From Daucus carota subsp. sativus (Eukaryota > Streptophyta > Magnoliopsida > Apiales > Apiaceae), in NCBI RefSeq assembly GCF_001625215.2, contig NC_030383.2:1004779-1068778 (forward strand): a DNA stretch of 64,000 nt, written 5' to 3'. Both the position numbers and the translations under genes were made by a program. Of the stretch, positions 1 to 64,000 are shown one piece after another (the stretch's first letter is position 1; the number at the start of each line of letters is the position of its first letter). The notes below the pieces were generated by a model, which was not told the origin of the DNA, searched no databases, and worked only from the letters and a program-made list of their open reading frames with translations.

Positions 1-1725
1 GAGGGCTACTAAGGCTCAAGTAATCAAGTTACCATAAGTTGATGAGGATATTGACTACTTAATAACTTGAAACTTATAAACCTACCAGTATTTACAAAAC
101 ATTATCACGACATTCAGAACTAAAAATGTAAATATTATCAAACTATGTATTGGATTCTGAAATTAGTTTTGACACTGCTTTTGCTTATCTGATGAAGACT
201 AAGACAAGAAAGCCATATAATGATCTTCCAATAAAAAGGAAACCTTGCTGTAGATATAGGAAAGATGTAGTAAAAAAGGAAAGACTCACAATGAAACAAT
301 GTAGCATTTTCTCTGTAGTGTTACGTCCTATGAACTCGAAAGTTGCAATTAAAGGTGCAAAGAATCCATAAGCAATTCCTCCAAGGATGCTTGCGACAAT
401 CACAATGATCGGCCATAGGAATAAAGGCGGCGGGAGACAAAGCACTAAGATAAACTTTAGAACCCATCCAAGCCTCTTTGTTCTGAATTCAGAGAAACTG
501 TAAGAGCTACATACGTACATATAAAGTGCTTACAGACAGCCATTCCTACTTTTTACATATATGTCGAGTGTGTGCTACAAATTTATTTGAACACATCAAA
601 ACCATTGGAACTGAGAATTAATGGCCTACTTTATAACACAGTAGTAAGTCCATATGCAATGTGCAGGCCATAGCCCAATTACAATAGCTGAATCTCCGAT
701 GGCAATGATTCCTGCTGCAATGGGACATACGATCGCCCCTATCAAAACAACAGATAATTTTGAATTTAGATTTATTCACATTACATTGTGTACACATGCC
801 CATACCATGCACACAACTCCTAAAGTGAGGAAGATGAAAGCTATCCTGTGAAACTAACAGGCTGGACATTACAATAACATAATGCAACTTTTCACCATAA
901 TAGACAAAATAGTTAAGAATAACGCATATAGTCAAAGCCTCAGTGGAGGTCTTGGACGTAAAAATTCCAGTATCAGATCGAGTCAACAGAAAGAAAAGAG
1001 ATAGAAAGAGATTGCAATCTACCATTAGAATATGCATTCGAATAAAACTGATTGTCTATGTAAGTATGTATAAACAAAAACAGAATCATGACAATATTTC
1101 TTAAATTGTTCCATAATTATCTTCTATAGTTCTAGTTTCTAGATATAACAAATGTACTATTTAAATTAAACATTCCTTAGACTAATCGGAATGAACGAAA
1201 TTAGGTAGGAATTAATTTGTACTAATTTGTGAATGGAATGGAAAATCATAATTTTACTTCGTTTCGTACATTCCCCTTGTACAAATTCAAAAAAGAACTC
1301 AACTCCTCTAGTTTTAAGATGAATTCTCATACATATATAGTTTCTACTCATAAACTTGAGCAAATCTCCGAATAAAAAAATTGAACACTCTCATTTTGTC
1401 CCTCTTGAATAATGCTAAAAACAACCCAACTAACATCAACTACATAAACCTACTTTAAATATCTGAATTAGAACTAAATATATATTGGTAACTTTATAAG
1501 AGCTGGATTTACAATTAAATCTAATTAAACAGATGCATAAATATTTATTATGAATATGCATGTCGGCATGAGAGAGGGGGAGAGAGGGAAAGAGGGAAAG
1601 AGAGAGAGAGAGAGATTAGTACCTTTGAGAAGACCAAGGAGGAAGAGAAGAAAGAAGAAAGGGAGGAAGGTGATAAATCTCCAAAGAGTATTGAAAAACC
1701 CAACAGGAACATCCATAGCTCCCAA
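1..1725 (-). CDS. At3g27390-like multi-pass membrane protein, 5' part only
   Basis: Three coding exons are visible on the minus strand: 1725-1623, 738-630 and 482-290, joined in phases 1, 0 and 0 with GT-AG introns. The remaining exons lie beyond the left edge of the window. The product begins with a hydrophobic stretch (LPFFFLLFLLGLLKG), continues through IGDSAIVIGLWPAH and WTYYCVIKTKRLG, and then LWPIIVIVASILGGIAYGFFAPL. This order matches the plant family of uncharacterized membrane protein At3g27390, whose function is unknown. Translation may start at 1725 or at the in-frame ATG at 1716; the family start (MxVPxGFF) fits 1716 better. Intron 1 (884 bp) holds a GA microsatellite. Nothing looks broken in the visible part. 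I found no next exon in bases 1-289, so that stretch is read as intron. Confidence 0.85.
1570..1615. repeat. (GA)n microsatellite in intron 1
   Basis: This is an imperfect GA/GGGA purine run on the plus strand, ending in about eight uninterrupted GA units. It lies just downstream of the splice donor of exon 1 of the At3g27390-like gene, so on the coding strand it is a CT-rich start of the intron. Confidence 0.85.
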
Positions 1726-1915
1726 ACCCTCTTAGCTCTTACTTCAACACCTTCAAACTAGCTAACTAAACTTGTTCTTTACTTAATGCTCTACAGAAAG
1801 CAGTAAATCTACTGTCTCTTTCCCAACTTACAGAAATCTTGAACAAGGCAGAGAGACAAGAAAACATAGGCTAATTAATCCAATATTTTCTTCCTCCTAT
1901 TTTATGTGAATAATA

Positions 1916-2179
1916 GTCCCCGGAGTCCGTCCCAATTTATATGTCTCGATTTTTTATGGTCAAATTAATCAAATTTTGACAGATAATTAGTAATAATTCT
2001 TACATGATATTGATATTGAAAATCGCAAATATATATTTTAAAATAGAATAGATGTAGATTTTAGTAATATATTTTTCATAATTTTTTTCAATTATTTTAT
2101 ATATGTAAATTTCAGTCAAAATTTTGTCAATTTGACTACAAAAAATAAACAAGACAGATACATTAAGACGGAGAGAGCG
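1916..2179. mobile_element. Stowaway-type MITE
   Basis: This 264-bp AT-rich element has degenerate terminal inverted repeats built around the plant Stowaway core CTCCGTCCC. The left end reads GTCCGTCCCAATTTATATG and the right end reads as its imperfect complement (GACGGAGAGAGCG). It is flanked by TA on both sides, the Tc1/mariner target duplication. It has no coding capacity and lies upstream of the At3g27390-like gene. Confidence 0.7.
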
Positions 2180-2439
2180 TATAAGAGCCATAAATCAACT
2201 TAAATATATAAATGGAAAAGAGAATATGAATAGTTATAATGAAAACATTGCCTTAAATTTTATTATATATATTTTTATTACTGCAAATATCAATTTTAAA
2301 TATTGTATCAGATAAATACTTAAAAAACTTCCGGTCCTTATTTTCGAACGAACCATGCCTTATATCAGAACACAAATAAAAGATGCAGGTCGTGAAGAAT
2401 AATTGTGTGCTGGGGGATAACGTGGCGCAAAGATACAGG

Positions 2440-2620
2440 GGTTGGTGACACGTGTCTGATCTTCCCGCGTAAAGTCTCGTTCATGCATGTTCACGTTATT
2501 TCTTCTTTTCAAGGAAAAGCAATAGATTCCTTTTGTAAAAGAATTGGGCTACAGCCTACAAGTAATATTGTTTGGACTGGATTGGGCTTTATATATAGTG
2601 ATATAAAAGCCCATTTGTAA
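2440..2620. promoter_or_regulatory. promoter-like island with G-box, RY and site II motifs
   Basis: A compact stretch carries a 10-bp palindromic G-box (GACACGTGTC, 2447-2456), an RY repeat CATGCATG (2482-2489) and three TGGGCT/AGCCCA site II elements (2545-2550, 2583-2588, 2608-2613). TATATA-rich sequence follows at 2589-2606. These motifs usually mark ABA- or seed-responsive and growth-related plant promoters. No recognisable gene follows on either side, so this may be a relic promoter or one serving an unrecognised transcript. Confidence 0.35.
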
Positions 2621-3699
2621 GTGTAATGCCACCTCCTCTCATCTTCCCCTCCTTTTAACCGAAAGTTCTGAATCACAGTTTATATTTTTGTAATACAATT
2701 ATATCTTGATAAATTAATAATCTCAATTCTCATGCATCGTCGATAAATTTTATTAATTTATCGAGTTGGAATATATATTTTCTCTGATAAATTCATACAT
2801 ATAAAATTTATTATTTTAACATTATTAAATTATCGATATATTCAGATTCTAATCTAGACAGTAAGAATTCAAAACATATTAACTTATCTTATTTCAAAAA
2901 TATAAGTCTTCGTACTTCCAATTTCCACGTCATGCTCACACCAAACTACTTTCCCTTATCCTTAGTCAAAATAATAACTCCCTCTGTTTTTTTTTTTCAT
3001 TTTGAAGTTTTAATTTTCGACACACATCTAAAGATGGATTGACGGGATTGTAAAAATTATTATTTTTGATTACTTATTTTGTAAATTAAAATTCTAATTA
3101 TATACTTTTATTTAGTGATTTTTTTTAAAAAGAATTAATATTTCTAACTACCCGCAAAATATTTAAAAATATGTGTCAAACGCGATAAAAAAAACTCCCT
3201 GAACTATAAGATTCGGGTGACAGTAGAAACTGTGAAGAATGATTACAGATAGGGAGCTACGAACCAATTGTGTATCTGTAAAATTGCGGGTCCGTAGAAG
3301 CATGCAAGGGTCTCTGTTATTGAAGTGGTCCGTGCCAGCACAGTGCGCTAGCCGCTACAAAATGAAAATCATGAAACTATTATTCATGGTCCATGCAGTT
3401 TCTTTATCCATGCCACAAATACAATTCCACGTTTCTAAATGGCACAAGGCGCCACAAGCTTTTAGTAAAAGGATTGCAATTATTAATGACTCTAGTCTCT
3501 CGGAGTAGTTCCCTTAAACTTATACTACTTCTTATTAAACCTTATAATTTGTTTTGAGAATCAATTTATCTAAAATTTTAGGATATTAGATAAAGATACA
3601 AATTGATATTATTTTCTATTACAACACTCCCTTTATCAAAATCTCATTTTTTTGTTTAAGAATAGATCACCTTCGTGTCATATTATAAGATTAGTGGAG
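2621..3699. other. AT-rich intergenic DNA, no recognised gene
   Basis: The stretch is AT-rich with a degenerate MITE-like start near 2980 (ACTCCCTCTG) whose partner end is not clear. An 89-codon open frame at 3239-3508 has no recognisable domain. I see nothing else supportable. Confidence 0.5.
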
Positions 3700-4919
3700 G
3701 TGACTGATACTCTCAAGATTTTGATGATCACACTGCCAGCAAGCTAATAACATAAAACTGGTGCTTGTTAGCGAGATATCAATGATATATATGCATGTGC
3801 TAACAGCTTGATATGGTTCAGTATTATGTTCAACTGTCAGCAAGCTTACAGGTTGTTATTCAGACTTATCAGCAAGCTCACAGCGTGAACAGAATAACAA
3901 ATGGATAAGAATCAAAGTCGAAAAGCAAGAAGATTTAATAGGAATCGATTTGTAAGGACTTTAATATTTATATATGACTTATATAAATATTAGAGCCCAG
4001 ATTTAAATCAGAATTTCAAACAAAAACGATTTCCTAACTTATAGGAGTTTTTATCTCATACTCGATCTTATCTAAAACAACTCCTATATGATTTCAAATT
4101 ATGGTTTTATACATAAACGTTTTACTGAGATATTTACAACGTCTCTGCACCTTTTACTCAGAAAAATATACATTGTTCAAACGTTCATTATTCTAGCAAA
4201 TTAAACGTGAGGTTGTTAAGCCAAGAACGTTGGAAAATTTGTTGGATTATGACCGTTGGAATGGTTGTATAAATACTTGAGTGTGGTTTCCGTTTTCAAG
4301 AACAAGAACACACTTCAAGCTTCTGAAATACAACACACTTACATTGCAAAATCTTTACTTGAGCTCTAGTACTTATATTTGATTATATATCTATATTGAG
4401 TTCATAGTTTCGGTTGTATTACACTCATACATTGTATTGTTCAAAGTGTAAAGGTTTGTTGCTGTGTATCGAGCTTGTGAAACAAGGGAACAAGGGAACA
4501 AGGGGACTAGTTAGCTAGAAGAGTATACTTGGGAAGTATAGGTCTTGGAGAGCTTTTGGTTCGTGGTTCAGGGGTTTCAGCAAGCTGATAACAGGAACAA
4601 GGGTTAAAGGGAGTTATATTATTGAATCATTGTAATCGTTAACATTATTGATTAATAATATAATCTCTTACCAGTTGGTAGGGGACCAGGACGTAGACCA
4701 TTAGGGTTAGGGGTCGAACCTGGCTAAAATTCTCTGTGTTGCTAGCTTACTGATTATATCTGTTTTGCATTGCATCTGCATTGTTAGCTAGCTGGCTGTT
4801 TACTCTGAAATTAACAGCAAGCTGTCTGTGACAGTTTAACTATTCGGTAACAATTAAATATCGGTCATATTAGCCATAACACCTATTCACCCCCCTTCTA
4901 GGTGTGTAATTTCAGTGAC
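3700..4919. mobile_element. copia-type solo LTR with GTGAC target duplication
   Basis: The LTR itself is 3705-4914 (1210 bp). It starts TGATACTC and ends GTAATTTCA, giving the TG...CA termini of an LTR. It is flanked by identical 5-bp repeats GTGAC at 3700-3704 and 4915-4919. A TATA box (TATAAATA, 4268-4275) lies inside. Near the 3' end is the stretch ACCTATTCACCCCCCTTCTAGG (4881-4902), typical of the ends of plant Ty1/copia (SIRE/Maximus-like) LTRs. No internal gag-pol sequence flanks it, so it is a solo LTR left by recombination between the two LTRs of a full element. Transcription would run left to right. The superfamily is inferred from the end motif. Confidence 0.85.
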
Positions 4920-4995
4920 TAAAAATTAAAGTTAAAATCCCCGTCAAACATAATTTTAATATCATGTTTGAGAAAAACTCCACGCAAATCTTAGT

Positions 4996-5235
4996 GGGTG
5001 TTTGGCAATCCATTTTAAGTCGGATTTTTCGGTTTATAAGTTAGAAGCACTTATTCGTACTGTTTGGGTAAAAAGTCAAGAAGCACTTATAAAAAGCTAG
5101 GAATGCTAGCTTTTGTTTCAGGATTTCTACTTATTTCCCAAACACTTTAATCACTTATAAGTTTTATTTTGCTTCTAACTTCTACTCCACTTATATATTT
5201 TAAGCAATAAGCACTTATTTTAAGCTCACCGACTA
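4996..5235. mobile_element. hAT-like MITE, copy 1 of a window-wide family
   Basis: The stretch begins GGGTGTTTGG and contains phrases such as AGAAGCACTTATAAAAAGCTAG, CCAAACACTTTAATCACTTATAAGT and AAGCACTTATTTTAAGC (quoted in pieces). The same phrases occur in inverted orientation at 44543-44785 and in a diverged form at about 59540-59793. No coding frame is present. The right terminus is worn and no target duplication could be read. Confidence 0.6.
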
Positions 5236-6400
5236 TTTCACTATTTCTCTGGCTCCGGCTCAGAGTTCGAGCCGTGCATTCCTTGAGGGTTCTGAGTTCT
5301 GACCAAGTTTGTCCCGACGGAATTAAAACTTTTATAAGATAAGTCAATAAGATAAGTCAAACGTGCCCGATATTATACCAGTAATGGGAAGTGCTTCAAT
5401 ATCTTTTAGCTGCCCTGTACCGACCTTGAGTGCAGGAACTAGCGGCAAGTTGTCCACTACTCCATCTATAAAGTTTTCTTCGTCCTTACTTTATCACGTT
5501 ATGCATATCTCTACTCTATTAAACGATTTTTCACAGACTTACGGGTGACTCAAAGATTGGGTCATTTTAAGTGATTTCGCAGCAATGTTGGGATATCAAA
5601 ATGCCCCCATTTTATATGTTTTAATTCGAGGAAATTATAGAGGCGTTGATAATATTCCGGGAAAAAAAAAGTTAAACTCTTTTAACTAGTAAATTTACAA
5701 ACTTACAAATTATATTTATTTTGATAATAATTCTCGAGATGTGTCATTTTAACCGTATTATTAGTAGTAATTTTCTGAATAAACGAGTATCGAATTAGGG
5801 CTGATTATAATCTAAATTTAAAAATATATAGATATTTTTCGACTATTTATATCTTGATTCAGACAGCCTCGTACCGATAATATAGTCCCGTGGCAATCCG
5901 GACTTCTGGGATTGGGTGTAAAAAACCACTTGGTCAGGAATATCTAGAATAAACATTCTTATGGTGGAGGTAATATAGTCAGATATAAATAGATTGATAA
6001 TTCGAAAATAAAATTTTTTATTTTATGTGCCTGATATTTCTGAAGAATCAGATGGGACTGTTCAAAATCGCTTGATCACAAATATGTGTGAATGTGCTTG
6101 TAGAATGAAGAAATGGGTGGTGCTAGTGCTCGTAGCATATATGTTTCATCATGCCTCGCTATCACTCCCGTCGTAGTTTTTTTAATATAATTTTTACCAA
6201 AATATTTTATACTAATAATTTTAAATTATATATAAATAGACATGATATTACACATCATTTCTTATTATATTAAATAGATATATTTTATTTTAAAATTATA
6301 GTCAATATAACCAATATCATTGAAACACAACATCTTCTGGATTCGACAAATTTTATATCATATATCGTATCCAGTTTAATCAACGATTATAACGTGCAGT
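5236..6400. other. intergenic DNA, no recognised gene
   Basis: AT-rich sequence follows the MITE. Open frames at 5363-5548 and 5147-5347 (minus) have no recognisable protein content. I see no RNA gene or clear repeat. Confidence 0.5.
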
Positions 6401-6585
6401 CAGTGTTGTAAAAAGCGGGAATCGGACTTAATCGGTGAAATCACGGAACAATAATTAATCAGGGATTAATTGAATTGGTCAGAAATTAATCGGATTGCTC
6501 GGTGATTAATCGGAAATTTAATCAGTTCGATGAGTTATGGAACAAGGATTAATTGGTGATTAATCAACCGACTTTTAGAACACAG
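6401..6585. mobile_element. small hAT-like MITE (ATTAATCGG family), copy 1
   Basis: This 185-bp element has terminal inverted repeats CAGTGTTGTAAAAAGCGG and, read from the other end, CTGTGTTCTAAAAGTCGG. Its flanks CGTGCAGT (6393-6400) and CGTGCAGA (6586-6593) match at 7 of 8 bases, fitting the 8-bp duplication of hAT elements. The interior is made of short repeats around GATTAATCGG. Relatives occur at 15234-15424 and 29685-30065. Confidence 0.75.
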
Positions 6586-6873
6586 CGTGCAGATGATCTT
6601 ACTATATATAAATGCTGCATACCAAATTTTATCATATCACCTTGCTCGTCAATATATACTATACCAAATACAATTACTCGTGTGGTACTTATTTACAAAG
6701 AGTTGTATTCATATCGATTCCTATTTTTCGAAGAATATACGGTATGTTGCTAAATAATTCATTATTGAAGATCCCCAGACAAAATATAGTAGTACACTTC
6801 TTTGGTTTGAAAAATTCTAGTCTTCAACTTTAGGGAAACTTTTGCCTAACGCAGGTAACGTAATCTCTCATTA

Positions 6874-7260
6874 GAGCAAGTCCAATGCAATTCCCTATTT
6901 TCAACCCCTAAAATATTATATAATAATGGTTACCTAAAATATAGGGGACCAAAAAGTTGTTTTGTTCCAATGGTATTCCCTATATTGATCCTCTATATTT
7001 CAAATTCACATATGCAATTGAAGTAGAGAGAGAAATTGCAGTGGTAAATGACAGAAAACAAGAGGATATATGAGCTGGTGATGACATGGAGAATACAGGG
7101 GTTTGCTTTTTCATCCCTCAAATAAGGGGTTGAACTTTCTCTCACCTAAAATAAATGAAGGATAGGGAGTTGCGTTGGAGTTGTGTTTTCTGTTCTCAAT
7201 CCTCAAATATTGTCCATGTAGACTAAATATAGGTAAGGAGTGGGTGCATTGGAGTTGCTC
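6874..7260. mobile_element. Tourist (PIF/Harbinger) MITE
   Basis: This 387-bp element has termini GAGCAAGTCCAATGCA and TGCATTGGAGTTGCTC, which are inverted repeats, and is flanked by TTA on both sides (6871-6873, 7261-7263). A 3-bp TTA/TAA duplication is diagnostic of PIF/Harbinger elements. It has no coding frame. Confidence 0.85.
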
Positions 7261-8629
7261 TTATGCTGCGATGAGCGATCCTTCATGTTCTTCTAAATCT
7301 TTTTAAGGTATAGTATTTAGATAATTTCTATTTCTATTACATCGCATAATTAATGAGACCGGTAACAGTCATCTAAAACTAGAACAATTTCTTTGATACG
7401 CCAACTAATTAAGTCAATGATATTTGCTTTATTAGTGAGGGCAGAAAAAAGGTCATCATGGAATATATGGGAATTTAAGGCTAAAATTTAGGAAAATTAA
7501 AAAAAACCATCTATGTTCCACTATGTTTGTTTCAACTCTCATTTCCAATTTTCGTTTGAAATACGGTTAACGTTGTATATCCTGTTACAATGATGATCGA
7601 AATGTTTTAGTACTTGAGGTTATATAAAGTTGCACCCTTTTTTGAAGAAATTTCGTAACCCGGATAATTTTGAAAAAAATCCAAAAATATAGTGATATTT
7701 TTTACTTTTATAAATGAAAATATTAAACCCCCTTTATATATTAGTAAAATTGATATATGATATTAAATTTCTTTTGAAAAATAAATTGTTTTTATAGAGT
7801 AAATTATGTTGTTATTTTCACAAAAGCAAAAATTATGTCTTGAATTTTGTTTGAGAGTGCTGTTAAAAATTATTGTATACCTAGGAATAGAAATGCTCTC
7901 GGAGAAATTCTTTGAATATTTACATATTTTGTGTTATAATAATAAAAATATATATATTAATAAGATTTGATAGGATAAAAGTTTTAAAAAATTCAAAAAT
8001 ATGAGACCAGTTTTTAGTATAAACTGCGGTAATTTTTTAGTATTAGAACATCTACAATTATGAAGAGGCCCTAACTAAAAAATTTAGTTGTACTAAAAAT
8101 AAAATTATAGAAAATCACATATTTGCTCCTTGTCTATAATTATAACTCAACTCTCATGAAAAGTTATATTTATCAATCTACTATCCAGAAGAAATCGATA
8201 AAAACATTACTCATCATTTATTACCATATTAAAATGATATATTTTTTTTTATAAAAAATTAAAATATTAAGCTTATCCTAATTCCCACCACCGTAAAAAT
8301 GGTAAAGTATGCATAATGCATGTGGACGCTAAATTAGAAAACATGACAACAATCGCAAATAAACAATTTTGGCTCTCATCATCAAAGGCCCCCGAGAGGG
8401 AAGGTATAATTTGTCACCAAGTAATGAATCATCGACTTAAATAACACAAGGATTCTTCTTCGGACACTACTAAAAACACTCTCTCTGTTTCTTCCTCCTT
8501 CCCATTTTTACAATAATCCAACTCTCTTTCAACAGAAGTTTCGAGATAAATAAATATCGAGAAGTGTATTCAACTGGGATTTTAATAAGACTTTGATAAG
8601 ACGGAGGTTTTTTTGTTTTACAGAGAGAT
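7261..8629. other. intergenic DNA and probable promoter of the GT47 gene
   Basis: AT-rich DNA without a recognisable gene. The last 200 bases before 8630 are richer in CT (for example CTCTCTCTGTTTCTTCCTCC near 8480) and look like promoter plus 5' leader. I could not place a convincing TATA box. Confidence 0.4.
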
Positions 8630-11220
8630 ATGTGGGATTTCCATAGAAGACGCTTGACTACAATTCTGATTCTGCTGCCATTGGTTTTGATTTCAGTGAT
8701 TGCTTGTAAATTTTCGTTTTCTTCTCCGTTGGCTTCGGGGAAGAAATCTTCAGTTTCGAGTTTCTTTGATTCTGGCAAATATCAGAGTGAAAAGCCCTTG
8801 AATTTAGTTGAAGGAGTTGATGATTTTCATGCCCAAAATCCAGCTTCCTCTCCTAATTCTGTAAGTTAGATATAATAATTTTATATGCATGAGGGAAAAT
8901 ATTATTTTGTTTATAATTTTGGTTTATGCATGTGGAATTCTTTGAACAGCCTTTGGATTCTGCGTACATCTCACCCTCTCCCGAGCCCGTGAGTGAAATA
9001 TTATACTGGGTATGTTTGGTTTGATTTGGCTTTCCGGTGTTTTCACTCTTTGTATTTGGAAAGCACTGATAGTCAAACTTTTTTTCTTCAACAGGATGAC
9101 CAGCCTCAAGAAGAAAAAATTTTGCAAGGAAACAACAGTTTTGTGTACATCTCACCATCTCCAGAGCCTGCAAGTGATATCTACCGGGTATGTTTGGTTT
9201 GATTTGGGTTTACGGCGTTTTCTTTGCTTTTGGAAAGTACTGGTATTCCAACCTTTTTTTTAACAGGATGATCAGAATGGAAAGGAAGTTATTCTCCAAT
9301 CAAACAGTAGTTCTATCCCTGTGAATGGAAGTATTGATTCTAATCATGAAACACAAACTATAAGGATATATAGTAGGCTAGAAAAGATCGAGGCCCGATT
9401 GGTGAAAGTTCGACAAGCCATAAAAGAAGCTGTTCCCAATCGAAATATGACCTCTTTACATGAAGATCCAGATTATGTGCCCCGTGGTCCTATGTACAGG
9501 AACGCCAATGCTTTTCATAGGTACTGGATTTTTATATGCACATATAAAACTTATCGTTGGTAATTAAGCATAATGACTATGATAGAAACGTATTTAGGTG
9601 ATTATCCGAATTTCTGTAATTGTTGAGAAAAATTAAACATAAGTTCTATAAAAGTTATAACTTATAACGTGATGAGAATTGTCTTGTACACTGTTTTTTT
9701 CCCAGCACACAACGTAGTGGCATTTGTATGAGGTGGACATGCCGTCAGGCATGGGGCCAATTTGTGTTGTTTCTGACGGTGTTTTAGACCAGTCGGCTGT
9801 TCTGCAGTGGAGTCAATTTAAGTCAGTATATTCTTGCAGGCCGCAGTTGGTTACATGGGGTTGATTTTCTTGTAATATTGTTTAGTGTTAAATTTCAGTG
9901 TTGTGTCGTAGCTATAACCCCGGACCTTATTGGACTAAGGCATCCTTACTTTTCATTTGATCTGAGTCGTAGAGTTTGCTTGCCAGGCATATAAGTCAAA
10001 AAAGTTCTTCAAAATCTATGTGTACTATCTTTTCTTTTAACCTATAAATGGGCTGCAACTTGCAAATTGGTAAACCAGATCTTGACATTGTTTTTATTTA
10101 TTCAGGAGCTATCTGGAAATGGAGAAATTATTTAAGATATATGTTTATAAGGAAGGTGACCGACCTCTGTTCCACAACGGGATCTGCAAAAGTATATACT
10201 CTACAGAGGGAAGATTGATTAGTGAACTTGAAAAAGGCACTTTGTACAAAACAGAGGATCCAGACGAAGCACTTGTATATTTTTTGCCATTTAGTGTGGT
10301 TATGCTGGTTGAATACCTCCATATACCTGGAGCAAGGGAAATACATGCCATTGGAAACACCGTCGCTGATTACATTAAAGTAATATCTCAGAAGCATCGT
10401 TTCTGGAACCGAAGCCAGGGTGCAGATCATTTCATGGCTTCTTGTCATGATTGGGTAAGTATATTTTGATAAATATACAAATCTGACTGTATTCGTCATT
10501 TACTGCTTTCTAGAAACTAATTTAAATTTAATAGATGGCTGGTTATACATTTCTCAGGCGCCTCGTACAACTTCTTACGTGCCCAACTTATTCAACAATG
10601 CCATACGGGTTCTATGTAATGCTAATACCTCAGAAGGATTTAATCCGTCAAAAGATGTATCGTTGCCAGAGATCAATCTGTTGACAGGTGAAATCACAGG
10701 CCTTGTTGGCGGTCCCTCTCCTTCAAAACGTCCAATTCTTGCTTTCTTTGCTGGTCGTCTACATGGACACATAAGGTACCTTCTCTTAGAGCAATGGAAA
10801 GAAAAGGACAGCGACGTCCAAGTTTATGAAAGTCTCCCAAAAGGAGTATCATATCAAACAATGCTTAGAAGAAGTAGATTTTGCTTGTGTCCAAGTGGAT
10901 ATGAGGTTGCTAGTCCGCGAGTAGTTGAGGCCATATATTCGGAATGCATTCCAGTTCTGATATCTGATGGGTACATTCCACCTTTAAGCGATGTTCTAAA
11001 TTGGAAGACATTCTCTGTTCAAGTGGATGTCAAGGACATTGCTAATATCAAAACAATATTGATGAGCATATCTCAACGTCAGTACCTGAGAATGCATCGG
11101 AGAATAAAGCAAGTTCAAAGGCATTTTGTGATGAATCCAAGTCCAAAGAGATTCGATTTTTTTCATATGATGATTCATTCGATTTGGCTACGGAGGTTGA
11201 ATGTTCGGATTGAGGACTGA
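8630..11220 (+). CDS. GT47 exostosin-family glycosyltransferase
   Basis: Six exons (8630-8860, 8950-9009, 9095-9187, 9267-9520, 10106-10454, 10558-11220) join in frame to 549 residues. It is a type II Golgi protein: a short basic N-terminus, a single hydrophobic anchor at about residues 8-27, a variable stem to about 190, then an exostosin (GT47) catalytic domain from about 215 to 530. Landmarks are YVPRGPMYRN, KLFKIYVYKEGDRPLFHNG, YFLPFSVVMLVEYL, RVLCNANTSEGFNPSKDVSL and RFCLCPSGYEVASPRVVEA (residues 435-455 approximately). These match plant 'probable glycosyltransferase At5g03795/At3g07620'-like proteins, which are thought to build cell-wall polysaccharides; donor and acceptor are not known. 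Stem exons 2 to 4 look like copies of one another (see findings). The catalytic part appears intact. Confidence 0.95.
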
Positions 11221-11470
11221 TCACAGTTTCGGTATGTATTTAATATAGGCTTGACCTCATTCTTTTTTATCAAAAATAGTCCAGATTAAAACATATTAGT
11301 TGTCAGGTTTTGGCTTAATCTCAATCTTTGTAAATCATATTGGATTCTTTAATGATTAAAACTTTATAGTACAATCTATAACAGTAGGGTTTATGTCAAA
11401 GACTGATACCTTCAGGCTTCAATGTCTGTTATTGGAGCATCTTCTTGGAAATTCTCTGTAATAGCAAGGT
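11221..11470 (+). other. 3' flank / UTR of the GT47 gene
   Basis: The stretch follows the TGA stop and has no coding potential. It probably contains the 3' untranslated region, though no clear polyadenylation signal decides its end. Confidence 0.4.
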
Positions 11471-12066
11471 CTTGGAGCATCTTCTTCATTGTTTACAACA
11501 TGGTTTCGAAAAATTGTATTTGTGTAGTTAATATTGGTAAAAATTGAGTCCGACTGTCGTCATAGCCTAATCAAAATACTTCTTTCATGATTGTAACTTG
11601 TTAAGAACTCGAGTCTAGTTTAATACACAAGCTTTCAAGAAATATATACTTCGGTGAGTCTGACATCTTTTATAACCAGCTTTCTGCTTCTTGGCAGACT
11701 GTTTAGATCATTAGATGATTCTGCATTGCAGACACTTTCAGCTTTCCTTTTATTTTCCTTCAGAGATTATTTGGCTTCTCTCGGCATCCTGAGCCCCTTG
11801 CACTTCTCTTCATTATTCCAGTCATTTTTTGGCTGATGCTATACTAAATCAACCGTTTGGCCTTACTCTTCAGTTGAGACATCGTATATAGGAGCATTTT
11901 CTTCATTGTTTCTGATATTGAAAAGAATCATCCCTGCTGTAGTCGTAGTCTAGTCCACAATCTATTTCAGTGGTTGTGACTTGTACAGAACTCGAGTCCA
12001 GTCGAATACATGAGCAGTTACAAATTTTTGATTCCAATGTGTTCGACATCTTTTAGTCAGTGTTTT
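11471..12066. repeat. diverged tandem duplication of about 200 bp
   Basis: A block at 11471-11690 and a block at 11884-12066 share the same ordered phrases: GGAGCATCTTCTTCATTGTTT and GGAGCATTTTCTTCATTGTTT (21-base versions trimmed here by one), then a GTCGTAGTC-like stretch, TTGTAACTTGTTAAGAACTC versus TTGTGACTTGTACAGAACTC, GAGTCTAGTTTAATACA versus GAGTCCAGTCGAATACA, and GACATCTTTTA. About 200 bp of unrelated sequence lies between. It is an old local duplication just downstream of the GT47 gene; neither copy codes for protein. Confidence 0.6.
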
Positions 12067-13132
12067 GTGGGTGTGGAATACTGAGTAAACAGATTAATCA
12101 CACAGTGATCATGGTGATGATAATATGTTTAAGAAGATAATTTGAAAAAAAAACAAGGATGTGAAGTGCTTAGCTGAATTAAGCTGCAGATTCATCCTAT
12201 TATATACTTGATCTCAATAATCCTTGTTTTTAATTATATTTATGAAGGATTTGATTGCCAGATTGTATTAATCTTCCTCAAATGATAATCATCTCTTACA
12301 TTCTGATATTGCCTATTGATGATTTTATTAATAATCATTTGCCAGACTGATCTCGTAAATCTTTCTCTTAATTAGCATATGAGAAATTTTTAATGCGAGT
12401 TCGACCCCAAATTCTAGCTAGTCGCCTCAAAAATATTCAGATCTACGCCTTTTTTTTCATCAATCAAGCCCTCTCCCTTCTCAAAATTCACTTTCATCTC
12501 TTTTTTTCCCCAATCTAATAATCAAAATTTTTATATTTCCTTCTATATTTATCCTTCTTTTGTGCAAAATTCAATTGTGATGCTATTGATTTCGGAGACG
12601 GTGTAGGTTGGATTTCTTGAAAGCATCGTAATGTTTTTCAGTTAAAAAAATATTTTTATTCTATATATTAAGCGATCCGGAAACAAAATAGCTATTTATT
12701 TATTTGTCAACCTGATTGTATTTCCAGTTTTGAGGATTGTCCGGATTAAATTTTTTCAATGAAATACATAATATTATGGCAAAAAAATAAATACGAAAAT
12801 GTTACATATACAAAAAATTAATAGGAATATGAAAAAATTCTAAGTGCTCCAAAATTTGTTTCGAAATTTATTTTCTCAAATCCTTATTGGTAATAAATGA
12901 CTAGTTCCACTTAAATAAATAATAATAAAACCTCTGTATTCACGGGAACCACCAAATTAAAATGAGTCATGTGATTGAAAAAATTTTGGAACAAAACAAG
13001 GACTCAAGCATAGGCACCTAATACAAAATCTGCAGCTCCATCTCAGCTTAAATGCTAACAAAAATTTCATGCACAATAAAAAAAAATCTCCACCTTCATT
13101 GCTGATCTTCTTGTGAATTCTCAGACAACTTA
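12067..13132. other. intergenic DNA, no recognised gene
   Basis: AT-rich sequence between the convergent GT47 and HIPP genes. The right end probably includes the 3' UTR of the HIPP gene. No other feature is supportable. Confidence 0.45.
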
Positions 13133-13963
13133 TCACATGATCGAGCAAGGAGCGGAGTCACGTTGATCTACGCGGTCGTAACCATAAACAACAGGGTACT
13201 GATTATAGTTATAATAGTAAGGTTGTGATCCATAGGCCAAAGGAACAGCCAGGGATTCACTTGTTTTCTCTTCTTTTTTCTCCTCTTTCTTTTCTTCTTT
13301 AGCTGGTCCAACGCTTAACAGATCTGCACATCCTACTTTCTTCCTTAACGAATTCGTGAGCTCGACTGTATCGATTCCTTCTCCGACCACCACGATTTGG
13401 TCTCTGTCGTCTCCGGTCAGTGCTACTGACTCAACTCCTGCACCATTTCAGTTTCTTAATTAGCACACAATTAATCAAACAAATGATAGTTATGCGTTTT
13501 TCAATTACTTTTTCCTTTGGGGAATCCCGGTTGTTATTTGGACATGCATGCTAGAGGTGCAACGTGACACGATCAAACAACCTGACACGAATTTGACCAT
13601 GGAAATACGGATATCTGTACGTACCAAAGGCGGTGGCTGCGATCTTCATGGCCTTCTTGCGAGACTTCTTTTGATCTTCCATGACCACTCTGATCACCAC
13701 CTTTAGCTGTACACCAACAACAAATTCACATAAATCCTAGCATGTCGTAAGGTGATACAATAAAAAGGAAGACGGTCCTGATAAACGATTATATGCAACC
13801 ATTTATCAATGGTTTTTAATAGACGGAAGACAAATCGGGTGATCAAAGTGAACATAACTCCTTTATTCACTTTAAAAATTTTGCCGATAAAAAAACAACT
13901 TAAAGATGATCACATAAATCGCTTGTGAGGCACCGATCTTGATAAGAAACATACCACTGTCAT
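13133..13963 (-). CDS. HIPP-type HMA-domain isoprenylated protein, copy A
   Basis: Three exons on the minus strand, 13963-13955, 13706-13625 and 13437-13133, give 131 residues. Residues 3-70 form a heavy-metal-associated (HMA) fold: KVVIRVVMEDQKKSRKKAM, then GVESVALTGDDRDQIVVVG and a C-terminal helix ending GCADLLSVGP. The metal-binding CxxC is absent, as in the non-metal HIPP subgroup related to the HMA domains of rice Pik receptors. A Lys/Glu-rich spacer and a Tyr-rich segment lead to a C-terminal CSIM, a CaaX box for prenylation, so the protein is expected at membranes. The first exon encodes only MTV, usual for the subfamily. A TATA box lies 92 bp upstream of the ATG. A paralogue with the same exon layout is 4 kb to the right. 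Confidence 0.92.
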
Positions 13964-14054
13964 ATTCTTGGTTTCGGGAGGATGGAATTGTGGAACTTGT
14001 TTATATGTTTGAAAAGATATAACTGAGTGAGTAATGTTATTAGTATTGAGAACG

Positions 14055-14062
14055 TATATATA
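14055..14062 (-). promoter_or_regulatory. TATA box of HIPP copy A
   Basis: TATATATA sits about 92 bp upstream of the ATG at 13963 on the minus strand, a normal distance for a plant core promoter with a short leader. Confidence 0.65.
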
Positions 14063-14090
14063 GAAGAATTCCGAGTGAGAATACTCGTAA

Positions 14091-14528
14091 GGGTGTATTG
14101 GATTGAGATTTTAAAGATTTTTTTGCATTCATGAAATCCGAGGGTTTTCGATTGGGATGGTTTGAAATCTATTAAAATCTTGAGGTATTCAATTGGGATT
14201 TTAAATTATGCTACAAAATCTGGTAGCATTCAATTGAGATTTTAAATTATGCTTTAAAATCTGATGGTATTCAATTGAGATTATTTAAAATTTATTAAAA
14301 TATGATGGTATTCAAATGCTGATGGATTTTTTTGGATTTCATAAAATAATAGATTTTGTTGCATTCTTCAGTGTATTTTAAGTTTTTTGAAATCCCACCA
14401 AACTCAATAAGATTTTGAAGCATTATACTTAAATCCTACCAACTATGCGACATTTTATCAAGATATCAAAATCACGTACAATCTATCAACTAAAAACAAT
14501 CCATTAAAATTCCAATCAAATCCAGCCC
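14091..14528. mobile_element. long-TIR MITE (GGGTGTATTGGATT family)
   Basis: This 438-bp element has ends GGGTGTATTGGATTGAGATT and, reading in from the right, GGGCTGGATTTGATTGGAAT. Inside are short near-tandem units around ATTCAATTGAGATTTTAAAT. It lies about 30 bp upstream of the HIPP copy A TATA box and may affect that promoter. No target duplication could be read with confidence. A 40-bp fragment of the same family (GTGTATTCAACTGAGATTTT) is at 52882-52901 in the glucanase gene. Confidence 0.6.
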
Positions 14529-15232
14529 GTCAGTTACATTCACTCACTCGCAATGAATTAGTCGCCAGAGAAGAAAGCGTCAATGCGCGGCAACGACAAA
14601 ACCAAACTTTTCACCATCATAATTCATAATTACTTGACTTGTCACAACGCAGTCCTGCGCAGTACTCCTATGATTAACATTAGCTTTTATTTATAAAAAT
14701 CGGCTCACTCTCCTCGGAGAAATTATACAGAAGAGCACTTGATCCTTAAAAATGAGTAATCAAAAACTCGTCCAGAGTCCTCAGATTTGTAATGCGTTGA
14801 ACCGATTTTCGACTTTTCACATATTTAAGTAATTTTTTCTTAGGCCCCAATACTATTATTTTTAAAAAATGTAGGTTTAATTTGATTTAACATATGTATT
14901 TAGATTAAGAAATGTGGAAATTACAGTGAAGCTCACGTAGAACTTAGAAGACTTGGTGTGAAGTCATTAAAGAACGCGAAACTTGTATTATAGTGTCGTG
15001 CCGCGTGCGACTCAAATTTCACAGTAGATTTCAGTCTCACGCGTCAAGTGGGAAGCAAAATGCACCAATAAAACTCAAGTAGCAGCTCGCTTGCTGGTCA
15101 ATCGTCAGCTTGACTTCTGACTTCTCAATATAATAATACACTCATTTCGTTCTCTACTTCTCTGATCGAAAACAATTATTTCTTCCGTTCGTTATTCTTT
15201 TTCTCCTCAAAATATCTTTTACTCGGCTATAA
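14529..15232. other. intergenic DNA, no recognised gene
   Basis: Ordinary intergenic sequence between two MITEs. No coding frame, RNA gene or repeat is supportable. Confidence 0.45.
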
Positions 15233-15233
15233 T

Positions 15234-15424
15234 CAGTTGTAAAAAATGGGAATCGGACGTAATCGGTGAAGTCACGGAACATGAATTAATCGGTGATTAA
15301 TTGAATTGATCGGAGATTAATCGGATTAATCAGTAATTAATCGGAGATTTAATCAGTTCGGCGAGCTACGGAACAAGGATTAATTGGTGACTAATCGTGA
15401 TTAACCACCAACTTTTAGAACAGA
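15234..15424. mobile_element. small hAT-like MITE (ATTAATCGG family), copy 2
   Basis: This 191-bp relative of the 6401-6585 element begins CAGTTGTAAAAAATGGGAAT and ends CAACTTTTAGAACAGA. It is flanked by identical 9-bp repeats GGCTATAAT at 15225-15233 and 15425-15433, compatible with an 8-bp hAT duplication plus one chance base. Confidence 0.8.
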
Positions 15425-15532
15425 GGCTATAATATATTTCCGTCAATTAAATCAATTAATTAACGATTTGAGGTCCTCACCATTTAGGAGACTCAAAACT
15501 AATATTTTCTATCGTAAAAATTATTAATGATA

Positions 15533-16797
15533 ATAATTTTAGGGGAAAAATCTCAAATTGGTCACTGAAGTAAGGGTGTAGTATCAAAAATTTTATCAAA
15601 CTTAACGGGGTCTCACTCATACCACTCTATTAACGAATAATGACAAAAATGTTAGTTTGACTTGTTGACCTAACAGAAAGTGACATGGCAAACAGAGTGA
15701 CTGACAGAGCGGCTTACGTGGCTTGCGACTCGCATTACAACGGTGTGGGGATGAAAGATAAAAAAACAAATAAGATTAATTATTATAAAAGCTGTCACTG
15801 TATAATCCATCTACTCTTTGTTTAATTGTAAAAAGCATTTGTATGTACTATTCCCCGGCTTCAGCTGAATCGTGATCCATCCCACTTCTTTTTGTATTTT
15901 TTTCTATAATTTAACATATATTATAATTTTAATATATAATTTTATAATTTATTTCTAAAATTTTGTATTTTTTGAAAAAATTTAAATGTTAAATCTATTT
16001 TAAAAAGAAAATCTGAAAAATAAAATACATTTTCATAAAATATATTTTCATAAATGATTTTAATTTTTTTTTCAGAATAAAAATTTAATTATTAATTTTT
16101 TAATGTATTTGGAACCTTTGATAGTAATAAATTATCAAATATATAAAATTTATTAATTTAATAATAAAATATTATAAAATATTTTTTAAATTTATCAATT
16201 ATATTTTTATAAAATCAAATTTCAAAAATAAAACATGTCACTAAAAAAGTTTTCAATAATAAAAAAGTTTTCAATAATTAAAACGTATAAATTTTTTACA
16301 CAACAGTATAATAAGCTGATTTGAACGTATAAATCTTTGCATTGACTACGATCTATGAATCAAATGAGCAGAATTATTATTTTATTTTAAGTTCGAGTTA
16401 AACTTTCAAGGTTTTTCAAACGGTTTCCGCAGTGTAGGTACAGTTGATCAAGGAAGAAGTACTCGTAATTATTATAAAGTAAAAGAAGGTGCAATTGAAA
16501 GAATTAAGAAGCAGTTTTAAAGAAAATGACCTGAGGGAGAGGAGTGAAACCGGGATGGGGGTATTTGATTATTTTGTAATATTACAATCCACGCAGATGC
16601 AGACTGGGATGTTGTCAGCCACTGTGTCCAAGAAACGTTTGTCATGTCAGCTTTCCGTTTGGTTAAACAGTCAAACTAACGGATATGTCATTATCCGTTA
16701 CTAAAGTGGTACGGATGAGACCCCGTTGAGTTCGATATAATTTTTGATATTACAGGCTCACTTCGGTGACCAATTTGAGATTTTCCCCATAATTTTA
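15533..16797. mobile_element. Mutator-like non-autonomous element with 9-bp TSD
   Basis: The element is 15542-16788 (1247 bp), flanked by exact 9-bp repeats ATAATTTTA at 15533-15541 and 16789-16797. Both termini carry inverted repeats of about 128 bp. Starting from the outside they share GGGGAAAA, TCTCAAATTGGTCAC, ATCAAAAATT, AACGGGGTCTCA, TACCACT, TAATGACA and GTTAGTTTGACT in the same order, at roughly 85% identity by eye. The 9-bp duplication and long TIRs indicate a MULE. No transposase frame is present; the centre is very AT-rich, so it is non-autonomous. Confidence 0.85.
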
Positions 16798-17268
16798 GTG
16801 TACAATAACTCAAAAAACTTTATATGTTTTTTACAGATCAGAAATAGTGTAGAATAAAAAAGATCCGTGGAAAATGTGTGAAAATTATATAAATATAAGT
16901 GTTGAATGAATTAAAAGAGGTCTTGATATAACTGTACCTACACGCCAGTTCCGGCTTCTTTCCGGCGACAAAGGAAACAAAATTAACGTGGGAATATTTA
17001 GCGAGATTGGATGAGTACTTGATCGCTGGAAATGAGTAATCAAATCGCAATTAATTTCCGATTAATTCTTATTCAGTGTATTCGTTGACATGTCCGATTC
17101 CCTTACCGAACTGGTTAAAAACTTAACCAACCCCACGTTTCTTTTAGTTGCTTAAAGGGCTAAACAATGCAGATCAAGTGCTAGACTATTACTAAATGAT
17201 ACGGCTGATTCATTACTGAACCATGCCAAAACAGTGTTGCCAAACACCGGATGAGGTTGCTACGAAGG

Positions 17269-17411
17269 AACTCAGCAAGCAGCCAAACAAGGTGTGTTGG
17301 TGTGGTGGTAGAGCTCTTGTACCCCCTTTGCGGGAGTTTGGGAGTCTGATTCCCCACTTGTGCGTGTGTAATCAATTAGCAAAAAAAAAGAAAAAAAACT
17401 CAGCAAGCAGC
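17269..17411 (+). mobile_element. tRNA-derived SINE with 15-bp target duplication
   Basis: A 113-bp insertion (17284-17396) sits between exact 15-bp repeats AACTCAGCAAGCAGC (17269-17283, 17397-17411). It has a tRNA-like head: a box A-like TGGTAGAGCTCTTG near 17306-17319 and a box B-like GAGTCTGATTCC near 17342-17353. It ends in a poly-A tract interrupted by one G, directly before the second repeat. Long target duplications and an A tail are the marks of LINE-mediated retroposition. The element is short for plant SINEs, which usually run 100-200 bp. Confidence 0.85.
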
Positions 17412-17762
17412 ACCAGCACCTCAGTTGCTTCCCTAAGCGAAATCGAGTTTCAAATTGTAAGAAGTCTAGTAACTGAACCAACGAATCAAGCTGAACACAA
17501 TTTCCGTTACACTTATCCAATTTAATTTCAGAAGCAAAATTTGATATCTGTATATTACATTTCCTTATATTTCGATATTTCATATCATTATTTAGCTAAT
17601 CGACTCAAATCCTTCTATCTTCGTTTCATTATTTAGCTAATCAACTCAAAGGCAGCGACAGAGATACCATTGAGCGTACACATAACAAATTTCCGCTTAA
17701 TTTTTCTTATTCAATCAAGCCTAGCCAGGTCCTCCCGCAGAATCCAAAAATTGGAACCATAA

Positions 17763-18502
17763 TTACATGATGCTGCAGTTGGGATCGGAATCTCTGAACT
17801 CGTAAACAGGGTAAAGAGGAGGTTGAGGGTACGCCCAGACCTGCATAGGCACCGTGGGAGTCTCGGCTTTTTTAGCAGCAGCTGCTGGTTCCTTAGGCTT
17901 CTCTGCTTTAGCTGGTCCTACGCTCAGCAAGTCTGCACCTCCGACTTTCTTTCGTAGCAGCTTCGCAAGCTCAACTGTGTCGATTCCGTCTCCAATGATT
18001 TCTAATTGATCCCTGTTATCCCCTTTTAGTGCCACTGATTCAACCCCTGCAACAATTTTAATCAAGATTAGAATATGCAGAGGATTCGAATTTTCGGGTT
18101 TGAGCATTGATGTATCAGATTAAATACCTGAAACAGTAGCTGCAATCTGCATGGCCTTTGTGCGAGATTTCTTTTGGTCGACCATTGTGACTCTGATCAA
18201 CACCTTTTGCTGCAAACACCGAGAAATCAACAAAAAGTTAATTCAAACCATATATAGTTAAAATTGAATAGTTGATGTCCGGGAAATGTTATTTCCAGAG
18301 CAATTTGTATCTGAACTGTTTAATGATATACAAATTGCTCTCGAAATAAAAAACCGCTTTGAAATTAAAATTTTCAACAACAGATTGTCAATTTGACCGC
18401 AAAAAATCATATAAGTGTAGTAATTTTTGGGATAGAGGAAATGTTAAATATCTCGAACATCTCGAAAATGAAAATTTGTTAGTACTACTAACTTACCATC
18501 AT
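17763..18502 (-). CDS. HIPP-type HMA-domain isoprenylated protein, copy B
   Basis: Three exons on the minus strand, 18502-18497, 18209-18128 and 18046-17763, give 123 residues. The middle exon is 82 bp, exactly as in copy A, and the phases are identical. The HMA domain (KVLIRVTMVDQKKSRTKAM ... GVESVALKGDNRDQLEIIG ... ADLLSVGP) lacks CxxC. The spacer is Ala/Lys-rich rather than Lys/Glu-rich, and the tail is Pro/Tyr-rich and ends in the CaaX box CSIM. The role is expected to parallel copy A: a prenylated, membrane-linked HMA protein, often defence-related in this subgroup. A TATA box lies about 130 bp upstream. The same orientation and 4-kb spacing mark a tandem duplication that has since diverged in the tail. 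Confidence 0.92.
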
Positions 18503-18632
18503 TGTTCTGGTTTAGACTGATGAAGCAGAGGTAGGAGACTTTGGTCTGAACTTTGATATTATGAGAGGGAGTTTGTGTATGAAACTTTGAATGAATGAAA
18601 TGAGCAATGTGTTTGGGAAGTGAAGTGAGGTG

Positions 18633-18640
18633 TTTATATA
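18633..18640 (-). promoter_or_regulatory. TATA box of HIPP copy B
   Basis: On the minus strand the sequence reads TATATAAA, about 131 bp upstream of the ATG at 18502. Confidence 0.7.
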
Positions 18641-19867
18641 GGATAATTTTAATAAAACGAGTGAGTTGGACTTGAAACAGTGACTTGTGGAAAATCTGAT
18701 AACGTCAAAGGGGATGACCTAATCAAAATTGCATTCTGTGATCAGGGTTCCATTATACTGACTTGTTCTAAACGGATCCCACCATGTTTCTGTCCTTTAA
18801 GCTTTTGTAAGAAATTTCGGAATTTCCTAGCAGCAACAGATTTCAACGATTTTGTTTATCCAAATATCCAGCCTCGTGCGCTATCAGCTAAAATGTCTGA
18901 TTATAATATTTCTTTTCTCTTTAACAACTCATTATAGGTGATATACTTTTTGGGTGATTCACTTTTTACAAGTGACCTTTTATATTTATAAGAGGAAGTT
19001 GAATATTCTCGCATCTTTCAGTAATTCAACTTTTTCAGTAATTTGTTTTTTATAAGTAAATTGTAACTAGCATTTTTCAATAATTTATTTTTTATGACTC
19101 TAGAGAAAAAAATTAGAATTTTTTATTTTATTATTATATTAATAATTTTATATCTAAACAATTATCTATGTAGTTAAGCAAAAAAATAGTTATCATTTAT
19201 AAGTAGCTTCTCACTAAAATTTTAAGTACTTCTATTTTAGCTTATAAAGAGATATGTTGAATTAGTGATTTGTATTGATATATTTGAATAATTTGTACAA
19301 ATTTGTTAATCAATTTGATTTATATCGGTATAGTTGAATAATTTGTACAAATTTGATCTTTGATCAAATCTTATCAAAGATGACGGGTCTCTCTTCATTT
19401 TGTAAAAGAATGCCTGCTTTCTGTCAAATTTTATCATACAAAATTTAAACTCACTTAATTTTTCTAAAAGTTTTCCCTCATCCACTCTATTGTTGTGTTA
19501 GACTCGTCCAGCTGTGTTTAATTGAGGTGAATAAATGTAGAAGGAATTGAATGAAATTTGAGAGACAATTATTCAAAAAAAAATATCTTAAATATTTAAA
19601 AAACAGTTACTCCCTCCGTCTCCCTCATTTGTTTACGGCTTCTGTTTTGGGTGGTCCCCTTCATTCTTTACATTACCCAAAACAGCAACCTTTTAATATA
19701 ATAAGAATCATGTTTTTATTTCTCCCTCCCCACAAATACTTTCATTAGTGCAAGTTGATCAAGTTTAATTAAGTTAATCAAACAATTACTTTATTCGCGT
19801 TTAACCCAGACCACGTATACTCTCTGTTCTTTCTGGCAGCTCATTCATCACTTTCCCTTTTCCTCAT
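18641..19867. other. intergenic DNA, no recognised gene
   Basis: AT-rich DNA with a lone Stowaway-like end (ACTCCCTCCGTCTCCCTC) at about 19611-19628 whose partner terminus I could not find. No gene is supportable. Confidence 0.45.
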
Positions 19868-20046
19868 AAACCCTAGAAACCATACTTCATCTCTATATTA
19901 TCGATTCAATGTACTCGATGGAATCCCAAATTATATATGATTCAGCCCCGATTTCCGATTCTGACTCTGAAATTGTATCTTCTCCGTCCTTGTTATCTCT
20001 GGTTATAAATAACAAGGATGAAATAATTTCAAAATATAATGCATAA
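19868..20046 (+). pseudogene. possible orphan first exon with telobox leader
   Basis: A telobox (AAACCCTAGA, 19868-19877) and CT-rich leader precede an ATG at 19909 that opens a 45-codon frame ending at 20046. The peptide starts MYSMESQIIYDSAPISDSDS and is acidic and Ser-rich, then reads into what looks like non-coding sequence (IISKYNA, stop). I do not recognise it. It could be the first exon of a gene whose remainder is lost, or a small gene of its own. Confidence 0.3.
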
Positions 20047-20938
20047 ACTTTGAGGGGTCACATGAGATAAAATACTTGTTAGAAACTAATATACACATTG
20101 TTACCTCTCAAACAATTATAATTAATGGTAAATTTGGACAGAATAATGACTAGATGTCACAACTCTCACGGGAATGTTAAGTGTAGGGTGCGTATTGCCA
20201 CGTTTTAAAATTCAGATACTAAATTATGTTTGGAGCAAACCTAAGAGTTACAAAATGTAACTAACGCTGTTACTTTATTTTACTAAACTTTTATCAAAGA
20301 TATCGCAATCTTTGAAATTTCAACATATCGCTGCCTCTGGTCCGAAATTAAATTCAATATTTGTGTGTTGAGTAAAGAAGTTTGGCAAATTGTGCAACAA
20401 TAAAGAACGTTGAAAATGACATTTGCGATCGACGGGAGACTTGGGAGGAGACTTCGTAACGCGTCATCCGGGTCCGGGACAGACACACAGTGCTTGTGGG
20501 CTCCACACGGCATCAGGACTTTCCCATGCAATTTCTAGAATTCTAGTACTTGACATCCGTGTGATATAAATTATAAATTAATCGTTCGTAATGTCGAGTA
20601 ATTAAAATAATTATACTAACACCAGGATTTAATTTAATTTAATGATCAAAGAAATTATTTATTAATTAATTAATAATATTAAAAGTTGAATAGCATAATA
20701 ATATCTTAAAAAGAATTAGTTAGAGAATTTATCGGTTAAATGGTTTTCACAAACACGCTGTTAAATAAAAAGGGTAAATTTTTAGATCATGGGTTTGTGA
20801 AATATTCACATCTGAATTTGATTCACGCAAAAAGAAAAAAAGGGGGTCTGATCGAATCAGGTTATCTGAGAATATCTTAATTCTTTTTATCCACGATTGT
20901 AGTATCTTACTACTAACAAGCTTCAGTCTAATTTGTAA
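20047..20938. other. intergenic DNA, no recognised gene
   Basis: No coding frame or repeat is supportable. A slightly GC-richer patch at 20430-20530 has no identifiable content. Confidence 0.4.
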
Positions 20939-21333
20939 GAGCATCTCCAACGGCGTTGGCTATAATCGTTGGCTAAATTGGACCTGTAAAACATTATGTA
21001 AAATTTGTTGAACCTGTAAGACATTTTGCTTCAATGGTACTGGCTGTATTGGTTGGTTATAATTTAAAAATAGAATGTTATTAATATTTTAAATTGTTAA
21101 AATAGAATATATCAGTTCCATATGGTAATAAATTATGTACAATCTTCCTACAGATTTTCTTACAGACCTGTAGAGGTTCGACAAATTTAGCCATCCATAG
21201 GAGGTTGGCTAAATTTATAGACAACAGTTGATCATGGTTGGAGTTGAGTTTTTGGAGCTGTTGGCTAAATTTTTTTATTTCAAGTATGCCAACTCACCTT
21301 TTAGCCAAGGGTTTTAGATGGTTGGAGATGCTC
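20939..21333. mobile_element. Tourist (PIF/Harbinger) MITE
   Basis: This 395-bp element has perfect 13-bp termini GAGCATCTCCAAC / GTTGGAGATGCTC and a TAA duplication (20936-20938 and 21334-21336). The interior repeats the word TTGGCTAAATTT in both orientations. It has no coding frame. Confidence 0.9.
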
Positions 21334-21416
21334 TAACGGTCCTGGCCTGGACAACTGTTTAGGCTGATTATGATGCAACTGGATTACGTGGCAACATTTG
21401 TTTTACAAATTAAGCA

Positions 21417-21626
21417 TATATTTTACGAATTTTCTGTGGTGTGCTCATGAGCACATAATAGTCACTAACTCTCATGAGAATACTAATTTTTGATTGATGG
21501 ATGGATATTAAATATTGATAGCCCCCTGCATTCACACCAATTCCACCAATCAAATTAAACCATTTTGATGAGAGTTGGTGCTTAGCATGTGCTCATGAGC
21601 ACACACTAGAAAAACCGTATATTTTA
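21417..21626. mobile_element. Mutator-type MITE with 9-bp TSD and palindromic ends
   Basis: The element (21426-21617, 192 bp) is flanked by exact 9-bp repeats TATATTTTA. Its inverted termini run for about 50 bp and each contains the 16-bp palindrome TGTGCTCATGAGCACA. The ends read CGAATTTTCTGTGGTGTGCT and, from the right, CGGTTTTTCTAGTGTGTGCT. There is no coding frame. Confidence 0.85.
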
Positions 21627-21985
21627 TAACTCTTAATGTTTTGACAATATTTGCGGGGTCCAAAATTAGAAATCAAGAATAGATTCGAGTGAACTTTGGT
21701 CAAATATGTGCGACCGGACTTAGATTTCTCATAACGTGTGGTATGTTTATATATAAATCTTGAAATTATATTTCATATCGATTATTCGAATGCCATGTAA
21801 TAATGAAACTCATGTTAAGAAGCTGGGCTATGCATGCACATTATCTCACAGTTGGACTTCCCCTGGGGCCCTTACCATTTCTCACTGTTCATATTCAAGC
21901 CCAGTTTTAAGTCGTATGGTATTAGGCCACACTTCTATTCACCGCCCGCGAATAGACAATACATCAGTGCACGTAAGTCGTAACT

Positions 21986-22318
21986 TAGAGCCCGTTTCTC
22001 TGGTGTTATGTTATTTTTTGGATAAGTTGATAGATTAAAATGTTTGTTTGGACAAACTTATTAATAACTTATGAATTATTAAAAATATAATAATAAAAAT
22101 AAAAAAATATTAATAACTTATGATTTAAGAGTAATTTTTATTAAGAAAAGACTAAAAAATTCTGTCACTGAAAAAAGTACCTCAAACAAACTTTTGGTTT
22201 TAAATCAGTTTCTGGATTATTTCTGACTTTAATTCGAATACTGATTTATTATACAAATAGACATTTTTAAGCTTAAAGCCAAAGATGACTTAAAACCAAC
22301 CCCGGCAAACATGCTCTA
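21986..22318. mobile_element. hAT-like MITE (TAGAGC...GTTT family)
   Basis: The stretch begins TAGAGCCCGTTT and ends AAACATGCTCTA, an imperfect inverted repeat, and is about 333 bp long. The interior is AT-rich with repeated AATAACTTATGA words. No target duplication is evident, so the class is tentative. Confidence 0.5.
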
Positions 22319-22383
22319 AACAGACATTTTATTTCCGTTTGTTTGTCGGGCAATGTGGAATCTCAATAAATAAATGATATCTC

Positions 22384-23026
22384 ATGTGGACTCTCCCCAA
22401 CATAGGATTTATCAAAAGCAACGTCCATGCTGTGTACTTTGATCCCCCTCCCCCAAATGGCAATACCACTGGTGTAGGAATTGTTATTCGTGATGATGAG
22501 GGTTCTATCTTGGCAATGCTCACTGGTTTTCCAGGGCATATCAACCCGAGAGCCAATAAATTTTGGGCCATACAGTTAGGTTTGCAGCTTGCATTCAAGA
22601 TCAGGGAATCGTCCATAGAACTGGAATCTGAATCGGCTGCAGCCTTTAGAGAATGAGATGATTATCATTGGTTCACTGATCCCAGACACACCAGAATGGT
22701 GGAGCGACTGAATCAGAGGCTGAGCATTGGCAGGCTCAGCTTGGTTAAGAGAACCATTATCCCAAGTCTGAATATGCTCGCCAGGTATCTGGCTGAAGAT
22801 GAAGCTGCGACTAAGTTCAGAGTTGTGAGGATATAGGAGGCAACTTCAGGGTGGTGGATGAAGACGAGTATGAGGCCATGCAGCAACAGGAAGTAATGAT
22901 GGAGGAGCAAGGACATACTGCTCGACATTTAGATCCGGCTTCCTCGACATTGATTAAGCACAGTACTGCTCTCTCCTCTCCTCTTTGCACTCCTCCGTCT
23001 CTCCCACCCCCAGTCTCTAATTATTA
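22384..23026 (+). pseudogene. LINE-type RNase H domain pseudogene
   Basis: An open frame from 22384 encodes WTLPNIGFIKSNVHAVYF, TGVGIVIRDDEGSILAML and RANKFWAIQLGLQLAFKI, the RVT_3 (RNase H-like) fold found at the end of plant LINE ORF2 and in domesticated relatives. A TGA at 22654-22656 stops it where the family has Trp; the same frame then continues DDYHWFTDP ... IIPSLNMLARYLAE to a TAG, after which a one-base shift restores NFRVVDEDEYEAM and a Ser/Pro tail ending at 23026. So there are two stops and one frameshift. The sequence downstream, with a T-rich tail, fits a LINE 3' end. It cannot make a full protein as it stands. Confidence 0.8.
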
Positions 23027-23207
23027 AGTTTATTTTCATAAATCATCTTTTATTTTCAGATTGGATTTTTTTGCACTCTCTGCGTAGAGTTTTAGCCCTT
23101 TGCTGGGCTGTAATTAAATTAAATATCTAATTGCCAGGGCTGAGCCCTAAATATTGCTTTGCTGGATCTGTTTGTTGTAGAGGGGTGTGGTTGTTTACCC
23201 CTTTTCT

Positions 23208-23338
23208 TTTAATGAAATATTATCTATGTTTATCAAAATTAAAACAGGAATCTTTATCATTGGCGTTTTTTCCTTTAATGAAATACTCTATGCTTATCAA
23301 AATTAAAACAGGAATCTTTATCATTGGCGTCTTTTATT
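23208..23338 (+). repeat. 66-bp tandem duplication in the LINE tail
   Basis: Two near-identical copies, starting TTTAATGAAATA at 23208 and 23274, share TTATCAAAATTAAAACAGG and AATCTTTATCATTGGCGT. They lie just 3' of the RNase H pseudogene, where plant LINEs carry short tail repeats. Confidence 0.85.
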
Positions 23339-24882
23339 CAAATTAAAAAAAATAATATACATTTAGCAAATTTATTTCTCAATCGGAAGGAAAATTAGTA
23401 ATTTAAATAGCCGCTTGCGTGCAATTGCACAGCCTTCCATTCCAAGAAACCCACCTCGTAAACATGAATTTGATAACTCCGATTTCTCATCTGGATAAGG
23501 CTTCTCCATATATTTTTATCATCATCCAAACACGGTCAGACTAAGAAAAAGGGGTCTACTCCCCATATCTCCATCAACACAACCTAATAATTCTAACATT
23601 TGAATCTCGTATATTGAATATTTCTCACAAACATACAGGTGTATTTTCCTAGTACATTTTGTTCAAAGTCCACGCACATATTCTTTTTGTGTATATCTTA
23701 AAACAGTCAGCTAAAAAGGATTTGGATTCTGCTATTTTTATCATAGATTTTGCAATATTATAAAATTATGAGCATGAAAAACGCATAATATTAATATTAA
23801 AAATATAGTCGCAACACAGAAAGTTATTATACTCTGAACTTACATAAATTTAAAGAAATTAAATAGGAGTGCCAGAGCCAATATCAAAATTATCGCATGC
23901 GAGCATATATACTTGTTTACACTGAAATATTTGCTTAACTATTCTCCCGTGCAAAACAGGAATGTATATTTTCCATAATAATAAGAAAATCTGCATTTTC
24001 ATGGTGCGCGTCAAAAACACTACTTAATATATAAATATAATGATTTATTGATGATATTTATTTGACTTGATTTTAGCTCTTGTCTCACTTGGATGCAATA
24101 GAAAAGAGGTAGGTATGAAATAAAATTTAGACAATAAATTTTGGGTGATTAACAATTGGTGAATTATTTTCATTTTTTCAATCGTTCTATTTCTTCGATC
24201 ATTTCATTTCAAACTATTTGGAGTACATAACTCATTCCGCTTGTTTATCATGTTTAACTATAATTTTTATAATAAAAAATTTAAACTTACTCATATTTAA
24301 TAATCGTTGTTTCATAATTTCATGTATTTTCATAAAATTTATTTATAATTATTCATTTCATTATATACTATCACATAACTTATTTTCGTTAGACAATCTC
24401 ATAAATATATAAATTCTATAATTTTATCTCCTGCAACAACATTAGTCTAATCCTTATCTTGTTATAAATATGGCAACGAGTTCTCTTTGTCAACACAAAA
24501 ACTCCTTGCACAAATCATCCTTGCATTATTATTACAAAGAAAATACAGGGATTAGTCCAAAGACTTTACATGGGTCACAAGTCACAAGTGTGAGGTGGGA
24601 AAGAATTTCAGGTTAGTATCATTTGTTTTCTTGCTTTATTATATTTTCATTCATGGCCACTAATAAATTTTGATGAAACGGTGAGTTGGATATCAAAAGC
24701 TCTTTCTCCAGAGCTTGATAGCAATCTGAGAACCCACCAGCACCTTAAGTTATTTCTTTCTCTTTCTGAAAGCAAGGGTCTCAAAATAATTTTCAACTTA
24801 TTCTCGATTTCTCAATTCCTTTCCAAATATTTAGGTAGTGAAAGTTGATTAAATATTTATATTAAAAATGAAGAAAGTTTTA
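23339..24882. other. intergenic DNA, no recognised gene
   Basis: AT-rich sequence. I found no coding frame with recognisable content and no clear repeat boundary. Confidence 0.4.
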
Positions 24883-25604
24883 CTTATACATAGGGGTGAG
24901 CATTCGGTTCGGGTATCCATATACCGAATGGATATATCCGAAATATTTTGGTTTGGATATCGAACCGATAAAATATAATTCGGTATATGGAATGTTTTTA
25001 GATTATTTCGGAATTTCGGTTTTTAAAACGGAATTTTGGATTTATCCGAATTAATCAAAAAATCCAAAATTTTGTAAAAATATCTTTTATACTATTCTCA
25101 TCTAGTTACGATGACTACGCATTTTATTTTATGTTTAATCAATTGGTCGTGTGTTTTACCCTCTATCTAAACTCTCAAGTTCTTTTTTGGTTTTGATTTG
25201 AAGTTGAACTTAAAGACATGTTGCTGCTTTTCATATTTGCATGATTTGCACTTTGTTTCATTTGAATAAATGGTGCCTCATGTTCCTCTGGTTTGACTAG
25301 TTAATATGGTTTACAATGAATATTATAATTTCATTTTAAGAATTTCATTTTCTTTTTATTTTTGCTATACACATACAGTTTGTGTTATGTGCACACCTAA
25401 GGTTGTGTTATATGATACTTTCTGTTGTTTGGTTTTTCGGAAAGTTTGGAATCCGATCCGGATCAATATTAATGGTTTGGTTTCCATCCGAAATTAATTC
25501 GGTTCGGTATTTGGAAATGAAATTTCATATTTTTGGAAATTTGGATATCCAAAATAATTCCGGTTCGGTAACCAAATTTCCGAATACTCACCCCTACTTA
25601 TACA
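24883..25604. mobile_element. hAT element, non-autonomous, 8-bp TSD
   Basis: The element (24891-25596, 706 bp) is bounded by TAGGGGTGAGCATTCGG on the left and CCGAATACTCACCCCTA on the right, near-perfect inverted repeats. Exact 8-bp duplications CTTATACA flank it (24883-24890, 25597-25604), the hallmark of hAT insertion. Subterminal regions are packed with GGTTCGG/CCGAA words in both orientations, probable transposase-binding sites. No transposase frame is present. Confidence 0.92.
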
Positions 25605-26341
25605 AGTCATTGTTGCAAAAATAGGAAATCAAAAATTAATTAATCGACCTACTAATTTTAGATTTACAAAATTATGGAATCTTTGATTAAATCAGAAATT
25701 TAATCATGGAGGATTAATCGACCTACTAATTTGGATTTTTTTATATTTTCTTGGAATTAATCCCCGGATTTTAGGAAACTATATTACAAATGAATAATTC
25801 AACGAAAATGCATGAAACGAGTACTTGTATTTGTATATATATTTTCTTCAAAATATCGTTTAACTGTATTTTTATGAGAACTGACGATTGCAAATTACTG
25901 TTTGTTCGACTCGGTCATTGCTATAGATGACGTATGATTTTTTATTATTAGATTAACATTTTTGTTTAAAAAAAATTAATTCATTTGACATTCAACGCAA
26001 ATTCGACAACTTTTTCGAGAACATGCTCTTCTTTTACTTCTTGTCACATACATGCATACACTGTACATAGTATTTATTTGTGGCTCCTTATATATAGGAA
26101 ATAAGGAGATTCAGACCAGCAAAAGTCATCAAGTAGGAGTTTTAAGAGTTTTGGCTGCTTATGTGACACACATGTATTAATATTAATTATCTGATAATTT
26201 GATTTTATATTGTCTGTGTTTGCATTAGCTTTTGCATAGTCTCTTTCTTGGTTGAGATTATATATATTGGCAGGCCATTTGGTTCCCATTAGTTTATACT
26301 TTAGGTAAAGGCTGAAACTTTGAAGATCTTTGGGTAAAATA
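25605..26341. other. intergenic DNA and probable promoter of the At1g01500-like gene
   Basis: The left half contains degenerate AATCGACCTACTAAT repeats. The right half is presumably the promoter of the following gene. No other gene is supportable. Confidence 0.4.
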
Positions 26342-27109
26342 TAGAGGATATACCTTTTCACCAGTTCTTGGATCCATGGCTCTCTTGTTGTCAACTGTTT
26401 GGTAAGTTCTTATCATCTAACTTGAATTCTTGGTTCTTTTTTTCTGTTGATTACTTGTGTGTTTGTGAGAGGGAGGGAGGGAGGGAGAGGGAGAGAGAGA
26501 GAGAGAGGGAGGGAGGGAGGGAGGGGGAGAGAGAGAGATCTGATTTGGGCTTAAGCAGAGGCCATTATTTATTAAAGTTTTAAGCTTTTTATGAAATTTG
26601 GATATGAGTGATAATGGAACATTGATAGTTTCTTGTAGGTTGTATTTGTAACATATATAATTTTTATGTAGTATGGTTTGATGGGGTGAATTTGTATTTA
26701 CCTGAAATAGAAGTATACAGGTGGCAAGTACCTTTTCAATCAATCTGATCAGAAAGTTGGATTGGACCATCAAACCTTTCTGTTATAAGATTTTCTTTCT
26801 CTCCCTTACATCAAGGATTTCTGTTCCTAACAATATGGTTTCTTAACTGCCTGGCACTCTTCTTTGTTTTGTTGATTTAGACAAAGGGGCTTTCTGCTCA
26901 ATTGCTTCTTTTATCTCCCTTGTTTTCTTTTACTAGGTTTTTCTGTAGTCTGTAAGTAGTTCTGATCTTTCGATTTTACGCTGGTTTTGAGTGATATTTT
27001 GGGTTTTTTACAAGGACTATTCTGCTTACAACATTTGCTGAGATATGATTGTTGATGTGTGATGTGTACAACCAGGTCGGCGTGAAAGAATTAAGAAAGC
27101 TTTGAAGAT
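26342..27109 (+). other. 5' UTR with intron and a splice-spanning uORF
   Basis: A leader exon ends at 26401 (TTTG|GTAAGTTC) and resumes at 27076 after ACCAG, removing a 674-bp intron that contains a GA microsatellite. An ATG at 26376 in the leader opens a short upstream frame that crosses the splice junction and stops at a TGA beginning 27082, giving the 11-residue peptide MALLLSTVWSA. It would end before the main ATG at 27110. This is inferred from splice signals only. Confidence 0.55.
26467..26540 (+). repeat. (GGGA)n/(GA)n microsatellite
   Basis: A purine-only run of mixed GGGA and GA units inside the leader intron of the At1g01500-like gene. Confidence 0.95.
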
Positions 27110-29315
27110 ATGGAGAATTCTTATGAAACGTTGAGTAATGGGAAATCAAGAGATCCGAGTCTTCAGATAATTAGACACCCTTCTTACCAATCTTCCAATA
27201 AATTGTTGCTACCTTGGCTTGATATAAAAGTGTTTTATGTTAGAATTAGCAATTTCTTGGTGGATGAATCAACCCCAGAGTCTCTGAATGTCAATCATAT
27301 ACCGCTAAGTCCTGACACTATTCTTGAGGTGAATGGTGCAAGATGTAAAATTCATTCAGAAGGTATTTCGTGTGTTCTTAGAAGGGACCGGGTGGATAAG
27401 AAAGCTGAAGAAGCTACATTTGTGAGCACAGCTAATGTAAGACTCACAGGAAGTGTGAAATTTGAGGTTTTAGATGGAGACAATTTAGTCTTGTCTGGGA
27501 TTCTTGAGATGTCGAATAAAAATGGTTTCAGTGGTGAGTCGAAAAACAATGTCAGAACATGGAGCATGAATTGTGAGCCAGTGATGAGTGCTTGCACTGG
27601 TTTTTTGAAGGGGAAACAAATTAAGGGTTCTGAATCACTGTCACCAACCATCGAAGTTTATGTAGCAGGTTCCTTCTCCGGAACACCAGTCATCTTAACA
27701 AAGACTATACAGCTTGCTTTAAGGAAAAAGAATATCAGGAACGGAATGCTAGGTACAATTCCAGAGTATGAAGCAGCTGAATCTCAGGAACACACAACAT
27801 CTGAGCTTGATCAGCAGGTATTCTGAACCCTGAATTTTGTTTTCTTTTTTTCGTTTCCTCATCATACCATCTCCTCGTTACAGTTGACACAGTCTGTTAC
27901 TGCGTTTAGTGTATCTTAAATTCATTAAAAAAACAACACATTAATAATCTTGGAAGTTAATTAATATTTACCTGGCCTGAAAGGCTGTTTTTAGATGTGT
28001 TCTTCTGCTAAAAATTTATATAGTAGTTTTAGGATCTAGTGGTGTATAGTTAATTCTTTGTCATCATATATCACATTTCATCCCTCCCCATTTCCCATAT
28101 AAACTGGGAAACACAGGTACATTGCCCCCGTTTAATGCTAGTTAGGGACAATTAGTCCATTTACCCCTCCCCACTGAGAAGCCAAATTTTCAGAAATCTG
28201 AGAAAATTAATTGTGCTTGAAGTACGTTCCACTTAGCATAAGTGTCCTACAGTTGGCATGGAGCAATTTTGTGATCGGTGTGTCAGACTAGCTGATCATC
28301 ATAATTGTGTAAAATTGGATAACAGCACCAAGATATAGAAAACAAAGGTGCAAGGTGCACGTTTCAAGAATCACCAGAGCGACTCATTACAACCCTATCT
28401 TCTGTTGTGGTTTCCAAAATGCTTCCTGTGCTGAGACATATATTCTTTTTCTGAAGGCCCATTATTCTGTCTGACTAGAATAGGGAATCTTATCCTTGAA
28501 AGTTATGGGGCATGAAAATTATTATATAGGACGAGTAATACTTAAATTCCTCCCTTTTCTTGAATTATTTTACCATAACTTATATGTGGGCCTCATCCCC
28601 TCGAGCCATGTTGGGTTCTGGTTTTTGGTTAGTCTAGCTCTTTGTCGTTTTCAAGAAAAATGACTCCGAAGCATCTGTGTTTTGGTTTAAGAACATTATT
28701 CACAAACAGCAACATGTAGTTAATCCTATAAGGTCATCATATCTTGATTAGGCCCTAGCTAAGTATATAAAATAAAACACAGCATGGAAGGAGTAGCCAT
28801 AATATGATTTTAAACTAATAAAACGCTTACATTTTTTCCTCAAGAATAACAGAATTCTTAATTACACTTCCATGCGTAGCCAACTAAATTGACAAAACAA
28901 AAACCAAATATATAATGTCCCACCTAGAAATAGGGTCCAAGTGGGTAAGAAATAGGGTCCAAGTAGCGAAATTGTATCATTAAATTTATTCAGCTATTGG
29001 TTGCAGTAGTTACATAGCTTTTTTTAAAAATTACTGATACATGCAAGTAATGCTGCGAACTTTCAGATAGTGGAATACAGAAATTACAAAATGGCAACGG
29101 AAGAAGATTACAGCAACAACGCCAGCAGCTTGTACTGGAGGCATGGAGAAGAATATATAGAAGGTGAAGACGGAGAACTCTCTTGGTTTAATGCAGGTGT
29201 GAGGGTCGGTGTCGGTCTAGGACTTGGGATTTGTCTGGGAGTAGGAATCGGGGTTGGTCTATTGGTCCGCACATACCAAACTACCTCTCGTACTTTCAAA
29301 AGGCGTCTTCTCTGA
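27110..29315 (+). CDS. At1g01500-like protein with C-terminal glycine zipper
   Basis: Two exons, 27110-27817 and 29067-29315, encode 318 residues. The protein opens MENSYETLSNG and contains LQIIRHPSYQSS, LPWLDIKVFYVRISNF, LRRDRVDKKAEEATFVST, SGTPVILTKT and a C-terminal segment GELSWFNAGVRVGVGLGLGI running into GLLVRTYQTT. This matches Arabidopsis At1g01500 almost end to end. Arabidopsis annotation has called that protein 'erythronate-4-phosphate dehydrogenase family', but I see no dehydrogenase motif, so that label looks unsafe. Residues 280-302 form a run of GxG/GxxxG steps, probably a single membrane helix. The biochemical role is unknown. The single coding intron is 1249 bp. The gene looks intact. 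Confidence 0.92.
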
Positions 29316-29684
29316 TACTAACTGCGTTGCGATTTTTTTAGTAAACAGTGATTTTGCTCTACTCTACTCTATTTTTCAATGTTTATCGTTTTGGTATGTT
29401 TTGTCAAGTGTATCGTTTGCTACAAGTGTGCAGATATCAAAAAACTGCCCGGAACCTGAGAATAGGCTTGATTCGTGTTTTGTACAATTTCCACTCCTGT
29501 AAATATATACTATGAAACAGCATCATTGTCTTGTTTACCTATGTTTCAAATTCGATCCCAATAAGCCTCCAAATGTATTTTCGAGTCATACATGAAGTGG
29601 AGTCGAGATGCTGCACCAAAAATGCATTTTGGAGTTAATTGGGATCAAATTTGGAACATATATACCATATGTATTGCACTACTG
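29316..29684. other. 3' flank of the At1g01500-like gene
   Basis: Non-coding sequence after the TGA. It probably includes the 3' UTR and holds no other recognisable feature. Confidence 0.4.
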
Positions 29685-30065
29685 GTATCGTAAAAAAACA
29701 GGAATTAAACTTAATCGGTAAAGACACGAAATAAGGATTAAGGATTTCAGACTTGATCGATGAATACACGAAACAAAGATTAATTGAATTAATAAAAGAT
29801 TTATCAAATTAATTGAAGATTAAGAATTTAATTGAATCAGACTTGATCGATGAACACGCAAAACAAGAATAAGAATTGATTGAATGATTTTCAAAAAAAA
29901 AAAAAAAGAATTGATTGAATTGATCAGAAATTTATCAAATTAATTGAAGATTAATCAGATGATTAATTAATGAATAATAGGAGATTTAATTAGTTTGGCG
30001 GACTACGGACATGAATTAATCAGTGAGAAATCTCGATTAATCACCAACTTATTGTTGATCATAGC
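29685..30065. mobile_element. decayed relative of the ATTAATCGG MITE family, copy 3
   Basis: The stretch shares TCGTAAAAAAACAGGAATTA at its left end and GATTAATCACCAACTTATTG at its right end with the elements at 6401 and 15234, plus interior GATTAATTGAATT repeats. It is about twice as long, seems partly internally duplicated, and has no readable target duplication. Confidence 0.55.
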
Positions 30066-30391
30066 GCAGCTGAACTAAAGACATGATATATAGCAACAGA
30101 AATAACAATGCCCTGATGCACAAGCACAAAGATACTGAGGCCAAAATGTTCAGAGTCATTGTGCATTATAGACTTACAGTCAAAGCATTGAAGTAATATG
30201 AGATGATGGTGAACAAATTACATTGTTCTGAAAAGGTTCACTAATACTTTCCATAGCTGCTTGCCTGCTAGATAACCTAGGGCACAAGGTTTTTACTCAT
30301 TTAATTATTTATCCAGAGAACACTAAAGTGAACCGGACCCCAAATCTGTTAAAATTTTCAACTTGTATCTTCACATCGATCAAAAACAGGT

Positions 30392-32561
30392 TTAGCCAGC
30401 AGAAGGAAGGGTTTCTGGTTCTGGAACGACCTCTGCTCCCGAGTAAGCTGGCTTCTGCTTGCCATCAAATCCCCACAATTTAGCTGATTTTACATCATCC
30501 TTGGCCATTAACCTCGAGAATTCCTCATGGTCATAGTTCAATGTGGTTTTGCCACCAAACTCAGTTGGAAGATTTTCCATGTCAAAATATGTTTTCATCA
30601 GTTCCACGCTATCTTTATTCTTTGGATACACAAATTTTACCTTGTGAAATGTTTTGGTATCCAAGAAGTACTTGACAACCTGCACAAATGACATTGCACT
30701 TATATGAGTAATGGTGCTCTGAGGCTTCAAAAAAACCTCTGCATAGTCGGATACAAAGATCCCAAGAGGATATGATAGTGGTATAAGACATTGCTGAAAG
30801 ATAAATACAGCTGGTCTAACATTGAGCAATTAAACACAATAATCGCATCACACAAGAGAAAAGGTATACCATATACCTCTGGATGCATATGGTACACCTT
30901 AAAGGGTTAAATAAGTGTATCGGCCAACTCAAAAACAAGTATGGTTCTGTTTAGTAGATATAAATTATAAAAAGAAGTATACACACCTTCCAGAATGCTT
31001 CAAAAATTCTCGGGGGATTGTACAAAAATGCTACAGCAAGTATCTCAGGGTAGTAGTTTTGGAGTATGCTTATAGTATCTTTAGCAGATTTAACCGGCAC
31101 ACTAGTACTGAAAGACCATCCAGTGAAGTCTATTAACCATGCCATTTGTTCTTGACCTTCTGGAAGATTAAGTATAGCATTCTCTATCAGATACACGAGA
31201 TGTCTCATCTGGTTGTCTATAGATGTTGTATTCTGTAACATGCAAAATTAATACGCATCACTGAAGGTTTCTTGAAACCAATCAGTTAAAATAATGATAA
31301 CTGCAATTAAATAAAACCATCACCTGCAATCCTGGTTTTAGTATAAGAACAGTTCTCCCATAACGGTCATGGAAATCTGCTCTAAACAATTTTCCTGTTT
31401 CGCCTTCACCAGCAACTTCATGCTGCATTGAAAAGCTTACATGGTCAGAGAACAATTATTAATCAAATAATAATTTTATCCGGAGCGTTCGTAGAAATTA
31501 TGAATGAAATGGAACATATTTAGTGACAGTCATTTAACGAACAATGTTATATTGAAAAAGATATGCTGGTTACAGTGTCATAAATTTAATTAGATTACTT
31601 AATAACAATAACCAAACAATAAGAGGCAGGTGCAAGAAACTGTTATCATCTACAAAAAAATTCCCCGATAATGATATTAATTACTATAATCATGTCCTTC
31701 AGATGTGAACTATTTTCACATCCGACGGAACATTCCCTACTTACCCAGCGGATTTCTTCAGGCTTGTAGGTTGATCTCCAAATTAGAGTCTCTTCCAGCA
31801 TCTTCTTTGCTTTTTCTACATTCCAGTTACGAGCTTCCAAGAATCTCCTCAAGCAAGCATCTGTGCAGTATCGTAAACTGCGCCCTGATAGTGGGCCAAG
31901 AGCAACTCTCAGCTCATTGATCTGCAGAGAACAGAGGCAAAAGTCAGGAAGTGGTTGCACACAATCATCTTGGTAGCTATTTGTAACAAATGGTAGCACT
32001 ATATGCCATATCTGGCCACACGTTGGAATATGTGGTCTTCTTTATCAGACTATAGAATATAAACCTCAGACTGTCCTCATAGGATAATCTCCAATGCAAC
32101 TGCATAATCCTCTTTATGTACTATTTTGATATATTAATTCCTCTAACCAACCATATAAGATTATAACATGCACAAATTTGGTGGTGTAACACCATTCAAA
32201 GTAACAGTAGTTCCCCAAATTTGTGCTTAGAATTTGACCAGGGTTGTGACGTTACAGTCAAAACTGGCTTCAACCAAATTATGAATTCTTTAAATTAAAA
32301 AAATTGTATTAGTCAAAATATCATTTGGTGACTTTTTACATGCACATTAAAGCAAGTGAAACATTGCAAGGCACCCATCAAATATATATATATAAAGGAC
32401 AAACTACTTTTATACATGTTAAGTATCATTTCCCTATCCATCAAATAGAAGTCGATGCAGATCTGCATGTTGACCTAATGCTTGATTGATATTACCTTAA
32501 CCTCAGGCAGCGGCTCTTTATTCTCCTGTGATGGCTGAGAACCACTCCAACGGCGAAACAT
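30392..32561 (-). CDS. SEC14/CRAL-TRIO phosphatidylinositol-transfer-like protein
   Basis: Five coding exons on the minus strand, 32561-32496, 31921-31745, 31422-31324, 31232-30987 and 30679-30392, are all phase 0 and give 291 residues. Residues 23-81 are the CRAL-TRIO N domain (LRYCTDACLRRFLEARNWNV, MLEETLIWRSTYKPEEIRW). Residues 82-250 are the lipid-binding lobe (RADFHDRYGRTVLILKPG, WLIDFTGWSFSTS, YYPEILAVAFLYNPP, KVKFVYPKN, LPTEFGGKT). It closely resembles the short Arabidopsis Sec14p-like proteins such as At1g75170, which bind and transfer phosphatidylinositol or related lipids at membranes. No GOLD or nodulin domain is attached. A CT-rich leader exon ending at 33580 and a roughly 1-kb leader intron precede the ATG. 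Confidence 0.93.
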
Positions 32562-32704
32562 CTCTGGAAACTGAAAACTGGAAACATACAAACATTACAA
32601 TAAGAAAAATTACAGATAAAGGTGCACATGATTATCTAATTGAGATTAGAAGAGCTATGTTTAATTAGAGGAGCTTTCAGATGCATTTTTAACAAGGATC
32701 AGAA

Positions 32705-32830
32705 AACTTTGATAGCCTAGCAGCAAGGCTCCCCCCCGCACGATCACCAAAGGTCATGGATTTAAATCTCACTCTAACTCCCCGTACACACTAGAATTGA
32801 ATTCATAAAAACCTATGCACCATACCCAAT
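32705..32830 (+). mobile_element. decayed tRNA-derived SINE in the SEC14 leader intron
   Basis: A box A-like TAGCCTAGCAG (32713-32723) is followed 34 bp later by a box B-like GGATTTAAATCTCAC (32758-32772), the spacing and order of an RNA polymerase III promoter in plant SINEs. A CCCCCCC run lies between. It lies antisense to the SEC14-like gene. I see no clean target duplication or A tail, so the boundaries are rough. Confidence 0.5.
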
Positions 32831-33577
32831 ATAACATGTATAGGAGGACCCCAAATATCCAAATGAAATTCACCTTGAATGAGGTAGAGTTAGAACACTG
32901 CTACTCCAAACATACTTTGATAATGTAGCCAATTAACAAAACTAATCATTTTTCCGAGATATGATCATCCAGATATACGACCAGTAAAATAGCCACCTAC
33001 GGAACAAACTAATAATATCTAGCAAAGAGGGTTAACTTTCTCCTGTTTTCTTACTCCATCTGCATTCATGGTGAAATAGAATCACACTGCTAAAAAAACA
33101 AATTTTATTCTAGCTCCAATATTTAATTCAAAAGTCCAAGACCACATTTCTCAATAAGTGCCATTAACTCATCAAGTGCATGCTTTTTTGCTTTAACTCT
33201 TTGTCAATTCATACCACATCTTTAGACCTTAGTATAAAAATTATACAATCATCAAAACCAAATGTGTCTCTTAAATTAAGTTTAAAAAGTGGGTAATTAT
33301 GCTGATCAAATATTAAATTAATAAGAATTATTAGTAATAATATATAATAATAATTCCCTAATTCAAGAACCATTAAACTAAATCAAGATCCAAACTTTAC
33401 AAAGAATCCACAGATCTAGGAGCAAATTACAGCTTCCAATCACAACCCCATCTCAAAAATCCAACACAAACATGGACAAACAGTCATATAATATATAGAT
33501 ACAAAAAAATGATACAACAGTAAAGTTTGATAAAAGAGAATAATAGAAAAAGGGTTGTAGTATAAGGGTAAAAATGT

Positions 33578-33720
33578 ACCTTGAGAGAAAAGTCTTGGCG
33601 AGAAATGAGAGAGAGAGAGACTGGGGAGAGGGAGATGGAGAGAGAGATGTGTCAAAGTACTTGTGATTATGTTTCAGAGTTCAGACAGCTGAGAATAAAT
33701 AGACACAGATACATACAAAC
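33578..33720 (-). promoter_or_regulatory. leader exon and core promoter area of the SEC14-like gene
   Basis: On the minus strand a CT-rich stretch ends in TTTCTCTCAAG at 33580 followed by GTACATTTTT, a splice donor. This is the likely 5' UTR exon; a GA/CT microsatellite (33608-33630) lies in it. Transcription probably starts near 33700. The start site is inferred. Confidence 0.45.
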
Positions 33721-36700
33721 GATGGGTCAGACCAAACTTAACTAGTTCTCTTTCACGAGGACAGGGGAGCAGCACAGAGAGTGATCGAGAGAGAGAAAAA
33801 ATATTGATTAAAATGTTAAGCTATGTAATGTAATGGATCCCCAAATCTCACTCTCACGGGTTTTATCACCGGTTATGACCCCGAATGCTTAAAAAGAGTT
33901 TCAAATGTTTCATACGACCGAATCTTATTTATTATAATTATAATTATAATTGATAGGAATACACGAGTCAGATATTTATATTTCTTTATCAATAATAATA
34001 AAATATAATATTTGGAAAATCCTTAAAATTGGATTCAAATCTGTAATTTTCTTCTTTCTATTTTTTTCATTTTCATGTTGTAATCTCGACAAGATTTCAG
34101 ATAAAATTATATTTGATCTAGTAAATAAAAATTTAGAACCGGAAGGTCATTTTTATTCTTACGAAGCGAGTATTTAAAAAATAATAATTCTTAGTCATTT
34201 TATTTTTTTACACGTATTTTGAGATGAAACACAATTTTTATGTTATTTTTATTATTTTTTCTGAGTAAAAATTTAACATCTATATTTTTATTAGAAAGAA
34301 AAATAATATGAAAAATAATATTATTTTATATCTCAAAAAATTTGTAAAAATCAAAACGAATTATTTTGAAATGAAAATATATTTATTTTCTAATAAATAA
34401 ATTTACATAATAATTTCAACTACATTTTTAAGTATTTAAGTTTCCGTGATAAAATAGTACAGTATGTTGGTAGAAGGAGTTTGGTCCAGCCAAAGCCCAC
34501 CACCAAAGTCCCACTAAAGCAATAAAGTCAAGTATTGTGTGCTTTAATGAGTCTATCTTTATGTCTTTCTTTTTCGCCTTTTATTTTTGATAATAATGTC
34601 AAGTCGAGTAAGGAAATTTTGATGAGAAAGTATCATTTCCAACTGGGGCATGAATTGTTAAAGTTGCACATATTTATAACAACAAAATATATAAATATGT
34701 GTTTTTATCTCTGAGTGAGGAAAAAAGGGTCGGTTCAGACTATATTCTAATTTAAATATTAATGAAGTAAATATTATAAATTATTATTTTTAATTAAATT
34801 GATAAAATTTGTTTTCTCTTGATTATGTTAGTAAATATGAGTATTCCTTGTTAACTAAAGCTATGTACTTCAAATTTTGTCCCAATTTTTTTTTCTTCAA
34901 TGACCCTGAGTGAGGATGATCGATTTTAGTTAAATGATTTATGTGTATAGAGAAGATTTTACTATTAGTAGTACGAGTGAGGTTATGATAACTTTTTTCC
35001 GAATAAAGTGACAAACGGATGACTATCTTCGTTAGGTGATTTAAGAATTTTATTAATATTAGTATGTGAAATCAATCATATATTATTAACTAAGATTTGA
35101 TAACAATGTTTAGAATATTTGATATTTTCTTTCGTTATTAGGAGTTTGGTTTAATTTGAAACAAGTGATTTATTGATTAAAATGAAAAAGAAGATTATAA
35201 GTGATAACTGAAACTTGACTTATAAATTATTAAAAGTGTTTGAATAATTTTATTTATAAGTTAATTGAGTGTTTGGTAATTTAAATTTATAAATTAAAAA
35301 AACAAGTCATTAAAATACAAATAACTTTATATATAAATAAATTTTTATTGCACATTAAAAATATAACAACCTCATGATAAAACGCAAATCATTAAAATGT
35401 TTAAAAAATTAGTATTTATGATTTTCAGTTTCTGGTTTCAAAAATCTCAAAAAACACTTTACTTTTTCAGCAAACAGTATACAAAAAGTAGAATAAAAGA
35501 AAGCTGTGTTGCTAAAGAGGCCCAATGTGTTAACTTTTGCTAAAAAGGAATGTAACGTGACAAAATGTGTTTGGTAAACATCGTGGATAATCCACCACAA
35601 CTTTTAGATAATTACAAATCTGCATCAACCAATTTGCGGGTGTCCGCCCAAGAGCATCAGATGCTCGATTACAGATTTACAATACATACACGTATTCATC
35701 TTGGTTTTATCGTAAAAAATTACAATCGAACTAATCAGATAATTCATCGATTCTGAATTTATAATTTTTTTAATAGACTCGGATATTTTTAGTTAAATCA
35801 ATATGTTACCAATAAAATAATTTTTAAGAATCAATTTTTCCGACTTAAATAAGTTTAGTAGACCTGCTTTGGACAAATAAATAAGTTTCCATCAACTTTC
35901 ATCAAACATCTCCGGAAAATCAAAATCTCTGACTATTTTTTCTGATAAATAAATTTTTATAATCAGTCTAGTAAAAAACACTTGTCTGTTTTTTTAAATA
36001 TATCGTATTAGAAGGGCTTTTGTCTCCTGTTTGTATGGTTCTGTTTTCGATTCCTCCTTAAAATTTAATTTGACTCCCAGCCTCATCCTGAATTTAATTT
36101 TTAACAACGCTAAATTAATTTTTGCCGTATAATTTACTCATGATTTGATCAAAGGCGACGTTTACTCATTAGTCGTTATAGTCGTCCACCATTTGACAAT
36201 TCTTCTCGTGGTGTTGGACGATTTTAGTCTGCCACTAACTCGAAACCTCCGGCCTAAGAAATTATTGATATTGGAAATTTAGAACCCTCAACTATTTCCA
36301 TCAATCGACTTGCTGGGGTTAAAAAATGTATTTGTTTCGTACATCGATAATAATAGCGGGTTCTCTGCATTTACATAAGTTATCTAGATTTTCTGAGTAT
36401 ACATAAATTATCTAGTTAAAATTAATTATCTATCTGTCACGTTGTTTAATAATAAATTTAGAAATGAAATTTGAAATACATTACTCTTTATATAATATTT
36501 TATAAAAATTTTGTTTGAAGAACTGTTTGATTAATTTTGGAGGCTTCCGTGGTTGTTTCATCATGTGTTTGTTTGTTTATTTATGAAAAATATAATTTTA
36601 AGAAAAATGATTTTTAATATTTGAAGATAAGTCACAAAGCGTAACAGATGTTGATTATACTAATTTAATATCATGAAATTTCTTCATAGATGACAACGGA

Positions 36701-36850
36701 TTAAAATAAATCAAGATAGTTAACGCCACATCCAGTTCAATTGTTTTCCCGATTTTTCATTTTTAGGAATAGAAAACCAAAAAACTTGAGATTTCGTGAA
36801 AATTGAAAATGACAAAATGACAGGGCTGATAAAAAATATATTCCAAGACT
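33721..36850. other. intergenic DNA, no recognised gene
   Basis: About 3.1 kb of AT-rich DNA between divergent genes (SEC14-like to the left, APO4-like to the right). There is a TAATTA microsatellite-like stretch near 33933-33955 and possible decayed hAT-like MITE sequence at 35150-35530 (TGTTTGGTAA words). I see no coding exon or RNA gene. Confidence 0.4.
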
Positions 36851-36965
36851 CCATCTAAAATCGTAGCCAAGGCCCAGCATAAGCCCGTTCACTTAAAGCC
36901 CAATGAAAGCCCAGATCGCAAACATATACGCACACATTTCCTATCATTTCTTACTGACCCGTTTG

Positions 36966-38807
36966 ATGAGCCAGATGAGTTCAATTTCGAGAACCCACCG
37001 GAAAATATGGCTTTTTTGGACGACGCCGGCGATAAGAGACGGTGGGTTGGTGAGAATGTACAGTGGTCATCCAAGAAAAAAAGCGGATTTGAAGAAGTTA
37101 AGACCAATGATTGTAGAAAGAATTAAAAATAGAGCTAAAGATTATCCAATTAAAGCAATGATTCCTGTTGCTGAAGATGTGCTTAAAGCTAGAGTTCTTC
37201 TCATTCAAGGGGTCTCTACGCTTCTGAATTTTGTTCCTGTCTGGACTTGCAAGTAATCTCTCTCTCTCTCTCTCTCCCTCTCTCCCTCTCCCCTCCCCCC
37301 CTCTCTCCCCTGTCTCTCTCTCTTCCCCCTTCCCTCTCTCTGTGTTGTATATTCAAGCTATGGGTTTGATTATGAACTAATACTCTGTTATGGGTTTTGA
37401 TTATAAAGAGATAATCTTTGTTTAGACTGGAAAGTTAGCTTCATTTATGCTTTTATGATGTGTGAAATGAGCCTTAGGTTGATAGTATTGTTCATGTAAG
37501 ACCTATAATTTTAGGAACATAGTCCAATATGTAATGGAGCATCAAGAGACGTTCGAATTTGATCTGTTCTTGCAGTGCTTAGTAGTTTTTTTTATATTGT
37601 GTGAAATGCGCCTAAAGCTTAGTTGAGTACTTCATATATGAAAGCAGATTGTTGTATTTTTTCAGAAATTAAAATTTTGAGTTAGTATCATAGGAAAGTA
37701 TAAGTATTATTTTACCCAATTCAAATAGTGCATAATACTTTAACAAGAACAAAAGCAGAAGAAGCTGTAAGAGTGAAAAAATGTCGGAAGAGTGAAAATA
37801 ATGTGGGAGTGCATATTTGTTCTATGATGAGATTTGCGAAAACAACGAGCAGGGATGAGAATAATTCGTATACATATTTTTTATGAGTAGTAGGTTCGAG
37901 CTCTAGTTCACATGGGTAGGAATGGAATGGAGGAGAGGTAGAAAATTTAAACTTTATATATCTAAATTAATCAAACTTCATTCTGTAAGCGTAAGTGAAT
38001 CTTTATCAAAATATTTTTGTAGTTGGATCAGTATTGTCTGAGTTTTTATTTCTTGGCAGGTTCTGTCCAGAAGTATATATCGGCGAGGAAGGACATTTAA
38101 TAAAGACTTGTGGTGGTTATAGACACCGTGCCAAGAATCAACATCATGAGTGGGTTAAAGGGAGCTTGAATGATATTATTGTTCCTGTGAAAACATTTCA
38201 TCTTAAGAACATGTTCCAAAATGTAATTGAGCATCAAGAGAGGTTCGATTTTGACCGTGTTTCTGCAGTAGTTGAATTGTGCTTACAGGCAGGTGCTTTT
38301 CTGTATGATGAAAGGTTATATTCAAGGCACTTGAATTTTGATACAGATGTGAATTCGTTTGTTGGAGATGCATACATGTGTGAAGAGGATCAGAGGTTTG
38401 TAGCAAGAGGAACATTGAGTGCTTGGGAGACTGTCAAGTCTGGAGTCCAGAAGTTGTTATTGGCTTATCCTACAAAGGTCTGTGAACATTGTTCAGAAGT
38501 TCATGTGGGGCCATCTGGTCACAGAGCACGACTTTGTGGTGTGTTTAAATACCAGAGATGGCGGGGGACTCATTTCTGGAAAAAAGCAGAAGTAGATGAT
38601 TTGGTGCCTCCAAATATCGTGTGGTTTCGTAGACCTCAAGATCCACCTCTCCTCCTTAACACATGTCGAGAGTTTTATGGGCATGCCCCAGCTGTAGTGG
38701 ATCTATGCGTAAAAGCTGGTGCTATTCCACCATCAAAATACTTGTGTATGATGAAAATGCAAGGGCTAGCAGCACCATTATCAGCACCTGCTGTTGTGGT
38801 GGATTAA
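36966..38807 (+). CDS. APO4: APO4-like organelle RNA-splicing factor
   Basis: Two exons, 36966-37252 and 38060-38807, encode 344 residues. An in-frame ATG at 36903 could add 21 more; I prefer 36966 because the resulting length is close to known APO4 and begins a Ser/Arg-rich presequence. The body has RKKADLKKLRPMIVERI, KARVLLIQGVSTLL and two APO domains. Each domain has the same C-x2-C-x9-H-x4-C pattern: C95, C98, H108, C113 and C237, C240, H250, C255. Other anchors are HEWVKGSLND and VPPNIVWFRRPQDPPLLL. APO proteins bind group II introns and help splice them; APO4 is mitochondrial. All eight ligand residues are present. A decayed copy of part of exon 2 lies in the intron. Confidence 0.93.
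37257..37345 (+). repeat. (CT)n tract at the start of the APO4-like intron
   Basis: A CT/CCCT pyrimidine run of about 90 bp starts four bases inside the intron, directly after GTAAT. Confidence 0.95.
37478..37577 (+). repeat. decayed copy of APO4 exon 2 inside the intron
   Basis: Intron bases 37516-37576 align with exon bases 38208-38269 at roughly 80% by eye. Shared blocks are GAGCATCAAGAGA, GTTCGA, TTTGA and TTGCAGT/CTGCAGT. The match extends weakly to 37478 (ATAGTATTGTTCATGT against ATATTATTGTTCCTGT). No reading frame survives, so it is a relic of a local duplication, not an alternative exon. Confidence 0.7.
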
Positions 38808-39369
38808 GGCTTATTTGTATTTGATTATGCTGGGTTGGGTCCAAAGCTCATGATTATAGTGTTCCAGGATTGCAAGTCTTAGAGCGTTTCCTCAAGTATG
38901 ATATGCCTAACCAGCTGGTTCCTATGTTACTCCGGCCCGGCACTTCCGGCTATTGTACCCGTGTTGACACGACATGGCATGGGACACATACGAGGAATAC
39001 GTACCGATCTGTCATGTGAAATCCTGACCTGTCGTCGTCGTCACCGGAAAAATTACAGATGCTGCACAATATTCTGTTGCTCGAAAACTCAGTCCAGGGT
39101 TGAGCCAATCACTGGTGGTTCAGATGAGATACCGAATGATTCTATCGATGTGCTTAAGTTAAGGGACAAATAAACAGCCGGTTGAAAAGAAAGAGAAGGG
39201 GTAATAATAGGGAAGAAGACGATGATGGGCTGTATTACGTTTACATGGTGTATTTCAGTTACCCAAAAAAATTGTTTTTTTTTATATACTGAGCTGTTTG
39301 AAATGTAAAACAATTTTTTTACAAAAAAACAGCCATTAAACCATGTGGATGTTACAAATTGCTTCAAAA
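38808..39369 (+). other. 3' flank of the APO4-like gene
   Basis: Non-coding sequence follows the TAA. The frame at 38898-39173 has no recognisable content. The region likely contains the 3' UTR. Confidence 0.4.
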
Positions 39370-40310
39370 TAGACGTCCATGGAGTGCGAAGAAAATCTTG
39401 CAGGCCAGATATAACTGCATATATAAAGCTGTGCAGTTTATAAATTACAGGGTGAGTGTTAGAGACAACACCTCCTTGGTGATCCCTGGATAAAAAACCT
39501 CTGGTTTGGAAGCTTGGCCAGAGGATTATTTCCCTTTTTGATTCTACGGCTGAGGCAAAGGTAACTCAATCCTGGTTAATGGTTCTTGGTCTATTGCTCC
39601 GTCAAACCATGTCGAAGTTATTGAATTAAGGCATCTGCTCAGCCAGGTTCGTATTCAAACTCATGATGAGGTCTGCTGAAATGACCTCTTGGGAAAGAAA
39701 ATCTCAATCTTAGTCATGTGTGACACCATCGGTAGTAGAAGTCAAGATTCTCCACAGTATTGTGTTCTCTGGCACCAGACATTCTCAAAATCTTTTTTAT
39801 TTTGTGGTTGGCGCTGAAGGAGAGACATCTCACCCAAGACAGAATGCTTAAATTCGGTATGAATGTTCAGCCGATTTGCGTATTTTGTAATGTCCAAATG
39901 AGATCGCGAGGTCTCTTTCAGGACTGCACTGTCATTGAGGATATTAATGTAGCTATTCTCATCCCCATTAATAAACACTGGAGTGAATGGACCAAGAGCT
40001 CGACCAATTTCAGGCTACATATCAATTTTCTGTTCAATGCTGCGGCTGTCTACTATACGTGGAAGAAGAGAAACAACCGAGTGCCCAGCTCTGCCTCTTT
40101 TCTTCAAGCTTCTCAAGTCCTTGCAATTATCAGAGGATTGGTTCAAGTAGAAGTCTTCACAAGCAAAAGGTTCAAGAAAATGGCCAGAACAGACCTCTCT
40201 CTGCCATACATTTCAATCCAGAAGTCAAGTGGTTGTAGGCTTGAGCTAGTGGAAGTGGAGTATAGCCAGTTTGATGTCTTGTTCTTTTTAAGTTAAATTT
40301 TTTCGCTTAG
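39370..40310 (+). pseudogene. LINE reverse-transcriptase 3' fragment (zf-RVT region)
   Basis: Decayed coding sequence in several frames. Early words translate as KKILQARYNC and GDPWIKNLWFG, the linker after plant LINE reverse transcriptase. The frame 39760-40296 reads FFILWLALKERHLTQDRML and then CVFCNVQMRSRGLFQDC, the zinc-binding zf-RVT domain (CxxC ... HlF/LF.C), followed by WKKRNNRVPSS. The usual His before the last Cys is changed (GLFQDC). Stops and frameshifts upstream of 39760 leave no full ORF2. It is a 5'-truncated, inactive LINE. Confidence 0.75.
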
Positions 40311-40737
40311 CAAAAAAATATTTCCTGCCCACTTGGTGCTCCATACAAGTCTAATTTATATTTGTAATGCCAAGAAACTTATGAAATTTCATTACTTGCT
40401 GCTTGATATTGATGTTTGACCACTTCTTTTTATTCTTTTTCATAGTGCTAGATGTAGCTTTCTTATTAGAAAGTCTCAAAACATCAGCTTCCTTAGCTTG
40501 CTATTGCTGAAAACTTGAAAATGATGATCCTTTTTCTTTTGCTGCGAGCCATTGCCATCCAGCTCCAAGGACATTCCTGGTGATTAATGAAAGTGGAAAT
40601 GTGAAGATAGAAGGGTAATTTATAAAATTCTCTTGCCACTTAAGAACACTTTAAAGAGCAAAGCAAATGCGATAAAACTATCAAAGCAAATAGGTATTAA
40701 CCGGAAAAATTAAATCAGAAGTGGTGGATTTGAACCA

Positions 40738-40835
40738 CAGAAACTGAAACGGAACCCAGGTGGACTTGAACCACCAACCTCTCGACCATCAAAATGGTTG
40801 AGCGCTCTTCCCCTTTAGAGCTTATGGGTTCATCA
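40738..40835 (-). tRNA. tRNA-like sequence, probably a pseudogene
   Basis: On the minus strand a 7-bp acceptor-like stem GAACCCA/TGGGTTC encloses a D-arm-like GCTC...GAGC, a hairpin in the anticodon position and a perfect T arm GGTGG-TTCAAGT-CCACC. The middle hairpin (CTCAACC ... GGTCGAG) has a mismatch and an 8-base loop, so no anticodon can be called. I could not match it to a known tRNA. It may be a decayed tRNA gene or a tRNA-derived repeat. A shorter related unit follows at 40872-40935. Confidence 0.4.
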
Positions 40836-40871
40836 AAACAAACCTATTTCGGTTATGAAAAATATCAATTG

Positions 40872-40935
40872 AAGGTGGATCCAACCTCTCGACCACAACA
40901 ATGATCGAGCGCTCTTCCCCTTGGAAGCTTATGAA
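40872..40935 (-). repeat. second, shortened tRNA-like unit
   Basis: The unit repeats the neighbouring tRNA-like sequence: GAAGAGCGCTC, a hairpin CTCGATCATTGTTGTGGTCGAG quoted here as arms CTCGATCA and TGGTCGAG, and AGAGGTTGG. The T arm is truncated (GGATCCACC) and the acceptor stem is lost. Confidence 0.45.
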
Positions 40936-41339
40936 TTTTGATTCAATTACGAAAAATATTAATTTAACTACAACAATTTAACATTTGTATTATCTTTTAA
41001 GAGCAACAAATTCATGGAAAACTTGCCTCTTCATTGCACAACTCAGAATAAACTAAGAAACTATTAACTGATATAATTGCTTAATCTTCAAAAATAGACC
41101 TTACACACTAATGTGATACCAATATTTAAAAAGAAGAAGAAGAAGCATAGACATCAGATTTTGGTGTCAAAAGGAATGGAAAGCAGCGATAGCTGGGTCT
41201 TTTAAATCTATATTTCTTGATAAATTAAAGATATCTGGAATAACAATCTGTAAATATATTCTGCAGTATGAATATCAGTTGCAAACCAGTTCTCTAAACC
41301 CGGTTGTTTCTCGATAATCCACACACTTGATTACTGTGA

Positions 41340-41690
41340 GCATCTCTACGAGCCTCTCTGTATGGGCTCTTAACTTGAAATTTAAAGAGGACGTGAAAAA
41401 AAGTTAGCTCCAAAAAATTCCTAGTGACTCTTTAAATAACCAGGAGCCTATTCTCTCACCTCTCTTATGATGAAAAGCTCTTGAACACTCTTATTTTCTT
41501 TCTCTCACTACTTTATTTTTGTACTCTTATGAATGCATGCTATGTTTAATAAAAAAAATGAATAAGTAATGAATATGAAAAGTATTTTTGAAATTGAGTA
41601 CACGTTAAACTACTAAAAACCAATATTTTATAATATATTCAAGAGTGAGCTAAGAGTCTATTGAAGATGCTCACTAATATAATAACTTGT
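41340..41690. mobile_element. Tourist-like MITE, worn
   Basis: Ends read GTGAGCATCTCTA and TTGAAGATGCTCAC, an imperfect inverted repeat about 340 bp apart, like the GAGCATCTCC Tourist termini at 20939. The interior repeats AGAGTCTATT/GAGCCTCTCT-type words. The target duplication is unclear. Confidence 0.6.
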
Positions 41691-43060
41691 ACAGAACTTG
41701 GAAGAAAATTAGTTTACTATGATTTTGAAAAGTAGATTGTGAGATTATGGACTGAGTTGACAGTTAAAGGAAAGTACCTGAAACAAATAACAGCAATCTC
41801 TAATATGTAACCAAGTATAACCAAAACATTAACTTACCCAACAACCTTGGCTCCAGCAGAAATCATCAAAAGCACTACACTGAAATCAGCCTCAGAAAGA
41901 GTTGCGAAATGGATTTATGACAATAAAGTTTTGACAGTAAATGGAGCACAAACTAGCCAAAGCTGTAACTTAAACCAGTTTCGTACTAAATACCATGAAC
42001 ATTAACAAACATTAACTAGTAACTCAACAATAAAGGGTCAATGAAATACTGGCGCCATTACACCTTCGCTTATACACAGCAGTTGAAGGAATGATACAAT
42101 TACTAAAAACCTTTGCTAAATATCCAAGTGCAAACGCACCTTTAAAAATATATGGGGAAATGTTCATCGCTTTTAAAAAATATAACAGGTCCTTAATAGC
42201 CACCTGCTGCACAATTCTACAGATGTAATCTATCATAACACCTGGTTTCCTATACACCAGTTGTATTAAACACGTTGAAGGTAGAACGGACTGACTTGCT
42301 TACAAATCAATCTTCTTCCGTTGCAAGGTTGGCCAAGAGCTCGCTTTGTTAAGAATCCTTCAGCAGCTACAAATCTAAGCCTTGCCACTCCCAATGACCA
42401 GTTTAACATCATAATATGAATTTAGCAAGGACAAGTTCAACATCTTCCTTACAGTTTATACTTTCTCATCAAATTACTATTAACAAAATTAAATGCAACA
42501 CCGGTAAAGAAAGCTAGAATGGAACACAATAATATTTGTGAACTACGATAAATGCAAGGTGGAAAAACTCTTCTAATTAATAATAAATTTAATGAAGACA
42601 ACTGCAACAAATTATTTTGCTAATTAAGATTACATAACAATGCTACCATAAGCTTAAAGTGGCTGTTGAAAACAAAAATTACAAAGAATTATTCGAGCAG
42701 AAGTATATACTTAAGAGTATAGTTTGGTGATTAAAGATGCTGGTACCTTTGCTGAAGAGTCATGTGGTTGTATTCCATGAATATATTTGCTCAATCTTGT
42801 TAATCTGTCTAGAACATGGTGAATATGTTCTCATTCATGTTAATATGACAGGTACAATGTTCTGATCTGAATAGATTTTGTCCTCCTCCCATTGCGTTGT
42901 CAACCAAATTTTACCAACCATGATTTGATTTGAATGGATCCAGCCAATGTGTTCACAATCGAGTTTTATCGCCATGTCAGAATTTGATTCGAACAGATTT
43001 AGCTATTACAGAGTTCTAAATCCATCGAAGATCAATCATCGACTCAAATGCATGTAACTG
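41691..43060. other. intergenic DNA, no recognised coding exon
   Basis: No recognisable protein content on either strand. It could hold the downstream part of the minus-strand transcript that seems to start near 44100. Confidence 0.35.
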
Positions 43061-43141
43061 TGAAGGTGCAAGTTATCATAGGTGTAAGTGTAAGATCGTG
43101 GTGCAAGTTATGGTATGTGTAAGTGTAAGATCGTGATGCAA
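43061..43141. repeat. tandem repeat of about 40 bp, two copies
   Basis: Two copies share GGTGCAAGTTAT and GTGTAAGTGTAAGATCGTG and differ mainly in the middle. It is short and non-coding. Confidence 0.7.
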
Positions 43142-43842
43142 GAAAATAAAAAAGGCGAGACGAGACACACACCAATGAAGGGAGAGCCGGGCAAACCACC
43201 CCGTACCATCTCCCCTCAACAACACAAAAAGAGAACTTTTATTAGGTTAGGGTTTGACCTGCCATTCAAGCGCACCCGATATGGCAAAGGCCGTCTAGCT
43301 AGACACGACACAACACAATCATCACGACATTCTTCTCATAATTTACTCCCTCATTCTTCTCATAATTCACTCCCTCTCCGCCTCTCTTTTTTTCCCCTCT
43401 ACAACACATTAGCCTTTCCACAACCAACTATAACAATAATAATAATACAATCATACATATATAATTGTATACCGATTGTATATCATCTCCGACAATCAAA
43501 ACTGCTCGTTGATCACTTCTTTGTTCAAGAAAGCTTAACCATATCAACAAGCCGGAGGATCTGCAATTGTAAAATTCAATCAATTAGTTATATTCTTGAT
43601 TTTATAATTGAACAACAACACGTAAATATAATACAAATGAATCTAACAAGGCGAAAAAAATCAAAGAAAGTACCTTTTGATTCCATCGAACACGAATACA
43701 CGATTGCTGGAATCCGATTAATCTGATAGCACGGATCAAAATTCCTCTCTGCACATAACAAACAAACACATATACACAAAAAGAGATACATATATAGCAA
43801 ATCAATCAACCGATTAATCTAATATCGCAGACCTTAACAGAG

Positions 43843-43957
43843 AGAGAGAGGGTGGGGAGAGAAGAAGGGAAAGGGAGCGGGGAGAGAGAGAATGGAGAGA
43901 GAAAGAGAGAGAGAGGGAGAGAGGGAGAGAGAGAGGGGGAGAGAGAGAGAGAGAGTA
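43843..43957. repeat. (GA)n microsatellite
   Basis: A long GA/GGGA purine tract within the first intron of the candidate minus-strand transcript; on that strand it is a CT tract next to the donor. Confidence 0.95.
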
Positions 43958-44101
43958 CCTCTCCTCTGCTGTTGTGCAGATCCAAAGATCAAAATTCATC
44001 CGAACTCCATAAAATCAAGAATTGAAAGCGAAGAAGAGGAAGACATACAAATCCAATTCATGGCGATTGTATACATACAGAGAGAGGGAGAGAGAGACGT
44101 G

Positions 44102-44109
44102 TATATATA
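44102..44109 (-). promoter_or_regulatory. TATA box of the candidate minus-strand transcript
   Basis: CTATATATAC on the minus strand, about 100 bp upstream of the ATG at 43999. Confidence 0.5.
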
Positions 44110-44110
44110 G

Positions 44111-44542
44111 GCGCGGATAATGAAGGAAAGGAGGTTAAAATGGAGAAGAAATAGGAGTTCGAGATGGAGAATATTTTGCGGGAATGAAACTGATCCAACG
44201 GCTGAGAATGATGTAGTTGGTTAGGGGATGCTATGGACGGTTGAGATTGGCGTTGGATACGTCGCACAGTTTTGGACTTTTACGTTTTTAACGAACATTC
44301 TAGATTTCAGTTCGCGCGTGGAAAGCTGTTAGGCGGCAATTTTATTGCTGGAGTGTTAATGGGATTTTGTAAAAAAATATAAAACGGAATATAGGTTTCA
44401 AAATAAATATAAAACGGAATATAGTTTATTAACATTTATATATTATGCAAAGAAATTATTTCTTTATAATTATTATATTAATATGTCTCAAAACGGGCGA
44501 GAATTTCAAAGAAAAGGGATTAGGTATAGGAGCTCGGAGTAT
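44111..44542. other. intergenic DNA, presumed promoter of the minus-strand transcript
   Basis: The first 200 bases are less AT-rich than the surroundings, as expected for a promoter. No gene is recognisable. Confidence 0.35.
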
Positions 44543-44785
44543 AGACCGTTTGAATGAGCTTAAAATAAGTGCTTCCGGCTTAAAATAAAAAAGTGGAGTA
44601 GAAGTTAGAAGCAAGTTAAGACTTATAAGTGATTAAAGTGTTTGGGAAATAAGCAGAAACCTTGAAACAAAAACTAGCATTCCTATCTTTTTACAAGTGC
44701 TTGTTGATTTTTTACACAAACGGTACAAATAAGTGCTTCTAACTTATAAATCAGAAGCCTGCTTTTAAGCCGGAAACAAACACCC
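44543..44785. mobile_element. hAT-like MITE, copy 2, inverted
   Basis: This is the reverse-oriented relative of the 4996-5235 element, with matching phrases GCTTAAAATAAGTGCTT, ACTTATAAGTGATTAAAGTG, AACTAGCATTCCTA and AAATAAGTGCTTCTAACTTA. The ends GACCGTTTGA and AAACAAACACCC form a weak inverted repeat. Confidence 0.65.
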
Positions 44786-45295
44786 ATACGATACCTGATC
44801 CCTACGGGGCCATATGATAATCCTAGATCGACAAGGCCATAACGTTTGGTAACCCATAACTCTCAGTGTCATTCACATATATGCCGCCACAACTTTACCT
44901 TTGTGGACTTGTGGCATCCTATAGGCTACATGTCTTTGCTTAAACTTTGGTGAATCCTTCCATATGTAAATGATTCATTGTCTGACATTACACCTATAAA
45001 GGATAAAATGTTCTTGCAAAGAGAATATGTTTTGGTAATATTTTAAAGTAAAGAATTTATACTGCTCTTAGTGATAGATCGATATCGAATAATCGAATAC
45101 AGTGTTACCAAGCAATGTCTTTGTCAAGTTTCACGCTCGATTTCTTCTCAAATTTCTTTGTTTGTATTCGAGTTTATAACTATAAAATTGAGACACCAAT
45201 TATCTCTAAAAAATGATGTTAGAATTCGAGTTAATCATTACATGGTATTTTTATTACTATTCGAGATCAAAAGTTCGAATATTTTCAAAAATATC
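44786..45295. other. intergenic DNA, no recognised gene
   Basis: AT-rich DNA between a MITE and a tandem duplication. The only longer frame (45071-45307) has no recognisable content. Confidence 0.4.
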
Positions 45296-45507
45296 GTGGG
45301 CGCGTGAGTATGTTTAATTATAAAAGATAATAGAATGATGCAAAACGATGTCTGAATTTTATCCGTTTTTGCACTCTAATAGGATTTCAATTCACAAATA
45401 GGTGGGCGCGTGAGTATGTTTAATTATAAAAGATAATAGAGTGATGCAAAACGATGTCTGAATTTTATCCGTTTTTGCACTCTAATAGGATTTCATTTCA
45501 CAAATAG
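45296..45507. repeat. 106-bp tandem duplication, nearly identical copies
   Basis: Two head-to-tail copies begin GTGGGCGCGTGAGTATG at 45296 and 45402 and differ at only two or three positions, indicating a recent event. Neither is coding. Confidence 0.95.
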
Positions 45508-46129
45508 GTGGCCAGATTTTGGTTTTATATTTAGAAAAAATGGCTAAGGACCACTTTTCTCAAGAAAAACTATAAAATTTTCTCACAAATATGTTCTTTT
45601 CGACAAATAAGACAATATATGATTACCGTATTTCAAATTTGAATTTTGGTATCAAAATAAAAAAAATAAATAAAATTCGGTCACTAACATATATTATCCT
45701 CAAGAAAGAACATTTGCCGCCTTCTACTGTATGTCATTATGTCACTAAATCACAGAAATCAGGAAAATAACTACTCCATCAGCTGAGTGCATGTAAATCA
45801 TCAAAAGCACTAGAAATGAAGACAAAAGTTGGTTGAAGAGCTTGTTTGACAAGTAGTATAAAGCTCTCTGATAACTTGGATTACAATGAAAGTCATAGTA
45901 GCACCTAGAGTTGTAAGAGAAACAGAGAGATCTTACATTTAAATCAATGCAATCTTTAATTGCTTTGAAAAACTCTTGCCAACTTACCCAACATTGAAAA
46001 TGCCCTTCCAACTAAGGAAAGAGACAGACCTGGTGATGATCTAACATTATGATCTAGCATTCATTCATCTGTCGAAAGAGATTATAATTTCTTCGGAGGT
46101 CTGAGAACTGTGAATTGCATTGTTACAAC
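45508..46129. other. promoter and leader region of the TRM-like gene
   Basis: No other gene is recognisable. The minus-strand frame at 45745-46011 has no known domain. The last 100 bases precede the ATG at 46130 and presumably include its leader. Confidence 0.4.
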
Positions 46130-49100
46130 ATGGCGATGAAGTCGGATTTTGCACAAAAGCTGCTGCATGATCTAAGGCTAAAGAAGGAACGAATGGCTGC
46201 ATCTCAGAGCTCGGGCACTTCAAGTACCATGGCAAGAGGTAACTTCTGAATTCTGATATGCATATTTTTGAGAAGTGATTGCAATCGACGATGAAAAATT
46301 ATGATAAATTATATATATAGACACTAGTTAGAACTTAGATAGATAATAGGTAAAATGGCATTTAAGTCACTAGTCAGATACTTGAGTTGGATGACCCAAC
46401 TGAAAGTTAGTAGCGAGTTGAGTGACCTAAATGTCATTTAACCCGATAGATAACAGCTAATCAGAAGTTTCAACTAATGTAAATCATTGAGCAAACATAC
46501 CTGGAATTTACACCTCAGTTAGAAATCCAAGGCAGCTTCTGGTGGCAGCCGGCTAGTAGGAAATGCAAATCATAATCGTAAATCTAAAATTTACGATTAT
46601 GAATTAACAGATCATAGCTGGAACATACATGCACGCGGATATGATTATCTGAAATTCATGATTTACTCCTGGTTATTATTGGAAATCACAGAAACGGTCT
46701 CTTTTTTTTTTTTTTTTTGCTTCTCTACTATCGAGTAATGGTGAAGTCCACTGTCCATGATCATCTTACCTTCCCCAAGCCCTGTGCCCGAGTGGGTAAT
46801 CTCGTGTAGGTTAGACTTCTGTATATCAACAGATATCAAGTCTAATAGACTTCTTTCCCAAAACAGTAACAATTTGTTCATAAACACATGATATTCACAG
46901 TTGTTTACTCGCAAAAAATAATTCCTGAGTACTTGGCTGAGTGTGTTTGTGGCCTTAGGTTCGTCTTTGCCCCATTTATTCGGTAAATATTTCTGATTTT
47001 TGCGTCTTTTGTTAAGTAGATGGACAAAGAAATTCCGGCCAGACCTACAGAGGAACTCAAAAAACAAAAGGACCAGAACCTGTAAGTTTCGATCTCCAGA
47101 ACAAAACTGATATACTGTCTAATACTCATTCCATCTACTTGGACAATAGATAAATTGAAATTGCAACCTGAATTTTTTTTATTTTTTTTTGCTTCATTTT
47201 TTGTTGTAGGTGAGGCCCAATACAGGAAACTCAAGGAGAAGAGCGAGTGGAAATGCTAGACTACCGACAGATAGTGAAAATTCAAGCCAATTAGTTCAGT
47301 ACAGAAGTGGCCAGAGCACTGGACAAAGAGTTGATCTGCCTATGGCGATATTGCTTGCCCTTCAGAACAGTGGGAAACACGGAAAGGGCAACTTCTCAGG
47401 CGGTAACCCAATGCTACAGTTCCTCCAACAAATTGGAAAGAAATCACTCGACACTGGGAAGATGGCAGGATATGGCAGCCTCAGTAAGCACCATTCTTCG
47501 ACTAGCCAGTTCCCGACCTTTTCAAATCTTCATGTTAATGAAATATCAAAAGGGGTGCAAAATTTGAATCATATTTTAAGAGCTTGTTCAAATGGCCTTA
47601 ACATTGACAAGTATTCAATAGAAGTTGGCAAGGAATTGTTAAAAGGGGCTACTGATTTAGAAGAATCCTTGCGGATGCTTGTGAATTTGCAAGAAGCTTC
47701 AGAGTACATGATTAAACCTCAGAGAAAGAACAGGATCACTTTACTCGAGGAGGAAGATAGTGACGAAGCTAGCAAGGGGTCAACGATTCAGCAGAAACAA
47801 CTTGATCTGCCAAGATTCTCATTTGATAAGCCATCAAGGAATTCCCATGGCTTTGTAACAAAGTCTGATTCAAATCAGAGATTGATAGAGCTGACATATC
47901 ATGCTAGGAGTTCCAGCTTCTCCAACAATCAAGCTTCTAGTTCCAATTCGGAGCCTCATAGACGGTCTTCGAGTTGGAGTTCCAACTTTAAAACTCCTAC
48001 AGACTCTGAACAAACAAGCCACTCGAATTCATCACGAGCTGCAGCAGAAAAAGGGAGAATGTCAAGCATTATTGCAAAATTGATGGGGTTAGAAGAGATT
48101 CCAGAACAAGTACCTTCACAAATCAGACAGAAAGATTCAGGGACGAGAAATGGAGAAGGAATGGGCTTAAAGATCACGTATCTGACAACGAAGAACACTG
48201 AGATAAAGACCAAGAAATCTGACAGGCAAGAAAATATAACCAAAAAATACAATGTCTTGAAACAAGACCGCCACGTTTCAGAAACTAAGAACAACAATGT
48301 TCCACAGAAAGCTGAAAAGCATCAGGTATTACATCAGCTTAACTCAGTTGTGGCGATTGCTGATGAAAATTTACAAAGGAAGAATCATGAAAGAGCAAAA
48401 AGAACTATACATGGTTCAGACCCAGAAAATTCTGCCATCAAATTAGATAAACAACAAAAGAGCATCAACAGGTCAATAGAAGTTTTCGGAAATCAGGTTT
48501 TGGAGAAAGAGGCAAGACAGAATTCCATGAAGCACAGGCAACTAAAGACTCCAGAGAAAAGTGAAACCAAGGAACCCATCATTAAAGATGAAATGCATCA
48601 GAGATTAAAACTCAAGCATAGAAGTTCAAGTATATTGCAAGAAAAGGCAGAACATAGAAAGGTCACAGCTCAAACAGAAGGCAGAAACTCCGAGAGGCTT
48701 ACTGCAAGATATCAACCAAAACCCCTGCAGAATAATGAATTGCAGCAGCTTCATATGCTCCGGAAATCTGGTATCCAAGAAGAAAAGCATCAGACCAATA
48801 AGAGAGAGGAGCAGAACATAAGAAGTAATTATCAAGCTCCGACACCAAATGGGAGTCCATTAAGATCAGCTACGGCACAAGATGGAAGTCCAGTAAGATC
48901 AAAGGTTCCGTTGAAAACAATGCATAATGAAAATAGGTTAACCAAGAAGCATCCACCTATGAACCAAGCTTCAGTCACGAGGAAATATCTTAAAGAAAAT
49001 AATGATGAAATGCATCAGGAAGAGCAGCCAGATAGCAGACATTAGGAAAATACTGTTGGAGACAAGTCTGCTACTATTGTTTCAATGAACATGGACCACA

Positions 49101-50455
49101 ATGCATCCCCAAGTGAACTAGCCCCACAGATACAGACAGAAAAAGATATGATGCTGCCACTTGAACGAAAGAGGCCTATCCACGTCTTAGCCACTGGAAA
49201 GAAGGCCGAAATTACACAGAAGTTTAGAGGACAAATTCCTAGGAAGATGAATGAGAGAATGAACAAGAGAAGTGGAACTTTAACAAACTTGGCAACACCT
49301 ACAAAACATCAAACTAGTGTTACTCAAGAATCCAGGGAGAGAATTCAGGAGACGGCCACTGAGACAAAGGGATCAGAAGAACATAGTTCTGTCGCATGCA
49401 AAGAACCAGAAGAGAGCACGGAAGAAGCTAAATCAGAAGAAATTGTTCAAACCCTGAGTACAGATGAGGAAAAACATTTTGAAACTGCAGCAACCATAGA
49501 TCCTAGCAGTTCCCAGGATGATGAATGTAGAAGTCTAGAAGTGGTATCGCCTCCAGATGCAAATGACATTGTAAGCTCACTTTTCTTGCTCTCTTTTAGA
49601 ATAGCAGATAATGATCTTTTAACAAGAAATATTACAAATGAAAACAAACAGGTTATATCTTAAAGTTTGTAGTATCATCACCTTTTACTTCCTTGAATCA
49701 TGCAGAGCAAAGACACTGCACACCAAGCTCAGCCATCTTCAGAACAGAAGTCCTTGGAAACTTTACCAAGCTCCTTAATTGGTACGTAAATTCCACACAC
49801 ATAATACAATCTCTAAATCTATTCTAATAGTGACAATTCATAGTAAAAGAACTACCTACATAATCTTGCAGGCAGCAATGAAATATCTCACCCTAGATTG
49901 CAAGAGCACAAGAAAGCCTTAATATCATGGAAACAAGAGCCACTGACAGAAAACGAAAAGAAACTCAAAGAGACACTGATTACAAGTCCACTATTCTTGA
50001 ACACAGCAGAAGCACTTTTCAGGCTCAACATACCAGTTGGCATTCTTCATGCAAGTGATCAGATATATCAAGAGAAATCCACAAAGTTCACAATAGACTG
50101 TGCTTATGAGGTTATGAATAGGAAAGGAAGAAGACAAGAACTACTTCAACAATGTTTCAAAGTATCCATCTGCAACACAACAGTTAGCTCTTTGGATAAT
50201 CTGATCAAACAACTATACAAGGACTTCGATAGGCTAAAATACTACGGAGGAAATGAGCATGATGATAATGATGATGCTGAAGCCCTGCTCAAAATGCTCG
50301 AGATGGACATCCATAATACACATCCACATCTAAACTGCATGTGGGACTTTGGGTGGAACGAGGTAATGTTTGCATTTGATGGAACCAATGACATTATCAA
50401 GGATGTGGAAAGACAAGTGCTGGACGAGCTCATAGATGAGATTACAAGTGAATAG
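46130..50455 (+). CDS. TRM/LONGIFOLIA-like DUF4378 protein with in-frame TAG
   Basis: Five exons (46130-46238, 47020-47081, 47210-49570, 49706-49781, 49872-50455) join in consistent phase to 1063 codon positions. The N-terminus is MAMKSDFAQKLLHDLRLKKE. Near residue 341 is MSSIIAKLMGLEEIPEQ, the VARLMGL-type motif of TRM (TON1-recruiting) proteins, followed by a long Lys/Glu/Ser-rich disordered region. The C-terminus (LFLNTAEALFRLNIPVGILH ... WDFGWNEV ... DVERQVLDELIDEI) is DUF4378. TRMs place the TON1-TRM-PP2A complex on microtubules and influence cell shape and division plane. A TAG at 49043-49045 (position 669) interrupts exon 3, but the same frame stays open on both sides, so the lesion is a lone nonsense codon. 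Exon 2 has a tandem acceptor AAGTAG. A true allele would lose DUF4378. Confidence 0.88.
46570..46602. other. perfect 14-bp inverted repeat in intron 1 of the TRM-like gene
   Basis: TCATAATCGTAAAT and its exact complement ATTTACGATTATGA are separated by five bases (CTAAA). The hairpin sits in the middle of the 781-bp intron; it is too short and AT-rich for a typical miRNA precursor. Confidence 0.9.
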
Positions 50456-51866
50456 TCACTTGCAGTCGTCTGAAATCGCCTAAAGTTAAAGTTACAGAAA
50501 GTAAGTTTTCTTCTAGTATGTTATGTAATGCAAGTTTAACATTTCCCACAGAGTAGAGTTGTAAGAAAGATAATGAAGTTTCATGTTTGTTAATTCGCAA
50601 TTTTGTTACTATAGTACATGATACATAATACATAGGACATAATTTTCCATCTATCAGAACAGGGCAATAAATGAACAGTACTGAAAAATAGCAAGAATGA
50701 AATAATACGAACCGAAACAATTCTAAAAAACATATTAATATGTAATTCAAGTTAAGAAGCATCAAGATAGCTAAGTGAATGAGCATTGACAAAGAAAATG
50801 CAACTGTTTCATACCAATTTTATTGTAGCACTGTAATATAAAGTGAAGGGAGTGAGGGAACTGCCTTCAGGTAAATCCTTTGTATGTTCATAGTTCATAC
50901 ACATCTCACAGAATGCACGCGATATGTCTACAAAGGGATTCATTAAATTAACTCGGAGAAAATATTTCTGATAATAAACATAACCTTCATTTTTACAGAG
51001 AGCATATTACTTTTCCTTTCCTTGTAAGTACATATGATTCGGGTTAGCTTGTCTAGTTGATATGCGACAAGAGGCTGAAGCCAGGCTGAACCGGAAAAAT
51101 CAGTTATATTCAGGTGGAATGATGTGCATATATAATATCAAAGAAAATTGAGCATAACCTTCAAGTAAACCTGTGTTTCATCATGCACATCATTGTCATT
51201 GATATGAATTGAGATAATTGTGTTTGTAAACATGCGCATTACCTCTAATCTTTTGAGTTCTAAAGGTCTAAAAGAAAATTTTCGTTTTTTCCTTGTAAAA
51301 AGAGTAATGCTACATCGACAAAAACGGATACAAGATTGGGTTAAGCATGTGGAAATCTTGTATGTCTTTACTAACGAAGAGTTGGAGCATAAGACCGGAG
51401 AAGCTAGAAAGGTCATTTGAAGCCTCTATCAGAAAGCTATACAAATTTCCACCATTCTCTTGCAATCACTAGTCTAAAAAGGAAAAGCTTGTCGACGAAC
51501 TATTCTCCATCTTTTTTAAAGCTTGCAATCGATTCCTAAAGTCGTCCTTTATCATGCAAGGAAGAAGTTTCTTATACTCATAATATTCTCCAACATTATA
51601 CATATAAACAAATTTCTTAAAAGTTATCCCCCCTCGTCCCCAGATTGGCGGTTCAATTCTCACTCACCCCGAGATTTATCAGAGCAACTAGTAATTTGTA
51701 AGGATACAAAAAGTAATTAAATTTACATAATTTATTGACCTACCAGAAGTTACGACTTTTCTAACACTCTTCTTTCTTTAGATAGCTCTCATAACTACTC
51801 TCCTTTTCGCAAAATCTCTGCAAAATAAACACTTAGTTCACTTCTGAACCTCGATAATTAGTAGCT
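50456..51866. other. intergenic DNA between the TRM-like and glucanase genes
   Basis: The left part is the 3' flank of the TRM-like gene, the right part the promoter of the glucanase gene. Frames at 51138-51416 (minus) and 51220-51420 (plus) overlap and have no recognisable content. I see no transposon boundary. Confidence 0.4.
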
Positions 51867-53876
51867 ATGGTCTATTTTCTTTCGGTTTCAAGCTTCTTTC
51901 TTCTCTTCCTCCAACTTACTTCCCATCTTGCTAGTAAGTGCATCATACAGAAGTTCAAATTACAACTTTTTTATTAATGGAAGAATAAAAAATTTGACAT
52001 TTTTCGTGTTATGTTCTGCTCAATTTCTGGCAGGACTTATTTCTGCTGCGGGACAGAAAATGTGTTCGTAAAATTTTTCTGAAATGTAAACTTAAATTTT
52101 GTAATTACTCTGTTTTGCAGATTCGGAACCATACCTCGGAATAAACTACGGACAAGTCGCTAACAACCTCCCACCGCCATCTGCTGTCGCGAGGCTACTC
52201 CAATCCACCTCAATCCAAAAAGTCCGATTATTCGGTGCTGATGCAACCATAATCCAGTCACTAGCCAACACTAACATCGAGATCGCTATCGGAGCATCCA
52301 ACACCGACATTCCAGCACTTGCAGCAGACTCGAACTTTGTGAAATCATGGATTAATTCAAACATCATTCCATTCTATCCATCCAGCAAAATAACAACAGT
52401 TAATGTTGGTAACGAGATCATGAGCTCAACAGACCGTAGTTTAATGTACTTGCTTTTAAAAGCTATGCAAAATGTCCAAAATGCCCTTACTGAGGCCATG
52501 CTTGGCGGGAAAATTAAGGTCACAACGGTACATTCACTTGCGATTTTGAAAAGGTCTGATCCACCGTCGAGTGGGAGGTTTGATCCGACGGTGGAGGATT
52601 TGTTGAAGGGATTATTGGAGTTTAATAATGCGACTGGGTCGGGTTTCAGTTTTAATCCATATCCGTTTTTTGCGTATCAAAGTGACCCGAGACCTGAAAC
52701 TCTGGCTTTTTGCTTGTTTCAACCAAATTCAGGCCGACTTGATCCGGGTACTGGCATCAAGTATACTAACATGTTTGATGCTCAGGTACACAGATTTTAA
52801 CTCATTGTCATTTGTTTTCCAAAAATGAGCAACGGTCAGATGTTTCAAATTATCACATATAATTTATGAATATTAAGACGGTGTATTCAACTGAGATTTT
52901 ATTGGATTATATGAACATTAAATTATGTGTAGGTGGATGCTGTACGATCTGCGCTGAACGCTATGGGATTCAAAGGCGTAGAAATCGTTATTTCTGAGAC
53001 AGGATGGCCATACAGAGGAGATAGTAATCAAGTCGGAACAAGCATTGAGAATGCCAAGGCTTACAATGGCAACTTGATTGCGCATTTGAGGTCTATGGTA
53101 GGAACTCCGCTGATGCCTGGAAAATCAGTCGATACGTATTTGTTTGCATTGTTCGATGAGGACCTGAAACCCGGACCAGCCTCTGAGCGGTCATTTGGCC
53201 TTTTTAAGCCTGATCTCACTGTCACTTATGATGTTATGCTTACTAAGGCTAGCCAGGTGAGTATTACTCTCTCCGTTTTTGAATATCTGTCTTTTGACTT
53301 TTTAGCATTATTGACTGTGTTTTCCTTTTGATCTTGTTTATAGTTTGGTATTGTCAATTGAACTCGATTTCTGGTACTCTTTTGGTAATACTGATTGTTC
53401 CTATTTTTAGACGTCGCTGACACCAGAGACGCCATCAAGTCCAACAAGGCCTTCGACAATGCCAGCCAGTCCATCAGGCACGCCAAAAAGCGGCGCCTGG
53501 TGTGTGCCTAAGACAGGTGTTTCCGATGCCCAACTGCAGGAAAATCTGGATTATGCTTGTGCATTTGGGATCGACTGCACCCCGATCCAACCAGCTGGAG
53601 CTTGTTTTGAACCAAACACCCTGGCTGCTCACGCAACATACGCTATGAATCTTCTTTACCAAACTGCAGGGAAGAACCCATGGAACTGTGATTTCTCACA
53701 GACAGCCATGCTTTCGTCTATTGATCCTAGTAAGTCTCTCATTATAGTCCGAATAAGTCCATTTCGCAACAAGGTAGTTAAAAAATAATAACAGCCCCTT
53801 CATTCCGTAACATTTTCTTAAAATTTCGGATTTTTTAGGTTACAATGGATGCACTTTTCCTGGTGGGAATGCCTAA
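51867..53876 (+). CDS. GH17 glucan endo-1,3-beta-glucosidase with X8 (CBM43) domain
   Basis: Five exons (51867-51933, 52121-52785, 52933-53256, 53411-53729, 53839-53876) give 470 residues. Residues 1-22 are a signal peptide (MVYFLSVSSFFLLFLQLTSH). Residues 25-350 are the GH17 barrel: YLGINYGQVANNLP, the acid/base Glu121 in VNVGNE, and the nucleophile Glu266 in ISETGWPYRG. A Ser/Thr/Pro linker (353-378) leads to an X8 domain with all six cysteines (C383, C402, C408, C417, C445, C463). It ends just after X8 with no GPI-anchor tail, so it should be secreted to the wall. It hydrolyses beta-1,3-glucan (callose); X8 binds it. Members act in plasmodesmal callose turnover, pollen or defence; the exact role is not readable. 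Confidence 0.95.
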
Positions 53877-54490
53877 AGGTAGAGGAGTCCAAGAATCTAA
53901 TAGTGGTAGTGGCTGCTGAATCTTATTCTGATTCTTGAGCAAGTGGGCTAGGGCTAGAAAGTTCATACTATCATATACTGTATTGTGCTATAAGGGACCA
54001 AGAGAAAAATAATTTTGTCATGTTTTCAATGTTTGTAATATTTATCCTAGCCCCCACTAGAGGCGGATCTGATAAATGACACACGGGAACACGTGTTCTC
54101 CCTAATACACAATATCGGTTAAATTATAGAATTCCCGCTACAAACTCGTCACCACTTCTTCCATATCATATTTATGTAATGTAATTAGGCCAAACAAATT
54201 GAGCAAAAGTATATATGCCTTTATATAATTCTTCAGTTGGTTTCACCCCAAAGTTCAATACTAGATCTTGAATCTTTACCACATTGGTTTCGACTTTCTG
54301 GTATAGATAATGTGGGCTATCTACAATACTACTTCGTGTCTGTACATAGTATGCATCACAACTTGGCAACTTGTTACAGAGAGCCAGAGTTGGTTATTCG
54401 AGCACTTTGGATTCTTTTTTTTGTAAGAATCAGTACTGAACTTATCATTACAATTTGGAAAACATGATATTCAATCAAATTATTAGAATA
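53877..54490 (+). other. 3' flank of the glucanase gene
   Basis: Non-coding sequence after the TAA, including the likely 3' UTR. No other gene is recognisable. Confidence 0.4.
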
Positions 54491-54800
54491 TGTTAGAATA
54501 TATATGATCCTGAAAAGCCGTTCTCCTAACACCTCGAGGTTTGAGAAGAATTATTCACTTAACATGATATTAAAGCCCAGGCTCGCGGAAGACTCGGGCT
54601 TTGACTCCCTGCGATCTCTAATATTCTCATAATTATACACGAAGGCGAAGTTATGTCTCAAAGATGGGCGCCCATATCCACTCTCGACCCATGATGAGCT
54701 TTCGAGTAAGGGGGAATGTTAGAATAATAAACGATTTTGGTAAGACATCCTCCTAATACATTGAGGATTTGGAAGAATTGGTCACTGATTGGTAATAACA
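54491..54800 (+). mobile_element. TRIM-like miniature LTR retrotransposon
   Basis: Two short direct repeats bound about 150 bp of internal DNA. The left repeat (54491-54564) starts TGTTAGAATA and ends CTTAACA; the right one (54717-54800) starts TGTTAGAATA and ends TAATAACA, both with TG...CA ends. Immediately after the left repeat is TGATATTAAAGC (54565-54576), a decayed version of the TGGTATCAGAGC primer-binding site for initiator tRNA-Met. Just before the right repeat is the purine tract GTAAGGGGGAA, a polypurine tract. There is no coding sequence. This is the architecture of terminal-repeat retrotransposons in miniature. The repeats are well diverged and no target duplication is clear. Confidence 0.7.
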
Positions 54801-56184
54801 AATTTTCTGCAGCAGCCGAAAACTCAAACCTGAGTTTTCAAAAATTAGTTCAAAAAATGAGGAAAATGTACAGGACAAGAAAATTTGCATTGCATCTAAC
54901 AAATATATTACTTTCAATTGAAACGATTCTTAAGTTTTATACAATTCAGTAACTTCGTATACGGACCCTGCAATTCACCATCTTCGGCTACTGAGCAGGA
55001 ACTGAGTGATCTTGATAAATGCATTCAAGTATGGAGACCAGTGACAAATAATGTTCATAAACTGACGAATACTATTCTTGAAAATGTAACAAACGTCGTC
55101 TGGACTTCTGCAGCTTGCTTGATCTTGTTTCTTTGACGGGTGTTCTGCACATAAGAGGGAGTGCAGCATCTTATCAGATCACTTGTTATATTACAGTACT
55201 TCCAAACGCGATTACATTTTGTGCTCAGATTAAACAAGGGATTCAACAAAGTCGTGTATGATGCATGCATTAAGCTTATTATATTGTCAATAAAGAAATA
55301 TGTACCCTAGAAAAAAAATTCCTTCAAACCAATCAGACCATATTTTATCCCCCCAGAATTTGGCAATAAGATGCAAAGGACAAGAGGATGATAAAAGTTT
55401 TGATTAAAAATAATGTGCCCATGCTGAAATGGATAAGATTGTTATGGAGAGGTCAGAGGTCTATATGAAGCAACAAGCAAGTTGATTAAAGATAGACCAT
55501 AGTCCATAGTTCATACTCCATAGACTGGTTCCATGTTCAGGCTTTCAAAGCCCCCCACCCAGAGGAAGGTCCTAATTTACGCAAACTCCTCTTGGTGTAC
55601 GCTGTCTTGCCTTATTTCGTGCCCAAAATGTCAATCATGTGGAGAAGCAACCAGATATAAAATTTTGCAACTTATTGTCCAGTTTTAAGACTCTGCGACA
55701 CAGACAATATATAAACCTAAAAGAGAGATTAATGAGATTTTCTTGATCCAGCCAGCATCATAAAGTTGCTCTTAACAAATAACACATTATTTGCAGGTAT
55801 AATTCAAAGCATGTGCATATCCTAACCTCGTAAGACCCTACTTACGACTTGGCATACTCCATATGCTTAGTTTGCCGGTATGATTATCATCAAGGCGACA
55901 TCAACTCATAAATATGCAGGTTCCACAGTTCCCAGTCCCCACCCCCATATATGGTTATATTAAACAAGAACATGCTACATAATTGCAAGTTGCAACCTTT
56001 TAACCACTCCTCCCTGTTTATCTCGCTCGAATTAATGGTCCTTCCCATGGTTTTGGAACATCCAAATCATTCATTAAAGCTTAAACAAACATGTAGAACA
56101 ACACATTTAACATCGGAAACCAATAATTAACACACAAATTCTATCCGAACATTTAAACAGACGTACATGAGGTAGGGGCAGTGG
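54801..56184. other. intergenic DNA, no recognised gene
   Basis: A frame at 54918-55136 ends SSATEQELSDLDKCIQVW ... and has exon-like composition, but I cannot match it to any family. The rest is the presumed 3' flank of the minus-strand gene to the right. Confidence 0.35.
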
Positions 56185-57198
56185 TTACCTATCAGTGTCG
56201 GAAGCTGTAGTCGATTGTGCAAGAGATTCAAGAATAAGGTCAAGAGATAGCAAAGACATCTTAGCAATCTCTGAAACAGCAGCATTTCGGACAGAAGGAG
56301 CATCACTACTCAAATCCTCATACGCAGCTTCAAACGCGCGTTGCCAGAATTTGGGCAACCGAATTGTCTTGCTATGAGTATACACATCCCACATATGCCT
56401 CACCACTTTCTCCCTCTCCTCTACTTCCTGCAATCAATCACACACACAAAAACAATTTCATAAAAATTTCAGACCAATCAAACTTACATTTCAATACTCA
56501 CGCAAAGTCTAATTCTCGAATCCTAAACATTTTATACCAAAAGAACAAGAATCCATTGTACTACCAAGAATCACAATCACAACTCTAGATACCCATTCTC
56601 TCATTACCTAGACTCGAGCCATCGATCATACATATCAATAGACTACCTTAAAATCAAGATCACAATCCATTAGCCTACTATGAATCACAATTGTAACTCC
56701 AAAATTCTAAATAACTCATACACTAGCTCCCCAATAAAACTCGAACCTTTGATGACAGACGGGTATCCACTGGACTACAATACCAGAAATCACAAACTAC
56801 AATTCAAAACCATATAAAAATCATCACACTCCCAAACTCCAATCACAACAAACATCAAACACGAAAAACCCATCAAACACAAATTTTCAAAAAATCACAG
56901 TACTTACAAGGATATCAAGATCAGAGTGCAGAGGAGAGTCATACTCATCAGCCAAAGCTCCAGCAGAAGACCAGTTAAGAGTCACAGAGCCAGTAAACAT
57001 GGACCAAAAAGCAAGAACAAGAATAACAACCAAAGCCCACAATTTATACCTCGTTTTTCCAAACACAGAGGAGTTACTATTGTTGCAAGTATCAGATGAA
57101 CATGAGCCAGAGGATTCACGTTTGAGGATCAGGCTTGTGGCTGAGGGTTTTTTGTAGGTGAGGTCTTGATCTTCTGTGTAGAAGTCTAGAGCTTTCAT
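56185..57198 (-). CDS. small single-pass membrane protein, possibly DUF1195 family
   Basis: Two exons on the minus strand, 57198-56908 and 56427-56185, give 177 residues. The N-terminal half is hydrophilic and Ser-rich, then a single hydrophobic helix (YKLWALVVILVLAFWSMFTG, about residues 51-70) is followed by an extracytoplasmic or lumenal part. The C-terminal half has REKVVRHMWDVYTHSKTIRL, FWQRAFEAAYEDLSSD and VRNAAVSEIAKMSLLSLDLI. I recall this pattern from a plant-only family of unknown function, probably DUF1195, but cannot check it. The reading frame stops at TAA in the sequence AG|GTAACC, which also resembles a splice donor, so a further short exon to the left is possible. Confidence 0.8.
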
Positions 57199-57393
57199 TA
57201 TGAAGATGCAGGGGATTGTTTAGAGTTAAAGGGGTTTAAGTGTAGTTATGGATGTGATGAAGGTGATATGGTGCGGGAGGGAAAGCAGAGTGGTGGTAAT
57301 CAAGAGTATTTATTATTGGAGGCGGGGGTTGGCGATAGCTACTTTTAAAATAGTGCTGATTTGTATCCTATACTTAGATTTACTGTAATAATA
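57199..57393 (-). promoter_or_regulatory. leader and promoter of the small membrane protein gene
   Basis: Non-coding sequence directly upstream of the ATG at 57198, less AT-rich than the flanking DNA. No clear TATA box. Confidence 0.3.
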
Positions 57394-57648
57394 CTTGTTC
57401 CGTTTCAAATTATATGTCAGACTTTAAAAAATCACACACTTTAGGGAAAATAAATATTCACAGATTAATTGTATTAAATTATTATAATATCTGAAATGAG
57501 ATTAATTTAGAAAATATAAATAAGAATTATGTGGAGTAAAATTGATTTTGAAAATATGATTTTACATTAAAAGTTAAATTGGGACAACTAATTTGAAATA
57601 AATTTTCCTGTTAAAAGTGGATATGTAAATTAAATTGAAACGGAGAAG
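57394..57648. mobile_element. Stowaway-type MITE
   Basis: This 255-bp element has ends CTTGTTCCGTTTCAAATTA and, read inward from the right, CTTCTCCGTTTCAATTTAA, and is flanked by TA on both sides. Confidence 0.75.
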
Positions 57649-58408
57649 TACTATGACCCTGTTTGGGGTCAATTTTTTTTTAAAATTTTAAGGGCTTATT
57701 TTTTCAAATATATGTATATATTTTTATAATTTTTTATATATACATATCAATTATTTGTTTTTATATACGTTATTCAAAAAAAAAAAGAATAAGGATTTAT
57801 TTCAGAAAAGAATAAAAGGTATACATTTTTTTCCAGAAATAAACATTTGTTTTAAAAAAATAAATTTACCTAAACGACTATATATTTAATTACAGAAGAC
57901 GGGGGATAAATTCTTATTAGTGGACTATATCGGGAAGTTAGTTAAATAATGATGGGACGAAAAATCTTAATATTTTATAAACAAATTCAAAAATTCTAAC
58001 AATAAATCTAAACGTTATCGTTGCTGAGAATATTGATTTCGACCTTATCATGAAAAAGAGATTCATAGAGAGTCATTGACTCGTAATTTTATAGACTGTT
58101 CTAAAGGATTTTGCGTCCTTTTTAATCTGGCTGACTCAGTCCGTATTTCAATTTTGCTTATGACGTGACAAAAGATAATTTAATAATTTTGTCTCATGAT
58201 CTTTTAAAAATTGAAGCCACGATTGTTGTAGGCATATGTTGAGAAAAACAATAATTTTAAATTTTGATATATTTGAGTTGCTCGAAATTCTGATCTTGTT
58301 TACAATCATGATCTGTACGTTCATAATAAATTTTCTTGTTTACATTTTCTTAGTAAATTTTCTTGAATGAAAATCTGATATATAACTGACAAAAAAAGTT
58401 CTGTTATA
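57649..58408. other. AT-rich intergenic DNA
   Basis: No coding frame, RNA gene or repeat boundary is supportable. Confidence 0.4.
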
Positions 58409-58662
58409 CTTCCTCCGTCCCATAACTCTGGGTTTGTTTGACTTTTGATAGTCAAATTGACCAAATTTTAACAACAAATTACATATATAATATGATTAAA
58501 AATAATCATAAAAATTATATCATTAAAAAATATATTTTATGTACTTTATTATGCATATTTATATTTTTAAAATTACAAGAGAATTACATGTAATTTATAG
58601 TCAAAATTCGGCCAATTTAATTATAAGAAATCAAATAAGTCAAAATTATGAGATGAAGGAAG
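58409..58662. mobile_element. Stowaway-type MITE
   Basis: This 254-bp element has ends CTTCCTCCGTCCCATAACT and, from the right, CTTCCTTCATCTCATAATT, with TA duplications. Subterminal parts (TTTGACTTTTGATAGTC / GACTTATTTG) also pair. Confidence 0.85.
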
Positions 58663-59539
58663 TATAAATTATTATTAAAATAAATTAAAAAACTCTATAT
58701 TTTAGAAAAATCTCAAAATACGCCCGTGAACTAAACAAACCGGCAGGAAGGAATGACCAAGGAGTAAACAACTGTGGTTTTATTCTTCCCCGACAATCGA
58801 CCTTCGTGATAAGTAGCGGACCCCATGTAGGTCATGATTTGGATGAAGTTTATGATTTGGATGAAATTTGTATATAACTTTTTTTTTTTTTTTGTCAATT
58901 AAGTTTATGTATAAGTTATGTTTTTTTTTAAATAAACTAGTCAATTCAATAATAAAAAACCATACGGCATCTACATATAAAATTTTATAAAAAATTTGAT
59001 TTTCTCATCATATTTTATAAGTATGATTTAGTCATTTTTTGTCAGATTAATACACATGAGCTTCAAAGTATCTTCAAATCTTTTTCATAGCTTTTATGGC
59101 ATTTTTGGTCCAACAAAAAGGAAGGTAGGTATATTCATAACACGAGTCAGCTGAAATAAACATGCCAAAACTTAGGATTAATTTGCAAAGATGATAGTAA
59201 TCTCTAAATTCTATTGACCAAAGTTTTAGTATCCGTGTACGAAGTACGGGCATAAAGCTAGTTTTAATAATCTTCCAATAATTCTTATATATATATGTCA
59301 AATTAATATTTTAATCAAACACCCTCGTTCCCAATTTCACTTCTTCCAATAATTTACATTTGACCAATACTTGTATAATAAAAAAAGTGGGAATATGACA
59401 ATAAACTAATACAACAAATATTGTTAAATTTATTTTTTTTCAGTTTAATAATATGATTAGTATTTTTTATAATAAATAAATTTAAATTTTAAGATTAGCT
59501 ATAACATAACACTCGAAAAATGGGGACGATTGAATATAT
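58663..59539. other. AT-rich intergenic DNA
   Basis: There is a poly-T run near 58880. No gene is recognisable. Confidence 0.4.
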
Positions 59540-59793
59540 TACGTGCCTGGTTGGATGACACTATTTATGACTTTTTTTTTTATAAGAAGTCGTCTTCTAT
59601 TTTTTTTGATCTGTTTGTACAAAAGTCAGAAACACTTATAAAAAGTTGATAATACTAATTTTTGTTCCGTGACTTCTATTTTTCTTCAAACAGTTTAATC
59701 ATTTATAAATGTTAATCACTTCTCAATTTTAATTCATTTTTTTATTTTAAATAAGAAGCACTTTTTTAAATTTATCAAAACGGTCCCTAAATC
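59540..59793. mobile_element. hAT-like MITE, copy 3, decayed
   Basis: Shares AGAAACACTTATAAAAAGTTGATAATACTAATTTTTGTT (in pieces), AAACAGTTTAATCATTTATAA and AAATAAGAAGCACTT with the copies at 4996 and 44543. The termini are worn. Confidence 0.55.
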
Positions 59794-60924
59794 TTACATA
59801 TGAGATCACAGTTAGACACTTCATAATAATACGAGAAAATGAGATAATAAAACAAATAATATGCGTGCCAGTGGGGTTGGTTGGTTCAATTAAACTATAA
59901 ATCTGACCAGACACAAGTTATAAAAATGACGTCGATTGTTGTCAATCAAATTCAACACCGCGTAGTTGAATTGTACCACGAATCCACGATGTCATAAGTC
60001 GTCTATAGACTCTCCGTTTATTATTGCTTTCGTAACCTCTCCAATACCGACCTATTTTTTATTATTCTATTTTATTTTTAAAATGGAGCTTCCCAAGTCC
60101 CAACTATACTAATCTAGGTAAAGACCTTGAAAATGATTCTAGCAAGTACTGAATTGATCGATCAATTATATGATCTAGAACATTTCCAGTATAGTAGGCT
60201 AAGATAATTGATTAAAAAGGTATATATTATTAATTACGTGAAATTTGTTAAATTTGTAAGTTATATTTCAATGATAGTCTCTTTTAATTGTTATATATTA
60301 AAAATAAAATTACATTACATATAAAATTATATCATTTTAATATGATATTAGATTAGAGGTTCGGCAAATATAAACAAAATTAATACTCCCGTTAAAAATA
60401 GTAAACACTAAAAATGTTATAAAATTAAACCATAACCAACTTTTACTAATATCATTTTATTAAATAGTAAAAAAATAAATAAAGAGAGTCGGGGAACTAT
60501 TGGCTAAGAGATCCTTAGATATCCCCCGTTAACTTGCTCGGTATTGTTAAAAATATATAAATAAATTAATAAATATTCATGACCTAACAACTTACACATG
60601 ACTTGAGCTTCTCAATAATTGAAAATACTTTTGTCAAAGGCGAAAAAAATAATTCCTTTAGTATGTTTAAAAACCTTATAACTCCCAACTTGGAGGGTAT
60701 TTTCTTATATATTATCTTGGTCAAAAGTATTTTCATAAAAAAATATAATCTTAGGTAGCAAAAAGTCAGCTCAATTGGTGAAGTACTGAAATCCAAAATA
60801 TATATAATTTTATAAGAAAAATATTAAAAGCGTCGAATTTAGACGAAATACATGTGGTTAAGATGTATCATGATTCATGCGGAACGAAATGCATGCATAA
60901 TGCGCGTCCAATCTTTAAAAATTA
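59794..60924. other. AT-rich intergenic DNA
   Basis: No gene or clear repeat is recognisable. Confidence 0.4.
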
Positions 60925-61205
60925 CTCCCTCCGTCCCTCTGGATTATATACATATGGAATGGGTACGGAGATTAAGAAAAATGTATAAAGTAGTGTAAAG
61001 TAATGAAAAAGAGAAGATAAACTGGGTAAAGTGGTGGTACCTATTAATATTTAAGAAATAAATTTGAAAAAGTAGATGAAAGTAGTGGGTGGGTGGGATT
61101 TTTATATTATAAAAATATACTATTTTGTGAAAGTTTTAAAATGTATAGAATTAAGTGGGACATCCCGAAAAGGAAAGTGTATAAAAATCAGTGAGACGGA
61201 GGGAG
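60925..61205. mobile_element. Stowaway MITE, well preserved
   Basis: This 281-bp element has clean termini CTCCCTCCGTCCCTCTGGA and, from the right, CTCCCTCCGTCTCACTGA, flanked by TA on both sides (60923-60924, 61206-61207). It has the best-kept ends of the four Stowaway elements in the window. Confidence 0.9.
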
Positions 61206-61840
61206 TAATACATAATGGCTTGAGAATTAAAATTTTAAAAATAACTATAATACCGCTGTCCGAAACAAAATCTGGCCTCATGTTTCATGTCACATTTGGC
61301 TCAAATTGTTTATAATAATAAACATGTGATTTCATTTATTCATGCTTATAAAGGAGAACCATATAATATTATTAATTTGTCCTTTGCTTTTACTAAAAAG
61401 AAGTAGTAGTTTACTTCTTACCTTTTCAGGTGCTTATCTTTTATTTGCCGGTTTGTACTACTATTTACTTCATAAAATAACTTTAACTACCTTCAGGATT
61501 CGAAGATTTTTGCTTACTGTTGTTGTAGAAATAACAATTCTTAACCGAAAGATAAATATCTACCCTTTATATAACAGTAACATACACAGATTAGATAGTT
61601 AGATATAAGTATTTGCGATGCTAGTATAAATAAACAGTTGAATTGAATAGCAGGCTCAACTCCTCAATATTTCACGTCGGTTAAATAATAAGTATAAAAA
61701 GTTTTCGTAAAAACAAATAAACAATTAATGTATGTTAATTTATAGATATTTTTGGACTGATTTTCAGTGGGTCGTTGGATCCATCATGCATTCATCAATT
61801 TTCAAATTTGCTATCCAATCTGTTGTTAGTTTTGGATATC
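61206..61840. other. intergenic DNA, no recognised gene
   Basis: Frames at 61076-61315 and 61342-61602 have no recognisable content. Confidence 0.4.
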
Positions 61841-62557
61841 GGCCCTGTTTGAGGATTAGCTGTTAGCGGATTGAATTAGATGTTTTGACTAGCGGATTGA
61901 AATAGATGTTTTGACTAGCGAATTGAATTAGCTGTTTATCGTAAAACTGTTTGAGTAATAGCTGATTGATTAGCTTTTTTTGACACAAACCAAAACCTCT
62001 AACCCAAAAAACTCCTCAAAGTAGCTTTTTCAAAATTAGATTTTTGGGTCTAAACCTCTATTTCAATCCGCTAAGAGCAAGTCCAACAATGTCATAACAA
62101 TTGCCTTATAAATATAATAAAAAATAGTGTCCTAGTGATTTAGGACATCATTTTAATATACCAACTCCAACAACATGCCTTATTAATGTGCCTTATAATT
62201 AAAATAGTAATATATTTGAATTATTGTTGGAGGGAAATGAAAAAGAGAGAGGAGAGAGATGTGTTAAAATGAGTGAAAGCTAATTTTTTATTGGTACAAA
62301 TGATTTAGGACATGCATACTTGTGCCTCAAAAATAAGGCATTTGAGAGATGTCCTAGTGTTTTAAGGCACCACTAGGACATTGTTGGAGCACTCATTTGC
62401 TTCAAATGCCTTAAATTTTGATTTAGGACATCAATTTGAGGCACTCTTGGACTTGCTCTAACTACCAAACACTTATATTAGCGGATTCTAGTGGTCAAAC
62501 CTCTAAATCACTTAAACCTCTAATTTTGCCTCAAACCTCTAACTTCCAAACATGACC
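61841..62557. mobile_element. hAT-like element interrupted by a Tourist MITE
   Basis: The outer element starts GGCCCTGTTTGAGG and ends CCAAACATGACC, an imperfect inverted repeat. Its subterminal parts carry TTAGCGGATT / AATCCGCTAA words. It is split by a 384-bp insert; without the insert and one TAA it would be about 330 bp. No outer target duplication is clear. Confidence 0.6.
62075..62458. mobile_element. Tourist (PIF/Harbinger) MITE nested in hAT-like element
   Basis: This 384-bp element has perfect termini GAGCAAGTCCAA / TTGGACTTGCTC and a TAA duplication at 62072-62074 and 62459-62461. The duplication joins the host phrases AATCCGC-TAA and TAA-CTACCAAACA. Confidence 0.9.
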
Positions 62558-64000
62558 ATTATATAATTTAAATTAATTGATATAATTATCTAATTTCTAC
62601 TATACTCTTTTGCGATAATTTAAAAGAGATCAAAATCCTTCCAAACAAGAACGAAATTCTAATACATTTTCAGATACAAATCTCCATCTCATTTTTACTA
62701 TTATAAAAGTATTTTGAAATCTCGTGATCCAAACGATAGATCCATCAGACCGCTTGAAACCACAAGCTCTCGCAGCTTCGGTGGGGATAGCCGGAAGGAT
62801 ATGAACAAAGAAAAGGTACAGTAGAGGGATCAAAATCACCCCTCAAGTCATTGTCCAAGAAGCACAAATGAATAATTGTGACAAATCCATTGGCGTATGA
62901 ACAAGATGGGTTTTATTCATCAGTTGAATGGTCACTTTCAGCTAGAATTTGCAGAGGAGTTGTAAAGCACAAAAATAGTGAAAGAGCAGTTCCACTAAAC
63001 AACAGTGGTTGGTTTAGTACAAATTGATGGACTGGGAATGAGATTATTGGGAATTAATGCATGTGGTTTTTTTGACGTTTGATATAACGTGACAGTGACG
63101 CCATTCTACTTTTTCAGACAAGTCAATTGCTGTAGAACAAAATGTAAAAAAGGTGAAAAATAAGAGGAAATGTGGCTGGAGAATTCCATATGATTTATGA
63201 AATAAAATGGCCTTGTGACAGGCTTTTTTGCAGATCTAACTTGGCTGAGTTTGGGCTTGGAGGCCCGTATCGTAGTTTTGATTTTTAGTCCAACTTATCA
63301 AGACTTACGATCTACGAATACGGTGAAACCTCTAAATTCTAATATTATTTTATCGTGAATCCTTAATTAGTAAGTGGCGAGATTGTATTGAGATCAGGGG
63401 AGAGCCGGTACGGCGAATAAAATCGGAATAACGTGGGTTTTAATAATTGAAAATGTCAATCGCAATTTTATAATTTGGTTTCGGTTTCGACTTCAAAACT
63501 TCAGATGGATTTTATTTGTTCGGTTTTGGATAAAAAATTGTATAAACAGAAGAAAGAATTATTATACATGAATAATCAAAACTTGCGGAAGGGTATGAAA
63601 TTTCAGGCCTTTAGATGAAGAAGACAACAGTTAATATTAGTTTATATTACAAGAATAGCTCATGACAGAAACACGTCTCACAAATAAAAGCACATCTCTC
63701 ATGAATCTGCAAAATGCAAAACAAGATGGAAATGTTACAAATGTTACATGCATTATGAAAGGCAAACAAAGAGAGAATTTTTAAATGCTAAACTATGCAG
63801 AGAACGCTTATCTTGCATCTAAATAAGCGATCAAAAAAGGAACATTTATACACAGATACACGTGCAAATTCTTAATTTAAAAATTAACCTTTCATATAAA
63901 TTCGAAATAATATATAATATTTATTTTATAAATTGGTCAGTTTTTTTTGGATCGATTCCTATTTTCTAAATATAACATGAACCGAATAATCGATTCAAGT
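62558..64000. other. intergenic DNA to the right edge, no recognised gene
   Basis: The frame 62630-62839 (minus) has a hydrophobic start but no recognisable family. The end near 63600-63850 resembles a 3' UTR and might belong to a minus-strand gene beyond the window; nothing in view confirms that. Confidence 0.35.

Follow-up and report, generated by a model that had tools for sequence, protein, structure and literature searches.

A predicted GT47 glycosyltransferase gene of Daucus carota subsp. sativus, which would encode a cell-wall enzyme, contains two abutting, similar units, each comprising a whole intron and with break points located inside exons, an arrangement indicative of an internal tandem duplication. 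We estimate at about 87% the probability that the two units derive from a single in-frame tandem duplication of approximately 180 bp within this gene, accompanied by a mild lengthening of the enzyme stem. Such an event would illustrate how an in-frame exon plus an intron can be gained in one step, both break points lying within exons.

Predicted gene and protein

The window, i.e., the whole stretch of DNA that was analyzed, is 64,000 nucleotides long. Within it, the gene model was predicted from the sequence, on the basis of the longest open frame and a PF03016 match:

8630..11220, + strand: predicted GT47 gene, six exons
8630..8860, + strand: exon 1 (predicted)
8950..9009, + strand: exon 2 (predicted), 60 nt
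9010..9094, + strand: intron 2, 85 nt, phase 0, with TTTGATTTG at 9020
9095..9187, + strand: exon 3, 31 codons, 93 nt, a chimera in which the DDQ half comes from copy A and the YISPSPEP half from copy B
9188..9266, + strand: intron 3, 79 nt, phase 0, with TTTGATTTG at 9198; the same as intron 2 at 69 of 79 aligned sites, with three gaps
9267..9520, + strand: exon 4 (predicted), 254 nt
10106..10454, + strand: exon 5 (predicted)
10558..11220, + strand: exon 6 (predicted), stop included

Of the combinations of splice sites that we tried around the expected exon borders, the one with the longest open frame gives a predicted protein of 549 amino acids; seven near alternative models gave products that were 1 to 7 residues shorter. 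All five introns have GT and AG at their ends, and introns 1 to 3 are in phase 0. Residues 219 to 500 matched PF03016 (Exostosin GT47 domain) with an E value of 1.8e-61 and 208.5 bits, compared to a gathering score of 33.4, which places the protein in the GT47/exostosin family. Furthermore, the five PDB sequences matched by the protein were all exostosin-1 and -2 (best E value, 2.5e-12). A second GT47 gene within the window was considered and rejected, as tblastn returned the gene's own exons and two further matches with E values of 2.2 and 2.8. Scans of viral and prokaryote contig collections with exon 6 gave 8 and 62 pattern matches, respectively, none of which was confirmed; plant genes are not expected in these collections.

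Among 19-residue windows, hydropathy peaked in those that begin at residues 8 to 12 (maximum of 2.54 in the window from residue 12), and the repeat region of the protein was hydrophilic, with a mean hydropathy of -0.82 and 67% of P, E, S, Q, D, N, G, or K residues. As far as hydropathy goes, this profile would be compatible with a type II Golgi enzyme that has a stem region. Each copy of the repeat contributes one SPSP motif (residues 85 and 117) and one N-glycosylation sequon (residues 110 and 141).

Structure of the repeat and duplication model

The repeat consists of the following elements:

8958..9138, + strand: copy A, i.e., the 3' part of exon 2, intron 2, and the 5' (DDQ) part of exon 3
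9139..9310, + strand: copy B, i.e., the 3' (YISPSPEP) part of exon 3, intron 3, and the 5' (DDQ) part of exon 4
9139..9142, + strand: TTTT, where the two copies join; both outer ends are TTCT (8958-8961 and 9311-9314)

Aligning the exons and introns against each other, the check that had been proposed beforehand, confirmed that the repeat is real. Local alignment of positions 8880-9150 with positions 9090-9420, two stretches that have 61 bases in common, gave a score of 141; when both stretches were shuffled 300 times with their dinucleotides preserved, the mean score was 19.3 and the highest was 28. The best alignment paired 8958-9103 with 9139-9275 and thus corresponded to the repeat rather than to the 61-base overlap. 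An ungapped repeat search recovered three pieces of 41, 42, and 39 nt with 90, 81, and 82% identity at spacings of 178, 181, and 174, respectively; Tandem Repeats Finder, run with a minimum score of 30, missed the array.

The likenesses described in the original prediction could be read directly. Exons 2 and 3 (8950-9009 and 9095-9187) each encode YISPSPEP, introns 2 and 3 both begin with GTATGTTTGGTTTGATTTGG, contain TTTGGAAAG, and end in AACAG, and exons 3 and 4 both start with GATGA(C/T)CAG. Directly after the intron ends, exon 3 encodes DDQPQEEKILQGNNS and exon 4 encodes DDQNGKEVILQSNSS. Since the likeness continues there in codon register, copy A ends where copy B starts. The repeated unit is therefore not an exon plus an intron, as had been proposed, but an intron together with parts of both flanking exons, its boundaries lying inside exons, and exon 3 is consequently a chimera of the two copies. 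TTCT at the outer ends and TTTT at the junction may represent microhomology; at 4 nt, chance is possible as well.

The number of copies, given beforehand as two to three, had to be reduced to two, as our search did not yield a convincing third one. The best score was 24 in 8400-8957 (maximum of 33 in 200 single-base shuffles) and 18 in 9312-10600 (maximum of 32 in 200 shuffles). When the end of exon 1 and intron 1 (8790-8949) were searched alone, the score of 24 compared to a maximum of 23 in 200 shuffles, which leaves a slight doubt over an older, decayed copy. In the remaining window, with 8901-9400 masked, the two strands gave raw scores of 31 and 28. We read none of these candidates as a convincing third copy.

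According to the model that we favor, the segment of about 180 bp that was duplicated would have comprised an existing phase-0 intron, the end of the preceding exon, and the start of the following one. Because both break points lie inside exons and the codon frame is kept, the outcome would be one additional intron and one additional chimeric exon of 31 codons, with inherited splice sites. The direction of events would thus be from one copy to two, and exon 3 is presumably included in the normal transcript; its skipping would restore what was probably the junction before the duplication. The protein would have become 31 residues longer, the addition falling within a hydrophilic, probably flexible stem that separates the putative N-terminal membrane anchor from the catalytic domain. 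PF03016 begins at residue 219, past the insert, and the GT47 domain is left untouched. This is in agreement with the original prediction of an in-frame tandem lengthening that spares the catalytic domain. Indeed, the insert lies after the hydrophobic segment at the N terminus and ahead of the GT47 domain. The expected effect on the enzyme would be a mildly longer stem with unchanged catalysis.

It had also been claimed that all copies keep functional splice sites. GT and AG are indeed kept, and function is less certain, as CTGAT at position -28 of intron 2, which we take to resemble a branch site, is replaced by CTGGT at the same place of intron 3. Exon skipping, as stated beforehand, would be neutral with respect to the frame: since introns 1 to 3 are all in phase 0, the frame survives the loss of either exon 2 (60 nt) or exon 3 (93 nt), and also the loss of the two together. 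Exon 4 (254 nt) is not removable in frame. We also observed a second in-frame AG nine bases past both duplicated acceptors (GATGACCAG and GATGATCAG), giving exon starts at 9104 and 9276. Use of this second AG (9095-9104 and 9267-9276) could toggle three residues, DDQ.

Divergence between the copies and competing readings

Introns 2 and 3 differ by 10 substitutions at 79 aligned sites and by three gaps. The exon parts differ at 25 of 90 sites in a codon alignment from which three codons at an indel (two in copy A, one in copy B) were omitted. Synonymous differences amount to about 8.5 of 18.2 sites and replacement differences to about 16.5 of 71.8 (dS of 0.73 and dN of 0.27), as expected if both copies were translated. 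The two halves of the unit behave differently: YISPSPEP shows three silent changes and no replacement, whereas in the DDQ half, aligned without gaps, 16 of 45 bases are different, with about 11.5 replacement differences. Compared to the introns, higher divergence was found for the silent exon sites (Fisher P of 0.001 or 0.004, depending on rounding), the third codon positions (10 of 30; P = 0.024), all exon sites (P = 0.022), and the DDQ half (P = 0.005; replacement differences alone, P = 0.02). First and second codon positions showed no significant excess over the introns (P = 0.24 and 0.09). This contrast comes from several tests on few sites and depends on the ungapped codon alignment; in a gapped alignment, there were 10 differences at 41 sites of the DDQ half and 8 at 45 sites of the YISP half, and the contrast with the introns appears weaker. 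The lower divergence of the introns, if real, would point to either intron constraint or local gene conversion.

At an assumed rate of 7e-9 substitutions per site per year, the intron divergence of 0.139 corresponds to 9.9 million years, and rates of 1.5e-8 to 3e-9 give 4.6 to 23 million years. We rejected a single date for the duplication because this estimate conflicts with the dS of 0.73, which gives several times more. Indeed, with 10 of 79 intron sites against 25 of 90 exon sites differing, no single date fits the unit.

The strongest competitor, to which we give roughly one chance in four, is a duplication of greater age, with subsequent homogenization of the two introns by local gene conversion. 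The excess of silent exon differences over intron differences argues for it, and a short conversion tract would account for introns that are alike next to DDQ halves that are not. However, the YISPSPEP halves, which adjoin the introns, retain three silent changes in eight codons, so that the tract would need to stop near the intron, and few sites are involved.

According to a second and clearly less probable reading, the duplicated intron would be the part under selection: the doubling of a motif for intron-mediated enhancement would have raised expression, the added stem residues being a by-product. The low intron divergence is in line with this, and so is the perfect agreement of introns 2 and 3 over their first 20 bases, which has a chance of 0.04 with donor and acceptor held and of 0.02 otherwise. 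Within these 20 bases lies TTTGATTTG, which matches TTNGATYTG, an expression-enhancing intron motif of Arabidopsis (PMC6760150). The two matches are located 390 and 568 nt downstream of the ATG in genomic distance. When the introns were shuffled, the motif arose in 70 of 5,000 (intron 2) and 45 of 5,000 (intron 3) dinucleotide shuffles and in 79 and 99 of 5,000 single-base shuffles, respectively; as the introns are copies, their two matches count as one event. Further sense-strand matches are present in intron 4 (9956-9964) and exon 6 (11178-11186), and 4 of the 12 matches in the window fall on the sense strand of the GT47 gene. The Poisson probability is 6e-5 for four hits in the gene and 1e-3 for three, both calculated after the fact and uncorrected. 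Introns 2 and 3, which carry TTNGATYTG close to the gene's 5' end, are putative enhancing introns.

In Arabidopsis reporters, engineered copies of the motif raised mRNA by approximately 1.5-fold each, additively, near the transcription start (within about 1 kb) (PMC6760150). The Arabidopsis introns and introns 2 and 3 of the GT47 gene are thus alike in carrying the same 9-nt motif near the 5' end of a gene. However, the tested introns held 3 to 20 motifs, whereas introns 2 and 3 of the GT47 gene carry a single natural motif each. Furthermore, the motif was spotted post hoc, its total in the window is ordinary (12 versus 10.1 expected, a number reached by 33 of 100 shuffles), and the intron contrast depends on few sites and on the codon alignment. 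It also speaks against this reading that the distance to the transcription start has been described as not very informative for expression, although in the same report genes with the motif in their first introns had a higher mean expression (effect size, 0.37) (PMC8157754). If the constraint on the introns is real, the locus would offer a natural test of whether a doubled enhancement motif alters expression.

Slightly less probable still is that the two copies form a cassette or a mutually exclusive exon pair, giving stems of differing length. Exons 2 and 3 could be removed in frame, a second in-frame AG follows both acceptors, and the branch-site-like CTGAT of intron 2 is not found at the same place in intron 3. 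However, the donors and acceptors of the two introns look alike, so nothing in these splice sites demands skipping. Finally, an assembly artifact or chance similarity is very improbable, given the alignment score of 141 versus at most 28 in shuffles and copies that are too diverged, in introns and exons alike, for one allele assembled twice.

Relation to known systems and other genes in the window

A tandem duplication of the kind proposed has precedents in plants. In Arabidopsis TOUCH3, tandem duplications of an entire intron with exon sequence on either side have been described (Knowles and McLysaght 2006, via PMC4974935), and segmental duplications including entire introns have also been noted (Gao and Lynch 2009, via PMC4974935). 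The copying of an entire intron along with adjoining pieces of exon is therefore an already known kind of event, of which the GT47 locus is one more case. TOUCH3 and the GT47 locus are alike in that an existing whole intron was multiplied, internally and in tandem, along with exon sequence on both sides; they differ in the number of duplications (two versus one) and in the gene family. Similarly, the potato RdRp gene (PMC4974935) is a plant gene with a tandem duplication across an intron-exon border and inherited splicing signals. However, only one border was crossed in that gene and an exonic donor gave rise to a new intron, whereas the intron of the GT47 locus was duplicated in full, including its own donor and acceptor.

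In tobacco GNTI, a stem motif is described as required for complex formation (PMC10715278). A protein-level effect of the 31-residue insert is thus possible, and by analogy the added repeat could also matter for the enzyme itself. In cotton, the exon number of GT47 genes ranges from 1 to 14 and is below five in most of them, and the passages of PMC6749837 dealing with these exon counts make no mention of stem duplications. Among the papers listed in literature searches, whose coverage excluded most subscription papers, such a duplication in a GT47 gene was not reported in titles or abstract openings.

A family scan was applied to 10 of 30 frames listed for the window, and 6 of these 10 had a family. 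The following frames were observed apart from the GT47 gene:

30392..32041, - strand: CRAL_TRIO and CRAL_TRIO_N frames
37995..38807, + strand: APO RNA-binding frame (PF05634, two stretches)
52105..53788, + strand: glycosyl hydrolase family 17 frame (PF00332), followed by an X8 frame (PF07983)
56887..57219, - strand: DUF1195 frame (PF06708)

The frames at 30392-32041 probably belong to one Sec14-like gene and those at 52105-53788 probably to one glucan endo-1,3-beta-glucosidase gene.
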